In this document: one piece after another, positions 1-64,000 of the stretch
Layout: each line of letters begins with the position of its first letter
How positions within the stretch are numbered: position 1 is the stretch's first letter
Source: Microbacterium paludicola
GTDB lineage: Bacteria; Actinomycetota; Actinomycetes; Actinomycetales; Microbacteriaceae
Assembly: GCF_015235415.1 (NCBI RefSeq)
Contig: NZ_JADGLL010000004.1
Span: 1-64,000, forward strand
Reading direction: 5' to 3'
DNA length: 64,000 nucleotides
Position numbers and translations under genes: made by a program
Notes under the pieces: generated by a model
The model's database searches: none
Told to the model about the DNA's origin: nothing
Seen by the model: the letters and a program-made list of their open reading frames with translations, nothing else

Positions 1-252
1 GCACTCGCGGGCTGCAGCGGCGGCCCCGGAGTGCAGGGTGGCGGCGCCCGGGCCCACGCTGTAGAAGAGCGCCTGGCCGCCGATCGCGCCGGCGATGACG
101 ACGGCGGCGACGCTGGTGGCGACGATGTTGTCGCGGCGACGGCGGCGGGACTGCGCGCGGTGGTGCTCGAGCCGCGCCTCGTAGAGGCGGGCGCGCTCCC
201 GTGCCTCGCGCGCGGCGCGCTCCTTGGCGGATGCCTTGCCCCCTGCGGCCAT
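1..252 (-). CDS. Membrane-anchored protein of unknown function, N-terminal part only
   Basis: An open frame of 84 codons starts with ATG at 252 (reading left) and runs off the window edge. The N-terminus is a cytoplasmic-looking, strongly basic and helical stretch of about 40 residues (KERAAREARERARLYEARLE, then RRRRR). A single hydrophobic segment follows (IVATSVAAVVIAGAIGG), then a Gly/Ala-rich start of what would be an extracytoplasmic part. This architecture matches the N-terminus of actinobacterial membrane-tethered peptidyl-prolyl isomerases that often sit near rarA, but no catalytic domain is in view, so that is only a guess. A GAGAGGA ribosome site lies about 12 bases upstream. It is divergent from rarA. 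Confidence 0.6.
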   Translation of the reverse strand, partial: MAAGGKASAKERAAREARERARLYEARLEHHRAQSRRRRRDNIVATSVAAVVIAGAIGGQALFYSVGPGAATLHSGAAAAAREC

Positions 253-310
253 GTCTGACGGATCCTCTCGACGACGGCGCCGGCGAGGCGCCTCCTGCAG
301 AGCGGGATCG

Positions 311-316
311 AGCCTA
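311..316 (-). promoter_or_regulatory. Putative -10 element for the leftward gene
   Basis: Reading leftward, TAGGCT at 316-311 fits the actinobacterial TANNNT -10 pattern. It would give a start near 304 and a leader of about 50 bases before the ATG at 252. No clear -35 box is seen, as is common in this genome. Confidence 0.4.
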
Positions 317-390
317 CGCATGGGCGGCGCGAGCGTCGAAATCGACACGGGCGAAGACGCGAGCCGGGACCGTTTGTCAGGGGCGCCTCA

Positions 391-402
391 TAGTCTGAGG
401 GG
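391..402 (+). promoter_or_regulatory. Leaderless promoter of rarA
   Basis: TAGTCT (391-396) is followed by exactly six bases and then the rarA ATG at 403, placing the expected transcription start on or next to the A of the start codon. The same spacing recurs at several other genes in this window. Confidence 0.55.
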
Positions 403-1746
403 ATGACTCCAGCGAGCGGATCCCTGATGGGCGGTGGGCGCGGCCTGACGCCCCTGGCCGTGCGGATGCGTCCGACGTCGCTGGATGAGGTGGCGGGTCA
501 GGCGCACCTCCTGCGGCCGGGCTCGCCGATCGTCGCGCTCGCCGACCCCGAGGCGCAGGCGCCCGGCACCGTGTCCGTCATCCTGTGGGGGCCGCCCGGA
601 ACGGGCAAGACCACGCTCGCCCAGGCGATCGCCCGTTCGTCGGGGCGCCGGTTCGTCGAGCTCTCGGCCATCACCGCGGGAGTCAAGGACGTGCGCGAGG
701 TCATGCAGGAGGCGCTGAACCAGCGCGATCTCTACGGCCAGTCGACGATCCTGTTCCTCGACGAGATCCACCGCTTCACCAAGGCGCAGCAGGATGCGCT
801 GCTCCCCGGCGTCGAGAACGGCTGGGTCATCCTGATCGCGGCGACCACCGAGAACCCGAGCTTCTCGGTGATCTCGCCGCTGCTGTCCCGCTCGCTGCTT
901 CTCACGCTGCAGCCGCTGACGGACGAGGATCTCGGCGTGCTCGTCGACCGCGCCGTCACCGACTCTCGAGGCCTCGCCGGCGAGGTCGAGCTCGAACCAG
1001 AGGCCCGTGCCGCCCTGATCCGGCTCGCCTCGGGCGATGCACGGCGGGCGCTGACCGCCCTGGAGGCGAGCGCCGGCGTCGCCGTGTCGGAGGCGCCCGA
1101 GGGAGCCGAGACGCCCGCCGTGACGGCCGAGCACGTCGCCCAGGCCGTCGACCGGGCACTGCTGCGCTACGACCGGCAGGGCGATGAGCACTACGACGTG
1201 ATCAGCGCGTTCATCAAGTCGATCAGGGGCTCCGATGTCGATGCGGCGATGCACTATCTCGCCCGGATGATCGAGGCGGGGGAGGACCCCCGGTTCATCG
1301 CGCGCCGCCTGGTGATCTCGGCCTCCGAGGACATCGGCCTCGCCGACCCGCAGGCGCTGCAGATCGCCGTGGCCGCGGCGGACGCCGTCGCGTTCATCGG
1401 CATGCCGGAGGGACGCATCCCGCTCGCCGAGGCCACCGCGTACCTCGCGACCGCCGCGAAGTCGAACGCCGCGTACAACGCGATCAACGCCGCCATGGCC
1501 GACATCAAGGCCGGCCGGATGGGCGCTGTCCCCAAGCACCTGCGCGACGCGCACTACCCGGGAGCCAAACGGCTCGGCCACGGCAAGGGCTACGTGTATC
1601 CGCACGATCACGAGCTCGGCGTCGTGACCCAGCAGTACCTGCCGGACGAGCTGCGCGGGCGACGGTACTACGAACCGAAGCCTCACGGCACCGAGCGCGA
1701 GATCGGTGCGCGGCTCGAGAAGCTGCGTCGCATCCTCGGCGGCTGA
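403..1746 (+). CDS. rarA: Replication-associated recombination protein A (RarA/MgsA AAA+ ATPase)
   Basis: Encodes a 447-residue AAA+ clamp-loader-like ATPase that acts at stalled replication forks together with single-strand binding protein. Visible motifs are Walker A GPPGTGKT (residues 63-70), Walker [10 protein letters not shown] (about 117-125), sensor 1 AATTENPSF (146-154) and LLSRS (160-164), which holds the arginine finger. The C-terminal part has the family's tetramerisation region, including [18 protein letters not shown]. Length is normal. ATG 403 is chosen because it sits at the right distance from the -10 element; ATG 427 is an alternative. It is transcribed away from the gene on its left and closed by a hairpin at 1759. 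Confidence 0.95.
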
Positions 1747-1758
1747 GCGGACGCCGGC

Positions 1759-1776
1759 CCCTGATTTCGATCAGGG
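1759..1776 (+). terminator. Hairpin terminator after rarA
   Basis: Perfect 7-base stem CCCTGAT / ATCAGGG with a TTCG tetraloop, just after the rarA stop codon. There is no T-tract, which is usual in high-GC actinobacteria. Confidence 0.65.
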
Positions 1777-1872
1777 TCTGCCCGGGTATGTCCGCGGCGT
1801 CCTTGACGCCCCGGTCCGTGTCCCGGGAGGGTGAGCGTACCGTTCCGTCTCCCCCCGAACCGAGGTACCAGC

Positions 1873-2835
1873 ATGGCCGTCTTCCGGCGTGTGATCCTTC
1901 CCGTCGTCTGGCTCGTCATCGGCGTCGTCGCCGCGGCGGCCCTCGCCAAGCTGGCGTTCTTCCCCGATCAGAGCGAGGCGCCCGTGATGGGCGCCGGCGC
2001 CGAGCCGACGGGCGCGCTTTTCGAGCCGCAGCTGGCGGTCGAGCGCGGCACGATCCGGAACGACCTGGAGCTGAAGGCGACGGTCGCGGGCGACCCCGCC
2101 GTGGCGATCACGGCGTACAAGGCGGGCACGGTCGTCGACGTGTTCGCCGGCAAGGGCCAGCAGGTCGCGGCCGGCGCCATCATCGCGAGCGTGCGCGAGC
2201 AGATCCCCCAGGAGGACGGCTCCACGTTCGACCTGTGGAGCGAGATCATCGCGCCCGGCACCGGCACGCTGTCGGACCTCTCACTGGCGAGCGGCCAGGC
2301 GGTCGCGCCGGGGGACACCGTCGGCGCCGTCGCCCCCGCGACGTTCCGGATCCAGGGATCCATCGCCCCGGAGGATCGGTATCGCCTGACGGCGGAGCCG
2401 AAGGAGGCGACAATCCAGATCGCCGGCGGTCCCGCGCCCTTCACCTGCACGGGCCTGGTGCTCGAGACCCCGCTCGCCGGTCTGCCGGCCGACGACTCGG
2501 CGGCGCCCTCGTCTCCCACGACGACCGTGCGCTGCCCGGTGCCAGCGGACGTCCGGGTCTTCCCGGGCCTCAGTGCGACCATCACGATCGCCGGCGGCAT
2601 CGCCGAGGACGTGCTCGTCGTGCCGATGACCGCCGTGATCGGGACGGCCGAGGCGGGCGTCGTCTTCGTGCCCGGGCCCGACGGCATGCCGGAGGAGCGC
2701 GAGGTGGTGCTCGGCCTGAACGACGGCAAGAGCATCGAGGTGCGCGAGGGACTCGAGGAGGGGGAGACGATCTTCGAGTTCGTGCCCGCCGCCGCGCAGG
2801 CCGAGGAGCAGACGTCCGCCGAGGCGCAGGGGTGA
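1873..2835 (+). CDS. Periplasmic-adaptor-like (MacA/HlyD family) membrane protein
   Basis: A 320-residue protein with one N-terminal membrane segment (ILPVVWLVIGVVAAAALAKLAFF) and an extracytoplasmic region with HlyD/MacA-like beta-barrel features (ending in VLVVPMTAVIGTAEAGVVFVPG and a final beta domain). In Gram-positives such adaptors partner an ABC exporter of the MacB type. ATG 1873 is preferred over in-frame GTG 1831 because GAGG lies 7 bases before it and the hydrophobic segment then begins near residue 7. The next gene overlaps its stop by GTGA. Substrate cannot be read from sequence; antimicrobial peptides, lipids or macrolide-like compounds are typical for the family. Confidence 0.75.
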   Translation: MAVFRRVILPVVWLVIGVVAAAALAKLAFFPDQSEAPVMGAGAEPTGALFEPQLAVERGTIRNDLELKATVAGDPAVAITAYKAGTVVDVFAGKGQQVAAGAIIASVREQIPQEDGSTFDLWSEIIAPGTGTLSDLSLASGQAVAPGDTVGAVAPATFRIQGSIAPEDRYRLTAEPKEATIQIAGGPAPFTCTGLVLETPLAGLPADDSAAPSSPTTTVRCPVPADVRVFPGLSATITIAGGIAEDVLVVPMTAVIGTAEAGVVFVPGPDGMPEEREVVLGLNDGKSIEVREGLEEGETIFEFVPAAAQAEEQTSAEAQG

Positions 2836-3572
2836 GCGTCCCGATCCTGCGGGCGCGCGGCATCACCCGCACCGTGGAGCTGCCGGACGCCGCGCCCCTG
2901 CACATCCTGCGCGGCGTCGACCTCGACGTCCATGTCGGCGACCACCTGAGCATCATGGGCCGCTCGGGGTCGGGCAAATCGACCCTGCTCAACATCCTCG
3001 GGCTGCTGGACGCGCCCACCGACGGCGACCTGGAGTTCGACGGCGTGCCGCTGCAGCGGATGAGCGCCGGGCGTCGCGACCGCACGCGCGGCCGCAACGT
3101 CGGGTTCGTGTTCCAGCAGTTCAACCTGCTGCCGCGGCGCACGGCGCTCGAGAACGTCGAGATGCCCCTGATGTACGACGGCGGTCGCGGCTTCTGGCGC
3201 CGCCGTGCGCTCGCCTCCGAGATGCTCGATCGCGTCGGCCTCGGCGACCGGCTGCAGCAGACGCCGGAACGCCTCTCCGGTGGCGAGCAGCAGCGCGTCG
3301 CTATCGCACGCGCTCTTGTGCGGTCGCCGCGGCTCATCCTGGCGGACGAGCCGACGGGCGCGCTCGACGTCGACACCGGTGCGACGATCATGGATCTGCT
3401 GGACGACATCGCCACCCAGGCGGGCGCCGCGCTCATCACGATCACGCACGACCCGCACGTCGCCGCCCGCGCGCAGCGCGCGTTCCGTCTCGCCGACGGC
3501 GTGCTGCACGAGACCGTTCCGGTGCTCGAGCCCGCCGCGTCGGCGCCCGCGGCGGCCGGAGCCGGCGCATGA
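2832..3572 (+). CDS. ABC transporter ATP-binding protein, MacB/LolD type
   Basis: A 246-residue ATPase that powers the neighbouring MacB/FtsX-type permease. Motifs are Walker A GRSGSGKS (43-50), Q-loop FVFQQFN (93-98), ABC signature LSGGEQQ (148-154), Walker B LILADEP (168-174), D-loop GALD and H-loop His206. An Ala-rich tail follows the ATPase fold. The start is GTG 2832, overlapping the adaptor stop (GTGA); the frame is open further upstream, but only this start gives a family-like N-terminus. Part of a coupled three-gene unit. Confidence 0.92.
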   Translation: MSVPILRARGITRTVELPDAAPLHILRGVDLDVHVGDHLSIMGRSGSGKSTLLNILGLLDAPTDGDLEFDGVPLQRMSAGRRDRTRGRNVGFVFQQFNLLPRRTALENVEMPLMYDGGRGFWRRRALASEMLDRVGLGDRLQQTPERLSGGEQQRVAIARALVRSPRLILADEPTGALDVDTGATIMDLLDDIATQAGAALITITHDPHVAARAQRAFRLADGVLHETVPVLEPAASAPAAAGAGA

Positions 3573-4831
3573 GCGTCCTGACCTCCGCCGCCGGCTCACT
3601 CGCCGAGGCGTGGCAGGAGCTGCGCGTCCACCGCCTCCGCGTCCTGCTCAGCCTGATCGTCGTGGCGGTGTCGGTCGCCGCGTTCACGGGCGTCGTCGCC
3701 CTGGGGCAGATGCTCTCGCAGGGCTTCGAGGAGCAGATGGAGCGCAGCGGCGGACGCCCCGCTCTCGTCATGATCGGCGCCGCGCAGGGGGAGCCGGACG
3801 CATCGGGAATCGTCGCTTCGGCGGACGGCGACGCGCTCGACGCCGCGCTCTTCGCGACGGCTGAGCGCTTCGGCATCGACTGGGTCGCGCGTCAGGCGTG
3901 GCTCGAGGCACAGCTTCCGTACGAGGGGTGGGCCGGGATGCAGGCGGTCGACCCGGACTACGGAGTGATGCACCGCGTGCCGATCCTGCACGGCCATTGG
4001 TTCACGGACGCAGATGCGGCACGGCTGGTGCCGGCGATCGTGATCAGCGAGAACTGGTGGGAGTCGCTCGGCTCGCCCGCGATGGAGACGCATCCGAAGG
4101 TCACAGTCACGCTGACCACGTGGTCCGCCGACGGAACGCCCACGGCGCCGGCCGAGGCCGAGGCGGTGGTGGTCGGAGTGACGACCACACAGGATCAGTA
4201 CTCGTTCAACGGCTTCCTCGTCTACGACGACGTCGCCGCGCTGATCGGCGCCGACGCGCTCGCCCAGAACACGAGCCGCGAGGCGTGGATCCCGGTCGAC
4301 GGCGCCCAGGAGCTCATCGACGCGATGGAGACCTCGATCGCCGCGTCGCTGCCGGAGGGGTACGACGTCTCAGCCGATCGCACGGACTACCTCTACCAGC
4401 AGGAGCAGGGCGGCTTCGATCCGTTCGGCCCCATGCTGCTGGTGCTGGGCGGGATCTCGGGCCTCATCCTCGCGCTCGGCGGGCTGAGCCTGCTGAACAT
4501 CACGCTCGTCACCGTGCGCCACCGGATCCGCGAGATCGGCGTGCGCCGCAGCTTCGGGGCGACCGGCACGCGGGTGTTCTTCTCGGTGATGCTCGAGAGC
4601 GTCGTCGCGACCGTCATCGCGGGCGGCGTCGGGATCGTGATCGCGATCCTCGTGCTGCGGATGCCGCTCGTCGCCGACAACATGTTCGCGATGCTGCAGG
4701 AACCGCCGGCCTTCCCGATGTCGGCCGCCGTCACGGGCCTGCTGGTCTCGGCGGGCGTGGGCGCGCTGGCCGGCCTGGTGCCCGCGCTGGTCGCCCTCCG
4801 GGTCCGGCCGATCGACGCGATCCGCTACTGA
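3569..4831 (+). CDS. ABC transporter permease, MacB/FtsX family
   Basis: A 420-residue permease with the MacB layout: one membrane helix at about residues 24-48, a large extracytoplasmic domain (about 50-285), then three helices, the first holding GGISGLILALGGLSLLNI. The FtsX-domain signature VRHRIREIGVRRSFGAT lies between helices 2 and 3. Start overlaps the ATPase stop (ATGA). Together with the adaptor and ATPase it forms a tripartite-like mechanotransmission export module, here without an outer-membrane partner as expected for a Gram-positive. No regulator gene is adjacent. Confidence 0.9.
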   Translation: MSVLTSAAGSLAEAWQELRVHRLRVLLSLIVVAVSVAAFTGVVALGQMLSQGFEEQMERSGGRPALVMIGAAQGEPDASGIVASADGDALDAALFATAERFGIDWVARQAWLEAQLPYEGWAGMQAVDPDYGVMHRVPILHGHWFTDADAARLVPAIVISENWWESLGSPAMETHPKVTVTLTTWSADGTPTAPAEAEAVVVGVTTTQDQYSFNGFLVYDDVAALIGADALAQNTSREAWIPVDGAQELIDAMETSIAASLPEGYDVSADRTDYLYQQEQGGFDPFGPMLLVLGGISGLILALGGLSLLNITLVTVRHRIREIGVRRSFGATGTRVFFSVMLESVVATVIAGGVGIVIAILVLRMPLVADNMFAMLQEPPAFPMSAAVTGLLVSAGVGALAGLVPALVALRVRPIDAIRY

Positions 4832-4889
4832 TCCAGGGGGAGGACCGCGGCCCCGCCGGCGCTGGTCGGGCGTGCTCGGGTGGACCTGG

Positions 4890-5025
4890 TAAGCTGGATC
4901 GGCTCGAAATCCGGGCACATCCCCTTTTGCTTGATCCCTCGGGTGGGTAGACGTACGCCCGAATCGGATGGGAGGGGACTGTACGTCCGAGCGTCGCGAC
5001 AGCCGCGGCCTCGTGAAAGGAAACC
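4890..5025 (+). promoter_or_regulatory. rpsD promoter and structured leader
   Basis: TAAGCT at 4890-4895 fits the -10 pattern and gives a leader of about 120 bases before rpsD. Two stems are possible and share bases 4950-4956. Stem A is 4939-4945 with 4956-4962 (7 pairs, one G-U). Stem B is 4950-4956 with 4981-4987 (GACGTAC / GTACGTC, 7 perfect pairs). They overlap, so they exclude each other. S4 binds its own leader in other bacteria, so autoregulation is plausible but not shown here. GAAAGGAAA before the ATG is the ribosome site. Confidence 0.45.
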
Positions 5026-5655
5026 ATGGTTACCAAGTCCCAGGACCGCCGCAAGGTCCGCCTGTCGCGCGCCCTCGGCGTCGCGCTGACCCCGAAGGCG
5101 GCGCGCTACCTCGAGAAGCGCCCCTACGGCCCCGGTCAGCACGGCCGCACGAAGCGCAAGGCCGACAGTGACTACGCCGTCCGTCTCCGCGAGAAGCAGC
5201 GTCTGCGCGAGCAGTACGGCATCCGCGAGAAGCAGCTCCGCATCGCCTTCAACGAGGCGCGCCGCACCGACGGCCTGACGGGTGAGAACCTCGTCGAGCT
5301 GCTCGAGATGCGTCTTGACGCCCTCGTGCTGCGTTCGGGCTTCGCCCGCACGACCGCGCAGGCGCGCCAGTTCGTGGTTCACCGCCACATCCTCGTCGAC
5401 GGCAAGATCGTGGACCGCCCGTCGTTCCGCGTGAAGCCGGGTCAGACCATCGAGGTCAAGGGCAAGAGCGAGTCGCTCGAGCCCTTCCAGGTCGCGGCCG
5501 CCGGCGGTCACGCCGAGGTCCTCCCGAACGTTCCGGGCTACCTCGAGGTCGAGCTCGACAAGCTCCAGGCGAAGCTCGTGCGTCGCCCGAAGCGCGCCGA
5601 GGTGCCCGTCACGTGTGACGTGCAGCTCGTCGTCGAGTACTACGCGGCTCGCTGA
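5026..5655 (+). CDS. rpsD: 30S ribosomal protein S4
   Basis: A 209-residue protein that nucleates 30S body assembly by binding the 5' domain of 16S rRNA. The N-terminal region (RRKVRLSRALGVALTPK...RPYGPGQHG) lacks the Cys cluster of zinc-binding S4 proteins, so this is the zinc-less form. The S4 RNA-binding domain covers roughly residues 98-160 (MRLDALVLRSGFARTTAQAR...). It stands alone rather than in the alpha operon, as in many actinobacteria. A long structured leader precedes it and a strong hairpin follows. Confidence 0.97.
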   Translation: MVTKSQDRRKVRLSRALGVALTPKAARYLEKRPYGPGQHGRTKRKADSDYAVRLREKQRLREQYGIREKQLRIAFNEARRTDGLTGENLVELLEMRLDALVLRSGFARTTAQARQFVVHRHILVDGKIVDRPSFRVKPGQTIEVKGKSESLEPFQVAAAGGHAEVLPNVPGYLEVELDKLQAKLVRRPKRAEVPVTCDVQLVVEYYAAR

Positions 5656-5670
5656 TCCATCGATCCGTCC

Positions 5671-5704
5671 GGAGGGCGTCGAGGCTTCTGCCTCGGCGCC
5701 CTCC
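5671..5704 (+). terminator. Strong hairpin terminator after rpsD
   Basis: A 15-pair stem (5671-5685 with 5690-5704, one G-U pair) closes a TTCT loop, 15 bases after the rpsD stop. Only a weak T-rich tail (CGTCGTT) follows. Confidence 0.75.
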
Positions 5705-5801
5705 GTCGTTCGCGCAGTGCCCGGCGCGCTGCCCGGCGGCGCCGGTCGGTCTACGATGGAACGACGTCGCGACGCGCGGCCCAAGCTGGAGGATGGGTGA
5801 C

Positions 5802-5999
5802 ATGAAGAACGTGCTGTGGTTCCTGCTCGGCATCGCCACGGGCTTCGCCGCGGCCCACTTCCTCAACAAGGACCCGCGCGGCGCCGAGGTGCTCGCCGAC
5901 ATCGACGCCCGCATCGACGAGTTCGTCGACCGCATCGGCGAGGCGTACCGCCTCGAGGAGGCCCGCCGCACCTCCGCGGACGACGCCCCTGCAGCCTGA
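5802..5999 (+). CDS. Small membrane-anchored protein of unknown function
   Basis: A 65-residue protein: one short N-terminal hydrophobic helix (VLWFLLGIATGFAAAHFL), then an acidic amphipathic stretch that could be a coiled coil (ADIDARIDEFVDRIGEAYRLEEARR) and a polar tail. ATG 5802 is preferred over ATG 5793 because GGAGG (5787-5791) is a proper 10 bases upstream of it and nearly abuts the other. A -10-like TACGAT lies at 5752-5757. Small membrane proteins of this sort are often found between rpsD and alaS in related genomes. No family function is recognised. Confidence 0.7.
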   Translation: MKNVLWFLLGIATGFAAAHFLNKDPRGAEVLADIDARIDEFVDRIGEAYRLEEARRTSADDAPAA

Positions 6000-6102
6000 C
6001 CCCCTCCGCTCTCCGGCCGTCGCGCGAGACGGCCGTCCCCGCATGCAGTCGCGTCCGCTCCGGCGGGGCGCGGCGCCACCAGTCAAGGACGAAGCACTGC
6101 CC

Positions 6103-8763
6103 ATGAAGACCGCGGAAATCGCGAAGCGCTACCTCGACTTCTTCGAGAAGAACGACCACACGATCGTGCCGTCCGCCTCGCTCGTGAGCGACGACCCGTC
6201 GATCCTGTTCACGATCGCCGGCATGGTTCCGTTCATCCCCTACCTGACGGGTGTCGTTCCGGCCCCCTACTCGCGAGCCGCCGACCTGCAGAAGTGCATC
6301 CGGACGAACGACATCGAAGAGGTCGGGAAGACGGCGCGCCACGGCACGTTCTTCCAGATGCTCGGCAACTGGTCGTTCGGCGACTACTTCAAGGAGGGCG
6401 CGATCTCCTTCGCCTGGGAGCTGCTGACCACCTCCGAGGAGGACGGCGGGCTCGGCTTCGACCCGAAGGACCTCTGGGTCACCGTCTACGAGACCGACGA
6501 CGAGGCCGCCGAGCTGTGGCAGCGGATCGCGGGGCTCCCGGCGGAGCGCATCCAGCGCCTCGGCCGCGAGGACAACTTCTGGACAACCGGCCAACCCGGC
6601 CCCGCCGGTCCGTGCTCGGAGATCTACTTCGATCGCGGACCCGATTACGGCAAGGACGGCGGCCCGATCGTCGACGACAACCGGTTCCTGGAGATCTGGA
6701 ACCTGGTCTTCATGCAGAACGAGATCACGAACGTGCGCTCGAAGACCGAGTTCGACATCGTCGGCGATCTTCCCGCGAAGAACATCGACACCGGCATGGG
6801 GCTCGAGCGGGTCGCGTTCCTCAAGCAGGGCGTCGAGAACATGTACGAGATCGACCAGGTCCGCCCCGTCCTGGATCGCGCGTCCGAGCTTTCCGGTCGC
6901 CCCTACGGCGTCTCACACGAGGACGACGTGCGCTTCCGCATCATCGCCGACCACGTCCGGTCCTCGCTGATGCTGCTCTCCGACGGCGTGACGCCCTCGA
7001 ACGAGGGCCGCGGCTACATCCTGCGTCGCCTGATGCGCCGCAGCGTGCGCGCGATGCGCCTGCTCGGCGTCCAGGAGGCGACGTTCCCCGCGCTGTTCGA
7101 GGCCTCGCGCGACGCGATGAAGGAGGCCTACCCGGTCATCGAGAGCGACTGGCAGCGGATCTCGTCCTACGCGTACGCGGAGGAGGAGACGTTCCTGCGC
7201 ACGCTGACGTCCGGATCCACGATCCTCGACACCGCGGTGCAGAAGACGAAGGCGGGGGGCGGGTCGACCCTCGCCGGCGACCAGGCGTTCCTGCTTCACG
7301 ACACCTACGGCTTCCCGATCGACCTCACGCTCGAGATCGCGGAGGAGGCGGGCATCGGCGTCGACCGCGCCGGATTCGACGCGCTGATGCAGGAGCAGCG
7401 CCAGCGCGCGAAGGCGGATGCGCGCTCGCGCAAGCGCGCGATCGCCGACGTCAGCGTCTACCGCGATTTCCGTGCGCTCGGCGAGACGGTCTTCACCGGC
7501 TACACGGATCTCGAGACCGAGAGCCGCGTGCTCGGCGTGCTCGTCGACGGCCTCGCCACCGGTCGGGCATCCGAGGGACAGATCGCCGAGGTCATCCTCG
7601 CGGAGACGGCGCTCTACGCCGAGTCGGGCGGCCAGGTGGCCGACAAGGGAACGATCGTCGGCCCGGGCTACGAGCTCGAGGTGCTCGACGTGCAGCGCCC
7701 GGTGGCGGGACTCATCAGCCACACCGTCGAGGTCGTGCGCGGCGAGGTCGGCGTCGATCAGCCGGCGACGACGATCGTGGACGCCGCCAACCGCCGCTCG
7801 GCCCAGCAGGCGCACTCCGCCACGCACCTCGTGCACGCGGCACTGCGCGACACCCTCGGCAGCGGCGCGACCCAGGCGGGATCGCTCAACCGCGCCGGTT
7901 ACCTCCGCTTCGACTTCACGTGGGGGCAGGCACTGAGCCCCGAGACCCGCTCGGAGATCGAGGAGATCGCCAACAACGCGGTGCGCGACAACCTCGAGGT
8001 GACGACGCGCGTGCTCTCGCTCGACGAGGCGAAGGCGGCGGGAGCGATGGCGCTGTTCGGCGAGAAGTACGGCCAGACCGTGCGGATGGTCGACATCGGC
8101 GGCCCCTGGTCGCGCGAGCTCTGCGGCGGGACGCACGTGTCCTCGAGCGCCGAGATCGGCCTCGTGAGTCTGATCGGCGAGTCGTCGGTGGGAGCGTCGA
8201 ACCGTCGCGTCGAGGCGCTCGTCGGTCTCGACGCGTTCCGCGAGCTGACGGCCGAGCGGGCGCTCGTCGCCGAGCTCTCGGCTTCGCTGAAGGCGCCGAA
8301 GGACCAGCTCCCGGCCCGCATCGCCGAGCTCACCGCGAACCTCAAGGCCGCCGAGAAGAAGATCGCGGCCTTCGAGGCCCGCGCGCTTGCGGACCGCGTG
8401 CCGGCGCTCGCTCAGACCTCGCAGCGCACCGGATCCGTCAATCTCGTGGCCGAGTCCGTCGGCCAGGTCGGGTCGGCAGACGACCTGCGCAGCCTCGCGC
8501 TGTCGGTGCGCGACCGTCTCGGATCGGATCCGGCGGTCGTCGCCCTCACGGGGCAGGCGGGCGACAAGGTGCTCGCGATCGTCGCCACGAACGAGGCGGC
8601 GCGTTCGGCCGGAGCGAAGGCCGGTGCCCTCGTGAAGGCCGCCCTCGAGCCGCTCGGCGGTCGAGGCGGCGGACGCGACGACATGGCGCAGGGCGCGGGC
8701 TCCGAGGCGGCCGGCATCCCGGCCGCGCTCGACGCCGTGCGCGCTCAGCTGCGGACCGCGTGA
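6103..8763 (+). CDS. alaS: Alanine-tRNA ligase
   Basis: Charges tRNA-Ala and removes mischarged Ser/Gly. The 886-residue protein has the class II core near the N-terminus (motif 2 region KCIRTNDIEEVGKTARHGTFF, motif 3 NIDTGMGLERVA). It also has the editing domain with zinc ligands HSATH (His571, His575) and CGGTH (Cys674, His678), and the C-terminal C-Ala region. The start is taken as ATG 6103 (MKTAEIAKRYLDFF, the usual AlaRS N-terminus, with AAGGAC upstream) rather than ATG 6043, which would add 20 non-family residues. No T-box leader is visible. The ruvX-mltG-aro genes follow in the same direction. Confidence 0.97.
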   Translation: MKTAEIAKRYLDFFEKNDHTIVPSASLVSDDPSILFTIAGMVPFIPYLTGVVPAPYSRAADLQKCIRTNDIEEVGKTARHGTFFQMLGNWSFGDYFKEGAISFAWELLTTSEEDGGLGFDPKDLWVTVYETDDEAAELWQRIAGLPAERIQRLGREDNFWTTGQPGPAGPCSEIYFDRGPDYGKDGGPIVDDNRFLEIWNLVFMQNEITNVRSKTEFDIVGDLPAKNIDTGMGLERVAFLKQGVENMYEIDQVRPVLDRASELSGRPYGVSHEDDVRFRIIADHVRSSLMLLSDGVTPSNEGRGYILRRLMRRSVRAMRLLGVQEATFPALFEASRDAMKEAYPVIESDWQRISSYAYAEEETFLRTLTSGSTILDTAVQKTKAGGGSTLAGDQAFLLHDTYGFPIDLTLEIAEEAGIGVDRAGFDALMQEQRQRAKADARSRKRAIADVSVYRDFRALGETVFTGYTDLETESRVLGVLVDGLATGRASEGQIAEVILAETALYAESGGQVADKGTIVGPGYELEVLDVQRPVAGLISHTVEVVRGEVGVDQPATTIVDAANRRSAQQAHSATHLVHAALRDTLGSGATQAGSLNRAGYLRFDFTWGQALSPETRSEIEEIANNAVRDNLEVTTRVLSLDEAKAAGAMALFGEKYGQTVRMVDIGGPWSRELCGGTHVSSSAEIGLVSLIGESSVGASNRRVEALVGLDAFRELTAERALVAELSASLKAPKDQLPARIAELTANLKAAEKKIAAFEARALADRVPALAQTSQRTGSVNLVAESVGQVGSADDLRSLALSVRDRLGSDPAVVALTGQAGDKVLAIVATNEAARSAGAKAGALVKAALEPLGGRGGGRDDMAQGAGSEAAGIPAALDAVRAQLRTA

Positions 8764-8776
8764 TCGGGCGCGGCGC

Positions 8777-9244
8777 GTGACGGGATTCCGGCGGGGAGTG
8801 CGCCTCGGCGTGGATGTGGGCAAGGCCCGCATCGGCGTCGCGCGCTGTGATCCCGACGGGATGCTCGCCGTCCCGGTCGAGACGGTGCCGCGCGACGAGC
8901 GCTCGATCGCCCGGCTGGTGGAGCTCGCGGGGGAGTACGAGCCGCTCGAGTTCATCGTGGGTCTGCCGCTCAACATGCGTGGCGAGGACACCCTGTCGAC
9001 CGCTGACGCGCGCGAGTTCGCCGCTCAGCTCGCGGCGGCGCAGGATGCGCCCGTGCGGCTGGTGGACGAGCGCCTCAGCACAGTGTCGGCGCATTCGGCG
9101 CTGCGCCAGTCGGGCAGAACCCAGAGGGGTTCTCGTAGCATTGTCGATCAGGTCGCCGCGGTGGTGCTGCTCCAGCACGCCATCGACAGCGAGAAACGCA
9201 CCGGGGCGGCCGCCGGCAACCCGGCCGGCATACCCGAGGAGTAA
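8777..9244 (+). CDS. ruvX: Holliday junction resolvase-like / pre-16S rRNA nuclease RuvX (YqgF)
   Basis: A 155-residue RNase H-fold protein. In E. coli the family trims the 5' end of pre-16S rRNA. Acidic residues of the fold are visible in RLGVDVGKARIG (Asp13), LVDERLST and SIVDQVAAVVLLQ; GLPLNMRG is a family motif. GTG 8777 is the start, 13 bases after alaS. The alaS-ruvX-mltG-aroE order is conserved in actinobacteria. Confidence 0.92.
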   Translation: MTGFRRGVRLGVDVGKARIGVARCDPDGMLAVPVETVPRDERSIARLVELAGEYEPLEFIVGLPLNMRGEDTLSTADAREFAAQLAAAQDAPVRLVDERLSTVSAHSALRQSGRTQRGSRSIVDQVAAVVLLQHAIDSEKRTGAAAGNPAGIPEE

Positions 9245-9253
9245 GCCCCGCTC

Positions 9254-10738
9254 ATGACCGATCCGTCCCGCGAGAGCACGCCACCCGAGTCCTCGCCGAT
9301 GACGCGCCGCCAGGCGCGCGAGTCGGCGCGGGCCCCGCAGGCTCCGTCCGCATCCGCCACGCCCGAGGGCGACGCGAGCGGCGTGCCGACGGCCGGCGAT
9401 CCGGTGTCGGCGGCGCGCGCGATGCCCTGGGACGACGGGATCTTCGTCGAGCGCACGCCGGCGACCACGGTCACCCCCGCCGCGGAGGCGACGCCCCCGG
9501 CCGAGCGCTCGGCTCCCGCGACGCTCGCCGAGACGGCGGCGCTCGCGAGCCAGGCGCCGGCGCCCAGCGGTCCGGAGCCGGCGTCGCTCGAGGACCTCTT
9601 CGTTCCCGAGAACACGGTCGAGCCGAAGCGCCGCGGGGGCCGCGGCTGCCTCGTCACGCTCATCATCCTGCTGGCGATCCTCGGCGGCATCGTCGCCGGC
9701 GGCATGTACGTGTGGAACACCTACGGCACGCAGATCGCCGAGCGGTTCGGCTGGGACGGGCCGAGCGACTACGAGCCGGGTGAGGCCACCGGCGAGGCGA
9801 TCATCACGATCGAGGAGGGCGACGGCGGCGAGGCGATCTCGCAGACCCTCTACGAGGCCGGCGTGACGCTCAAGCCCGACTCCTTCTACGACCACCTGCT
9901 TGATGCCGATGCGATCCCGACGTTCTACCCCGGGATCTACCGGCTGCAGCAGAAGATGACGTCCGAGGCGGCGCTTGCCGCGCTGGCGGACCCCGCGAAC
10001 AAGCTCGAGAACACGGTCGCCCTGCAGGAGGGCTGGACCGTCTCGGCGACCCTCGAGGCGGCGTCCACGGGTCTCGACATGCCGCTCGAGGAGCTGCAGG
10101 CGGCAGCCGAGGACCCCTCGGCCTACGACGTCGAGGCCGACAGCCTCGAGGGATGGCTGTTCCCGGCGACCTACACGTTCGACCCGGGCGTCACCGCCGA
10201 GGATGTCATCAAGACGATGGTGGATCGCACGCGCGAGTCGCTCGCGAACGCCGGCGTCGCGGCGGGCGACGAGCAGCGCATCCTGACGGTCGCGTCGATC
10301 GTGCAGCGCGAGGGCGCCTCGCGTGAGGACTTCGGGATGGTCGCGCAGGTGATCTACAACCGCCTCGATCCGGAGATCTCCGACACCAACGGCCTGCTCC
10401 AGATGGACTCGACCGCCCAGTTCGGGTACCGGGCCGCGCACCCGGAGGCAGCCGAGCAGGGCTCGGTCTTCAGCTCGGAGGAGCAGCTGAACGATCCCAA
10501 CCCGTGGAACACGTACGTGCACCCCGGGCTGCCCGTCGGTCCGATCGCCAACCCCGGCGACGAGGCGATCCAGGCGGCTCAGCAGCCGACGGAAGGCGGG
10601 TGGCAGTACTTCGTCACCGTGAACCTCGAGACCGGGGAGACGCTCTTCGCGGAGACCTACGCCGAGCAGCAGCAGAACGAAGCGCAGCTTCACGCGTGGT
10701 GTGCCGACAACCCCGACCACGGCGGCTGCGGCGGATGA
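9254..10738 (+). CDS. mltG: Endolytic murein transglycosylase MltG
   Basis: A 494-residue peptidoglycan glycan-strand terminator. The first 130 residues are low-complexity, rich in Ala, Pro and Ser, and cytoplasmic. A single membrane helix follows at about 132-154. The extracytoplasmic part has a LysM-like region and the YceG domain, with the catalytic Glu in ASIVQREG, the VIYNRL helix and the NPWNTYVHPGLPVGPI motif. The C-terminus has a short Cys-containing tail ([13 protein letters not shown]). The long disordered N-terminus is typical of actinobacterial MltG. Its stop overlaps the aroE start (ATGA). Confidence 0.95.
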   Translation: MTDPSRESTPPESSPMTRRQARESARAPQAPSASATPEGDASGVPTAGDPVSAARAMPWDDGIFVERTPATTVTPAAEATPPAERSAPATLAETAALASQAPAPSGPEPASLEDLFVPENTVEPKRRGGRGCLVTLIILLAILGGIVAGGMYVWNTYGTQIAERFGWDGPSDYEPGEATGEAIITIEEGDGGEAISQTLYEAGVTLKPDSFYDHLLDADAIPTFYPGIYRLQQKMTSEAALAALADPANKLENTVALQEGWTVSATLEAASTGLDMPLEELQAAAEDPSAYDVEADSLEGWLFPATYTFDPGVTAEDVIKTMVDRTRESLANAGVAAGDEQRILTVASIVQREGASREDFGMVAQVIYNRLDPEISDTNGLLQMDSTAQFGYRAAHPEAAEQGSVFSSEEQLNDPNPWNTYVHPGLPVGPIANPGDEAIQAAQQPTEGGWQYFVTVNLETGETLFAETYAEQQQNEAQLHAWCADNPDHGGCGG

Positions 10739-11592
10739 CCGGAGCCACCCGGCTCGCGGTCTGGGGCGACCCGATCGCGCACAGCCGCTCGCCGCAGCTT
10801 CACGACGCGGCGTACCGGGTGCTCGGACGGGAGTGGAGCTTCGAGCGCGTCCGCGTCGCCGAGGGCGAGTTCGATGGTGTGCTCGCAGGGCTCGACTCGT
10901 CGTGGCGCGGGCTCGCGGTCACGATGCCGCTGAAGGAGTGCGCGTGGAGGGCGAGCGGATGGCGTGATCGCCGTGCCGAGCTCACCGGAGCGGTGAACAC
11001 CCTGCTCCTGCCCGGGGCTGACGTGTCGAGGCCGACCGGGGCACCTGCGTCCGCGCCGGTCGGATTCAACACCGATGTCGGCGGGATCGTCGCGGCGCTT
11101 GCCGACGAGGGGATCGCCGAGGTGGGCTCGGTCCGCATCGTGGGCGCGGGCGCCACGTCCGCGTCGGCGCTGGTGGCGGCGGCCGAGATGGGCGCCGGCA
11201 CGGCGAGCGTCGTCGCCCGCCGGCCCGAGCGCGCCGCGCCCCTCGTGGAGCTCGGCGAGGCGCTGGGCGTCCCCGTCTCGGTGGAGCCCTTCGGCGGCCC
11301 GCACGCGCCGGTCGACCTCACCGTCTGCGCGCTGCCGGGCGGCACGATCCTGCCGGACGAGGATGCCGACGCCCTCGCGGCGGGCGGTCATCCGCTGTTC
11401 GACGTCGCCTACCACCCGTGGCCGTCGCACCTGGCGAGCCGCTGGCAGGGACCGGCGATCCCGGGGCTCGGAATGCTGCTTCACCAGGCGGTGCTGCAGG
11501 TGCGGGTGTTCACGACCGGATCCGTCGACGAGCCGCTCGCGTCCGAGGATGACGTGCGCGCCGCGATGCGCTCCGCGCTCATGGGAGACTAG
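10735..11592 (+). CDS. aroE: Shikimate dehydrogenase (NADP-dependent family)
   Basis: A 285-residue enzyme reducing 3-dehydroshikimate to shikimate. Substrate-binding Ser residues are in HSRSPQLH, the catalytic Lys in TMPLKE, the Asn in GAVNT and the Asp in FNTDVGG. The nucleotide-binding loop is [10 protein letters not shown], a less canonical version of GAGGAS/A. The start ATG 10735 overlaps the mltG stop; the frame is open further upstream, but that part overlaps mltG and is not family-like. It begins a shikimate-pathway block. Confidence 0.93.
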
Positions 11593-11596
11593 GCGC

Positions 11597-12820
11597 ATGC
11601 TCCGCGTGCTCACGGCCGGCGAATCGCACGGCCCCGAACTCATCGCCGTCATGGAGGGACTTCCCTCCGGCGTGCCCCTGCTTGCCGAGGACATCCAGGC
11701 CGACCTGCAGCGTCGGAAGCTCGGCTATGGCCGCGGGTCGCGCATGAAGTTCGAGCAGGACGAGCTCACCATCTCGGGCGGCGTGCGTCACGGCCTTACC
11801 CTCGGCAGCCCCATCGCCCTGCGCATCGGCAACACCGAGTGGCCCAAGTGGACCGAGGTCATGAACCCGGCCCCCGTGGAGCTCACCGAGAAGTCCCGCG
11901 GCCGCGGCGCAGCGCTCACCCGCCCGCGCCCGGGACACGCCGACCTGGTCGGGATGCAGAAGTACGACTTCGACGAGGCGCGCCCGATCCTCGAGCGCGC
12001 GAGCGCCCGCGAGACGGCCGCGCGCGTCGCGCTGGGGGCGGTCGCCCGCGCGTTCCTGGCGGAGCTGGGCATCCGGCTCGTCAGCCACACGCTGTCGATC
12101 GGGCCGGTGCGCGTGCCGGATGACGCGCCGGTGCCGACGCCGGATGACGTCGCCGCGCTCGACGCCGATCCGCTGCGCTGCTTCCACCCCGAGACCTCCG
12201 AGCGCATGGTCGCCGAGGTCGACGACACCCGCAAGGAGGGCGACACCGTCGGCGGCATCGTCGAGGTGCTCGCGTACGGCCTGCCGCCGGGGCTCGGCTC
12301 GCACGTGCACTGGGATCGCCGCCTCGACGGAAAGCTCGCGCAGGCGCTGATGAGCATCCAGGCGATCAAGGGCGTGGAGGTCGGCGACGGTTTCGAGACC
12401 ACCCGCCGCCGCGGTTCCGCCGCGCACGACGAGCTGTTCGTCACGTCCGACGGCATCGCGCGCGGCAGCGACCGCGCCGGCGGCACCGAGGGCGGCATGT
12501 CCACCGGCACCGTGCTGCGCGTGCGGGCGGGGATGAAGCCCATCGCGACCGTTCCCCACGCACTGCGGACGGTGGACGTCGCCACCGGCGAGACGGCCGC
12601 GGCCCATCACCAGCGCTCCGACGTCTGCGCGGTGCCCGCCGCCGGCGTGGTGGCCGAGGCGATGGTCGCGATCACGCTCGCCGACGTCGTGCTGGAGAAG
12701 TTCGGCGGCGACTCCGTGAAGGAGACGCGCCGCAACCTGACCGCCTACGTGGACGGCATCGCGGAGAGCCTGCGGACGTCGGCGCAGCCGGTCGACCTCG
12801 CGCATGACCTCGCACTCTGA
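11597..12820 (+). CDS. aroC: Chorismate synthase
   Basis: Converts EPSP to chorismate using reduced FMN, the last common step to aromatic amino acids. The 407-residue protein shows all signatures: GESHGPEL near the N-terminus, [42 protein letters not shown] and GGMSTG. ATG 11597 lies four bases after the aroE stop. Its 3' end overlaps aroK by 17 bases. Confidence 0.97.
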
Positions 12821-13499
12821 CGCAGGCGTCCCCGCCGCCGAGTCGACCGGCGCATCGCCGCGTGCGCTCGTGCTCGTCGGCCCCATGGGCGCCGGCAAGT
12901 CGAGCATCGGGCGTCGCCTCGCGCGCACGCTCGGGGTGCGGTTCCGCGACACCGACAGCGCTGTCGTCAAAGAGCACGGGCCGATCGCCGACATCTTCGC
13001 GGCGCACGGGGAGCCCCATTTCCGTGCGCTGGAGCACGAGGCCGTGATCGCCGCCGTGGCGCGCGGCGGGGTGGTCGCACTCGGCGGCGGCGCCGTGCTC
13101 CACCCGGGCACGCGCGCCGCCCTTCGGGATCACCACGTCGTGCTGCTCACGGTCGAGGAGCGCGTGGTCGCGGGCCGCATCCGCGCCCAGCAGAAGCGCC
13201 CGCTGCTGAGCGGCGACGGGGATCCGCTGGACGCCTGGATCCGGATCCGCGACGCACGCGAGCCGATCTACCGCGAGGTCGCGGATGCGGTGTTCGACAC
13301 CTCGAGGGGCCCCCTCGGCGACGTCGTGACGGCGATCGCCGCGTGGGTGCGCGCCGAGGATCCGGCCTTCGCGCCGGGTGTTCCCTCGGAGCAGCAGACG
13401 ACGCAGGATGAGACCGCCCTGAGCGCAGAGGATCTGAGCGCAGAGGACCCGAACGCCCCGGTTCCCGGCGCGGACGGCGACAAGGAGACGACGCGATGA
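12804..13499 (+). CDS. aroK: Shikimate kinase with acidic C-terminal tail
   Basis: Phosphorylates shikimate at O3. Walker A is GPMGAGKSS (residues 26-34), the shikimate-binding Asp is in FRDTDS, and the glycine-rich [11 protein letters not shown] motif follows. The kinase fold ends near residue 185. A 45-residue tail rich in Asp, Glu and Ala follows and carries a twofold LSAED repeat encoded by two 15-base tandem copies (13419-13448). The total of 231 residues compares with about 170-180 for the family. The start ATG 12804 lies inside aroC; no internal Met fits better. The stop overlaps aroB (ATGA). Confidence 0.93.
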
Positions 13500-14647
13500 G
13501 CGAGACCAGCACGCAGGCGGACGACCGCACCCCGGGCGACACCGTGATCCACGTGAACGGCACCCCGGGCTACGACGTGACCATCGGTCACGGCACGATC
13601 GGGCAGGTCGGGCCCGCGCTTCCCCCGGCGGCGCGCAAGGTGCTCGTCGTCCACCCGCCGACGCTCGGCGCCCAGGCGGCCGAGCTCCGCGAGGCCCTCA
13701 TGGCCGACGGCGGACGCGAGGTGCTGCTGGCCGAGATCCCCGACGCCGAGGCGGGCAAGCGCATCGAGGTCGCCGCGTTCTGCTGGCAGATCATGGGCCA
13801 GGCCGATTTCACCCGCACCGATGCCGTCGTGGGCTTCGGCGGCGGCGCGGTGACCGACCTCGCCGGGTTCGTGGCCGCCAGCTGGCTGCGTGGCGTCGAG
13901 ATCGTGCAGGTCCCCACCACCGTGGCGGGAATGGTCGACGCGGCCGTCGGCGGCAAGACCGGCGTGAACACCGCGGAGGGGAAGAACCTCGTCGGCGCGT
14001 TCTGGGCACCGCGCGCGGTCATCTGCGACCTCGATCTGCTCGCAACGCTGTCGGAGAACGACGTGCTCGCGGGCTTCGCCGAGATCGTCAAGGCAGGTTT
14101 CATCCGGTACCCCGAGATCCTCGACATCGTGGAGGCGGACCCGGATCGCGCGATCGACGTCGCCTCGCCCGAGTTCCGCCGCTGCGTCGAGCTGGCGATC
14201 CAGATGAAGGCCGACGTCGTGGGGGAGGACTTCCGCGAGGCGGGCCTGCGCGAGATCCTCAACTACGGGCACACGCTCGGGCACGCGATCGAGCACGCCG
14301 AGCGCTACCGCTGGCGTCACGGCGCGGCGGTCTCCGTCGGCATGATGTACGCCGCCGAGCTGTCGCGCCTCGCCGGACGTCTCTCCGACGCCGCGGTCGA
14401 CCGGCACCGCCGGGTGCTCGAGCTGCTCGGCCTTCCGACCACGTACCGCGCGGGCGCGTGGCAGACGCTGCTGGCGACGATGCAGCGCGACAAGAAGGCG
14501 CGCGGCGGCATGCTGCGCTTCATCCTGCTCGACGACATCGCCAAGCCGACGGTTCACCAGGCGCCCGACGAGTCGCTGCTGTTCGCCGCCTACCAGGAGA
14601 TCGGCGCCGAGGAGCAGGGCCGCATCATCAGCACCCGCCGCGGCTGA
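13496..14647 (+). CDS. aroB: 3-dehydroquinate synthase
   Basis: Cyclises DAHP to 3-dehydroquinate using NAD and a divalent metal. The 383-residue protein has the NAD-binding region [21 protein letters not shown], followed by [20 protein letters not shown], and the metal-binding His motif [12 protein letters not shown]. About 20 extra residues precede the usual N-terminus. ATGA overlap with aroK. It closes the aroE-C-K-B block; a dehydroquinase gene is not in this window. Confidence 0.96.
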
Positions 14648-14682
14648 GGGCTCCCGCTCGGGGGACTCCCACGCCGACACGA

Positions 14683-14759
14683 TAGGATCGTTCCTCGGCC
14701 GTGACGGCCCCGGACTTGCGCGCGACTCGGCGCGACTCAATCGAACGAACGGAAGATCC
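14683..14759 (+). promoter_or_regulatory. Putative efp-nusB promoter and leader
   Basis: TAGGAT (14683-14688) fits the -10 pattern and would start a transcript near 14695 with a 65-base leader. GGAAG at 14750-14754 is the ribosome site for efp. Confidence 0.45.
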
Positions 14760-15320
14760 ATGGCATCCACCGCAGACATCAAGAACGGCGTCGTTCTCAG
14801 CATCGACTCGCAGCTCTGGAGCGTCGTGGAGTTCCAGCACGTCAAGCCCGGCAAGGGCGGCGCGTTCGTCCGCACCAAGCTCAAGAACGTCGTCACCGGC
14901 AAGGTCGTGGACCGCACGTTCAACGCCGGCGCCAAGGTCGACATCCAGAACGTCGACCGCCGCGACTACTCGTACCTCTACAACGACGGCGAGAACTTCG
15001 TCTTCATGGACCAGAAGGACTACGACCAGATCACGGTCCCCGCTGCCACCGTCGGCGACTCCGCGAAGTTCCTCCTGGAGAACCAGGAGGTCACCATCGC
15101 CCTCCACGACGGCACCCCGCTGTACGTCGACCTCCCCGCGTCGGTGATCCTCGAGATCACCTACACCGAGCCGGGCCTGCAGGGCGACCGCTCGTCCGCC
15201 GGCACGAAGCCCGCCACGGTCGAGACCGGCGCCGAGATCCAGGTGCCGCTGTTCCTCGAGACCGGCACGCGCGTCAAGGTCGACACCCGCACGGGCGAGT
15301 ACCTCGGCCGCGAGAAGTGA
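14760..15320 (+). CDS. efp: Elongation factor P
   Basis: Relieves ribosome stalling at proline runs. The 186-residue, three-barrel protein carries the tip loop VKPGKGGAF with Lys32 at the residue that contacts the peptidyl-tRNA. No EpmA or EarP partner is nearby, and actinobacterial EF-P is generally thought to work without those modifications. The C-terminal signature [13 protein letters not shown] is present. Translationally coupled to nusB. Confidence 0.97.
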
Positions 15321-15724
15321 GCGCCCGCACCAAGGCACGCAAGCGCGCCCTCGACATCCTGTTCTCGGCCGACGTCCGCGGCGACAAGCTCTCGGTCGCC
15401 CTCGCGGCCGAGGCGAAGCGGGCCGCGTCCGAGCCGGCACGCCAGGCATCCTGGCTCTACGCCCGCGAGATCGTGGACGGCGTGATCGACCACGCCGAGG
15501 AGATCGACGAGCAGATCTCCACCCACAGCCGCGACTGGAAGCTCGACCGCATGCCCACCGTCGACCGCGCGCTCCTGCGCATCGCGACGTGGGAGATCCT
15601 GTTCAACGACGCCGTGCCGACCGCCGTCGCGATCGATGAGGCGGTCGACCTCGCCAAGGAGTTCTCCACGGATGACTCCGGCGCGTTCGTCCACGGAGTG
15701 CTCGCCCGCATCGCCCGCAGCTGA
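15317..15724 (+). CDS. nusB: Transcription antitermination factor NusB
   Basis: A 135-residue all-helical RNA-binding protein that pairs with S10 (NusE) in rRNA antitermination. Family regions are [16 protein letters not shown] at the N-terminus and [32 protein letters not shown] near the C-terminus. GTG 15317 overlaps the efp stop (GTGA). The efp-nusB-pyrR order is common in Gram-positives. Confidence 0.95.
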
Positions 15725-15890
15725 AGGGTCGTTTTAGAAGCGTCTCGCACGCTCGCGCCGACGCTCCGCGCCGGCACCCGTGAGCGAGGCACCGTCGCTG
15801 ACGCTCCGTTGCGGCAGCGCTTCGCGCTGCGGGGTCGCTTCGCTCCACGCTCACTTCGTTCGCACAGGCACAGGCCCTCTGCGCACCCCG
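15725..15890 (+). other. Intergenic GC-rich hairpin region after nusB
   Basis: No convincing gene. The stretch is full of short CGCTCG/GCTCCG words related to the repeats that follow. It contains a perfect hairpin GCAGCGC-TTC-GCGCTGC (15814-15830), which may end the efp-nusB transcript. Open frames here arise from repeats and GC bias. Confidence 0.5.
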
Positions 15891-16373
15891 CCGGTTATCG
15901 AGCGAGCGGAGCGAGTCGAGATGACCCGCTCGCACGGGTGGGCGGCTTCGAGTCGGTCGCTTCGGCTCGCTGGCGCTCGCTCAGCAACCGGTGGGGTGCC
16001 GGCCCTTGGCTTAACCCCGGTTATCGAGCGAGCTCGCGAGTCGAGATGACGGACCCGCACAGGTCGGTCGCTTCGGCTCGCTGGCGCTCGCTCAGCAACC
16101 GGTGGGGTGCCGGCCCTTGGCTTAACCCCGGTTATCGAGCGAGCTCGCGAGTCGAGATGACGGACCCGCACAGGTCGGTCGCTTCGGCTCGCTGGCGCTC
16201 GCTCAGCAACCGGTGGGGTAAACGTGCGGCGTGTGCACCTTCGCGCCGCTTGTTCGGTGCGTTTGCCGCACCTCTGCGTGCCCCCACCCCCGGTTATCGA
16301 GCGAGCTTGCGAGTCGAGATGACCGACCCGCACGGCCGTCGCTGCGGCTCTCCGGCGCGCGGTCAGCAACCGG
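15891..16373 (+). repeat. Cluster of four GC-rich repeat units with inverted CCGGTT/AACCGG ends
   Basis: Units lie at 15891-15991, 16017-16102, 16128-16213 and 16290-16373. Each begins CCGGTTATCGAGCGAGC and ends with a diverged inverted copy of that end (GCTCGCTCAGCAACCGG in the first three). Between the ends lie variants of GAGCGAGCGGAGCGAGTCGA and a Thr/Asp-codon-like spacer. Units 2 and 3 repeat with a 111-base period and are identical over about 92 bases, a recent tandem duplication. The linker GGGGTGCCGGCCCTTGGC also repeats. No coding capacity is evident; frames through it vary in length. The core recurs at the ends of pyrC and trpB. Confidence 0.85.
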
Positions 16374-16399
16374 CGCGCGCTGGGGGAGTCCGGCACCGG

Positions 16400-16458
16400 T
16401 AGGCTGGACCCACCTGCACCTTTAACACCGTCCCGTGAGGCGGAGAAGGGAGAGGCCC
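16400..16458 (+). promoter_or_regulatory. pyr operon promoter and PyrR-binding leader
   Basis: TAGGCT (16400-16405) is the likely -10. The leader bases 16419-16450 read CCTTTAACACCG, TCCCGTGAGG and CGGAGAAGGG. This closely follows the PyrR-binding element known from pyr leaders: a CCTT/AAGG outer stem, a purine bulge, a CCG/CGG inner stem and a loop with CCCGTGAGG. The element overlaps the Shine-Dalgarno GGGAGAGG (16448-16455), so PyrR with UMP would block translation rather than drive attenuation, as described for mycobacteria. Confidence 0.8.
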
Positions 16459-17007
16459 ATGAGCACGCGCGCTGTGCTGAATGACGCCGACATCACGCGG
16501 GCCCTGACTCGGATCGCCCATGAGATCCTCGAGTCGAACAAGGGCCCGGACGACCTGATCCTCCTCGGGATCCCGACCCGCGGCGTCACCCTCGCCCGCC
16601 GGCTCGCTGCGCTGATCGAGCGCTTCGCCGGAACCGTCGTGCCCACCGGGGCCCTGGACGTCACGATGTACCGCGACGACCTCTCCCAGCACCCGACGCG
16701 CACGCCGCGGCCGACCGAGATCCCGCCCGGCGGCATCGACGGCAAGGTCGTTGTGCTCGTCGACGACGTGCTGTTCTCCGGGCGCAGCATCCGCGCCGCG
16801 CTCGACGCGCTGAACGACATCGGCCGGCCCGCCGCCGTGCGCCTCGCGATCCTCGTCGACCGCGGCCACCGCGAGCTGCCGATCCGGCCCGACTTCGTCG
16901 GGAAGAACCTGCCGTCCTCGCGCTCCGAGCGCGTGAACGTGCGCCTCGCCGAGATCGACGGCGGGGCCGACGAGGTCACGATCGAGGCGCGGGAGGACGA
17001 GCGATGA
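16459..17007 (+). CDS. pyrR: Bifunctional pyr operon regulator / uracil phosphoribosyltransferase PyrR
   Basis: A 182-residue PRTase-fold protein that binds pyr mRNA when UMP is high and also has weak UPRTase activity. The PRPP-binding motif [22 protein letters not shown] is clear, and [12 protein letters not shown] is the second phosphate loop. ATG 16459 is chosen; an upstream in-frame GTG at 16435 lies inside the PyrR-binding loop and would not be a sensible start. Coupled to pyrB by ATGA. Confidence 0.95.
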
Positions 17008-17978
17008 GGCACCTGCTCGACACCCGCACGCTCGCCCGCGAGGACGCCATCCGCATCCTCGACATCGCCGAGGACATGGCCGACACGCAGTCGCGCGAGG
17101 TCAAGAAGCTCCCGACCCTGCGCGGCAAGACGGTCGTCAACCTGTTCTTCGAGGACTCGACCCGCACCCGCATCTCGTTCGAGGCCGCGGCAAAGCGGCT
17201 CTCGGCCGACGTCATCAACTTCGCCGCCAAGGGCTCGAGCGTCTCCAAGGGCGAGAGCCTGCAGGACACCGCTCAGACGCTGCAGGCGATGGGGGCCGAC
17301 GCGGTGGTCATCCGCCACGGCGCCTCCGGGGCGCCCCGCACCCTCGCGACCAGCGGATGGATCGACGCGGGCGTCGTGAACGCCGGCGACGGCACGCACG
17401 AGCACCCCACGCAGGCCCTGCTCGACGCCTTCACGATGCGCAAGCGCCGCTACGGCGGCGACAGCCGCGGACGCGATCTCGCGGGCTTCCGGGTGGCGAT
17501 CGTCGGCGACATCCTCCATTCCCGGGTCGCACGCTCGAACGTCTGGCTGCTTCACACCCTCGGCGCGGAGGTGACGCTCGTCGCCCCGCCGACGCTGCTT
17601 CCCCAGGACACGTCGGCGTGGCCGGTGACCGTGCGCTATGACCTCGACGAGGCGATCGCCGACGCTCCCGACGCGGTCATGATGCTGCGCATCCAGCTGG
17701 AGCGCATGAACGCAGCGTATTTCCCCTCTGAGCGGGAGTATTCGCGTCGCTGGGGGCTCGATCCTCGGCGCCTCATCAGCCTCCCTCCCGGTAGCATCGT
17801 CATGCACCCCGGGCCAATGAACAGGGGTCTGGAGATCTCCGCCGAGGCCGCCGATTCGCCCCGCTCGACCGTGCTCGAGCAGGTCAAGGCCGGCGTATCG
17901 GTGCGGATGGCGGTGCTGTACCTGCTGCTGGCAGGCGAGCGGACGAACCCGAAGCGCGCAAACGAGGAGGGGCGATGA
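17004..17978 (+). CDS. pyrB: Aspartate carbamoyltransferase catalytic subunit
   Basis: Condenses carbamoyl phosphate with aspartate. The 324-residue protein carries the carbamoyl-phosphate loop [13 protein letters not shown] (STRTR at 52-56), the SVSKGES loop, [24 protein letters not shown] and the Asp-binding region RIQLER. There is no pyrI-type regulatory subunit, as expected in Gram-positives. ATGA overlaps at both ends. Confidence 0.97.
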
Positions 17979-19333
17979 GCCTGAAGCCCACGAACGAGGT
18001 CCTCCTCATCACCGGAGCAGCGATCGAGGGCGTCGACCGCGCCGACCTGCTGATCGAGAACGGCCGGATCACCGAGGTCGGCACTGGACTGTCCCGCGAG
18101 GGTGCGACGCGCATCGACGCGGACGGCCTGATCGCCCTGCCCGGCCTCGTCGATCTCCACACCCACCTGCGCGAGCCCGGCTACGAGGCGAGCGAGACCA
18201 TCCTGACCGGCACGCGCGCGGCTGCCGCGGGTGGGTTCACCGCGGTGTTCGCGATGCCCAACACCTCGCCGGTCGCCGATACCGCGGGAGTGGTCGAGCA
18301 GGAGCTCGCCCTCGGCGAGGCGGCCGGCTACGCGACGGTGCAGCCCATCGGCGCGGTCACGGTCGGCCAGAAGGGCGAGCGGCTCGCTGAGCTCGGCGCC
18401 ATGGCCGATTCTCGGGCGCGGGTCCGTGTCTTCAGCGACGACGGCTTCTGCGTGTGGGACCCGCTGATCATGCGCCGCGCGCTCGAGTACGTGAAGGCCT
18501 TCGACGGCGTGGTCGCGCAGCACGCGCAGGACCCCCGGCTCACCGAGGGCGCGCAGATGAACGAGGGGATCGTCTCGGCCGAGCTCGGCCTCACGGGATG
18601 GCCCGCCGTCGCCGAGGAGTCGATCATCGCGCGCGACGTGCTGCTCGCCGAGCACGTCGGCTCGCGCCTGCACGTCTGCCACCTCTCGACGGCCGGATCG
18701 GTCGACATCATCCGGTGGGCGAAGAAGCGGGGGATCGCGGTCACCGCCGAGGTCACCCCCCACCACCTGCTGCTGACCGACGAGCTCGTGCGCGGCTACG
18801 ACGCCCGCTACAAGGTCAACCCGCCGCTGCGGACGGCCGAGGATGTGCAGGCGGTCCGTGAGGGCCTCGCCGACGGCACCATCGACATCGTCGCGACCGA
18901 CCACGCGCCGCACCCGGCCGAGGCGAAGGCGTGCGAGTGGCCCGCCGCGGCCAACGGAATGGTCGGCCTCGAGAGCGCGCTGCGCGTCGTCCACCAGGCG
19001 ATGGTCGAGACAGGCCTGCTCGACTGGGCGGACGTGGCGCGCGTGATGTCCGCGACACCGGCGCGGATCGGGCGGCTCGAAGGACACGGCACGCCGCTCG
19101 CTGTGGGTCAGCCCGCCGAGCTCACGCTCTACGACCCCCGCACCGGCGGCTCGTTCGGCACCGATGACCTGCGCGGCCGCAGCGTCAACTCGCCGTACGT
19201 CGGGCGCGAGCTTCCCGGCCAGGTGATGTGGACGATCCACCGCGGCTACGTCACCCTCGCGAACGGCGAGCTCGTCGAGCCGCAGGGGGTCATCGCATCC
19301 GATGCATTGAGCGAGCGGAGCGAGTCGAAATGA
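17975..19333 (+). CDS. pyrC: Dihydroorotase with repeat-encoded C-terminal tail
   Basis: Cyclises carbamoyl aspartate to dihydroorotate. The 452-residue class I enzyme has zinc-binding His62 and His64 in [13 protein letters not shown], the FSDDGF aspartate motif, and later metal-site His residues in VCHLSTAG and VATDHAPHP. The last residues ALSERSESK are not part of the fold. They are encoded by a 28-base copy of the dispersed repeat (19306-19333), whose AATGA also gives the start of the next gene. Confidence 0.95.
19306..19333 (+). repeat. Dispersed repeat copy forming the 3' end of pyrC
   Basis: This 28-base stretch matches the left end of repeat unit 1 (15897-15924) at 26 positions. The 20-base core GAGCGAGCGGAGCGAGTCGA (19309-19328) is identical. 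Its last bases carry both the pyrC TGA and the ATG of the following gene. Confidence 0.85.
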
Positions 19334-19854
19334 CCCAGGAAGCCGCCGCACTGATCCTCGTCGGCCTCGCCGTCGTCGTGCTCGCGCTGATGGCGTGGGG
19401 CTGGCGACGACGATCCCGGCGCGACGCCGGCATCGCGGCCCCGGTCGGCGAACGCCGCGGCGAGATCCGCGGCACGTTCACCGGCCTGTACGTCGCCACG
19501 ACGCGCCACGAGGCGCCGCTGGATCGCCTGAACGTGCGGCACCTCGCGTTCCGTGCCCGGGCGACCGTGGTCGTGACCGACGCCGGCGTCGCGCTCGAGC
19601 TGCCGGGATCGGCTCCCGTCTTCCTCGGCGCCGCGCGCATCGAGGGCGCGGGACGCGCCACCTGGGCGATCGACCGCGTCGTCGAGAACGACGGCCTCGT
19701 CCTGATCGCCTGGACCGCCGACGACGGCACCGTCTGCGACACCTACCTCCGTCTGCAGGACGGCGATCCGGATGCCCTCGGGGCCGAGATTGCGCGTCTT
19801 CAGACGCCCACCGACTCACCCTCCGACTCCACCCAGATGGGAGCACAGCGATGA
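19330..19854 (+). CDS. PH-like domain membrane protein found between pyrC and carA
   Basis: A 174-residue protein with one N-terminal membrane helix ([19 protein letters not shown]), a basic stop (RRRSRR) and a cytoplasmic beta-rich domain of about 120 residues. It corresponds by position and layout to the conserved actinobacterial pyrC-carA gene (mycobacterial Rv1382 type), whose function is not established. The start ATG 19330 overlaps the pyrC stop and lies inside the repeat element. Coupled to carA by ATGA. Confidence 0.8.
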
Positions 19855-21003
19855 CATCGCTCCTCGACCGCCAGCCTGCGGTGCTCGTCCTCGAAGACGG
19901 CACGCGCTACCCCGGGCACGCCTACGGCGCCCGCGGCACCACCCTCGGCGAGGTGGTCTTCACGACCGGCATGACCGGCTACCAGGAGACCCTCACCGAC
20001 CCGTCGTACGCCGGCCAGATCGTGCTGCAGACCGCACCGCACATCGGCAACACCGGCGTCAACACCGAAGACCCCGAGTCGCGCCGCGTCTGGGTCGCCG
20101 GCTACATCGTGCGCGACCCCAGCCGCGTGGTGTCGAGCTGGCGTGCCGAGGAGACCCTCGACGATGCTCTCGAGCGCGACGGCATCGTCGGGATCAGCGG
20201 GATCGACACCCGCGCCATCACGCGCCACATCCGCTCCGCCGGCAGCATGCGCGGCGGGATCTTCTCGGGCGACGCCGCGTCCCTCGCGGAGGAGGAGCAG
20301 CTGCGCCTCGTCACCGAGGCGCCGGAGATGGCCGGCCAGAACCTCTCCGACCAGGTGTCGGTCGAGGTCGCCGAGGTCACACCGGCCGTCGGCGAGAAGA
20401 TCGGCAACCTCGCGGTGATCGACCTCGGCATCAAGCAGGCGACCGTGAACAACCTCGCCCGCCGCGGGTTCGAGGTGCACGTCCTGCCGCAGAACGTCAC
20501 CCGGGAGCAGCTGCTCGCGATCGAGCCGGTCGCCGCCTTCTACTCGAACGGACCCGGAGACCCCGCGGCCTCCGAGGGCCACGTCGAACTGCTGCGCGGC
20601 ATCCTCGACGAGCGCCTTCCGTTCTTCGGCATCTGCTTCGGCAACCAGCTGCTCGGCCGCGCGCTCGGCCTCGGCACGTACAAGCTCCCGTTCGGCCACC
20701 GCGGCATCAACCAGCCGGTGAAGGACAAGCTCACCGGGCGCGTCGAGATCACCGCCCACAACCACGGCTTCGCGGTCGAGGCGCCCCTCGAGGGCGAGTT
20801 CGACAGCCCCGCCGGCTACGGCCGCGTCGAGGTCAGCCACGTGGGCCTGAACGACGACGTCGTCGAGGGCCTGCGCGCCCTCGACATCCCCGCGTTCTCG
20901 GTGCAGTACCACCCGGAGGCCGCGGGCGGCCCCAACGACGCCAACTACCTCTTCGACCGCTTCCGCGACATGGTCGTGGAGCACCTCACCAAGAAGGACG
21001 CGA

Positions 21004-21011
<8 letters not shown>
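19851..21011 (+). CDS. carA: Carbamoyl-phosphate synthase small (glutaminase) subunit
   Basis: Releases ammonia from glutamine for CarB. The 386-residue protein has the N-terminal CarA domain ([23 protein letters not shown]...[19 protein letters not shown]) and a class I amidotransferase domain. Its nucleophile is Cys262 in [11 protein letters not shown] and its catalytic His and Glu are in QYHPEA. ATGA overlap upstream; overlaps carB by 8 bases. Confidence 0.97.
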
Positions 21012-24308
<3,297 letters not shown>

Positions 24309-24312
<4 letters not shown>

Positions 24313-25175
24313 CCGCATCCGCCGGCTCGTTCGGAGACCGCGCCCGCGCCGCCATCGCGCGGCGCGGGCACCTCTGCGTCGGCATCGACCCCCACGAGCC
24401 GCTCCTGGCGGCGTGGGGGCTCGGCGCGGATGCCGCGGGGGTGCGCGAATTCGGGCTCCGCGTCGTCGAGGCCGCGACCGGGCGCGCCGGTTTCGTGAAG
24501 CCCCAGGTGTCGTTCTTCGAGCGTCACGGGTCGGCCGGCATCGCCGCCCTCGAGGACGTTCTCGCCGCGGCGCGCGGCGCGGGGCTGCTGGCGATCGCCG
24601 ACGCCAAGCGCGGCGACATCGGATCGACGATGGACGCGTACGCGGCGGCGTGGCTGACACCCGGTGCCCCGCTCGAGGCGGACGCGCTGACCGTGACCCC
24701 GTACCTCGGCGTCGGATCCCTCGACGGCACCTTCGCGCTCGCGCACGCCCACGACAAGGGGGCGTTCGTGCTGGCGGCGACGAGCAATCCCGAGGCGACC
24801 GCGCTGCAGCGGGCGACGTCGGGCGACGGGCGGACGGTCTCCGCCGAGATCGTCGCCGAGGTCTCCCGGCGCAACGCCGAGGCCGCGGGGCAGGGCCACT
24901 GGGGGAGCCTCGGCTTCGTCATCGGCGCCACGGTCGACTGGGCAGCCGCGGGGCTGGAGCCCTTCTCGCCCGTCGCGCCCATCCTGGCCCCTGGCTTCGG
25001 CCACCAGGGGGCGCGCCCCGATCAGCTGCGCGCCGTGTATGGCACGATGGCCCCCGCGGTCGTCGCGAGCGAGAGCCGCAGCCTCCTGTCCGCCGGCCCC
25101 GCCGGCATCGCGGATGCGATCGCCGCGGCCGCCTCCGCCTACCCGCCCGTCACCGAGGGGAGCCTGCATGTCTGA
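24309..25175 (+). CDS. pyrF: Orotidine 5'-phosphate decarboxylase, type 2
   Basis: Decarboxylates OMP to UMP. The 288-residue actinobacterial (type 2) form shows [24 protein letters not shown], the catalytic [10 protein letters not shown] motif and [15 protein letters not shown] 24309 overlaps the carB stop. The 3' end overlaps the start of gmk by 8 bases. pyrD and pyrE are not in this window. Confidence 0.95.
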
Positions 25176-26103
25176 CACCGCAGATGACGCGCCTCGCGCC
25201 ACCGCGACGCGGCCCCCGGAGGTCGACAGGGCCGCGGCCTCCCGCCGCGCGGTGGCCGCCCGGCGGGCGCGCGCGTCGCTGAAGCGGGACCTCGCCACCC
25301 GCGTCGTGACGCCGCAGGAGGTGCTGCGCCGCGCGGCGGCCGACCCGGCGTCGCCGGCCGGCACGCTTCGCGTCCCCGACTTCCTGACCTCGCTGCCCGC
25401 GATCGGCGAGGGCAAGCGCGACCGCATCCTGACCGAGCTCGGCATCTCGCCGGTCAAGCGCCTCGGCGGCCTCGGCACGCGGCAGCGCTCGGCCCTCGAG
25501 GCGTGGCTCGATCGGCGGATGCCCGAGCCGCGACCCCGCCCGGGACGCAGCCGCCTCCTCGTGCTCGCCGGCCCGACCGCCGTCGGCAAGGGCACAGTGT
25601 CGGCCAAGATCCGCGAGGAGCACCCCGAGATCCTCGTCTCGGTGTCGGCGACGACGCGTCCTCCCCGCCCCGGCGAGATCGACGGCGTCCACTACTACTT
25701 CGTGGACGACGCGGAGTTCGATCGCATGCTCGCCGAGGACGAGCTGCTCGAGCACGCCGTCGTGCACAACAAGTACCGCTACGGCACGCCGCGCGGACCG
25801 ATCGAGGCGGCGCTGGCCGAGGGGCGCACCGTCCTCCTCGAGATCGACCTGCAGGGCGCGCGGCAGGTGCGCGCCGCCGATCCGCGCGCCTCGCTGGTGT
25901 TCCTGCTGCCGCCGAGCTGGGATGAGCTCGTGCAGCGGCTCGTCGGCCGCGGCACCGAGGACGCGGAGGAGCGCGCCCGTCGCCTGCGCACCGCGCGGGT
26001 CGAGCTGGCGGCCCAGGGGGAGTTCGACTTCCACGTCGTGAACGAGGACGTCGCCACCGCCGCGCGCCAGGTCGTAGACTTGACCCAGGCGTCCGCGCGC
26101 TGA
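25168..26103 (+). CDS. gmk: Fused actinobacterial integration host factor (mIHF) and guanylate kinase
   Basis: A 311-residue two-domain protein. Residues about 26-115 ([18 protein letters not shown]...[33 protein letters not shown]) closely resemble mycobacterial mIHF, a DNA-bending nucleoid protein with a helix-two-turn-helix DNA contact. Residues about 127-311 are a complete guanylate kinase: P-loop GPTAVGKGT (135-143), GMP-binding [21 protein letters not shown] and [12 protein letters not shown]. In other actinobacteria the two are separate neighbouring genes after pyrF. The frame is continuous with no stop or restart between the domains, although an internal start for a short Gmk form cannot be excluded. 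Confidence 0.9.
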
Positions 26104-26191
26104 TCCGTCTGGTCCGCTCCGGACCGCATCCAGATCCGCCGACGCCGATCGTCTTCCACGCGACTGCCGTCGCCCAGCCAGGAGGTTCCGC
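26075..26191 (+). promoter_or_regulatory. Possible rpoZ promoter and hairpin after gmk
   Basis: TAGACT (26075-26080), inside the gmk 3' end, fits the -10 pattern and could drive rpoZ with a leader of about 105 bases. A perfect GGTCCG-CTC-CGGACC hairpin (26111-26125) follows the gmk stop and may terminate or attenuate. CCAGGAGG before the rpoZ ATG is a strong ribosome site. Confidence 0.4.
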
Positions 26192-26446
26192 ATGACCACG
26201 GAGAACAAGGGCATCATCGACCCGCCCATCGACGAGCTGCTCGACAAGGTCGACTCGAAGTACCAGCTCGTGATCTACGGCGCGAAGCGCGCCCGCCAGA
26301 TCAACGACTACTACACGGATCTCCACGAGGGGAACCTGTTCGACAACGTCGGCCCGCTCGTCGACTCGTCGGTCGAGGACAAGCCGCTGACGATCGCGCT
26401 CCACGAGATCCACCAGGACAAGCTGCGCCTGCGTCACGCCGAGTGA
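26192..26446 (+). CDS. rpoZ: DNA-directed RNA polymerase omega subunit
   Basis: An 84-residue subunit that helps fold and place beta-prime in RNA polymerase. The [33 protein letters not shown] block is typical of actinobacterial omega. Preceded by AGGAGG; followed by a terminator rather than coaBC. Confidence 0.95.
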
Positions 26447-26466
26447 CACGCGCCTGACCTGATGTC

Positions 26467-26498
26467 GGTGGTCGCCCCCATCATGGGTGGCGACCACC
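26467..26498 (+). terminator. Hairpin terminator after rpoZ
   Basis: Ten-pair stem GGTGGTCGCC / GGCGACCACC, extended inward by CCCAT/ATGGG with one bulge, then TTCTCGTCT. It separates rpoZ from metK. Confidence 0.75.
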
Positions 26499-26561
26499 TT
26501 CTCGTCTGAGCCCTGTCACCGGTCGCACACCGCCCGCCGAAACGCCTCGCCTAGGAGCAGC

Positions 26562-27749
26562 ATGAGCCTTCGCCTCTTCACGTCGGAGTCCGTCACCGAG
26601 GGTCACCCCGACAAGATCTGCGACCAGATCTCCGACAGCATCCTCGACGGCCTGCTGGCGCAGGACGCCGAGAGCCGCGTCGCGGTGGAGACGCTCGTGA
26701 CGACCGGCCTCGTGCACGTCGCCGGCGAGATCCGCACCGAGGCGTACGTCGAGATCCCCGCGATCGTGCGCGGTGTGATCAACCGCATCGGCTACACGTC
26801 GAGCGACATGGGCTTCGACGGCGACTCCTGCGGCGTCAGCGTGTCGGTGGGTGAGCAGTCGAGCGACATCGCGGCGGGCGTCGACACGGCGCTCGAGACG
26901 CGCGAGGGCTCGTCGGATCACTACGACGAGCTCGGCGCGGGCGACCAGGGCATCATGTTCGGCTTCGCGGCGAACGAGACACCGCAGCTCATGCCGATGG
27001 CCGCGTGGGCCTCCCACCGCCTCGCCGAGCGGCTCACCGAGGTGCGCCGCAACGGCGAGATGCCCTTCCTGCGCCCCGACGGCAAGACGCAGGTCACGCT
27101 CGGCTACGAGGGGTTCACGCCGAAGACGGTCGACGCCGTCGTGGTGTCCACGCAGCACCACCCGAAGATGACACAGGACGAGATCCGCGCCGAGGTCGAG
27201 GAGCGCGTGATCCGCCCCGTGCTCGAGCAGACGGGCCTCGACTTCGAGGGCGTGAAGCTCTACATCAACCCCGCGGGCCCGTTCGTCACCGGCGGCCCCA
27301 AGGGCGACGCGGGGCTCACCGGCCGCAAGATCATCATCGACACCTACGGCGGCGCGGCGCGCCACGGCGGCGGCGCGTTCAGCGGCAAGGACCCGTCGAA
27401 GGTCGACCGCTCGGCCGCCTACGCGATGCGCTGGGTCGCCAAGAACGCCGTCGCCGCGGGCCTCGCCGAGCGCCTGGAGGTGCAGGTCGCGTATGCGATC
27501 GGCAAGGCGAACCCGGTCGGCCTGTACGTCGAGTCGTTCGGCACGGGCGCCGTGTCCGACGACGTGATCGTCGACGCGATCCGGTCGGTGTTCGACCTGC
27601 GGCCCGCCGCGATCATCGAGCAGCTCGACCTGAAGCGCCCGATCTACGCGCAGACCGCCGCGTACGGTCACTTCGGCCGGGAGCTGCCCGATTTCACGTG
27701 GGAGCAGACGACGCGCGTCGACGACCTGCGTCGCGCCGCCGGCCTCTGA
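26562..27749 (+). CDS. metK: S-adenosylmethionine synthase
   Basis: Makes SAM from methionine and ATP. The 395-residue protein has [19 protein letters not shown] at the N-terminus, the [12 protein letters not shown] motif and the P-loop-like [22 protein letters not shown] 26562 has AGGAG five bases upstream; the frame opens earlier but that part overlaps the terminator. No SAM riboswitch is recognised in the short 63-base gap. Confidence 0.97.
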
Positions 27750-27773
27750 CCCGAGCGGACAAGGGGAGCCGTC

Positions 27774-29768
27774 GTGTCGCGCCGCGTCGCGCGCGTGCTG
27801 ATCGACTCGCCGCTGCCCCAGCTCGACCGGCTGTTCGACTACGCGATCCCGGATGAGCTGGCCGGCGAGTGCGTTCCGGGCGTCCGGATCAAGGCGCCGC
27901 TGCGCACCGCCGGCCGCGTCGTCGACGGGTACGTGGTCGAGATCGGCGACGAGGCAGACGGCGACAGGCCGCTGTCCGAGCTCGACTCCGTCGTGTCGGC
28001 GGCCGAGGTGCTGCCGCCGCGGCTCTACGCGCTCGCCCGGCGCGTCGCCGACCGTGCGGCGGGGTCGGCGGTCGACATCCTGCGGCTCGCGATCCCGAAG
28101 CGCCAGGTACGGGTCGAGAAGCAGTGGCTCGCGGGCGACCCGCCGCCGGCTCCGGTGGTGCCTCAGGGTCGGGTGGAGGCCGCCCACGCGCTGCTGGCGG
28201 CGTACCCCGGGCTCGCGGAGGGGCTCGAGGAGTCCGGCCGCCTCGCCGTGGACGCGCCGCCCCGGCTCGAGGGTGCCCGTCCGGCGTGGACCGCGCTGAT
28301 CTCGGCCGCGGCGACGGTGGTGCTCGCCGCCGGGCGCTCGGTGGTGCTCGTGGTGCCCGACCACCGCGACCTCGACGCGCTGCACGGCGCGCTGCTCGAG
28401 ACGCTGCCCGCCGACGCGGTGGTGCGTCACGACGCCCAGCAGACCGGGCCCGAGCGCTATCGGGGGTTCCTCCGGACGCTCGCCGATGCGCCCTGCGTGG
28501 TCATCGGCAACCGCTCGGCCGTGTACTCGCCCGTCGCGCGGCTCGGACTCATCGCGCTGTGGGACGACGGCGATCCCCTGTACGAGGAGCAGCTCGCGCC
28601 CTACGTGCACGCCCGCGACGCCGCTCTTGTGCGCCAGGAGCTCGCCGACCCAGACTCGGGGGAGACCCCGGCCCTGCTGCTGGCCGGGCACACGCGCACG
28701 GCCGACGTGGAGCGGCTGGTGGCGCTCGGCTGGGTGCGCGACGTGCCGGCCGCCCGGCGCTACGCGCCGAACGTCATCCTGAGCGCGCTGAACGAGAGCG
28801 AGCGTCCCGGAGCCCGCATCCCGTCGGCGGCGTTCCGCGCGGCGCGTGAGGGCCTCGAGCACGGCCCGGTGCTCGTGCAGGTCGCGCGGCCCGGGTACGC
28901 CCCGACCCTGGTGTGCGCCGACTGCCGTGCTCCCGCGCGCTGCCGGCACTGCGGCGGCCCTCTGCATGCTCCCGGCCGGGGCGCGACCCCGGTGTGCGGC
29001 TGGTGCGGCCGCTCGGCCACCGCATGGACGTGCGCGGCGTGCTCCTCGCCCCGCGTGCGCCTCGCCTCATCCGGCAGCGAGCGGACGGCGGATGAGCTGG
29101 GGCGCGCGTTCCCCGGCGCGCGCGTCATCGTCGCGGATAACGCCCATCCGGTGCTCGAGGTCGACGACCGTCCCGCCCTTGTGGTCGCGACGCGCGGCGC
29201 CGAACCCATCGCCCAGGGCGGGTACCGGGCGGTGCTGCTGCTCGACGGCGACAGGATGCTGCAGGCGCCGGAGCTGAGGATCGGCGAGGCGTGCCTCCGG
29301 TGGTGGTCGAACGCGGCGGCACTGGCGGCCCCGGGGGCTCCCGTCCACCTCGTCGGTGTGGGCGGCGCGGTCGGGCGGGCGCTCGCGACCTGGACGCAGG
29401 CCGCCTACGCCCGCGCCGAGCTCGCCGACCGCGCGCCGCTGCGGATGCCGCCCACGGCCCGCGTCGCACGCATCGAGGGCGACGTCGCGGCGGTCGATCG
29501 CGCGCTCGCGACCCTCCGCGCCGACGTCCCCGAGCTGCCGGCCGACGCGGTCCTCGGGCCCGTGCCGCTCGATCGCCAGGGGTGGCCGGGCGCGCGGGCG
29601 CTCATCCGCTTCGACTACTCCCGGGGAGCCGCCGTCGCCGCGAGCCTGCGCGCGTCGGTCGTGACCGAGGCAGTGAACGCGCGCTCGTCGCGCCGGGGCT
29701 CGGCGAAGTCGCGGGCGCCGCGGAATATACTCACGGCCAGGCTCGACATCGTCGAGCCGGAGTTGTGA
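27774..29768 (+). CDS. priA: Primosomal protein N' (PriA) of the motor-less actinobacterial type
   Basis: A 664-residue PriA homologue. The N-terminal 3' DNA-binding domain (VLIDSPLPQLDRLFDYAIPDEL...) and the zinc-binding insert with four CxxC pairs (VCADC, CRHC, VCGWC, TCAAC) are present. The helicase motor is degenerate: no Walker A GxGKT is found where expected (after ARPAWTALISAAATVVLAAGRS), and the DEEH box reads WDDGDP. Such PriA proteins are usual in actinobacteria and are thought to act in replication restart without being helicases. GTG start with AAGGGGA upstream. A -10-like TATACT for the next gene lies near its 3' end. Confidence 0.9.
   Translation: MSRRVARVLIDSPLPQLDRLFDYAIPDELAGECVPGVRIKAPLRTAGRVVDGYVVEIGDEADGDRPLSELDSVVSAAEVLPPRLYALARRVADRAAGSAVDILRLAIPKRQVRVEKQWLAGDPPPAPVVPQGRVEAAHALLAAYPGLAEGLEESGRLAVDAPPRLEGARPAWTALISAAATVVLAAGRSVVLVVPDHRDLDALHGALLETLPADAVVRHDAQQTGPERYRGFLRTLADAPCVVIGNRSAVYSPVARLGLIALWDDGDPLYEEQLAPYVHARDAALVRQELADPDSGETPALLLAGHTRTADVERLVALGWVRDVPAARRYAPNVILSALNESERPGARIPSAAFRAAREGLEHGPVLVQVARPGYAPTLVCADCRAPARCRHCGGPLHAPGRGATPVCGWCGRSATAWTCAACSSPRVRLASSGSERTADELGRAFPGARVIVADNAHPVLEVDDRPALVVATRGAEPIAQGGYRAVLLLDGDRMLQAPELRIGEACLRWWSNAAALAAPGAPVHLVGVGGAVGRALATWTQAAYARAELADRAPLRMPPTARVARIEGDVAAVDRALATLRADVPELPADAVLGPVPLDRQGWPGARALIRFDYSRGAAVAASLRASVVTEAVNARSSRRGSAKSRAPRNILTARLDIVEPEL
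29726..29758 (+). promoter_or_regulatory. Promoter and 5' hairpin ahead of fmt, inside the priA 3' end
   Basis: TATACT (29726-29731) is the best -10 match in the neighbourhood. The expected start near 29738 is followed at once by a perfect 8-pair hairpin GGCTCGAC-ATC-GTCGAGCC (29740-29758), which would cap the fmt-rsmB transcript. Confidence 0.5.
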
Positions 29769-29834
29769 ATGGCACCGGATGAGCCCCGCGGAGCGGGTGA
29801 GACGCAGGCCGGTGCGCCGCGAGACGGGGGAGCA

Positions 29835-30773
29835 GTGACCGCTGAACGCATGAGGATCGTGTTCGCCGGGACGCCGTCGGTGGCGGTCCCGTCGCTGCGC
29901 GCGCTGCACGCCGCCGGCCACGACATCGCCGCCGTGGTCACCCGCCCCGACGCACCGCTGGGACGCAAGCGCGTGATGACGCCCTCGCCGGTGGCCGCCG
30001 CGGCCGCGGAGCTCGGTCTTCCGGTCATCAAGGCCGCGCGGCTGGATGCCGAGGCCACCGAGCGGATCACGCAGCTGCAGCCCGAGCTCGCGGTCGTCGT
30101 CGCCTACGGCGGCCTCGTCAGGGAGCCGCTGCTGTCGCAGCCGCCGCATGGCTGGATCAACCTTCACTTCTCGCTGCTGCCGCGCTGGCGCGGGGCGGCG
30201 CCGGTGCAGCGCGCCCTGATCGCGGGCGACCGCGTGACGGGTGCCGCGGTGTTCCGGCTCGTGCCCGAGCTCGACGCCGGCGACGTGTTCGGCGAACTGC
30301 GTTACGACGTCCCGGAGGACGCGACGGCGGGCGACGTGCTGGATGCCCTCGCCGAGAGCGGCGCCGGGCTGCTGACCGAGGTCGTCGCCGGCATCGCCGC
30401 GGGCACGGCGGTCGCGACCCCCCAGGTCGGCGAGCCGACGCACGCGGCGAAGCTGACGATCGACGACGGACTGCTCGCGTGGAGCGAGCCGGCGGAGCGC
30501 GTCCTCGACCGGTTCCGCGGGGTGACCCCCGAGCCGGGGGCCCACACGACGCTCGACGGCGCCCGGTTCAAGATCCTCGCCGCCCGCCGCGCCGACGGCG
30601 CCGGCCACCTGGCGCCCGGCGAGGTCGCCCCGGTCGCGGGCGGCATCCTCGTCGGGACGGGCACCGATCCGATCCTGGTCGAGCGGGTGCAGCCGGCCGG
30701 CAAGGCGGCGATGGGCGCGAGCGACTGGGCCCGCGGCACGCGCGGCACCGTCGTGCTGGGAGGCGAGGCCTGA
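29835..30773 (+). CDS. fmt: Methionyl-tRNA formyltransferase
   Basis: Formylates initiator Met-tRNA. From GTG 29835 the protein has 312 residues, the family length, with MRIVFAGTPSVAVPSL near the N-terminus, the catalytic Asn-His region NLHFSLLPRWRGAAPVQ and the C-terminal OB-like domain. GTG 29835 is chosen because GGGGGAG lies just upstream; ATG 29769 directly after priA would add 22 Gly/Ala/Asp-rich residues, and ATG 29850 is also possible. Overlaps rsmB by one base (TGATG). No peptide deformylase gene is adjacent. Confidence 0.94.
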   Translation: MTAERMRIVFAGTPSVAVPSLRALHAAGHDIAAVVTRPDAPLGRKRVMTPSPVAAAAAELGLPVIKAARLDAEATERITQLQPELAVVVAYGGLVREPLLSQPPHGWINLHFSLLPRWRGAAPVQRALIAGDRVTGAAVFRLVPELDAGDVFGELRYDVPEDATAGDVLDALAESGAGLLTEVVAGIAAGTAVATPQVGEPTHAAKLTIDDGLLAWSEPAERVLDRFRGVTPEPGAHTTLDGARFKILAARRADGAGHLAPGEVAPVAGGILVGTGTDPILVERVQPAGKAAMGASDWARGTRGTVVLGGEA

Positions 30774-32242
30774 TGGTCGAGCATCGCGAAGGCGGCGCCC
30801 GCCGGGGCGACGGGCACCGCACGTCGTCCCCGGCGCCGCGGAATCGCCGCGCACAGCGGCCGAGCGCCAAGGCCTGGCACCAGGTGCAGCCCGCGCGCCG
30901 CGTGGCGTTCGCCGTGCTGCGCGCCGTGCAGGATTCGGACGCCTACGCGAACCTGCTGCTTCCGCGCGAGCTGGAGCGGGCGGGGCTCTCGGGCGGAGAC
31001 GCCGCCCTCGCCACCGAGCTGACCTACGGCACGCTTCGGCGCCTCGGCACGTACGACGCCGTGATCGCTCTCGCGGCCGACCGCGACCCGGCAACGGTCG
31101 ATGCGCCCGTGCTCGACGCGCTGCGTCTGGGCGTCCATCAGCTGCTGGCGACCCGCGTTGCCTCCCACGCCGCGGTGAACGAGTCCGTCGAACTCGCACG
31201 TGAGAAGGCTGGGGCCGGCGCCGCGGGCTTCGCCAACGCCGTCCTCCGGCGCGTGGCGCGGGAGAACCCGGGCGACTGGCTCACGCGCATCGCGGACACA
31301 GCGCGATCGGATGACGAGCGCATCGGGCTCGAGTCGTCGCACCCAGTCTGGATCGTCCGCGCCCTGCGTCGCGCGCTTGCCGCCGAGGGGCGTGCGGACG
31401 AGCTCGACGACCTGCTCGACGCTCACAACGTCTCGCCGCGCGTGACGATGGCCGCGCTGCCCGGCCTCGCCGAGACCGACGGAACCCGCACGCCCTACTC
31501 GCCGGTCGGCTTCCGTCTCCGCGCCGGCGACCCCGAGCCGCTCGTCCGCGCCTCGGGCGGCACCGTGCGCGTGCAGGACGAGGGGTCGCAGCTCGTCGCC
31601 CTGGCCCTGACCCGGCTCGCCCCGGTCGAGCCGGGGGAGCGGTGGCTCGATCTCTGCGCGGGCCCGGGTGGCAAGACGGCGCTCCTCGCGGCCGAGGCAC
31701 TGGCTCACGGCGCGCACCTGGATGCGAACGAGCTCGTTCCCGCCCGCGCCGGTCTCGTGCGCAAGGCGATCGCCCCGATCCCCCTGCAGGTCGACGTCTC
31801 GGAGGCCGACGGGCGCGAGCTCGCTGCCGAGCGCGCGGGGACGTACGACCGCGTCCTCGTCGACGCCCCCTGCACCGGTCTCGGCGCCCTGCGCCGGCGG
31901 CCGGAGGCGCGCTGGCGCAAGCAGCCGAGCGACGTCGCGGATCTGGCCGTGGTGCAGGCGGGGCTGCTGCGCGCCGCGTTCGCCGCGCTGAAGCCGGGCG
32001 GCACCGTCGCGTACGTGACGTGCTCACCGCATCTCGCCGAGACGTCCGCGATCGTCGCGCAGGTGCGCGAGGAGCTGGGGGACGCGGTCGAGGAGCTCGA
32101 CGCCCGCGCCGTGCTGCGGCGCGTGTCGCGCGGCGCCATCGACCTGCCCACGCCGGCGTCGGGTGCGGGGAGCGCGCAACTGTGGCCGCACCGCCACGGC
32201 ACCGACGCGATGTTCCTCGCCCTGCTCCGCAAGACCCGCTGA
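30773..32242 (+). CDS. rsmB: 16S rRNA (cytosine-967-C5) methyltransferase
   Basis: A 489-residue m5C methyltransferase with an N-terminal NusB-like RNA-binding domain (about 40-180) and a Rossmann methyltransferase domain. The SAM loop is DLCAGPGGKTALL; the two cysteines are Cys367 in DAPCTGLG and Cys417 in YVTCSPH, the release and attack residues of the family. A basic N-terminal 40-residue tail precedes the fold. ATG 30773 shares a base with the fmt stop. Confidence 0.95.
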   Translation: MVEHREGGARRGDGHRTSSPAPRNRRAQRPSAKAWHQVQPARRVAFAVLRAVQDSDAYANLLLPRELERAGLSGGDAALATELTYGTLRRLGTYDAVIALAADRDPATVDAPVLDALRLGVHQLLATRVASHAAVNESVELAREKAGAGAAGFANAVLRRVARENPGDWLTRIADTARSDDERIGLESSHPVWIVRALRRALAAEGRADELDDLLDAHNVSPRVTMAALPGLAETDGTRTPYSPVGFRLRAGDPEPLVRASGGTVRVQDEGSQLVALALTRLAPVEPGERWLDLCAGPGGKTALLAAEALAHGAHLDANELVPARAGLVRKAIAPIPLQVDVSEADGRELAAERAGTYDRVLVDAPCTGLGALRRRPEARWRKQPSDVADLAVVQAGLLRAAFAALKPGGTVAYVTCSPHLAETSAIVAQVREELGDAVEELDARAVLRRVSRGAIDLPTPASGAGSAQLWPHRHGTDAMFLALLRKTR

Positions 32243-32264
32243 TCCGATCCGGAGGACCCGATCG

Positions 32265-32942
32265 ATGTCGCTACCTGACGCCCCCCGCATCAACCCGAGC
32301 ATCCTCGCGGCCGATTTTGTGAACATGCAGTCCGAGCTCGCGCGGATCGCGTCGGCCGATTTTGTGCACGTGGACGTGATGGACAACCACTTCGTGCCGA
32401 ACCTCACGTTCGGGCCGCAGATGGTCGAGCGGATCCAGGCGACGAGCCCCGTGCCGCTCGACGTGCATCTGATGATCGACGATCCGGACCGCTGGGCTCC
32501 CGGCTACGCCGAGCTCGGGGCCGCGTCGGTCACCTTCCATCTCGAGGCCGCCGCCGAACCGGTCGCGCTGGCCCGGCGGCTGCGCGAGATCGGCGCCCGC
32601 GCGGGCGTGGCGGTCAAGCCGGGCACCGAGGTGGACGGCCTCCTCGAGCACCTCCACGAGTTCGACCAGATCCTGGTGATGACGGTGGAGCCCGGCTTCG
32701 GCGGGCAGGGCTTCATGCCGGAGACGATGCCGAAGCTGCGCCGTCTCGCCGACGAGACCCGCCGCCGTGGGGCGGACGTCTGGCTGCAGGTCGACGGCGG
32801 CATCGCCGCGGGCACCATCGCGCAGGCCGCGGAGGCGGGCGCCGACACCTTCGTCGCCGGATCCGCCGTGTTCGGGGCCGACGACATCGACGGCGCGATC
32901 GCGGGCCTCCGCTCCCTCGCCGCCCACGCCCACGCGCACTGA
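32265..32942 (+). CDS. rpe: Ribulose-phosphate 3-epimerase
   Basis: Interconverts ribulose 5-phosphate and xylulose 5-phosphate in the pentose phosphate pathway. The 225-residue TIM barrel shows NPSILAADF, HVDVMDNHFVPNLTFG with metal-binding His/Asp, DVHLMI, VMTVEPGFGGQGFM and VDGGI. ATG 32265 has GGAGGA nine bases upstream. Confidence 0.97.
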   Translation: MSLPDAPRINPSILAADFVNMQSELARIASADFVHVDVMDNHFVPNLTFGPQMVERIQATSPVPLDVHLMIDDPDRWAPGYAELGAASVTFHLEAAAEPVALARRLREIGARAGVAVKPGTEVDGLLEHLHEFDQILVMTVEPGFGGQGFMPETMPKLRRLADETRRRGADVWLQVDGGIAAGTIAQAAEAGADTFVAGSAVFGADDIDGAIAGLRSLAAHAHAH

Positions 32943-33023
32943 CCCCTGCCGTCCCGACACAGTACCCTCGTGCGAGCGAAGCCGGTGCCCGACCGCGTGC
33001 GACGCGGGAGCGAAGCGAGCGGA

Positions 33024-33035
33024 TAAACTCACGGG
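33024..33035 (+). promoter_or_regulatory. Leaderless promoter of hisE
   Basis: TAAACT (33024-33029) and exactly six bases precede the hisE GTG at 33036. Just upstream, GCGGGAGCGAAGCGAGCGG resembles the dispersed repeat. Confidence 0.55.
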
Positions 33036-33299
33036 GTGAAGACTTTCGATGCCCTGTTCGCCGAACTGAGCGAGAAGGCTCAGACGCGCCCCGAGGGCTC
33101 GGGAACCGTCGCGCAGCTGGATGCCGGCGTCCACGCGATCGGCAAGAAGATCGTCGAGGAGGCGGCCGAGGTCTGGATGGCCGCCGAGTACCAGTCGGAC
33201 GACGAGGCCGCCGAGGAGATCTCCCAGCTGCTCTACCACCTGCAGGTGATGATGATCGCGAAGGGCCTGACGCCGGCCGACGTCTACCGACATCTGTGA
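33036..33299 (+). CDS. hisE: Phosphoribosyl-ATP diphosphatase
   Basis: Second step of histidine synthesis, hydrolysing PR-ATP to PR-AMP. The 87-residue all-alpha NTP pyrophosphohydrolase has the metal-binding EE..E..D pattern in [32 protein letters not shown]. Stand-alone rather than fused to HisI, as in actinobacteria. Starts a hisE-G-F-I run. Confidence 0.95.
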
Positions 33300-33340
33300 G
33301 CTCGCCTCCAGCCCTGTCGACCCCCTTCCCGAAAGCTGAC

Positions 33341-34180
33341 ATGCTCCGCATCGCCGTCCCGAACAAGGGATCCCTGTCCGAGACCGCCGCCGAGATGCTC
33401 GCCGAGGCCGGCTACGCCGGTCGTCGCGACTCGAAGCAGCTCCACCTCATCGACTCGGCCAACGACGTCGAATTCTTCTTCCTCCGTCCGCGCGACATCG
33501 CCACGTACGTCGCGCTCGGCGCGCTCGACGTGGGCATCACCGGCCGCGACCTCCTGCTCGACGCCCGCATGCCCGCGCGGGAGATCGAGACCCTCGGATT
33601 CGCACGGTCGACGTTCCGGTTCGCGGCGGTGCCCGGCCGGTTCGCGGATGTCGCGGCACTCGACGGCGCGCGCATCGCGACGTCGTACCCCGGCCTCGTC
33701 GACTCGTTCCTCGACAGCCACGGCGTGGCGGCCGACCTCGTCCCGCTTGACGGCGCCGTGGAGTCCGCGATCGAGCTCGGCGTCGCCGACGCCATCGCCG
33801 ACGTCGTCGAGACGGGCACGACCCTGCGCCAGGCGGGTCTCGAGATCTTCGGCCCGGTCATCCTCGAGTCCGAGGCGGTGCTGATCCAGGGTCCGCACGA
33901 GCGCTCCGGCGTCGACACGCTGCTGCGCCGGCTGCGCGGCGTGATGGTCGCCCGCCAGTACGTGATGGTCGACTACGACCTCCCCGCGAAGCTCGTCGAC
34001 CGCGCGGTCGAGATCGCCTCGGGAATCGAGTCGCCCACGGTCTCGCCGCTGCGCGATCCCGAGTGGGTGGCGGTGCGCGTGATGGTTCCCCGCAAGGGCG
34101 TCAACCGGGTGATGGACGATCTGTACGAGCTCGGCGCGCGCGCCATCCTCGTCACCGCGATCGACAACGCGAGGCTCTGA
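33341..34180 (+). CDS. hisG: ATP phosphoribosyltransferase, long form
   Basis: Commits PRPP and ATP to histidine synthesis. The 279-residue long form contains the two catalytic domains ([20 protein letters not shown]..., [17 protein letters not shown] for PRPP) and a C-terminal ferredoxin-like domain (about 205-279) for histidine feedback inhibition, so no HisZ is needed. ATG 33341 fits the family N-terminus; GTG 33296, overlapping the hisE stop, would add 15 residues and cannot be ruled out. Confidence 0.95.
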
Positions 34181-34182
34181 CG

Positions 34183-34944
34183 ATGAGCGTGGTCACGCGC
34201 GTCATCCCGTGCCTCGACGTCGCCGCCGGTCGCGTCGTCAAGGGCGTGAACTTCGAGAACCTGCGGGAGATGGGCGATCCCGTCGAACTCGCGCGCGAGT
34301 ACTTCGAACAGGGCGCCGACGAGCTCACCTTCCTCGACGTGACCGCCACGGTCGACGAGCGCGCGACGATGTACGACGTCGTCCGGCGCACGGCGGAGGA
34401 GGTGTTCATCCCGTTGACGGTCGGCGGTGGCGTCCGCACGACCGACGACGTGGCGCGCCTGCAGGGCGTCGGGGCCGACAAGGTGGGAGTGAACTCCGCC
34501 GCCATCGCGCGCCCCGACCTGCTCAGCGAGATCGCCGACCGCTTCGGCGCGCAGGCGCTCGTGCTGTCGCTCGACGTGAAGCGGTCGTCTCGGACGCCCT
34601 CGGGATTCGTCGTGACGACCCACGGCGGCCGCACCGAGACCGACCTGGATGCCCTCGCGTGGGCCCGCGAGGCGATCGACCGCGGCGCGGGTGAGCTGCT
34701 GGTCAACTCGATCGACGCCGACGGCACGAAGCAGGGTTTCGACCTCGAGCTGATCCGCCTGATGCGCGAGCTCTCGAGCGTTCCCGTGATCGCGTCCGGA
34801 GGAGCGGGTGCCCCCGAGCACTTCCCGCCGGCGGTGACCGCGGGCGCCGATGCGGTGCTCGCCGCCAGCGTGTTCCACTCGGGCCAGCTGACGATCGACG
34901 ATGTGAAGCGCGCGCTGCGCGCGGAGGGGATCGACGCGCGATGA
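34183..34944 (+). CDS. hisF: Imidazole glycerol phosphate synthase subunit HisF
   Basis: Cyclase subunit producing IGP and AICAR with ammonia from HisH (not in this window). The 253-residue barrel has catalytic Asp residues in [17 protein letters not shown] and [16 protein letters not shown], plus phosphate loops LTVGGGVRT and [10 protein letters not shown] 34183 is two bases after hisG; the stop overlaps hisI (ATGA). Confidence 0.96.
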
Positions 34945-35354
34945 CTGATCCGGTTGCTGAGCGAGCAGAAGCGAAGAGCGCCGAGCATGACCTCGAGGAG
35001 CGGATCGCTCGCGTCGCGTTCAACGCCGACGGCCTCGTGCCGGCGATCGTGCAGCAGTGGGACAGCGGCGAGGTGCTGATGCTCGCTTGGCTCGACGCCG
35101 AGGCGCTGCGCCGCACGCTCACGACAGGCCGTGTCACGTACTGGTCCCGCTCGCGTCAGGAGTACTGGCGCAAGGGCGACACCTCGGGCAACATCCAGCG
35201 GGTCGTCTCCGCGAACCTCGACTGCGACGGCGATGTGGTGCTGCTGAAGGTCGAGCAGACCGGGCCGGCCTGCCACACGGGCACCCGCACCTGCTTCGAC
35301 GGCCGCGACCTCGGCGCGGTGGCAGCCGACCTCGACGGGACCCCCGCGACGTGA
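34941..35354 (+). CDS. hisI: Phosphoribosyl-AMP cyclohydrolase
   Basis: Third histidine step, opening the adenine ring of PR-AMP. The 137-residue zinc enzyme has [36 protein letters not shown] and the Cys/His ligands in [12 protein letters not shown]. The first 20 residues ([20 protein letters not shown]) are an extension relative to mycobacterial HisI, and its coding DNA contains a 17-base match to the dispersed repeat end. Overlaps hisF and the next gene. Confidence 0.94.
34950..34966 (+). repeat. Fragment of the dispersed repeat inside the 5' end of hisI
   Basis: CCGGTTGCTGAGCGAGC is the exact reverse complement of the right end of repeat unit 2 (16086-16102). It lies in frame just after the hisI start and encodes part of the N-terminal extension. 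Confidence 0.6.
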
Positions 35355-35938
35355 GCCTGCGCACACGCGCCCGTCCGCTCACGGTCGTCGCCATCCTGGC
35401 GGCGGGCGCGATCGGGCTGATCGGCTCGACCCAGACCTGGGCCGTCGCGACGCTCGCTGACGGCGATCTGCCGGTCTCCGGGGCGATCGCGGTGCCCGTG
35501 CTGCAGCCGCTGATGCTCACCGCACTCGCACTCGGGCTCGTGCTGACCCTTGTCGGGCGCGTGCTCCGCTACGTCCTCGGTGCCCTGGCCGTCGTCGTCG
35601 CGGGCGCCGTGATCGCGCTGTCGGCGCCGATGCTGGGCGCGCCGCCGCTGTCGGCCGTCGCCCCCGCCGTGACCGAGCGCACCGGCCTGGCGGGAACGGA
35701 GGCGGTGGCGGGCGTTGTGCACGACGTCGCGGCGACGCCGTGGCCCCTCGTCACGATCGTCGCCGCTGTGGTGCTCGGACTCGCGGGACTGGCGGTGCTG
35801 GCGACCGCGCACCAGTGGACCCGCGGCGGGCGCCGCTATGCCGCGACGGCCGAGCCGGTCGCCCGCACGGAGGACACGACCCTGGATGCCGTCGACTCCT
35901 GGGACGATCTGTCCCGCGGCGACGACCCGACCCGCTGA
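35351..35938 (+). CDS. Tryptophan-operon-associated membrane protein (Trp_oprn_chp family)
   Basis: A 195-residue protein with four predicted membrane helices (two at about 10-30 and 48-70, then [20 protein letters not shown] and [21 protein letters not shown]) and an acidic C-terminal tail. This family is found beside trp genes in actinobacteria; its function is unknown, with a transport or membrane-assembly role sometimes suggested. GTG 35351 overlaps the hisI stop, so the his and trp runs are translationally joined here. In many relatives trpE lies between these two genes. Confidence 0.8.
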
Positions 35939-36007
35939 CAGCGGCCGAGGGACGACATCCTGGGCGTCGGCCGTCCGCCCGCATCGGATGGCACCCCGCG
36001 CGCCCGA

Positions 36008-36049
36008 TAGACTTTCGGAGGTCCCACGCATCGAAGGAGCACATACGCG
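36008..36049 (+). promoter_or_regulatory. Putative trpCBA promoter
   Basis: TAGACT (36008-36013) fits the -10 pattern with a start near 36020. GAAGGAG (36033-36039) is the ribosome site for the next gene. No leader peptide with Trp codons or attenuator hairpin is visible. Confidence 0.5.
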
Positions 36050-36280
36050 ATGAGCAACCACACCGACGACCCCGGTCACGGACACTCGCCCGCCGCCTGG
36101 ACGGCCGTCATCATCATGCTGGTGGCGATCTCGCTCGGCACGGTGGCCCTGTTCATCGACGTCTGGGTGCTCTTCTGGGTGGCCGTCGGTCTGCTCGTGG
36201 TCGGCGCTCTCGTGGGCTGGATCATGACCAAGGCCGGCTACGGCGCCAACGGACCGAAGTACACGTCGAAGGCCCACTGA
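36050..36280 (+). CDS. Small membrane protein with HGxxPAAW motif
   Basis: A 76-residue protein with an N-terminal [12 protein letters not shown] motif followed by two membrane helices (about 19-38 and 42-60) and the C-terminal tail [15 protein letters not shown]. The HGxxPAAW family sits directly ahead of trpC in many actinobacteria; its function is unknown. Its stop shares a base with the trpC start. Confidence 0.85.
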
Positions 36281-37059
36281 TGCTGCTCGCCGACCTCACG
36301 GCCGGCGCGGTGGAGGACGCGGAGAACCGCAGGCTCACCCGCCCGCTGGCGGAGGTCGAGAGCGCGGCTCTCGCTCAGCCGCCCGCGCGCGACGCCCTCG
36401 CCGCGCTCGCACCCGCCGCACGCGTCCGCATCATCGCGGAGGTGAAGCGCGCCAGCCCGTCGCGCGGCGACCTCGCCGCCATCCCGGATCCCGCCCACCA
36501 GGCAGGGCTCTACGAGCAGGGCGGCGCCTCGGCGATCAGCGTGCTCACCGAGCAGCGCCGGTTCAAGGGAAGCCTCGCCGACCTCACCGCGGTGCGGCAG
36601 GCGGTCTCGGTGCCGGTGCTGCGCAAGGACTTCATCGCCACGCCGTACCAGGTGCTCGAGGCACGGGCAGCGGGTGCCGATCTCGTCCTGCTGATCGTCG
36701 CGGCGCTGGATCAGCCGGTGCTCGCCGAGCTCTACGGCCTCGTCCGGGAGCTCGGGATGACCCCCCTCGTCGAGGCGCACAGCGCCGACGAGGTCGCCCG
36801 CGCCGCGGACCTCGGCGCCGCCCTCATCGGGGTGAACGCGCGCGACCTGTCGACGTTCGAGCTCGACCGCGATCTGTTCGGCCGGCTCGTGGAGAAGATC
36901 CCGGCGGGCGCGATCAAGGTCGCCGAGTCGGCGGTGCTGACGCCCGCCGACGTCTCCCACTACCGCGCGGCGGGCGCCGACGCGGTGCTCATCGGCGAGG
37001 CGCTCGTGACGGGCGACCCCGTGGCCACTCTCAACGTATTCCTGGAGGCCGGATCGTGA
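36280..37059 (+). CDS. trpC: Indole-3-glycerol-phosphate synthase
   Basis: Closes the indole ring in tryptophan synthesis. The 259-residue barrel shows [13 protein letters not shown] (catalytic Glu and Lys), [33 protein letters not shown], and VAESAV with [12 protein letters not shown]. It is mono-functional, not fused to trpF. ATG 36280; GTGA overlap with trpB. Confidence 0.97.
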
Positions 37060-38339
37060 GCGACACCACAAGCCTGCGCGACCAGCACGGCCCGTTCTTC
37101 GGCGACTTCGGCGGGCGGTTCATGCCCGAGTCGCTCGTCGCGGCCATCGACGAGCTCGCGCTCGCCCACGCCGAGGCGATCGCCGATCCCGCCTTCCGCG
37201 ACGAACTCGCCGAGCTGCTCGCCGACTACGCCGGCCGCCCGTCGGCTCTGACCGAGGTGCCGCGCTTCGCCGAGCACGCCGGGGGAGCGCGCGTGTTCCT
37301 GAAGCGCGAGGACCTCAACCACACGGGCTCGCACAAGATCAACAACGTGCTCGGCCAGGCGCTGCTCACCAAGCGCCTCGGCAAGACCCGCGTGATCGCC
37401 GAGACCGGTGCCGGTCAGCACGGCGTCGCCACGGCCACCGCCGCCGCGCTGTTCGGCCTCGAGTGCACCATCTACATGGGCGAGGTCGACACCGAGCGCC
37501 AGGCGCTGAACGTCGCTCGGATGCGCCTGCTCGGCGCCGAGGTCATCCCGGTGACGACCGGATCGCGCACCCTCAAGGACGCGATCAACGAGGCATACCG
37601 AGACTGGGTCGCGAGCGTCGAGACCACCAATTACATCTTCGGCACCGCGGCGGGCCCGCACCCGTTCCCCGCGATGGTGCGCGACTTCCAGAAGATCATC
37701 GGCGAGGAGGCGCGCGCCCAGCTCATCGAGCGCGCCGGGCGCCTCCCGGATGCGGTCTTCGCCTGCGTGGGCGGCGGCTCGAATGCGATCGGCATGTTCG
37801 ACGCGTTCCTCGACGACGAGGGAGTGAAGCTCTACGGCGTCGAGGCCGCCGGCGACGGCGTCGACACCCCGCGTCACGCGGCGTCGATCGAGCGCGGTCG
37901 CCCCGGCGTGCTTCACGGATCGCGGACGTACGTGCTGCAGGACGAGGACGGCCAGACGATCGAGTCGCACTCGATCTCGGCCGGCCTCGACTATCCGGGC
38001 GTCGGCCCCGAGCACTCGTGGCTCGCCGACATCGGGCGCGCCGAGTACATCCCCGCGACGGACGACGAGGCGATGCAGGCGCTGCGCCTGCTCAGCCGCA
38101 CCGAGGGGATCATCCCCGCGATCGAATCGGCGCACGCGCTCGCGGGCGCCCTCCGGATCGGCCGCGAGCTGGGCCCGAACGCGATCATCGCCATCTGCCT
38201 CTCGGGCCGGGGCGACAAGGACATGGACACCGCCGCGCGCTACTTCGAGCTGTACGACGACGCGCAGGCCGCGCAGGAACACGGGACCCAGGGGGCGCAG
38301 GCATGCGATGTGCTGAGCGAGCGGAGCGAGTCGAAGTGA
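37056..38339 (+). CDS. trpB: Tryptophan synthase beta chain with repeat-encoded C-terminal tail
   Basis: PLP enzyme joining indole and serine. The 427-residue protein has the PLP lysine Lys94 in [10 protein letters not shown], the phosphate loop [12 protein letters not shown] and [13 protein letters not shown]. The last residues VLSERSESK are encoded by a copy of the dispersed repeat (38312-38339), which also provides the overlap with trpA. GTG start overlapping trpC, with GGAGG upstream. Confidence 0.96.
38312..38339 (+). repeat. Dispersed repeat copy forming the 3' end of trpB
   Basis: Contains the exact 20-base core GAGCGAGCGGAGCGAGTCGA (38315-38334) shared with unit 1 at 15900-15919 and with the pyrC tail. 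Its final AAGTGA carries both the trpB stop and the GTG start of trpA. Confidence 0.85.
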
Positions 38340-39127
38340 GTGTGGTGGAGGACGCGATCGCGAAGGCGCACGCGGAGGGACGCGGCGCGTTCGTCGGCTA
38401 CCTGCCCGTCGGCTACCCCGACCTGCAGACGAGCATCGACGCGGCCGTCGCCCTCGCCGAGAACGGCGTCGACATCATCGAGCTCGGCCCGCCCTACAGC
38501 GACCCCGTGATGGACGGCCCCCTCATCCAGGAGGCCACGCAGGCGGCTCTCGCGGCGGGCTTCCGCACGCGTGACCTGTTCACGGCCCTGCGCGAGATCA
38601 CCGCGCGCACGGATGTGCCGGTCCTCGTCATGACGTATTGGAACCTCGTCGTGCAGTACGGCGTCGACCGCTACGCGGACGACCTGGTGGCTGCGGGGGC
38701 CGCAGGCGTCATCACGCCGGACATCACCCCGGAGGCGGCACCCGAGTGGATCGCCGCCAGCGAGCGCACGGGTCTCGATCGCGTGTTCCTCGCCGCCCCG
38801 AGCTCGACCGACGAGCGGCTCGACCTCGTCGTCCGCAACACAACGGGCTTCGTCTACACGGTGTCGACCATGGGCATCACGGGCGAGCGCGCGCAGCTCG
38901 ACGCGGCGGCCCGCACGCTCGTCGAGCGTCTGCGCGCCCACGGTGCCGGGCGCGCGTGCGTCGGCATCGGCATCTCGACGGCCCAGCAGATCTCGGACGT
39001 CCTGACGTACGCGGACGGCGCGATCGTCGGCACCGCCCTCGTCCGCGCGCTGCGCGACGGCGGCGTCGAGCAGCTCGCGGCCGTCACGCGCGAGCTGGCG
39101 TCCGGTACCCCGCGTCCGTCGAACTAG
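38336..39127 (+). CDS. trpA: Tryptophan synthase alpha chain
   Basis: Cleaves indole-3-glycerol phosphate to indole for TrpB. The 263-residue barrel has the catalytic Glu in [16 protein letters not shown], with the Asp in the equivalent loop [11 protein letters not shown], and GIGISTAQQ for phosphate. The start GTG 38336 is set by the GTGA overlap with trpB; a second in-frame GTG at 38342 is possible. Its TAG stop forms part of the lgt -10 element. Confidence 0.95.
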
Positions 39128-39137
39128 ACTCGGCATC
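39125..39137 (+). promoter_or_regulatory. Near-leaderless promoter of lgt
   Basis: TAGACT (39125-39130), whose TAG is the trpA stop codon, lies seven bases before the lgt ATG at 39138. Confidence 0.5.
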
Positions 39138-40115
39138 ATGCTGTCTTCCGCGCTCGCGTCCGTCGTGACGAGCATTCCCAGCCCGCCGATCAGCTACATC
39201 GACCTCGGCCCGCTGCGCATCCACTTCTACGCGCTGTGCATCATCGCCGGCATCGTCGTCGCGACGCTGATGACGAACCACCGGCTCACGAAGCGCGGTG
39301 CCGAGCCGTGGGTCGTCATCGACATCGCGCTGCTCGCCGTGCCGCTCGCGATCATCGGCGCTCGCATCTTCCACGTCCTCACGCACCCCGGCTTCTACTT
39401 CGGCGAGGGCACGGACATCTGGGCGGTCTTCCGCATCTGGGAGGGCGGCATCGCGATCTTCGGCGCGCTCATCGGCGGCGCCGTGGGCGCCTGGCTTGGA
39501 TGCCGCTGGACCGGCGTGAGGTTCTGGACGTTCGCCGACGCGCTCGCCCCGGGTCTGCTGCTCGCCCAGGCGATCGGCCGCTTCGGCAACTGGTTCAACC
39601 AGGAGCTGTTCGGCTGGCCGACCGACCTTCCCTGGGGCCTCGAGATCGACCCGGAGAACACGGCAATCCCGGAGGGCCTGCCCGAGGGCACGCTCTTCCA
39701 CCCGACCTTCCTCTACGAGGTGATCTGGAACGTCCTGGGCGTCATCTTCCTGCTCTGGATCGGCAACCGCCTGCGCCTGCAGTGGGGCCGCCTGTTCGCG
39801 CTGTACCTGATCTGGTACAGCCTCGGACGCATCGTGTGGGAGTCGATTCGGATCGACCCGAGCGAGATCTACCTCGGCCTGCGCACCAACGTGTGGGCGG
39901 CCATCCTCGGCGTCGTCGTCGGCATCGCGATCCTGGTCGTGCAGCGCCGACACCTCGGTGTCGAGCCCTCGCCGTACATGCCCGGACGCGAGCGAGGCGA
40001 CGGCGACGCGCTACACTCGGAGGACCCCACCGACTTCGTCGACGTCAGCGAACCGCCTGCGTCGGAGGTCATCCACCACCAGGCCGCCGCCACAAGCACC
40101 GCCGCCGCGAAGTAG
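39138..40115 (+). CDS. lgt: Phosphatidylglycerol-prolipoprotein diacylglyceryl transferase
   Basis: Transfers diacylglycerol to the lipobox Cys of prolipoproteins. The 325-residue polytopic membrane protein (about seven helices) carries the Lgt signature GRFGNWFNQELFG and the YDL-region residues HPTFLYEVIWN. A cytoplasmic tail of about 50 residues (ending SEVIHHQAAATSTAAAK) is longer than in E. coli Lgt, as is usual in actinobacteria. The trpA-lgt-gltB order is conserved in relatives. Confidence 0.96.
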   Translation: MLSSALASVVTSIPSPPISYIDLGPLRIHFYALCIIAGIVVATLMTNHRLTKRGAEPWVVIDIALLAVPLAIIGARIFHVLTHPGFYFGEGTDIWAVFRIWEGGIAIFGALIGGAVGAWLGCRWTGVRFWTFADALAPGLLLAQAIGRFGNWFNQELFGWPTDLPWGLEIDPENTAIPEGLPEGTLFHPTFLYEVIWNVLGVIFLLWIGNRLRLQWGRLFALYLIWYSLGRIVWESIRIDPSEIYLGLRTNVWAAILGVVVGIAILVVQRRHLGVEPSPYMPGRERGDGDALHSEDPTDFVDVSEPPASEVIHHQAAATSTAAAK

Positions 40116-40233
40116 CACGCAGCTCCCTACGGAGCGGGCGTTCCTCTCGCGGCCGCTTGCGGCGACGTACCTCTCTGCAGCAGTACAGGGCCGATGTCGT
40201 CCCGGCTGAGCACCAACCTCAAGGACGGTAGGC

Positions 40234-46270
<6,037 letters not shown>

Positions 46271-46273
<3 letters not shown>

Positions 46274-46373
46274 GCTGACGAGCGAATCCCCGTCGGCGCG
46301 TCACAAGGATCGGAAGTTCTGTGGCCCCGCCGAAAAACCCCAACCCTGACCATCCTTGTGCGGAGGTATGCAG
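46271..46373 (+). promoter_or_regulatory. pyk promoter and leader with long-range stem
   Basis: TAGGCT (46271-46276) gives an expected start near 46283. CACAAGGAT (46302-46310) is a perfect inverted repeat of ATCCTTGTG (46352-46360), so a 9-pair stem would enclose 41 bases and end one base before the Shine-Dalgarno GGAGG (46362-46366). Confidence 0.45.
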
Positions 46374-47816
46374 TTGAGACGTGCCAAGATCGTCGCCACC
46401 CTCGGGCCCGCGACATCGACACGCGAGAAGGTTCGAGAGCTCATCGAGGCGGGGGTCGACGTCGCTCGTCTGAACCTGAGCCACGGTGACTACTCGGTCC
46501 ACGACGCGAACTACGAGAACGTGCGCGGCGCCGCCCAGGACCTGGGCAAGCCCGTCGCCGTCCTCGTCGACCTGCAGGGCCCGAAGATCCGGCTCGGCAA
46601 GTTCAAGGACGGCCCGCACTACCTCGCCGAGGGCGACATCTTCACCATCACGATCGACGAGATCGAGGGGACGAAGGAGATCTGCGGCACCACCTACAAG
46701 GGCCTGCCGCAGGACGTGAAGCCCGGTGACTTCCTGCTGATCGACGACGGCAAGGTGCGTCTCCAGGTCGTCGAGGCCGACGAGCGCACCGTCACGACGA
46801 AGACGATCGTCGCGGGCAACGTGTCCAACAACAAGGGCATCAACATCCCGAGCGCCGCCGTGAACGTCCCCGCCCTCAGCGAGAAGGACGAGGCCGACCT
46901 GCGCTGGGCCCTGCGCAAGGGCGCCGACCTGATCGCCCTCTCGTTCGTGCGGAACGCGAAGGACGTGCAGCGCGCCCACGTGATCATGGCCGAGGAGGGA
47001 CGTCGCGTCCCGATCATCGCCAAGATCGAGAAGCCCCAGGCCGTCGAGGCCCTCGAGGACATCGTCGACGCCTTCGACGGCATCATGGTCGCCCGCGGCG
47101 ACCTCGGCGTCGAGCTTCCGCTCGAGGCAGTGCCGATCGTGCAGAAGAAGGCCGTCGAGCTGGCCCGCCGGATGGCGAAGCCGGTCATCGTCGCGACGCA
47201 GATGCTCGAGTCGATGATCACCAACCCCGTGCCGACGCGCGCGGAGACGAGTGATGTCGCCAACGCGGTGCTCGACGGCGCGGACGCGGTCATGCTGTCC
47301 GGCGAGACGAGCGTGGGCGAGTTCCCGATCGTCACCGTCGCGACCATGGCGCGCATCGTCGAGTCGACCGAGGACCACGGTCTCGAGCGCATCCCGCCGC
47401 TGCAGACGAAGCCGCGCACGCAGGGCGGCGCGATCACCCTCGCCGCCGTCGAGGTCGCCGACTTCGTCGACGCCAAGTTCCTCTGCATCTTCACGCAGTC
47501 GGGCGATTCGGCGCGTCGCATGTCGCGCCTGCGCTCGCACCGCCCGATGATCGCGTTCACGCCCGACCCGGCCATCCAGAACCGGATGGCGCTGACGTGG
47601 GGCATCCGGTCGCACCTCGTCGAGATGGTGGCGCACACCGACGCGATGTTCCACCAGGTCGACGAGTACCTGCTCGAGAACGAACTCGCCCAGATCGGCG
47701 ACAAGGTCGTGGTCATCTCCGGTTCCCCTCCCGGGATCGTCGGATCGACCAACGACCTGCGCGTGCACAAGGTGGGCGACGCCGTCCACGGTGCGGCGCC
47801 GGTCTACCAGCAGTAA
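46374..47816 (+). CDS. pyk: Pyruvate kinase
   Basis: Converts PEP and ADP to pyruvate and ATP. The protein begins RRAKIVATLGPATSTREK and carries VAVLVDLQGPKIRLG and the catalytic block IIAKIEKPQAVEALEDIVDA with MVARGDLGVELPLE. From TTG 46374 it has 480 residues. TTG is chosen because GGAGG lies seven bases before it; ATG 46368 has only one base of spacing, and TTG 46356 lies upstream of the ribosome site. Followed by a strong terminator. Confidence 0.95.
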   Translation: MRRAKIVATLGPATSTREKVRELIEAGVDVARLNLSHGDYSVHDANYENVRGAAQDLGKPVAVLVDLQGPKIRLGKFKDGPHYLAEGDIFTITIDEIEGTKEICGTTYKGLPQDVKPGDFLLIDDGKVRLQVVEADERTVTTKTIVAGNVSNNKGINIPSAAVNVPALSEKDEADLRWALRKGADLIALSFVRNAKDVQRAHVIMAEEGRRVPIIAKIEKPQAVEALEDIVDAFDGIMVARGDLGVELPLEAVPIVQKKAVELARRMAKPVIVATQMLESMITNPVPTRAETSDVANAVLDGADAVMLSGETSVGEFPIVTVATMARIVESTEDHGLERIPPLQTKPRTQGGAITLAAVEVADFVDAKFLCIFTQSGDSARRMSRLRSHRPMIAFTPDPAIQNRMALTWGIRSHLVEMVAHTDAMFHQVDEYLLENELAQIGDKVVVISGSPPGIVGSTNDLRVHKVGDAVHGAAPVYQQ

Positions 47817-47830
47817 CGCCACGGCACCGC

Positions 47831-47865
47831 GACCGCCCCGATGCGCCTGGCGCGTCGGGGCGGTC
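47831..47865 (+). terminator. Strong hairpin terminator after pyk
   Basis: A 16-pair stem (47831-47846 with 47850-47865, one G-U) and a CTG loop, 14 bases after the pyk stop. No T-tract. Confidence 0.8.
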
Positions 47866-47922
47866 GGCCGTCTGGGAGCCGACCGGATGGACGACGGTGC
47901 CGACGCGGTAGTGTCGATCGGG

Positions 47923-48005
47923 GCCGGTGTGGCGGAATGGCAGACGCGGCGCACTCAAAATGCGCTGTCCGTGAGGGCGTGTGGGTTCGAGTCCCACCAC
48001 CGGCA
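47923..48005 (+). tRNA. tRNA-Leu (anticodon CAA)
   Basis: Acceptor GCCGGTG (47923-47929) pairs with CACCGGC (47998-48004), and A48005 is the discriminator. The anticodon stem GCGCA/TGCGC encloses the loop CTCAAAA, giving anticodon CAA (reads UUG). A long variable arm, TGTCCGTGAGGGCGT, marks a class II tRNA. T stem GTGGG/CCCAC with loop TTCGAGT. CCA is not encoded. Confidence 0.93.
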
Positions 48006-48066
48006 CTCCCATGCACAATCGAACGCCCGAGCCGACGTGGCTCCCGGGCGTCACACGACGAAGAAC

Positions 48067-48078
48067 TAGGATGTACAG
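48067..48078 (+). promoter_or_regulatory. Leaderless promoter of pdtaR
   Basis: TAGGAT (48067-48072) and exactly six bases precede GTG 48079. Confidence 0.55.
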
Positions 48079-48693
48079 GTGACCGAAGAGCAGACCGGAC
48101 AGGCACCCGCGGCACCGCGCCGCGTGGTCGTCGCCGAGGACGAGTCCCTCATCCGCCTCGACATCGTCGAGATCCTCCGGGACAACGGATACGACGTGGT
48201 CGGCGAGGCGGGTGACGGCGAGACCGCCGTGCAGCTCGCGACCGAGCTGCGCCCCGACCTCGTGATCATGGACGTGAAGATGCCCCAGCTCGACGGCATC
48301 AGCGCGGCCGAGCGGCTGAGCAAGAACCACATCGCGCCCGTGGTGCTTCTGACGGCGTTCAGCCAGAAGGAGCTCGTGGAGCGAGCGAGCGAGGCCGGCG
48401 CCCTCGCGTATGTCGTGAAGCCGTTCACCCCGAACGACCTGCTGCCGGCGATCGAGATCGCCCTGGCGCGCTACGAGCAGATCATCACGCTCGAAGCCGA
48501 GGTCGCCGACATGGTCGAGCGCTTCGAGACCCGCAAGCTCGTCGACCGGGCCAAGGGCCTGCTCAACGAGAAGATGGGTCTGTCGGAGCCCGAGGCGTTC
48601 CGCTGGATCCAGAAGGCGTCGATGGATCGTCGCCTGACGATGCAGGATGTCGCCAAGGCGATCATCGAGCAGCTCTCGCCGAAGAAGGCGTAA
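48079..48693 (+). CDS. pdtaR: ANTAR-domain response regulator (PdtaR family)
   Basis: A 204-residue two-component output protein that binds RNA rather than DNA and antiterminates transcripts. The receiver domain (about 14-130) has acidic Glu20/Asp21, the phospho-acceptor Asp65 in LVIMDVKMP, Thr92 and Lys114. A helical linker leads to the ANTAR domain (about 140-200, RKLVDRAKGLLNEKMGLSEPEAFRWIQKASM). It resembles mycobacterial Rv1626; its kinase partner PdtaS is usually encoded elsewhere and is not in this window. Confidence 0.93.
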   Translation: MTEEQTGQAPAAPRRVVVAEDESLIRLDIVEILRDNGYDVVGEAGDGETAVQLATELRPDLVIMDVKMPQLDGISAAERLSKNHIAPVVLLTAFSQKELVERASEAGALAYVVKPFTPNDLLPAIEIALARYEQIITLEAEVADMVERFETRKLVDRAKGLLNEKMGLSEPEAFRWIQKASMDRRLTMQDVAKAIIEQLSPKKA

Positions 48694-48783
48694 GCACCCT
48701 CACCGAGACATCCGGCTCCGTCCCTCACCAAGGGGCGGGGCCGTTCTCGTTGCGGCGCCGTCCGCGCATCCCAGACGTCGGTC

Positions 48784-48896
48784 GCGGGCCGAGACTGCAG
48801 CTGCGGGTCGAGACTGCAGCTGCGGGCCGAGACTGCGTGTGGGGACTGCGGTCTCGGCCGCGGGGCGCGGTCTCGGCCGCGGGGTGCGGTCTCGCT
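48784..48896 (+). repeat. Mirrored array of 19-base repeats between convergent genes
   Basis: Three head-to-tail 19-base copies (48784-48802, 48803-48821, 48822-48840) carry GCGGGYCGAGACTGC. After 7 bases come two full copies and one partial copy of a 19-base unit in the opposite sense, GCGGTCTCGGCCGCGGGG (48848-48866, 48867-48885, 48886-48896). The halves can pair (GCCGAGACTGC with GCGGTCTCGGC, one G-U). Non-coding; lies between pdtaR and the leftward thioesterase, where it could act as a two-way terminator. Confidence 0.8.
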
Positions 48897-48924
48897 CGCT
48901 CGGTGGGTGTCGCCGGGCCGGGTG

Positions 48925-49353
48925 TCAGGCCGGAAGGTCCTTGATGAGGTTCGTGATCCGGACCGTCGAGCACCGGCGGCCGGACTCGTCGACGACGACG
49001 ATCTCGTGGACCGTGGTCGTGCGCCCGAGGTGGATCGCGGTGCACGTGGCGGTGACGATGCCGGTGCGCGCGGAGCGCGTGTGGGTCGCGTTGATGTCCA
49101 GGCCCACGGCGAGGCGGCCGGGCCCCGCGTGGTAGTTCGCGGACATCGAGCCCATCGTCTCGCCGAGCACGACGTATGCGCCGCCGTGCATGAGACCGAC
49201 CGGCTGAGTGTTTCCCTCGACGGGCATCGTCGCCACGGAGCGCTCGGCGCTGAACTCGGTGAACTGCACCCCCATGCGCTCGGCGAGCACGCCGACTCCG
49301 CGCTGGTGCAGCCATTCGAGTCCGGGGGAGAGGACGGTCGAACGGTCGGACAC
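48925..49353 (-). CDS. Hotdog-fold thioesterase (PaaI/YbgC-like)
   Basis: A 142-residue hotdog acyl-CoA thioesterase. The active-site stretch is PVGLMHGGAYVVLGETMGS, with His56-Gly-Gly and Glu65, typical of the PaaI/ComA-type 4-hydroxybenzoyl-CoA thioesterase group. Substrate cannot be told from sequence. GTG 49353 is preceded by GAGGAG. Convergent with pdtaR and divergent from polA; in actinobacteria a gene of this type often neighbours polA. Confidence 0.88.
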   Translation of the reverse strand: MSDRSTVLSPGLEWLHQRGVGVLAERMGVQFTEFSAERSVATMPVEGNTQPVGLMHGGAYVVLGETMGSMSANYHAGPGRLAVGLDINATHTRSARTGIVTATCTAIHLGRTTTVHEIVVVDESGRRCSTVRITNLIKDLPA

Positions 49354-49380
49354 GGCGGCTCCTCGGTATGTCCCTGGCCG

Positions 49381-49396
49381 AAGTTAGGCTGGCAGG
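49381..49396. promoter_or_regulatory. Overlapping divergent -10 elements of polA and the thioesterase gene
   Basis: Rightward TAGGCT (49385-49390) is six bases before the polA GTG at 49397, so polA is probably leaderless. Leftward TAACTT (49386-49381) shares the central TA with it and would start a thioesterase mRNA near 49374 with about 20 bases of leader. Confidence 0.5.
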
Positions 49397-52024
49397 GTGA
49401 CGGACTCCGCAAAGCCTACCCTTCTCGTCGTCGACGGCCATTCGCTCGCTTATCGGGCGTTCTACGCGCTTCCCGTCGAGAACTTCACGACGAAGGATGG
49501 GCAGCACACAAACGGGATCTACGGGTTCCTCTCCATGTTCGTCAACCTGCTGAAGGCCGAGAAACCCACCCATCTCGCGGTGGCCTTCGACACGTCCCGC
49601 GAGTCGTTCCGCACCCGCGAGTACACCGAGTACAAGGCGAACCGGTCCGAGACGCCGTCCGAGTTCAAGGGGCAGATCCCGCTCCTGCAGGAGTGCCTCG
49701 ACGCGATGGGCGTGACGGTGCTGACGAAGCCCGACTTCGAGGCCGACGACATCCTCGCGACGCTCGCGACGCAGGGGATGGAGCAGGGCTTCCGGGTGCT
49801 CGTCTGCTCGGGCGATCGCGACACCATCCAGCTCGTCAACGACGACGTGACGCTGCTCTACCCGTCGGTGCAGGGGGTGTCGCAGCTGAAGCGGTACGAC
49901 CCCGCGGCGGTCGTCGAGAAGTACGGCCTCGCGCCGGAGTTCTACCCGGATATCGCGGCGCTCGTGGGCGAGACCAGCGACAACCTCCCCGGTGTGCCGA
50001 AGGTCGGTGAGAAGACGGCCGTGAAGTGGCTCACGCAGTTCGGGTCGCTCGACGCGCTGCTCGACGGAGCCGACACGATCAAGGGCGTGGTCGGCGGCAA
50101 CCTGCGCGACCACATCGAGGACGTGCGGCGCAACCGCCGCCTGAACCGGCTGCTGCGCGACGTCGAGCTTCCCTTCGGACCCGCCGAGCTCGCGGTGAAG
50201 CCGCTCGACCCGCAGGCGGTGCGCGACGTGTTCGCCCGGCTCGAGTTCCGCACCCTGCTGCCGCGCGTGTTCGAGTGGGCCGGCACGACCGGCGAGGACG
50301 AGCCGCAGGCGCCGGCCGAGCCGGCGCCCACGCCGAGGGAGCTTCCCGCGGCCGAGCTCGCCGCCTGGGCTGCCGCCGCCGAGGGCGAGGTCGGCGTGAC
50401 GGTGACGGTGCAGGCCGGCCGTCCCGACCGCATCGGCCTCGCGGCCGCCGGTGAGGCCGTCGAGGCATCCTGGTCCGACGAAGTCGCCACCGCCCTGGGC
50501 CCGTGGCTCGCCTCCGCGGCGCCGAAGGTGCTCTCCGACGCGAAGCCCCAGGTCAAGGCGCTGGGGCGTGCGGGGGCGACGGTCGGCGGCCTCGCCTTCG
50601 ACACGATCGTCGCCGGCTGGCTGCTGCGTCCGAGCTTCCCCGACCGCACGCTCGGCCATCTCGTCGAGCGCTATCTCGGCGAGAAGCTGCCCGAGGCCGA
50701 TCCCTCCCAGCTCGTCCCCGAGACGGAGGGCGCGACGCCCGGGCAGCTGTCCTGGTACACGCTGCGTGTGGCGGCGGGGCTGCGCGACGAGCTGCCCGAC
50801 GCCGTCAACACGGTGCTGACCGACATCGAGCTGCCGACGCTGATCGCTCTCGCCGACATGGAGCTCGCGGGCGTCGCGGTGTCGCACGAGAAGCTCTCGG
50901 GATTCTCGGGCGAACTCGGCGGTCGCGCCGACGCGCTCGCGCAGCGGTCGTATGCCGCGATCGGCCACGAGGTCAATCTCGGCTCGCCCAAGCAGCTGCA
51001 GGAGGTCCTGTTCGAGGAGCTGCAGCTGCCGAAGACCCGCAAGACCAAGACGGGCTACACGACCGACGCCGCGGCCCTCGCCGACCTCCAGGAGAAGGCC
51101 CACCATCCCTTCCTCGACCTGCTGCTGCAGCACCGCGAGGCGACGAAGCTGAAGCAGATCATCGACGGCCTGGATGCCGCGATCGGTCCGGATGGGCGCG
51201 TGCGCACCACGTACGTGCAGACCGGCAGCCAGACCGGGCGTCTGTCGAGCACCGACCCGAACCTGCAGAACATCCCGGTCCGCACCGAGGAGTCGCGCCG
51301 CATCCGCGCCGCGTTCGAGGTGGGCGAGGGCTACGAGGCGCTGCTGACGGCCGACTACTCGCAGATCGAGATGCGCATCATGGCGCACCTGTCGGGCGAC
51401 CCGGGCCTCGTCGAGGCGTTCAACTCCGGCGAGGACCTTCACCGCTTCGTCGGCGCCAGGGTCTTCGGCGTCGCCCCGGAGGACGTGACATCCGCGATGC
51501 GCACGAAGGTCAAGGCGATGTCGTACGGCCTCGTGTACGGCCTGTCTGCCTTCGGCCTCTCGAAGCAGCTGCGCATCGAGCAGTCGGAGGCGAAGGCCCT
51601 CATGCTCGAGTACTTCGCTCGCTTCGGCGCGGTGCGCGACTACCTCCGCTCGTCGGTCGAGCAGGCGCGCGTCGACGGTTACACCGAGACGATCTTCGGC
51701 CGCCGCCGTCCCTTCCCCGATCTGACGAGCCCGAACCGCCAGCTGCGCGAGAACGCCGAGCGCGCGGCCCTCAACGCCCCGATCCAGGGGAGCGCGGCGG
51801 ACATCATGAAGATCGCGCTGTTCCGCATCCACGACGACCTGCGCGACCTGCGCTCCCGCGTGCTGCTGCAGATCCACGACGAGCTCGTGGTCGAGGTGGC
51901 GCCGGGCGAGTGGGACGATGTGGAGCGCATCGTCCGCGATCGGATGGGCAGCGCCGCGCAGCTGACGGTGCCGCTCGACGTGCAGGTGGGACGCGGCGCC
52001 GACTGGAACGAAGCCGCGCACTGA
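49397..52024 (+). CDS. polA: DNA polymerase I
   Basis: An 875-residue repair and Okazaki-fragment polymerase. The 5' nuclease domain (about 1-290) begins TLLVVDGHSLAYRAFYAL and contains ADDILATLA and GDRDTIQLV. The middle domain (about 310-480) has lost the 3'-5' exonuclease acidic residues, as in mycobacterial PolA. The polymerase domain (about 480-875) has motif A TADYSQIEMRIMAHLSGD, motif B RTKVKAMSYGLVYGLSAFGL and motif C QIHDELVVE. GTG start, probably leaderless. Confidence 0.97.
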   Translation: MTDSAKPTLLVVDGHSLAYRAFYALPVENFTTKDGQHTNGIYGFLSMFVNLLKAEKPTHLAVAFDTSRESFRTREYTEYKANRSETPSEFKGQIPLLQECLDAMGVTVLTKPDFEADDILATLATQGMEQGFRVLVCSGDRDTIQLVNDDVTLLYPSVQGVSQLKRYDPAAVVEKYGLAPEFYPDIAALVGETSDNLPGVPKVGEKTAVKWLTQFGSLDALLDGADTIKGVVGGNLRDHIEDVRRNRRLNRLLRDVELPFGPAELAVKPLDPQAVRDVFARLEFRTLLPRVFEWAGTTGEDEPQAPAEPAPTPRELPAAELAAWAAAAEGEVGVTVTVQAGRPDRIGLAAAGEAVEASWSDEVATALGPWLASAAPKVLSDAKPQVKALGRAGATVGGLAFDTIVAGWLLRPSFPDRTLGHLVERYLGEKLPEADPSQLVPETEGATPGQLSWYTLRVAAGLRDELPDAVNTVLTDIELPTLIALADMELAGVAVSHEKLSGFSGELGGRADALAQRSYAAIGHEVNLGSPKQLQEVLFEELQLPKTRKTKTGYTTDAAALADLQEKAHHPFLDLLLQHREATKLKQIIDGLDAAIGPDGRVRTTYVQTGSQTGRLSSTDPNLQNIPVRTEESRRIRAAFEVGEGYEALLTADYSQIEMRIMAHLSGDPGLVEAFNSGEDLHRFVGARVFGVAPEDVTSAMRTKVKAMSYGLVYGLSAFGLSKQLRIEQSEAKALMLEYFARFGAVRDYLRSSVEQARVDGYTETIFGRRRPFPDLTSPNRQLRENAERAALNAPIQGSAADIMKIALFRIHDDLRDLRSRVLLQIHDELVVEVAPGEWDDVERIVRDRMGSAAQLTVPLDVQVGRGADWNEAAH

Positions 52025-52050
52025 GCGCGGCCGACGAAGGGACCGACGGG

Positions 52051-53724
52051 ATGACGGATCAGCAGCGGCCGCAGACGGAGATCGATCGGATCGCGGAGGG
52101 CTGGGTCGACGAGGTCGTGCGTCTGTCGCCGATCGCCGCGACGTACATCGGGCGCAGCGAGAGCAGCGATCGGTACGACGACTTCAGCCTCGCCGGGCAC
52201 GACGATGCCCTTGAGACCGGACGGCGCACGCTCGCGGCCCTGGAGGCCGCGGTGCCGGCCGACGACATCGACCGGGTGACGCAGGCGGACCTCGGCGCCG
52301 AGCTGCGCCTCGCGCAGGAGCTGCACGATGCGCAGTGGCACCTCCGCGACCTGAACGTGATCGCCAGCGCCGCGCAGGATGTCCGTCAGGTGTACGACCT
52401 GATGCCGACCGAGACGGCCGACGACTGGGAGGTCATCGCGCGCCGCCTCGCGGCGGTCCCCGCCGCTCTCGACGGCTACGTCGAGACGCTCACCGAGGGC
52501 ATCCATCGCGGCGTCGTCCCGGCAGCACGGCAGGTGCGAGAGGTCGCGGATCAGATCCCGCGCTACACCGCGGAGGACGGCTTCTTCGCCACCCTCGCGA
52601 CGGAGGCGACGGCCGGAGACGGCGCACTCCCCGAGGCGCTTCGCGTCGAGCTCGAGCGTGCGGCGACCTCCGCACGCGCTGCCTACGACCGGCTCGCGGA
52701 GTTCCTGACCGGACCGCTCGCCCACGCCGCGACCGAGACCGACGCGGTGGGTCGCGAGCTGTACGCGCTTCACTCGCGGCGGTTCCTCGGCGCGAAGATC
52801 GACCTCGACGAGACGTACGAGTGGGGGCTCGATGAACTCGCCCGGATGACGGCCGAGCAGGAGGCGATCGCGCGGGAGATCCTTCCCGGCGCCACGGTCG
52901 CCGAGGCCGTCGCGCACCTGGAGAAGGACGCGTCCCGCAAGCTCATCGGCACGGATGCGCTGCGGGAGTGGATGCAGGAGACGAGCGATCGCGCCGTGGC
53001 CGAGCTCGGGCGCACCCACTTCGACATCCCCGAGCCGATCCGGCGGCTCGAGTGCATGATCGCCCCCACGCAGGAGGGTGGCATCTACTACACGGGGCCC
53101 ACCGACGACTTCTCGCGTCCGGGCCGGATGTGGTGGTCTGTGCCGGAGGGCGTGACCGAGTTCGACACGTGGCGCGAGCTCACGACGGTGTACCACGAGG
53201 GCGTCCCGGGGCATCACCTGCAGATCGGGCAGGCGGTGTACAACCGCGCCCAGCTCAACTCGTGGCGCCGCCTGCTGGCCGGCACGTCCGGCCACGCCGA
53301 GGGATGGGCCCTGTACGCCGAGCGGCTGATGGAGCAGCTCGGGTACCTCGACGATCCCGCCGACCGGCTGGGCATGCTCGACGGACAGCGGATGCGCGCC
53401 GCGCGCGTTGTGCTCGACATCGGGGTGCACCTGGGAAAGCCGCGTCCCGACGGCGCCGGGACGTGGGACGCCGACTACGCGCTCGAGTTCATGCGCGCGA
53501 ACGTGAACATGCCCGACGAGTTCGTGCGCTTCGAGGTCAACCGCTACCTGGGCTGGCCCGGCCAGGCACCGTCGTACAAGGTCGGCCAGCGCCTCTGGGA
53601 GCAGGTCCGCGACGACTATCGCGCGGCGCGCGGCGACGGCTTCTCCATGAAGGAGTTCCACAAGCGCGCCCTCGATCTCGGCGGCGTCGGCCTCGACACG
53701 CTGAAGTCCGCGCTGCTCGGCTGA
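52051..53724 (+). CDS. DUF885 family zinc metallopeptidase-like protein
   Basis: A 557-residue, mostly helical protein of the DUF885 family. It carries the family's metal-binding motif HEGVPGHHLQ and a downstream GHAEGWALYAERL. No signal peptide is present, so it is cytoplasmic. Family members are thought to be carboxypeptidase-like, but substrates are generally unknown. ATG 52051 has CGAAGGGA 10 bases upstream and follows polA by 26 bases in the same direction. Confidence 0.85.
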   Translation: MTDQQRPQTEIDRIAEGWVDEVVRLSPIAATYIGRSESSDRYDDFSLAGHDDALETGRRTLAALEAAVPADDIDRVTQADLGAELRLAQELHDAQWHLRDLNVIASAAQDVRQVYDLMPTETADDWEVIARRLAAVPAALDGYVETLTEGIHRGVVPAARQVREVADQIPRYTAEDGFFATLATEATAGDGALPEALRVELERAATSARAAYDRLAEFLTGPLAHAATETDAVGRELYALHSRRFLGAKIDLDETYEWGLDELARMTAEQEAIAREILPGATVAEAVAHLEKDASRKLIGTDALREWMQETSDRAVAELGRTHFDIPEPIRRLECMIAPTQEGGIYYTGPTDDFSRPGRMWWSVPEGVTEFDTWRELTTVYHEGVPGHHLQIGQAVYNRAQLNSWRRLLAGTSGHAEGWALYAERLMEQLGYLDDPADRLGMLDGQRMRAARVVLDIGVHLGKPRPDGAGTWDADYALEFMRANVNMPDEFVRFEVNRYLGWPGQAPSYKVGQRLWEQVRDDYRAARGDGFSMKEFHKRALDLGGVGLDTLKSALLG

Positions 53725-53783
53725 GGCGGCGGAATAGCCGCAGCCCCGCTCGGGTTCCATGCGAGTGAATAGGAAGGAACGAC

Positions 53784-54821
53784 ATGGAGATCGAGCTCGG
53801 GCTTGACACCTTCGGGGACGTCACACGAGGACCCGACGGCGGAACCCTCAGCGACGCGGAGACGATCCGCAACATCGTCGCGCAGGCGAAGCTCGCCGAC
53901 GAGGTGGGGCTGTCCTTCTTCGGGGTGGGGGAGCACCACCGGCACGAGTTCGCCGTGTCGAGCCCCGAGATCGTGCTGGCCGCGATCGCCTCGGTCACCA
54001 AGGACATCCGGCTCGGCACCGCCGTGACCGTGCTCTCCAGCGACGACCCCGTGCGGGTCTACGAGCGCTTCGCCACGCTCGACGCGGTCTCGCACGGTCG
54101 CGCCGAGGTCATCCTCGGTCGCGGCTCCTTCATCGAGTCGTTCCCGCTGTTCGGCTACGACCTTCACGACTACGAGGCGCTGTTCGAGGAGAAGCTCGAC
54201 CTGTTCGTGCAGCTCATGAGCGAGCGTCCCGTCACGTGGCAGGGGACCATGCGCCCGTCCCTCACGGAGGCGGATGTGTTCCCGAAGACGGAGAACGGTA
54301 TCGCCGCGTGGGTCGGCGTCGGCGGTTCGCCCGAATCGGTGGTCCGCACGGCACGGCACGGGCTCGCGCTCATGCTGGCGATCATCGGCGGGTCTCCCGC
54401 CCGGTTCCGGCCGTACGTCGATCTCTTCCACCGGTCGCTCGCCTCCCACGAGAAGCCGATCGCGCCCGTCGGCGTTCATTCGCCCGGCCACATCGCCGAC
54501 ACCGACGAGCAGGCGTGGGACGAGCTGTACCCCGAGATGGCGGCGCTGCGGGAGAAGATCGGGCGCGAGCGCGGCTGGGCGGGCGGCTACAACCGCCTCC
54601 AGTTCCAGAACGAGGTCGGCCCCGAGGGCGCCGTGTACGCCGGCTCCCCGGAGCGGGTGGCGCGCAAGATCGCCGACACCGTTCGGACGCTGGGCCTGAC
54701 GCGCTTCGACCTCAAGTTCGCCAACGGCGGGCTCGAGCACAACAAGCTCATGAAGAGCATCGAGCTCTACGGGACCGTCGTGGCGCCGCGGGTGCGCGAG
54801 CTGCTGGCCGGATCCGACTGA
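53784..54821 (+). CDS. LLM class flavin-dependent oxidoreductase
   Basis: A 345-residue bacterial-luciferase-like TIM-barrel protein that would use reduced FMN or F420. Recognisable parts are AKLADEVGLSFFGVGEHHRHEF, VLAAIASVTKDIRLGTAVTVLSSDDPVRVYERFATLDAVSHGRAEVILGRG and WVGVGGSPESV. AGGAAGG precedes the ATG. The substrate is unknown. The MFS gene follows, with an operator-like palindrome right at this gene's stop. Confidence 0.88.
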   Translation: MEIELGLDTFGDVTRGPDGGTLSDAETIRNIVAQAKLADEVGLSFFGVGEHHRHEFAVSSPEIVLAAIASVTKDIRLGTAVTVLSSDDPVRVYERFATLDAVSHGRAEVILGRGSFIESFPLFGYDLHDYEALFEEKLDLFVQLMSERPVTWQGTMRPSLTEADVFPKTENGIAAWVGVGGSPESVVRTARHGLALMLAIIGGSPARFRPYVDLFHRSLASHEKPIAPVGVHSPGHIADTDEQAWDELYPEMAALREKIGRERGWAGGYNRLQFQNEVGPEGAVYAGSPERVARKIADTVRTLGLTRFDLKFANGGLEHNKLMKSIELYGTVVAPRVRELLAGSD

Positions 54822-54823
54822 TA

Positions 54824-54850
54824 GGTCAGCCTGACCATTAGGGTGGAGCC
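54824..54850 (+). promoter_or_regulatory. Palindromic operator candidate and leaderless promoter of the MFS gene
   Basis: GGTCAG-C-CTGACC (54824-54836) is a perfect palindrome with 6-base arms, three bases before the -10 TAGGGT (54839-54844). The ATG at 54851 is exactly six bases after the -10. The surrounding 19 bases (54821-54839) match the DtxR/IdeR box TTAGGTTAGCCTAACCTAA at 13 positions. Confidence 0.5.
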
Positions 54851-56200
54851 ATGACCGCGCCGTCCGCTCGCCTCGACTCCCTGCCGTTCACGCGCAAGCA
54901 CCTGCGCCTGCTGACCGGCTCCGGCGTGGGCTGGGCGCTCGATGCGATGGACGTCGGCCTGATCTCGTTCATCATCGCGGCGCTGGCGGCCGAGTGGCAG
55001 CTGTCGCCCACCGAGACCTCGTGGATCGCGTCGGTCGGGTTCATCGGGATGGCGATCGGCGCGAGCGTCGGCGGTCTTCTCGCCGACCGCCTGGGGCGCC
55101 GGCAGGTGTTCGCCCTGACGCTGCTCATCTACGGCGTCGCCACGGGAGCCAGCGCGCTGGTCGGGGGAGTGGCGGCGCTGCTTGTGCTGCGGTTCTTCGT
55201 CGGGCTCGGGCTCGGCTCCGAGCTCCCGGTCGCGTCCACGTACGTCAGCGAGTTCGCCCCGACGCGCATCCGGGGCCGACTCGTCGTCATCCTCGAGGCC
55301 TTCTGGGCCGTCGGATGGACGCTCGCCGCGCTGATCGGCTACTTCGTCGTGCCGCTCGAGGAGGGGTGGCGCTGGGCCTTCGCCATCGGCGCCGTCCCCG
55401 CCGTGTATGCGCTGGTGGTGCGGTGGGCCCTTCCCGAGTCGCCCCGGTACCTCGAGAGCAAGGGGCGCATCGCCGAGTCGGACGCGATCGTGCGCGAGTT
55501 CGAGGCGTCGGCCGGCCGGCCCGTCACGCGCGCCGAGTCACCCGTCGTCCCGCGGTCCGCCGCGCAGGCGCCGTCGACACCGCGGGGCCTTGCCGCGGTC
55601 GCGGCGCTCTGGATCCCCGCGCTGCGGGTGCGGACGGGGGCGCTCTGGCTCGTCTGGTTCTGCGTCAACTTCTCGTACTACGGCGCGTTCATCTGGATCC
55701 CGTCGATCCTGTTCGCGCAGGGATTCGACCTGGTGAAGTCGTTCGGGTTCACCCTGATCATCACGCTCGCGCAGCTGCCGGGCTACGCTGTCGCCGCCTG
55801 GCTGATCGAGGTGTGGGGCCGGCGCGCGACGCTCGCGACGTTCCTCGTCGGCTCGGCGGTCGCCGCGATCCTGTTCGGCAACTCGACGCAGGAGTGGCAG
55901 ATCATCGCCACGGGCATGGCCCTGTCGTTCTTCAACCTCGGCGCCTGGGGCGCCCTGTACGCGGTGACACCCGAGCTCTACCCGACAGCGCTGCGCGCGA
56001 CCGGAGCCGGATGGGCGGCGGCCGCCGGGCGCATCGCGTCGATCGTCGCGCCGCTGTTTGTGCCGTGGGCGATGGGCATCGGTGGGGCGCCGCTGCTGTT
56101 CACGGTCTTCTCGATCTTCTTCGCCGTCGCGGCGATCGGCGTGATCCCGCTCGCCGAGCGCAAGGGCGCCGCCCTCGAGGAGCGCCTTCCCGTCGGCTGA
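54851..56200 (+). CDS. MFS transporter, metabolite:proton symporter type
   Basis: A 449-residue 12-helix major facilitator. Features are WALDAMDVGLISFI in helix 1 (the Asp-containing motif of the sugar and aromatic-acid symporter families), the loop 2-3 motif GGLLADRLGRRQVF, PESPRYLESKGR before the central loop, and a second-half repeat of the loop motif (VWGRRATL). This resembles the NiaP/AAHS/SP group, but the substrate is not readable. Probably leaderless, with a possible metal-regulator operator. Confidence 0.88.
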   Translation: MTAPSARLDSLPFTRKHLRLLTGSGVGWALDAMDVGLISFIIAALAAEWQLSPTETSWIASVGFIGMAIGASVGGLLADRLGRRQVFALTLLIYGVATGASALVGGVAALLVLRFFVGLGLGSELPVASTYVSEFAPTRIRGRLVVILEAFWAVGWTLAALIGYFVVPLEEGWRWAFAIGAVPAVYALVVRWALPESPRYLESKGRIAESDAIVREFEASAGRPVTRAESPVVPRSAAQAPSTPRGLAAVAALWIPALRVRTGALWLVWFCVNFSYYGAFIWIPSILFAQGFDLVKSFGFTLIITLAQLPGYAVAAWLIEVWGRRATLATFLVGSAVAAILFGNSTQEWQIIATGMALSFFNLGAWGALYAVTPELYPTALRATGAGWAAAAGRIASIVAPLFVPWAMGIGGAPLLFTVFSIFFAVAAIGVIPLAERKGAALEERLPVG

Positions 56201-56226
56201 CGGGCCCGCGTATGCGACCACCGGAA

Positions 56227-56238
56227 TAGACTGCCGCC
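56227..56238 (+). promoter_or_regulatory. Leaderless promoter of the SGNH hydrolase gene
   Basis: TAGACT (56227-56232) and exactly six bases precede ATG 56239. Confidence 0.55.
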
Positions 56239-57039
56239 ATGGCTGAGGTGCGGTACGCGGCGATCGGCGACTCGTTCACGGAGGGCGTCGGCGACGAACT
56301 GCCGGACGGCACCCCTCGCGGGTGGGCCGACCTCGCCGCCCAGGGATGGGCGGACGCGCTCGGCGAGCCCATCCAGTACGCGAACTTCGCGATCCGCGGC
56401 AAACTCGCCTGGCCGATCGTCGACGAGCAGCTCGAGGCGGCGCTCGCGCTGCGCCCCACGCACCTGTCGTTCAACGGCGGCGGCAACGACATGCTGCGTC
56501 CCCGCACGCCGATCTCCCGCATCGCCGACGCCTTCGCGCACGTCCTGAAGCGCTGCGACGAGGAGGGCGTGCGGCTCATCCTGCTCTCGGGAGCGGATCC
56601 CACCGAGGGGCTGCCCCTCGGCGCGCTCGTCCGTCGCCGGGGCGATCAGCTCTCCGCCGCGGTGGAGGAGCGGATGCAGGGCCGCGTCGACGTCGTGCGG
56701 GCGCTGAACTGGCCGGATCGCGAGCTCGCGCAGGCCCCGTTCTGGTCGGCCGACCGCCTGCACATGAACGCGCGCGGGCACCACCGCGTCGCCGCACGGG
56801 TGCTCACGGCGCTGGGTTTCGAGCCCGACCCGGCGTGGTGGTCGCTGCCCGTCGACGATTCGGGTGTGCGGCTGCGGGGAGCCGAGTACTACCGCACGCA
56901 CGTCGGCCCCTGGCTGCGTCGACGGCTGACGCGCACGTCGTCCGGAGACGGGCGTCTGCCGAAGTTCGCCGAGTGGCAGCAGATCCGACCTTCATTCAGT
57001 GGAATAGATTCGCACGGCGAGGGGTTTGCCTCAGCGTGA
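56239..57039 (+). CDS. SGNH/GDSL hydrolase
   Basis: A 266-residue esterase-like protein. Block I IGDSFTEG (nucleophile Ser12), block II Gly54 in AIRGK, block III GGGND (Asn83) and block V ADRLHMNARGHH (Asp172, His175) are all intact. No signal peptide, so cytoplasmic. The substrate is unknown. A -10-like TAGATT (57005-57010) near the 3' end could also serve the next gene, with which it overlaps by GTGA. Confidence 0.9.
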   Translation: MAEVRYAAIGDSFTEGVGDELPDGTPRGWADLAAQGWADALGEPIQYANFAIRGKLAWPIVDEQLEAALALRPTHLSFNGGGNDMLRPRTPISRIADAFAHVLKRCDEEGVRLILLSGADPTEGLPLGALVRRRGDQLSAAVEERMQGRVDVVRALNWPDRELAQAPFWSADRLHMNARGHHRVAARVLTALGFEPDPAWWSLPVDDSGVRLRGAEYYRTHVGPWLRRRLTRTSSGDGRLPKFAEWQQIRPSFSGIDSHGEGFASA

Positions 57040-58061
57040 AGAAGATCGGGTTCCTGTCCTTTGGTCATTGGACGCCGCATCCGGAGTCGGGCACGCGCAG
57101 TGCGGGCGACATGCTGCTGCAGTCGATCGACCTGGCGCAGGCCGTCGAGGACATCGGCGGCGACGGCGCCTACTTCCGCGTGCATCATTTCGCGAGGCAG
57201 ATGAGCTCGCCGTTCCCGCTGCTGGCGGCGATCGGCGCGAAGACGTCGCGCATCGAGATCGGCACCGGTGTGATCGACATGCGGTACGAGAACCCGCTGT
57301 ACATGGTCGAGGACGCCGGATCCGCCGACCTGATCTCGGAGGGCCGCCTGCAGCTCGGCATCTCGCGCGGGTCACCCGAGCAGGTCATCGACGGCTGGAA
57401 GCACTTCGGGTACTCGAGCGCGGACGACGACGCCGACGGCGCCCAGATGGCCCGGCAGAAGACCGAGCTGTTCCTCCAGCTGCTCGAGGGCCGCGGCTTC
57501 GCGCAGCCGAACCCGCGGCCGATGTTCCCGAACCCGCCGGGCCTGCTGCGTCTCGAGCCGCACAGCGACGGCCTGCGCGAGCGCATCTGGTGGGGCGCCG
57601 GAGCGAACGCGACCGCCGTCTGGGCCGCGGAGCAGGGAATGAACCTGATGAGCTCGACGCTCAAGTTCGACGAGACCGGCGAGCCGTTCCACGTCCAGCA
57701 GGCCGGGCAGATCCGGCTGTTCCGCGAGGAGTGGGCGAAGCACGACTGGGGATTCGAGCCGCGCGTCTCCGTGTCCCGCTCGATCGTCGCGATCACCGAT
57801 CAGCGCGACCGACGCTACTTCGTCGGCGGGGGAGACCACGAGGATCAGGTCGGCTACATCGACGCGAACACCCGTGCCATCTTCGGCCGTTCCTATGCCG
57901 CAGAGCCCGAGGTCCTCATCGAGGAGCTGCGGCGCGACGAGGCGATCGCCGAGTCGGACACGATCCTCATCACGATCCCCAGCCAGCTGGGCGTCGACTA
58001 CAACACGCACATGATCGAGTCGATCCTCACGCACGTGGCGCCGGCGCTCGGCTGGCGCTGA
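57036..58061 (+). CDS. LLM class flavin-dependent oxidoreductase (second copy)
   Basis: A 341-residue luciferase-like monooxygenase of a different subgroup from the one at 53784: KKIGFLSFGHWTPHPESGTRSAGDML, FRVHHFARQMSSPFPLLAAIGAKTS and SADLISEGRLQLGISRGSPEQVIDGW. It has a long insert before DGLRERIWWGAG. GTG 57036 overlaps the SGNH hydrolase stop; GGCGAGGGG lies 11 bases upstream. Its end is four bases from the end of the leftward isochorismatase gene. Confidence 0.87.
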   Translation: MKKIGFLSFGHWTPHPESGTRSAGDMLLQSIDLAQAVEDIGGDGAYFRVHHFARQMSSPFPLLAAIGAKTSRIEIGTGVIDMRYENPLYMVEDAGSADLISEGRLQLGISRGSPEQVIDGWKHFGYSSADDDADGAQMARQKTELFLQLLEGRGFAQPNPRPMFPNPPGLLRLEPHSDGLRERIWWGAGANATAVWAAEQGMNLMSSTLKFDETGEPFHVQQAGQIRLFREEWAKHDWGFEPRVSVSRSIVAITDQRDRRYFVGGGDHEDQVGYIDANTRAIFGRSYAAEPEVLIEELRRDEAIAESDTILITIPSQLGVDYNTHMIESILTHVAPALGWR

Positions 58062-58065
58062 GCCC

Positions 58066-58623
58066 TCACGCCGCGGGGACGAGCAGCTCCGCCGTCGACA
58101 GCACCGTCGCGAAACCTCCGCCGTGGAGGTTGGTCGCCGTCGTGGACATGAGGACGTCGGCGGGGATCACGACTCCGTCCGGCCCGGTGAGATCGAACGT
58201 GCGCGTCGCATCCAGCGCGAGGACGACGTCGAAGCCGAGGTTGCCGCCCATGCGCGCCGTCGTCTCGACGCACATGTTCGTCTGGATGCCGCACACGACG
58301 ATCCGCGAGATGCGCGCCTCGCGCAGCCACGCCTCGAGATCGGGTTCGCCGTAGAAGGCCGAGTTGACGGTCTTGGCGACGAACAGCGCCGGCTCGACCG
58401 CGTCGACCGCATCCATGAGGCGATTGCCGGGGTTGCCGGGGTGGAGCGGGGAATGAGGGTTCGCGCTGTCGTGACGCACGACGACGATCGGCTCGCCCTG
58501 CGCCGTCCAGTGCTCGATCAGGCGGGCGACGTTGTGCTCGCACTGCGGGTGGTTGGTCGTGGGTCCCCAGAACGGGTCGAGGAATCCCTGCTGCATGTCG
58601 ATCACGACGAGGGCGGTGGTCAT
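58066..58623 (-). CDS. Isochorismatase-like cysteine hydrolase
   Basis: A 185-residue isochorismatase-fold amidohydrolase with the full Asp-Lys-Cys triad: Asp9 (VVIDMQQGF), Lys84 (FVAKTVNSAFYG) and Cys118 (GIQTNMCVET). Having the triad points to an amidase such as a nicotinamidase or carbamoylase relative rather than a true isochorismatase; the metal-binding His cluster of nicotinamidases is not obvious. ATG 58623 is preceded by GGAG. Convergent with the LLM gene and divergent from the SUMF1-fold gene. Confidence 0.88.
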   Translation of the reverse strand: MTTALVVIDMQQGFLDPFWGPTTNHPQCEHNVARLIEHWTAQGEPIVVVRHDSANPHSPLHPGNPGNRLMDAVDAVEPALFVAKTVNSAFYGEPDLEAWLREARISRIVVCGIQTNMCVETTARMGGNLGFDVVLALDATRTFDLTGPDGVVIPADVLMSTTATNLHGGGFATVLSTAELLVPAA

Positions 58624-58712
58624 TGCTCCATTTCACACGCATGGACCGCGCGGCGCCCCATCCTGCGCCGACGAGTGGCGCCTGGATCCTGCCAACCTGC
58701 TGTGGGGGCAGG

Positions 58713-59471
58713 ATGGATGACGTGCTGGACATCGAACTCGCGCGCATCCCGGCCGGGGCCGTGACGCTCCACAACGCCCGCCGGAAGACCCGGCGCACGG
58801 TGGACCTCGCCCCGTTCGAGATCGGCGTGTTCCCCGTCACCCAGGAGCAGGTCGCCGAGATCCTCGGCGACACGGGCGAGGAGCACCCGCACCCGCGCCG
58901 TCCGGCCACCGGCGTCAGCTGGCAGCGGGCGATCCGGTTCTGCAATGCCGCGTCCGAGTGGGAAGGGCTGGACCCCGTGTACTCCTTCGACGGCGAGGAG
59001 GTCACCTGGCACGTCGACGCCGACGGCTATCGCCTGCCGACCGAGGCGGAGTGGGAGTACGCGTGCCGGGCCGGATCGACCGGGCCGCACTACGGTCCGC
59101 TCACGGAGGTCGCGTGGACCGCGGCCGACGCGGTGCGCACGCCGCAGAACATCGGCGGGAAGCTGCCGAACCTGTTCGGCCTGTTCGACACGCTCGGCAA
59201 CGTCTGGGAGTGGTGCTGGGATCTGCTCGATCCGCTGCGCTACGACGACTACCGCGTGTTCCGCGGCGGCGGTTTCGCCGACGAGGCCTGGAACGTGCGC
59301 GCCTCGGTGCGGCGTGGGGGCGCACCCCGGATGCACCACGAGGATCTCGGGTTCCGGGTCGCGCGCGGCGGCTTCGACGGCCCGGACGCGCAGGGGTGGT
59401 CGGCGGCCGCCGACCGCGAGCGCGCCGACGCGGACGGGCCGCTTCCGCTCGGCTGGACGCCGCGGCGCTGA
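58713..59471 (+). CDS. SUMF1/FGE-fold protein
   Basis: A 252-residue protein of the formylglycine-generating-enzyme/EgtB/PvdO fold. Seen are a short N-terminal beta region (IPAGAVTLHN), GVSWQRAIRFCN, YRLPTEAEWEYACRAG, NLFGLFDTLGNVWEWCWD and RVFRGGGFADEAWNVRAS...LGFRVAR. The stretch where true FGE has its copper-binding cysteine pair (after RGGG) holds none, so sulfatase activation is unlikely. ATG 58713 is preferred (GGGGG upstream); in-frame ATGs at 58623 and 58641 lie over the divergent promoter region. No sulfatase or ergothioneine genes are nearby. Confidence 0.82.
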   Translation: MDDVLDIELARIPAGAVTLHNARRKTRRTVDLAPFEIGVFPVTQEQVAEILGDTGEEHPHPRRPATGVSWQRAIRFCNAASEWEGLDPVYSFDGEEVTWHVDADGYRLPTEAEWEYACRAGSTGPHYGPLTEVAWTAADAVRTPQNIGGKLPNLFGLFDTLGNVWEWCWDLLDPLRYDDYRVFRGGGFADEAWNVRASVRRGGAPRMHHEDLGFRVARGGFDGPDAQGWSAAADRERADADGPLPLGWTPRR

Positions 59472-59475
59472 GCGA

Positions 59476-60162
59476 TCACCCGGGCGCGGGCGGAAGCTCG
59501 GCCATGGCGGCGACCTCCGCGATCACGCGCGGGTGCGCGAGGATGCGGAAGTGGCCGCCGGTCTCGATGACCACGTTCTGGGCGCCCGCGAGCTCACTGC
59601 CCCCGGGGATGTGGGGATCGAAGCGGCCGTACACCGACACGATCCGGGCATTGACGCCGGTCTCGCGTGCGAGCGCAAGGATCGTCGCATCGCGCGGCGA
59701 TAAGCTGCGGAGGGTGGGCGTCACCATGAGCGGCGCGTACCGCGAGCCGCCGAACGGCGCCGCGACGGCGACCATCCCGCGGACGCGGTGGGCCGCCGGG
59801 CCGAGGGCCATCACGTGCTTGCCGATCAGGCCGCCCTTGCTGTGCGCGACCAGCACGACATCGCTCAGGCCGTGGCGTTCGAGGTACTCCGTGACGAGCG
59901 CGGCGCCGGCGGCGACGGGCTGCCGGTTGTGTCGGAGCGGATCGACGACATGCACCGGATGCCCCCGGTCGTGGAGGGCGACGACGAGCGGCTGCAGGAA
60001 CTTCCAGGACTCGTACACGCCGGGGATCACCAGGATGGGGACGCGCTCTCCGGAGTGGAAGCCGGCGGGGTCCGTGCGGTTCGCGAACGCACGCACCTGC
60101 CAGCCCGCGGCGTAGGCGTAGTCGGCCGCCCACCAGGCGAGGTTGCGCAGCGGCCGGATCAT
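59476..60162 (-). CDS. Alpha/beta hydrolase (esterase/lipase-like)
   Basis: A 228-residue alpha/beta hydrolase with the oxyanion region VPILVIPGVYESWKFLQPL, nucleophile motif VAHSKGG (first Gly replaced by Ala), acid Asp in YGRFDPHIPGG and His in ETGGHFRILAHP. The N-terminus WWAADYAYAAGWQVRAF is amphipathic. The true start is ATG 60162, overlapping the stop of the upstream hydrolase (ATGA), so the two are a coupled pair. Four bases separate its end from the convergent SUMF1-fold gene. Confidence 0.85.
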   Translation of the reverse strand: MIRPLRNLAWWAADYAYAAGWQVRAFANRTDPAGFHSGERVPILVIPGVYESWKFLQPLVVALHDRGHPVHVVDPLRHNRQPVAAGAALVTEYLERHGLSDVVLVAHSKGGLIGKHVMALGPAAHRVRGMVAVAAPFGGSRYAPLMVTPTLRSLSPRDATILALARETGVNARIVSVYGRFDPHIPGGSELAGAQNVVIETGGHFRILAHPRVIAEVAAMAELPPAPG

Positions 60163-60908
60163 GCGTCCTCCCCGGCCAGGAACGAGGCGGTCGCCGCGGC
60201 GACCGCGCGGGGTGCCGTGTGCTGGACGAGATGCGGGTGCCGTGGCACCTCGACCAGGCGACCGCGCGGCGCGCTGTCGCGGACGCGGCGACACCACTCG
60301 CGCCCGGCGATCGGATCCCAGCCGCCCCGCATCACGAGCAGCGGCTGCGTGAGGTCGGCGGCGCGATCCTCGATGCGGTAGGAGAGCATGTGCGGCAGCT
60401 GGCGGAAGTACCACCGAGGGCCGCAGCGCGTGTACTCGGTGAGCACGCGGATGTTCGCGTCCGGCGGCTCTCGCACGGTGTCGGCGGCCAGCGCGGTCGC
60501 CTGCGCCAGCGGTGTGCGATGCCGCTCGTCGGCCACGGGGCCGATCGCGACGACGTGCGAGACGAGGTCTGGCCGCTGTGCGCCGAGTTCGATGACCCAC
60601 TGCGTTCCCATCGAATCACCCACGGCGACGACGCGGCCGGCCCCGATGCGTTCGAGCACGCGTGCGATGCCCGCGGCCATGGCAGGGACGTCCGGCGAGT
60701 CGGCGGGCTGCGGCAGGCCGCCGAACCCCGGCAGATCGAGGGTGTGGACGGTGTGCCGCTCGGCGAGCAGCCCGTGCAGGCGCGAGAAGAGCCGGTGCGA
60801 GATGCCGATCCCGTGCACGAGCACGAACGCGGTCTCGGCGCCGGGGCGCTCGGACGAGAACACGCGGAAGGTGCGTCCGTCGACGTCGAGGAGGCGCACG
60901 TTCGGCAT
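60159..60908 (-). CDS. Alpha/beta hydrolase
   Basis: A 249-residue alpha/beta hydrolase with oxyanion motif FVLVHGIGISHRLF, nucleophile elbow VAVGDSMGTQW, acid in GGWDPIAGREW and His in VPRHPHLVQHTAP. It resembles small-molecule esterases and peroxidase-like hydrolases; substrate unknown. ATG 60908 is used because GGAG lies just upstream (ATGGAGCCC); ATG 60917 would add three residues and ATG 61004 thirty-two. First gene of a leftward hydrolase pair. Confidence 0.83.
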   Translation of the reverse strand: MPNVRLLDVDGRTFRVFSSERPGAETAFVLVHGIGISHRLFSRLHGLLAERHTVHTLDLPGFGGLPQPADSPDVPAMAAGIARVLERIGAGRVVAVGDSMGTQWVIELGAQRPDLVSHVVAIGPVADERHRTPLAQATALAADTVREPPDANIRVLTEYTRCGPRWYFRQLPHMLSYRIEDRAADLTQPLLVMRGGWDPIAGREWCRRVRDSAPRGRLVEVPRHPHLVQHTAPRAVAAATASFLAGEDA

Positions 60909-61048
60909 GGGCTCCATCCTGCGCGATCTTCGCGGGCCGCGACCACCGCTTGACAGGCGCGGCGCCGGTCGGGGCTTTCGGATGTCGGTGGTCCTTGCCA
61001 CCATGTCGGCATGGCGCTCACACTCACCGAGAGGCAGTCGTTCCAGCC

Positions 61049-62128
61049 ATGAGCGCGCCGCGATGGGTGCTGCACGTCGACATGGATCAGTTCATCGCCG
61101 CCGTCGAGGTGCTGCGGCGCCCCGAGCTCGCGGGGCTGCCGGTCATCGTCGGCGGGCGCGGCGACCCGACCGAGCGGGCGGTGGTGTCGACGGCGTCGTA
61201 CGAGGCACGCGCCTTCGGCATCGGCTCGGGGATGCCGCTGAAGATCGCCGCCCGCAAGGCCCCACCGGATGCTGTGTTCCTGCCCGTTGACCACGCCGCG
61301 TACGAGGAGGCCTCGGCACAGGTCATGGCGACCCTGCGTGCGCTCCCGGGCGTGGTCCTCGAGGTGCTCGGCTGGGACGAGTGCTTCCTCGGCGTGGCGA
61401 CGGATGACCCCGAGTCCGTCGCGCAGCAGGCCCAGGACGCGGTGCTCGCGGCGACGAGACTTCACTGCACGGTCGGCATCGGCGACAACAAGGTGCGCGC
61501 GAAGATCGCCACGGAGTTCGGCAAGCCGCGCGGTACGTTCCGGCTCACCGCGCAGAACTGGTTCGAGGTCATGGGGGAGCGGCCCACCCGCGCCCTGTGG
61601 GGCGTGGGCGCGAAGGTCGAGAAGCGCCTCGCGGCGCACGGGATCGGCACGGTGCGGGAACTCGCCGACGCGTCCACCGACGAACTGGTGGCGGAGTTCG
61701 GGCCGCGGATGGGCGTCTGGTATCGCGAGCTCGGGAGGGGCATCGGGCCCGCGGTCGTCGACGACACGCCCTGGGTCGCCCGCAGCCACAGCAGGGAGAC
61801 GACCTACCAGCAGAACCTCGTGACCCGCGCCGACATCGAAGACGCGGTGCGTGTGCTCGCCGGTCAGGCGTTCGACGATTGCGCTGCCGAAGGACGCGCG
61901 GTGATGCGCGTGCACCTGAAGGTGCGGTACGCGCCGTTCGACACCAAGACGTGGGGCAGGAAGCTGGCCGAGCCGACGGCCGAGCGAGAGGACGTCGTCG
62001 CCGCCGCGCTCGCGCTGTGCGACGCGCTCGAGGACCGCGAGGTGCGGCTGCTCGGCGTGCGCGCCGAGATGGTGATGCCCGAGGAGGGCGACCCGGTCGA
62101 GCGCACACCCGTACGCGGGCGCATCTGA
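61049..62128 (+). CDS. dinB: Y-family DNA polymerase, DinB2-like
   Basis: A 359-residue translesion polymerase. Catalytic acids are Asp11 (VDMDQFIAAVE) and Asp110/Glu111 (GWDECFLG). HVDMDQF, ALWGVGAKVEKRLAAHGI and PWVARSHSRETTY match mycobacterial DinB2 rather than DinB1. The steric-gate position, Tyr or Phe in most Y-family enzymes, is Ile16. No beta-clamp binding tail is evident. The frame is open upstream, but ATG 61049 (MSAPRWVLHVDMD) is the family start. No LexA box is visible; TTGACA occurs at 60950-60955 without a good -10. Confidence 0.92.
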   Translation: MSAPRWVLHVDMDQFIAAVEVLRRPELAGLPVIVGGRGDPTERAVVSTASYEARAFGIGSGMPLKIAARKAPPDAVFLPVDHAAYEEASAQVMATLRALPGVVLEVLGWDECFLGVATDDPESVAQQAQDAVLAATRLHCTVGIGDNKVRAKIATEFGKPRGTFRLTAQNWFEVMGERPTRALWGVGAKVEKRLAAHGIGTVRELADASTDELVAEFGPRMGVWYRELGRGIGPAVVDDTPWVARSHSRETTYQQNLVTRADIEDAVRVLAGQAFDDCAAEGRAVMRVHLKVRYAPFDTKTWGRKLAEPTAEREDVVAAALALCDALEDREVRLLGVRAEMVMPEEGDPVERTPVRGRI

Positions 62129-62145
62129 GCCGCCGCGGTGCGGCT
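62128..62145. terminator. Hairpin between the convergent dinB and dNTPase genes
   Basis: AGCCGC / GCGGCT stem with a 6-base loop in the 25-base gap between two convergent genes; could serve both directions. Confidence 0.5.
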
Positions 62146-62153
62146 GTCTCGGC

Positions 62154-63719
62154 TCAGAGGCCCTGGCCACCCTCCCAGAGTCGCTCGGAGCCCCCGTTGA
62201 TCATCGCGTCGAGGTGCATCGCCTGCGCGTCGGTGAGGGCCGCGACGTAGTCGATGATCCCGCGTCCGGTCGCGCGGACACGCAGGTCTGGCCCCTCCGC
62301 GTCGACGAGCTCCGGATGGTCTCGCCGCAGCCGGTCGTGATCCTCCCCGGCAAGGTCGACGAGGTCCAGCAGGCGCCGCGGCGCACGGCGCACGTCGTGC
62401 GGATCGTCGAGCCAGGCGGCGAAACCGTCGACGAGGCGCTCGAGCACGCTCGCCTGGCCGCGCTGGTACACGGCGAGATCGGGTCGCTCCAGGATGAACC
62501 GCTGGTGCAGGAACTTCAGCACCGCGACCTCGTGCCAGGCCGCCGTACTGAGGCTGACGTGCCCCGACCGCACGGGCGGTTCGGCGCTCACCGTCACGGA
62601 GTGCTGCAGCCGGTTGATCCAGGCGCTGGTGAACTGCGACAGCGAGCGCTCGGCGAGCAGCGAGCCGTCGAACGGCACCGACAGCAGCCCCTCGACGACG
62701 TCCTCGTTCACCCGGGACACGGCCTCGATGAAGGCGTCCTCGTCGGCGATCCACGGGTCCTTGTCCGCGAGCCGGCGCCACAGCAGCTCGAGAGATCGGC
62801 CGGGCGTGCGCTCGGCGATCCGCAGCTCGGTCGGATCCAGATGAGCGAGTTCGGCCCGTTCACGGCGCCAGGCGCGGAACTCCGACGAGATGGTCGCCTG
62901 GTTCAGCAGCCCTGCCCGGTAGAAGTCGTCGAGGTCGTGCAGCGAGTATGCGATGTCATCCGCGATGTCCATCACGGCGCACTCGACGGTCTGCTGATAC
63001 TCGCCGATCGCGGGATACGCCTGGCGGGCATCCTGCATGTCGGCGAGGTCGAGCGCGTAGACCGAGAACTTGTTCGCTCCTCCGCCGGGCGAGGAGGGCG
63101 TCAATCCGCGGGGCGTCTGCGGTCCTCCCGCTCCGTCCCGGCCCTGGCGGCGCAGCCACGGGTACTTCAGCACGGCGGCCCGCACCGCGGCCGTCAGGTT
63201 CAGGCCCGTCCCGGCACGATCGTGCTCGTCGAGGCGGGTGATGATGCGGAACGTCTGGGCGTTGCCCTCGAAGCCCTCGCTCAGGCCGAACCGATCCTTC
63301 GCGAGCCGGTCGAGCGTCTGCTCGCCGAGGTGCCCGAACGGCGGGTGGCCGAGGTCATGGGCCGCGGCCGCGGCCTGCGCGACGACCGGGTCGCAGCCGC
63401 CCAGCTGGGCCACGACGCGTCCCTGGGCTCCCCGGTCGTGCGATACCTGCACGGCGATGGCACGGGCGACGGCCGACACCTTCACCGAATGCGTGAGGCG
63501 GTTGTGGACGGCGAGGCCCGCGCCCGTCTGCGAGATCACCTGCGTGACGGCCGACAGTCGCGAGAAGTACGGCGAGAACCGGATCCGCTCGAGGTCGACG
63601 CGGAACTCCGGATGCCGCTCGCGCCGCTGGAACTCGTCGAGCACCTCGGGGGCGCGCCGGCCCAGGCGCGGATCCGGCGCATCCTGCGCGACCGCTGTGT
63701 CGAACGCCTCACTCATCAT
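62154..63719 (-). CDS. Deoxyguanosinetriphosphate triphosphohydrolase-like protein
   Basis: A 521-residue HD-domain dNTPase releasing triphosphate from dNTPs. The HD motif residues are His77 (NRLTHSVKV), His121-Asp122 in AHDLGHPPFGHLGE, and a later Asp in VMDIADDIAYSLHDLDDF. The region 204-235 (GGPQTPRGLTPSSPGGG) is a low-complexity insert. ATG 63719 is exactly six bases after a leftward TAGCAT, supporting this start. In relatives such genes lie near dnaG. Confidence 0.93.
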   Translation of the reverse strand: MMSEAFDTAVAQDAPDPRLGRRAPEVLDEFQRRERHPEFRVDLERIRFSPYFSRLSAVTQVISQTGAGLAVHNRLTHSVKVSAVARAIAVQVSHDRGAQGRVVAQLGGCDPVVAQAAAAAHDLGHPPFGHLGEQTLDRLAKDRFGLSEGFEGNAQTFRIITRLDEHDRAGTGLNLTAAVRAAVLKYPWLRRQGRDGAGGPQTPRGLTPSSPGGGANKFSVYALDLADMQDARQAYPAIGEYQQTVECAVMDIADDIAYSLHDLDDFYRAGLLNQATISSEFRAWRRERAELAHLDPTELRIAERTPGRSLELLWRRLADKDPWIADEDAFIEAVSRVNEDVVEGLLSVPFDGSLLAERSLSQFTSAWINRLQHSVTVSAEPPVRSGHVSLSTAAWHEVAVLKFLHQRFILERPDLAVYQRGQASVLERLVDGFAAWLDDPHDVRRAPRRLLDLVDLAGEDHDRLRRDHPELVDAEGPDLRVRATGRGIIDYVAALTDAQAMHLDAMINGGSERLWEGGQGL

Positions 63720-63731
63720 CGCCCGATGCTA
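63720..63731 (-). promoter_or_regulatory. Leaderless promoter of the dNTPase gene
   Basis: Reading left, TAGCAT (63731-63726) and exactly six bases precede ATG 63719. Confidence 0.55.
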
Positions 63732-63805
63732 CGACAGGCCGCCGCGCGCGGTGAGGTGCGCGCACCTCACTCGGCGGGTGTGGGGGACCCGCATCGGCGG
63801 GGAGA

Positions 63806-63817
63806 TAGCGTGACCGC
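63806..63817 (+). promoter_or_regulatory. Leaderless promoter of the GNAT gene
   Basis: TAGCGT (63806-63811) and exactly six bases precede ATG 63818. Confidence 0.55.
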
Positions 63818-64000
63818 ATGAGCTTCACGGTGCGCGAGGTCACGGCGGATGACTGGCGGGAGTTCCGCGACATCCGATTGCGGATGCTGCAGGACACCCC
63901 GATCGCGTACGGCGAGACGTACGAGGCGAGCCTCCGCATCGACGAGGCCGAATGGCGAGCCCGCGCGGGTCGTGGGCAGCAGCCGCACAACGCGAGCTTC
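63818..64000 (+). CDS. GNAT family N-acetyltransferase, N-terminal part
   Basis: Sixty-one codons up to the window edge read MSFTVREVTADDWREFRDIR, then LRMLQDTPIAYGETYEASLR. This is the opening beta-alpha unit typical of GNAT acetyltransferases (R-x-x-x-x-D-W at strand 1, LRL-x-AL-x-D-x-P-x-AFG-like pattern). The acetyl-CoA site lies beyond the window, so the assignment rests on the N-terminus only. Confidence 0.75.
   Translation, partial: MSFTVREVTADDWREFRDIRLRMLQDTPIAYGETYEASLRIDEAEWRARAGRGQQPHNASF

Follow-up and report, generated by a model that had tools for sequence, protein, structure and literature searches.

Dispersed inverted hairpin doublets in Microbacterium paludicola and a GIY-YIG nuclease gene as a candidate partner

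Between nusB (15317-15724, plus strand) and pyrR (16459-17007, plus strand; a phosphoribosyltransferase domain), both named by Pfam family, the genome of Microbacterium paludicola carries an array of inverted repeats at 15891-16373. The question that this locus raises is what kind of element these repeats represent and which enzyme spreads them. The DNA analysed, here called the window, is a stretch of 64,000 nucleotides (G000:C72:1-64000) from a draft genome of 3.29 Mb in 127 contigs, with a G+C content of 71%. We show that the repeats are inverted hairpin doublets, dispersed through the genome and in part lineage specific, and that the gene for a small GIY-YIG nuclease fills the position expected for the gene of a REP-associated tyrosine transposase (RAYT).

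Layout and folding of the nusB-pyrR array

The array comprises four units, at 15891-15991 (101 nt), 16017-16102 (86 nt), 16128-16213 (86 nt), and 16290-16373 (84 nt), all of which start with CCGGTTATCGAGCGAGC and end with its diverged inverted copy; both the coordinates and the sequences agree with an earlier note on this DNA, which had described four units of 84 to 101 bases of this design. Each unit is a REPIN-like doublet, an inverted pair of half-elements of approximately 36 nt, with half-element A, CCGGTTATCGAGCGAGC(n)GCGAGTCGAGATGACC, on the plus strand and half-element B, CCGGTTGCTGAGCGAGC(n)GCGAGCCGAAGCGACC, on the minus strand. In unit 1, A (15891-15926) has a TATC/GATG stem with a GGA apex, and B (15955-15991) has a TGCT/AGCG stem with a GCCA apex. 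The A and B halves lie at 16017-16050 and 16066-16102 in unit 2, at 16128-16161 and 16177-16213 in unit 3, and at 16290-16324 and 16334-16373 in unit 4, where B is decayed (76% to the reference over 16334-16379). Units 2 and 3 had been considered a recent duplication, 111 bases apart and identical over about 92 bases; the duplication and its period of 111 hold, but the length was underestimated, the exact tandem repeat being 157 nt (15952-16108 on the plus strand, repeated at 16063-16219).

The folding of unit 1 was better than that of all 200 of its dinucleotide shuffles (z = -4.7), as was that of unit 2 (200 of 200; z = -6.0), to which unit 3 is identical. Owing to the decay of its B half, unit 4 showed no gain over dinucleotide shuffles (z = -0.45; 57 of 200 shuffles did equally well). 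For most single hairpins, energy alone was no better than in shuffles, and the case for a hairpin therefore rests on covariation. The four bases that flank the core differ among the 320 distinct elements but still pair: over 75 unique flank types, Watson-Crick pairing at foot positions 2, 3, and 4 was 0.83, 0.83, and 0.67, compared to shuffle maxima of 0.63, 0.57, and 0.49, and pairing at position 5 was at chance level (0.23). RNAfold analysis of the purine-rich strand gave a 4-bp foot, tandem G-A mismatches, a bulged base, a second tandem G-A pair, and a GNA loop. The two most variable core positions, one apex base and one bulge, are both unpaired in this structure; the apex is usually GNA, with GCCA or TT also occurring. 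Unusual stability is a known property of tandem G-A pairs and of GNA loops. GNT is the common 5' neighbor of the elements (253 of 320), none of the 320 has a GTAG tag, and there is no constant CGTC tag, CGTC being scored at the 5' end in 56 and at the 3' end in 12.

Other kinds of repeat were also considered. Integron attC sites were set aside by inspection, since the outer ends, GGTT...AACC, differ from the order generally given for attC. The view that the array is not a CRISPR is upheld, because the halves are inverted and the spacers are common to several units; among the 30 Pfam-scanned proteins, of 244 encoded around the elements, there were no cas genes. Rfam matches were to microRNA-type hairpins and to one PyrR site, every one of them below the gathering score.

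Copies, empty sites, and gene context

A BLAST search of the genome with the 86-nt unit gave 118 matches, and 40 of 85 first-look candidates were scored. Allowing up to two mismatches, the core pattern matched the genome 174 times and the reversed pattern 3 times; an HMM recognized 178 half-elements in 35 M. paludicola stretches and the window, and a third half-element type, CGTT-core-AACG, was common among the later stretches. Several contigs start within 40 bases of an element, so that arrays probably break the assembly and the copy counts are low. The core was present in 115 of 198 genomes of the genus, at 0 to 168 copies per genome (control matches, 2 in all), and, in a sample of the family, in 13 of 249 genomes and 6 of 85 genera, the genus of M. 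paludicola included. B-like halves were found in relatives too. All 74 elements with the A half (TATC/GATG) came from the M. paludicola genome, and a contig scan, which may omit very near records and used a pattern that is probably too specific, gave no exact match to it; because the A half was seen only in this genome, spread looks recent.

Copies or parts of the repeat had also been reported in pyrC, trpB, and hisI, and these were located at the 3' end, the 3' end, and the 5' end of the respective genes. A single element on the plus strand at the stop codon of pyrC (19306-19335; family by Pfam) encodes LSERSESK as the C-terminal tail and provides the ATGA in which the stop codon overlaps the start of the downstream gene. 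Likewise, the single element at the stop codon of trpB (38311-38339, plus strand), a gene named for a PLP-enzyme domain adjoining trpA, encodes the protein tail, with a GTGA overlap with trpA, and a partial element at the 5' end of hisI (34950-34974, plus strand; family by Pfam) falls within the N-terminal coding part. At these three junctions the elements supply short protein tails (SERSESK) or a new N terminus, and the ATGA and GTGA overlaps are kept.

The earlier note had proposed that relatives be examined for empty sites, and such sites were found at two junctions. Of 39 relatives, 36 have no element at the pyrC junction, one (G204) has a degenerate tail, and two (G094 and G059) have an element. 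In the closest relative by PyrC (G206; 89%), nusB and pyrR are separated by no more than 106 bp, compared to 734 bp in M. paludicola; the pyrR leader is the same, and the array is missing. At certain gene pairs, elements are present in two or more species, which indicates that not every site is new, some being either old or favored targets. With dispersed copies, empty sites, and an A half seen only in M. paludicola, the proposal of a REP-type miniature mobile element spread through the genome stands. The pyrR leader (16415-16482), which is conserved in G206, weakly resembles the PyrR binding site of Rfam (26.5 bits, below the gathering score of 54). The stretch to the left of the array (15725-15890) is G+C rich and degenerate repeat-like, and it too is missing in G206.

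Gene context was scored with a purpose-written simple gene finder at 82 M. paludicola sites, the first of which were picked by the unit search, and at sites in relatives that were taken from listed exact matches. Six of the 82 sites were within predicted genes. Overlapping stretches were counted separately, and 6 stretch-edge sites and the in-gene sites (6 in M. paludicola, 5 in relatives) were left out, which gave 70 M. paludicola sites with neighbors on both sides. Most sites were located behind genes: 31 of these 70 were between convergent genes, compared to 11 of 98 background gaps longer than 30 bp (P = 1.5e-6), and 6 were between divergent genes, compared to 34 of the 98. The sites in relatives had a similar distribution (20 of 47 convergent versus 8 of 63 in the background; P = 7e-4). 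There was no orientation bias with respect to transcription at the M. paludicola sites (26 sense, 21 antisense), and a function as sense-strand RNA was rejected because the orientation is even. A lagging-strand preference was rejected because replichore bias was not significant in either of two complete genomes (by copies: G122, P = 0.18; G149, P = 1.0).

GIY-YIG genes among the hairpins

A RAYT had been suggested as the partner of the repeats. The search for the Y1 transposase domain (PF01797) was positive in 5 of 14 control genomes, Escherichia coli among them, and gave no match in the M. paludicola genome and a match in 1 of the 198 genus genomes; a RAYT partner was therefore rejected, and the suggestion falls. 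As for the question of a MITE, the unit ends are common to a unit that bears a GIY-YIG gene; the genome-wide transposase search covered PF01797.

Two small GIY-YIG proteins (PF01541) stood out among the 244 element-flanking proteins, 30 of which were scanned by Pfam. One M. paludicola gene (C50:113198-113509), whose product has the conserved residue Glu62 with a catalytic role, lies in the alternating array of stretch L040, between B (2212-2247, plus strand) and A (2619-2651, minus strand) and 5 bp from A. The second M. paludicola gene (C44) has strict-core elements on one side only. In two relatives (G176 and G201), the gene is within one long(+)...short(-) unit, and gene-less copies of the unit adjoin it.

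A profile built from the two proteins matched 84 of the 198 genus genomes at 1e-8 (102 matches). At least five copies of the element were present in 45 of 47 genomes with a close homologue (E <= 1e-35), compared to 30 of the 151 others (P = 7e-22, kinship ignored), and in 54 of 84 genomes with a match at 1e-8, compared to 21 of 114 without a match (P = 6e-11, kinship ignored). A phylogeny-controlled pair test, which with 40 chosen genomes was underpowered, gave 2.1 pairs the same way, 0 opposite, and 3.9 without a difference for at least 5 copies, and 0.9, 0.1, and 4.9, respectively, for at least 20 copies. Twelve genomes with at least 20 copies, including G206 (37 copies), had no GIY-YIG match at 1e-8, and in 4 further genomes with at least 20 copies the sole match was weaker than 1e-35.

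The physical association of the hairpins with GIY-YIG genes is well supported. With strict-core elements, a copy was present within 1.5 kb in 23 of the first 30 GIY-YIG loci versus 5 of 30 DUF222 loci. Long hairpins with extra stem modules appeared in these first 30 loci, after which the detector was loosened; in its final form it was written after the first 50 loci had been inspected, remained unchanged for the last 20, and is loose (1 call per 1514 bp in the pyrC stretches). By this detector, hairpins lay within 300 bp on both sides in 48 of 51 GIY-YIG loci, the two M. paludicola loci included, compared to 1 of 69 control loci (1 of 39 pyrC, 0 of 30 DUF222). One-sided hits were seen in 17 of 39 pyrC and 7 of 30 DUF222 loci, so often that they mean little. 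In the 20 unseen GIY-YIG loci, 13 were two-sided, 5 were one-sided, and 2 had no hairpin; 10 of 400 Markov-shuffled flanks were two-sided. Altogether 71 of the 102 matches were inspected, the first 30 being the best scoring and the next 20 and last 20 hand-picked; the first 30 represent 26 to 27 flank groups, some of which count as separate only through truncation of the flank by a contig end. An arrangement with the plus orientation upstream and the minus orientation downstream was found in 30 of the 48 two-sided loci of the first set and in 4 of 13 in the unseen set, and a few detector calls near GIY-YIG genes look accidental (e.g., L247, L314, and L319). DUF222/HNH genes were rejected as a partner, since elements were near 5 of 15 M. 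paludicola loci but near none of the 6 loci inspected in G122 or the 9 in G149. The five M. paludicola loci with elements nearby are L219, L229, L237, L243, and L245 (15 loci and 16 genes inspected).

The hairpins near GIY-YIG genes fall into three classes: class I, TGAGCGAG...CGAA; class II, CCCTGAGCCTGTCGAAGGG with CGCTGAGCTTGTCGAAGCG; and class III, GGTTGAGTAG...TATCGAAACC with GATCGAGTG...TATCGAGATC. On the GIY-YIG tree, with class labels assigned by a text rule (of 51, 4 unclear and 2 without a hairpin), hairpin class requires 7 changes, compared to a mean of 16.4 in shuffles, and none of 200 shuffles was as low. Class II, together with the second gene of G152, which was labelled unclear, forms one starred branch, the class III branch has a support of 90/80, and the rest of the tree is class I, with 5 changes. 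G152 has two GIY-YIG genes, class I and class II, each beside hairpins of its own class. Repeats of the CCCTGAGCCTGTCGAAGGG / CGCTGAGCTTGTCGAAGCG kind are common in many bacteria; in the relatives' loci L279, L281, L283, L287, and L291 to L295, they and their variants, often in tandem, surround a second GIY-YIG subfamily. A third hairpin family, GGTTGAGTAG...TATCGAAACC, with GGTCGAGTAG or GATCGAGT ends, was seen around GIY-YIG genes at L288 to L290, L324 to L326, L330, and L331. In G184 (C1:2030861-2031157), there is a second, divergent DnaA-domain match near the usual dnaA.

Movement of the elements and their wider distribution

The flanking of GIY-YIG genes by the hairpins suggests an unrecognized partner that aids the spread of the repeats, and we infer that the nuclease moves the elements. 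The arrays of the window are probably tandemly expanded, gene-less derivatives of a REPIN-like element that carries a GIY-YIG gene. The gene-bearing unit is probably the helper-carrying form, and the units of the window its derivatives without the gene. The nuclease would recognize the hairpin on the purine-rich strand, either extruded or single stranded during replication or repair, and would make a nick at the foot of the hairpin or in the target. Repair synthesis would then copy the pair to a new place, preferably just behind genes, where it would do little harm, and slippage or unequal recombination would give rise to tandem repetition such as that of units 2 and 3.

Several other explanations may be envisaged. 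The GIY-YIG protein could be a structure-specific nuclease, belonging to the host or acting as a helper, by which hairpins are tolerated or processed, in cruciform resolution or repair, with its gene a frequent passenger of arrays that move by recombination or by another enzyme. Small GIY-YIG proteins are indeed widespread (UPF0213, 1zg2, 1ywl, and plasmids of many genera), 10 of 13 plasmid-borne GIY-YIG loci in other taxa have no such hairpins, and tandem duplication needs no transposase; however, hairpin class tracks GIY-YIG subfamily, even between the two genes of G152, and the flank contexts of the gene are many, with hairpins on both sides in most, so that we regard this explanation as unlikely. 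Slightly less likely still is the possibility that these are ordinary REPINs that were spread long ago by a Y1 transposase, with the RAYT since lost and the GIY-YIG genes incidental neighbors. REPs that lack a RAYT have been described, and in such cases its loss is suspected (PMC6006769), CGTC-tagged REPs being a similar case (PMC3733652), and 12 element-rich genomes have no GIY-YIG gene. Against this, a RAYT-type domain was found in 1 of the 198 genomes of the genus, 115 of which carry elements, the A half was seen only in the M. paludicola genome, so that spread looks recent, GTAG is absent from all 320 elements, and GIY-YIG flanking is far above that of the control loci.

It is very improbable that selection maintains the elements for a function, mainly as bidirectional transcription terminators or as protein-binding sites behind genes, and that they were spread by gene conversion. 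The excess between convergent genes and the scarcity between divergent genes fit such a role, but avoidance of promoters equally fits harmless insertion; moreover, orientation is even, replichore bias is not significant in G122 and G149, the distribution is patchy within one genus, and the pyrC junction is empty in most relatives. A purely local tandem repeat with no mobility, for which the exact 157-nt duplication might be cited, is refuted to near certainty by the genome-wide dispersed copies and by the empty sites.

The proposed GIY-YIG-carrying element may be set beside known systems. REPINs are doublets of REP sequences that are associated with RAYTs (PMC3116915, in the part consulted). 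By general accounts of REPINs, the M. paludicola elements share with them inverted pairs of short hairpins, high copy number, intergenic location, and tandem clusters, together with one gene flanked by the same elements, as the RAYT gene is; short (20- to 40-bp) imperfect hairpins, high copy, a mostly intergenic position, and inverted doublets as the unit were all found here. They are unlike REPINs in that the flanked gene encodes a GIY-YIG nuclease, the Y1 domain is nearly absent from the genus, there is no GTAG tag, and the foot sequence is free but complementary. GIY-YIG nucleases drive DNA mobility in homing endonucleases and Penelope-like retroelements; in contrast to these, there are many short gene-less copies here, and in seven loci the hairpins are within 330 bp of the GIY-YIG gene, too close for a reverse transcriptase or an intron to fit between. 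As described in the relevant part of PMC3733652, CGTC-tagged REPs likewise have no dedicated transposase, form dimers of unlike halves, and are preferentially located between tandem and convergent genes; clusters are rare there, whereas they are frequent in M. paludicola, where the constant CGTC is absent and the proposed partner is a GIY-YIG protein. Actinobacteria were not mentioned in that text, as far as a search for the term shows. The working model of an enzyme that recognizes hairpins at the ends of the element is shared with IS200/IS605 and TnpA-REP (PMC6006769), from which the present system differs in its unrelated enzyme family (PF01541, not PF01797) and in a replichore bias that is not significant in G122 and G149.

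In the literature searched, among the papers listed and by title and opening of the abstract, with few subscription journals and no preprints, we found no link between GIY-YIG proteins and REP-like hairpins; nor, with the same coverage of journals, was there any linking RAYT with Microbacterium or YhbQ with GIY-YIG. The UPF0213 small GIY-YIG proteins (PDB 1zg2 and 1ywl) are of the same protein family as the partner gene product; their structures are labelled hypothetical, and no repeat link was seen for them. A GIY-YIG gene at the RAYT position offers a concrete, testable candidate partner, a possible function for widespread small proteins whose solved structures are so labelled, and perhaps a new type of enzyme for hairpin-guided DNA movement.

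Opinion is evenly balanced on a broader proposal, namely, that there is a large, unrecognized class of bacterial mobile repeats in which a cognate small GIY-YIG protein replaces the RAYT and recognizes hairpins whose foot is complementary although free in sequence, and which have tandem G-A pairs and, in many cases, a GNA apex, with at least three classes in the genus and like hairpins on plasmids of Sphingomonas, Methylobacterium, and Planktothrix. Hairpins were near 3 of the 13 plasmid-borne GIY-YIG loci in other taxa. On a Sphingomonas parapaucimobilis plasmid, they lie upstream of the gene and, in another inspection, downstream too; the core has 11 copies in 100 kb, 5 of them within about 1 kb of the gene, and was absent from 20 shuffles. 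The Methylobacterium bullatum plasmid gene has hairpins on both sides, with no other copy in 50 kb. On a Planktothrix agardhii plasmid (L306), three identical 19-nt hairpins, TTCTGAGTGAAACGAAGAA, are found around the GIY-YIG gene, which sits between an MmeI-type restriction enzyme gene and drmA.
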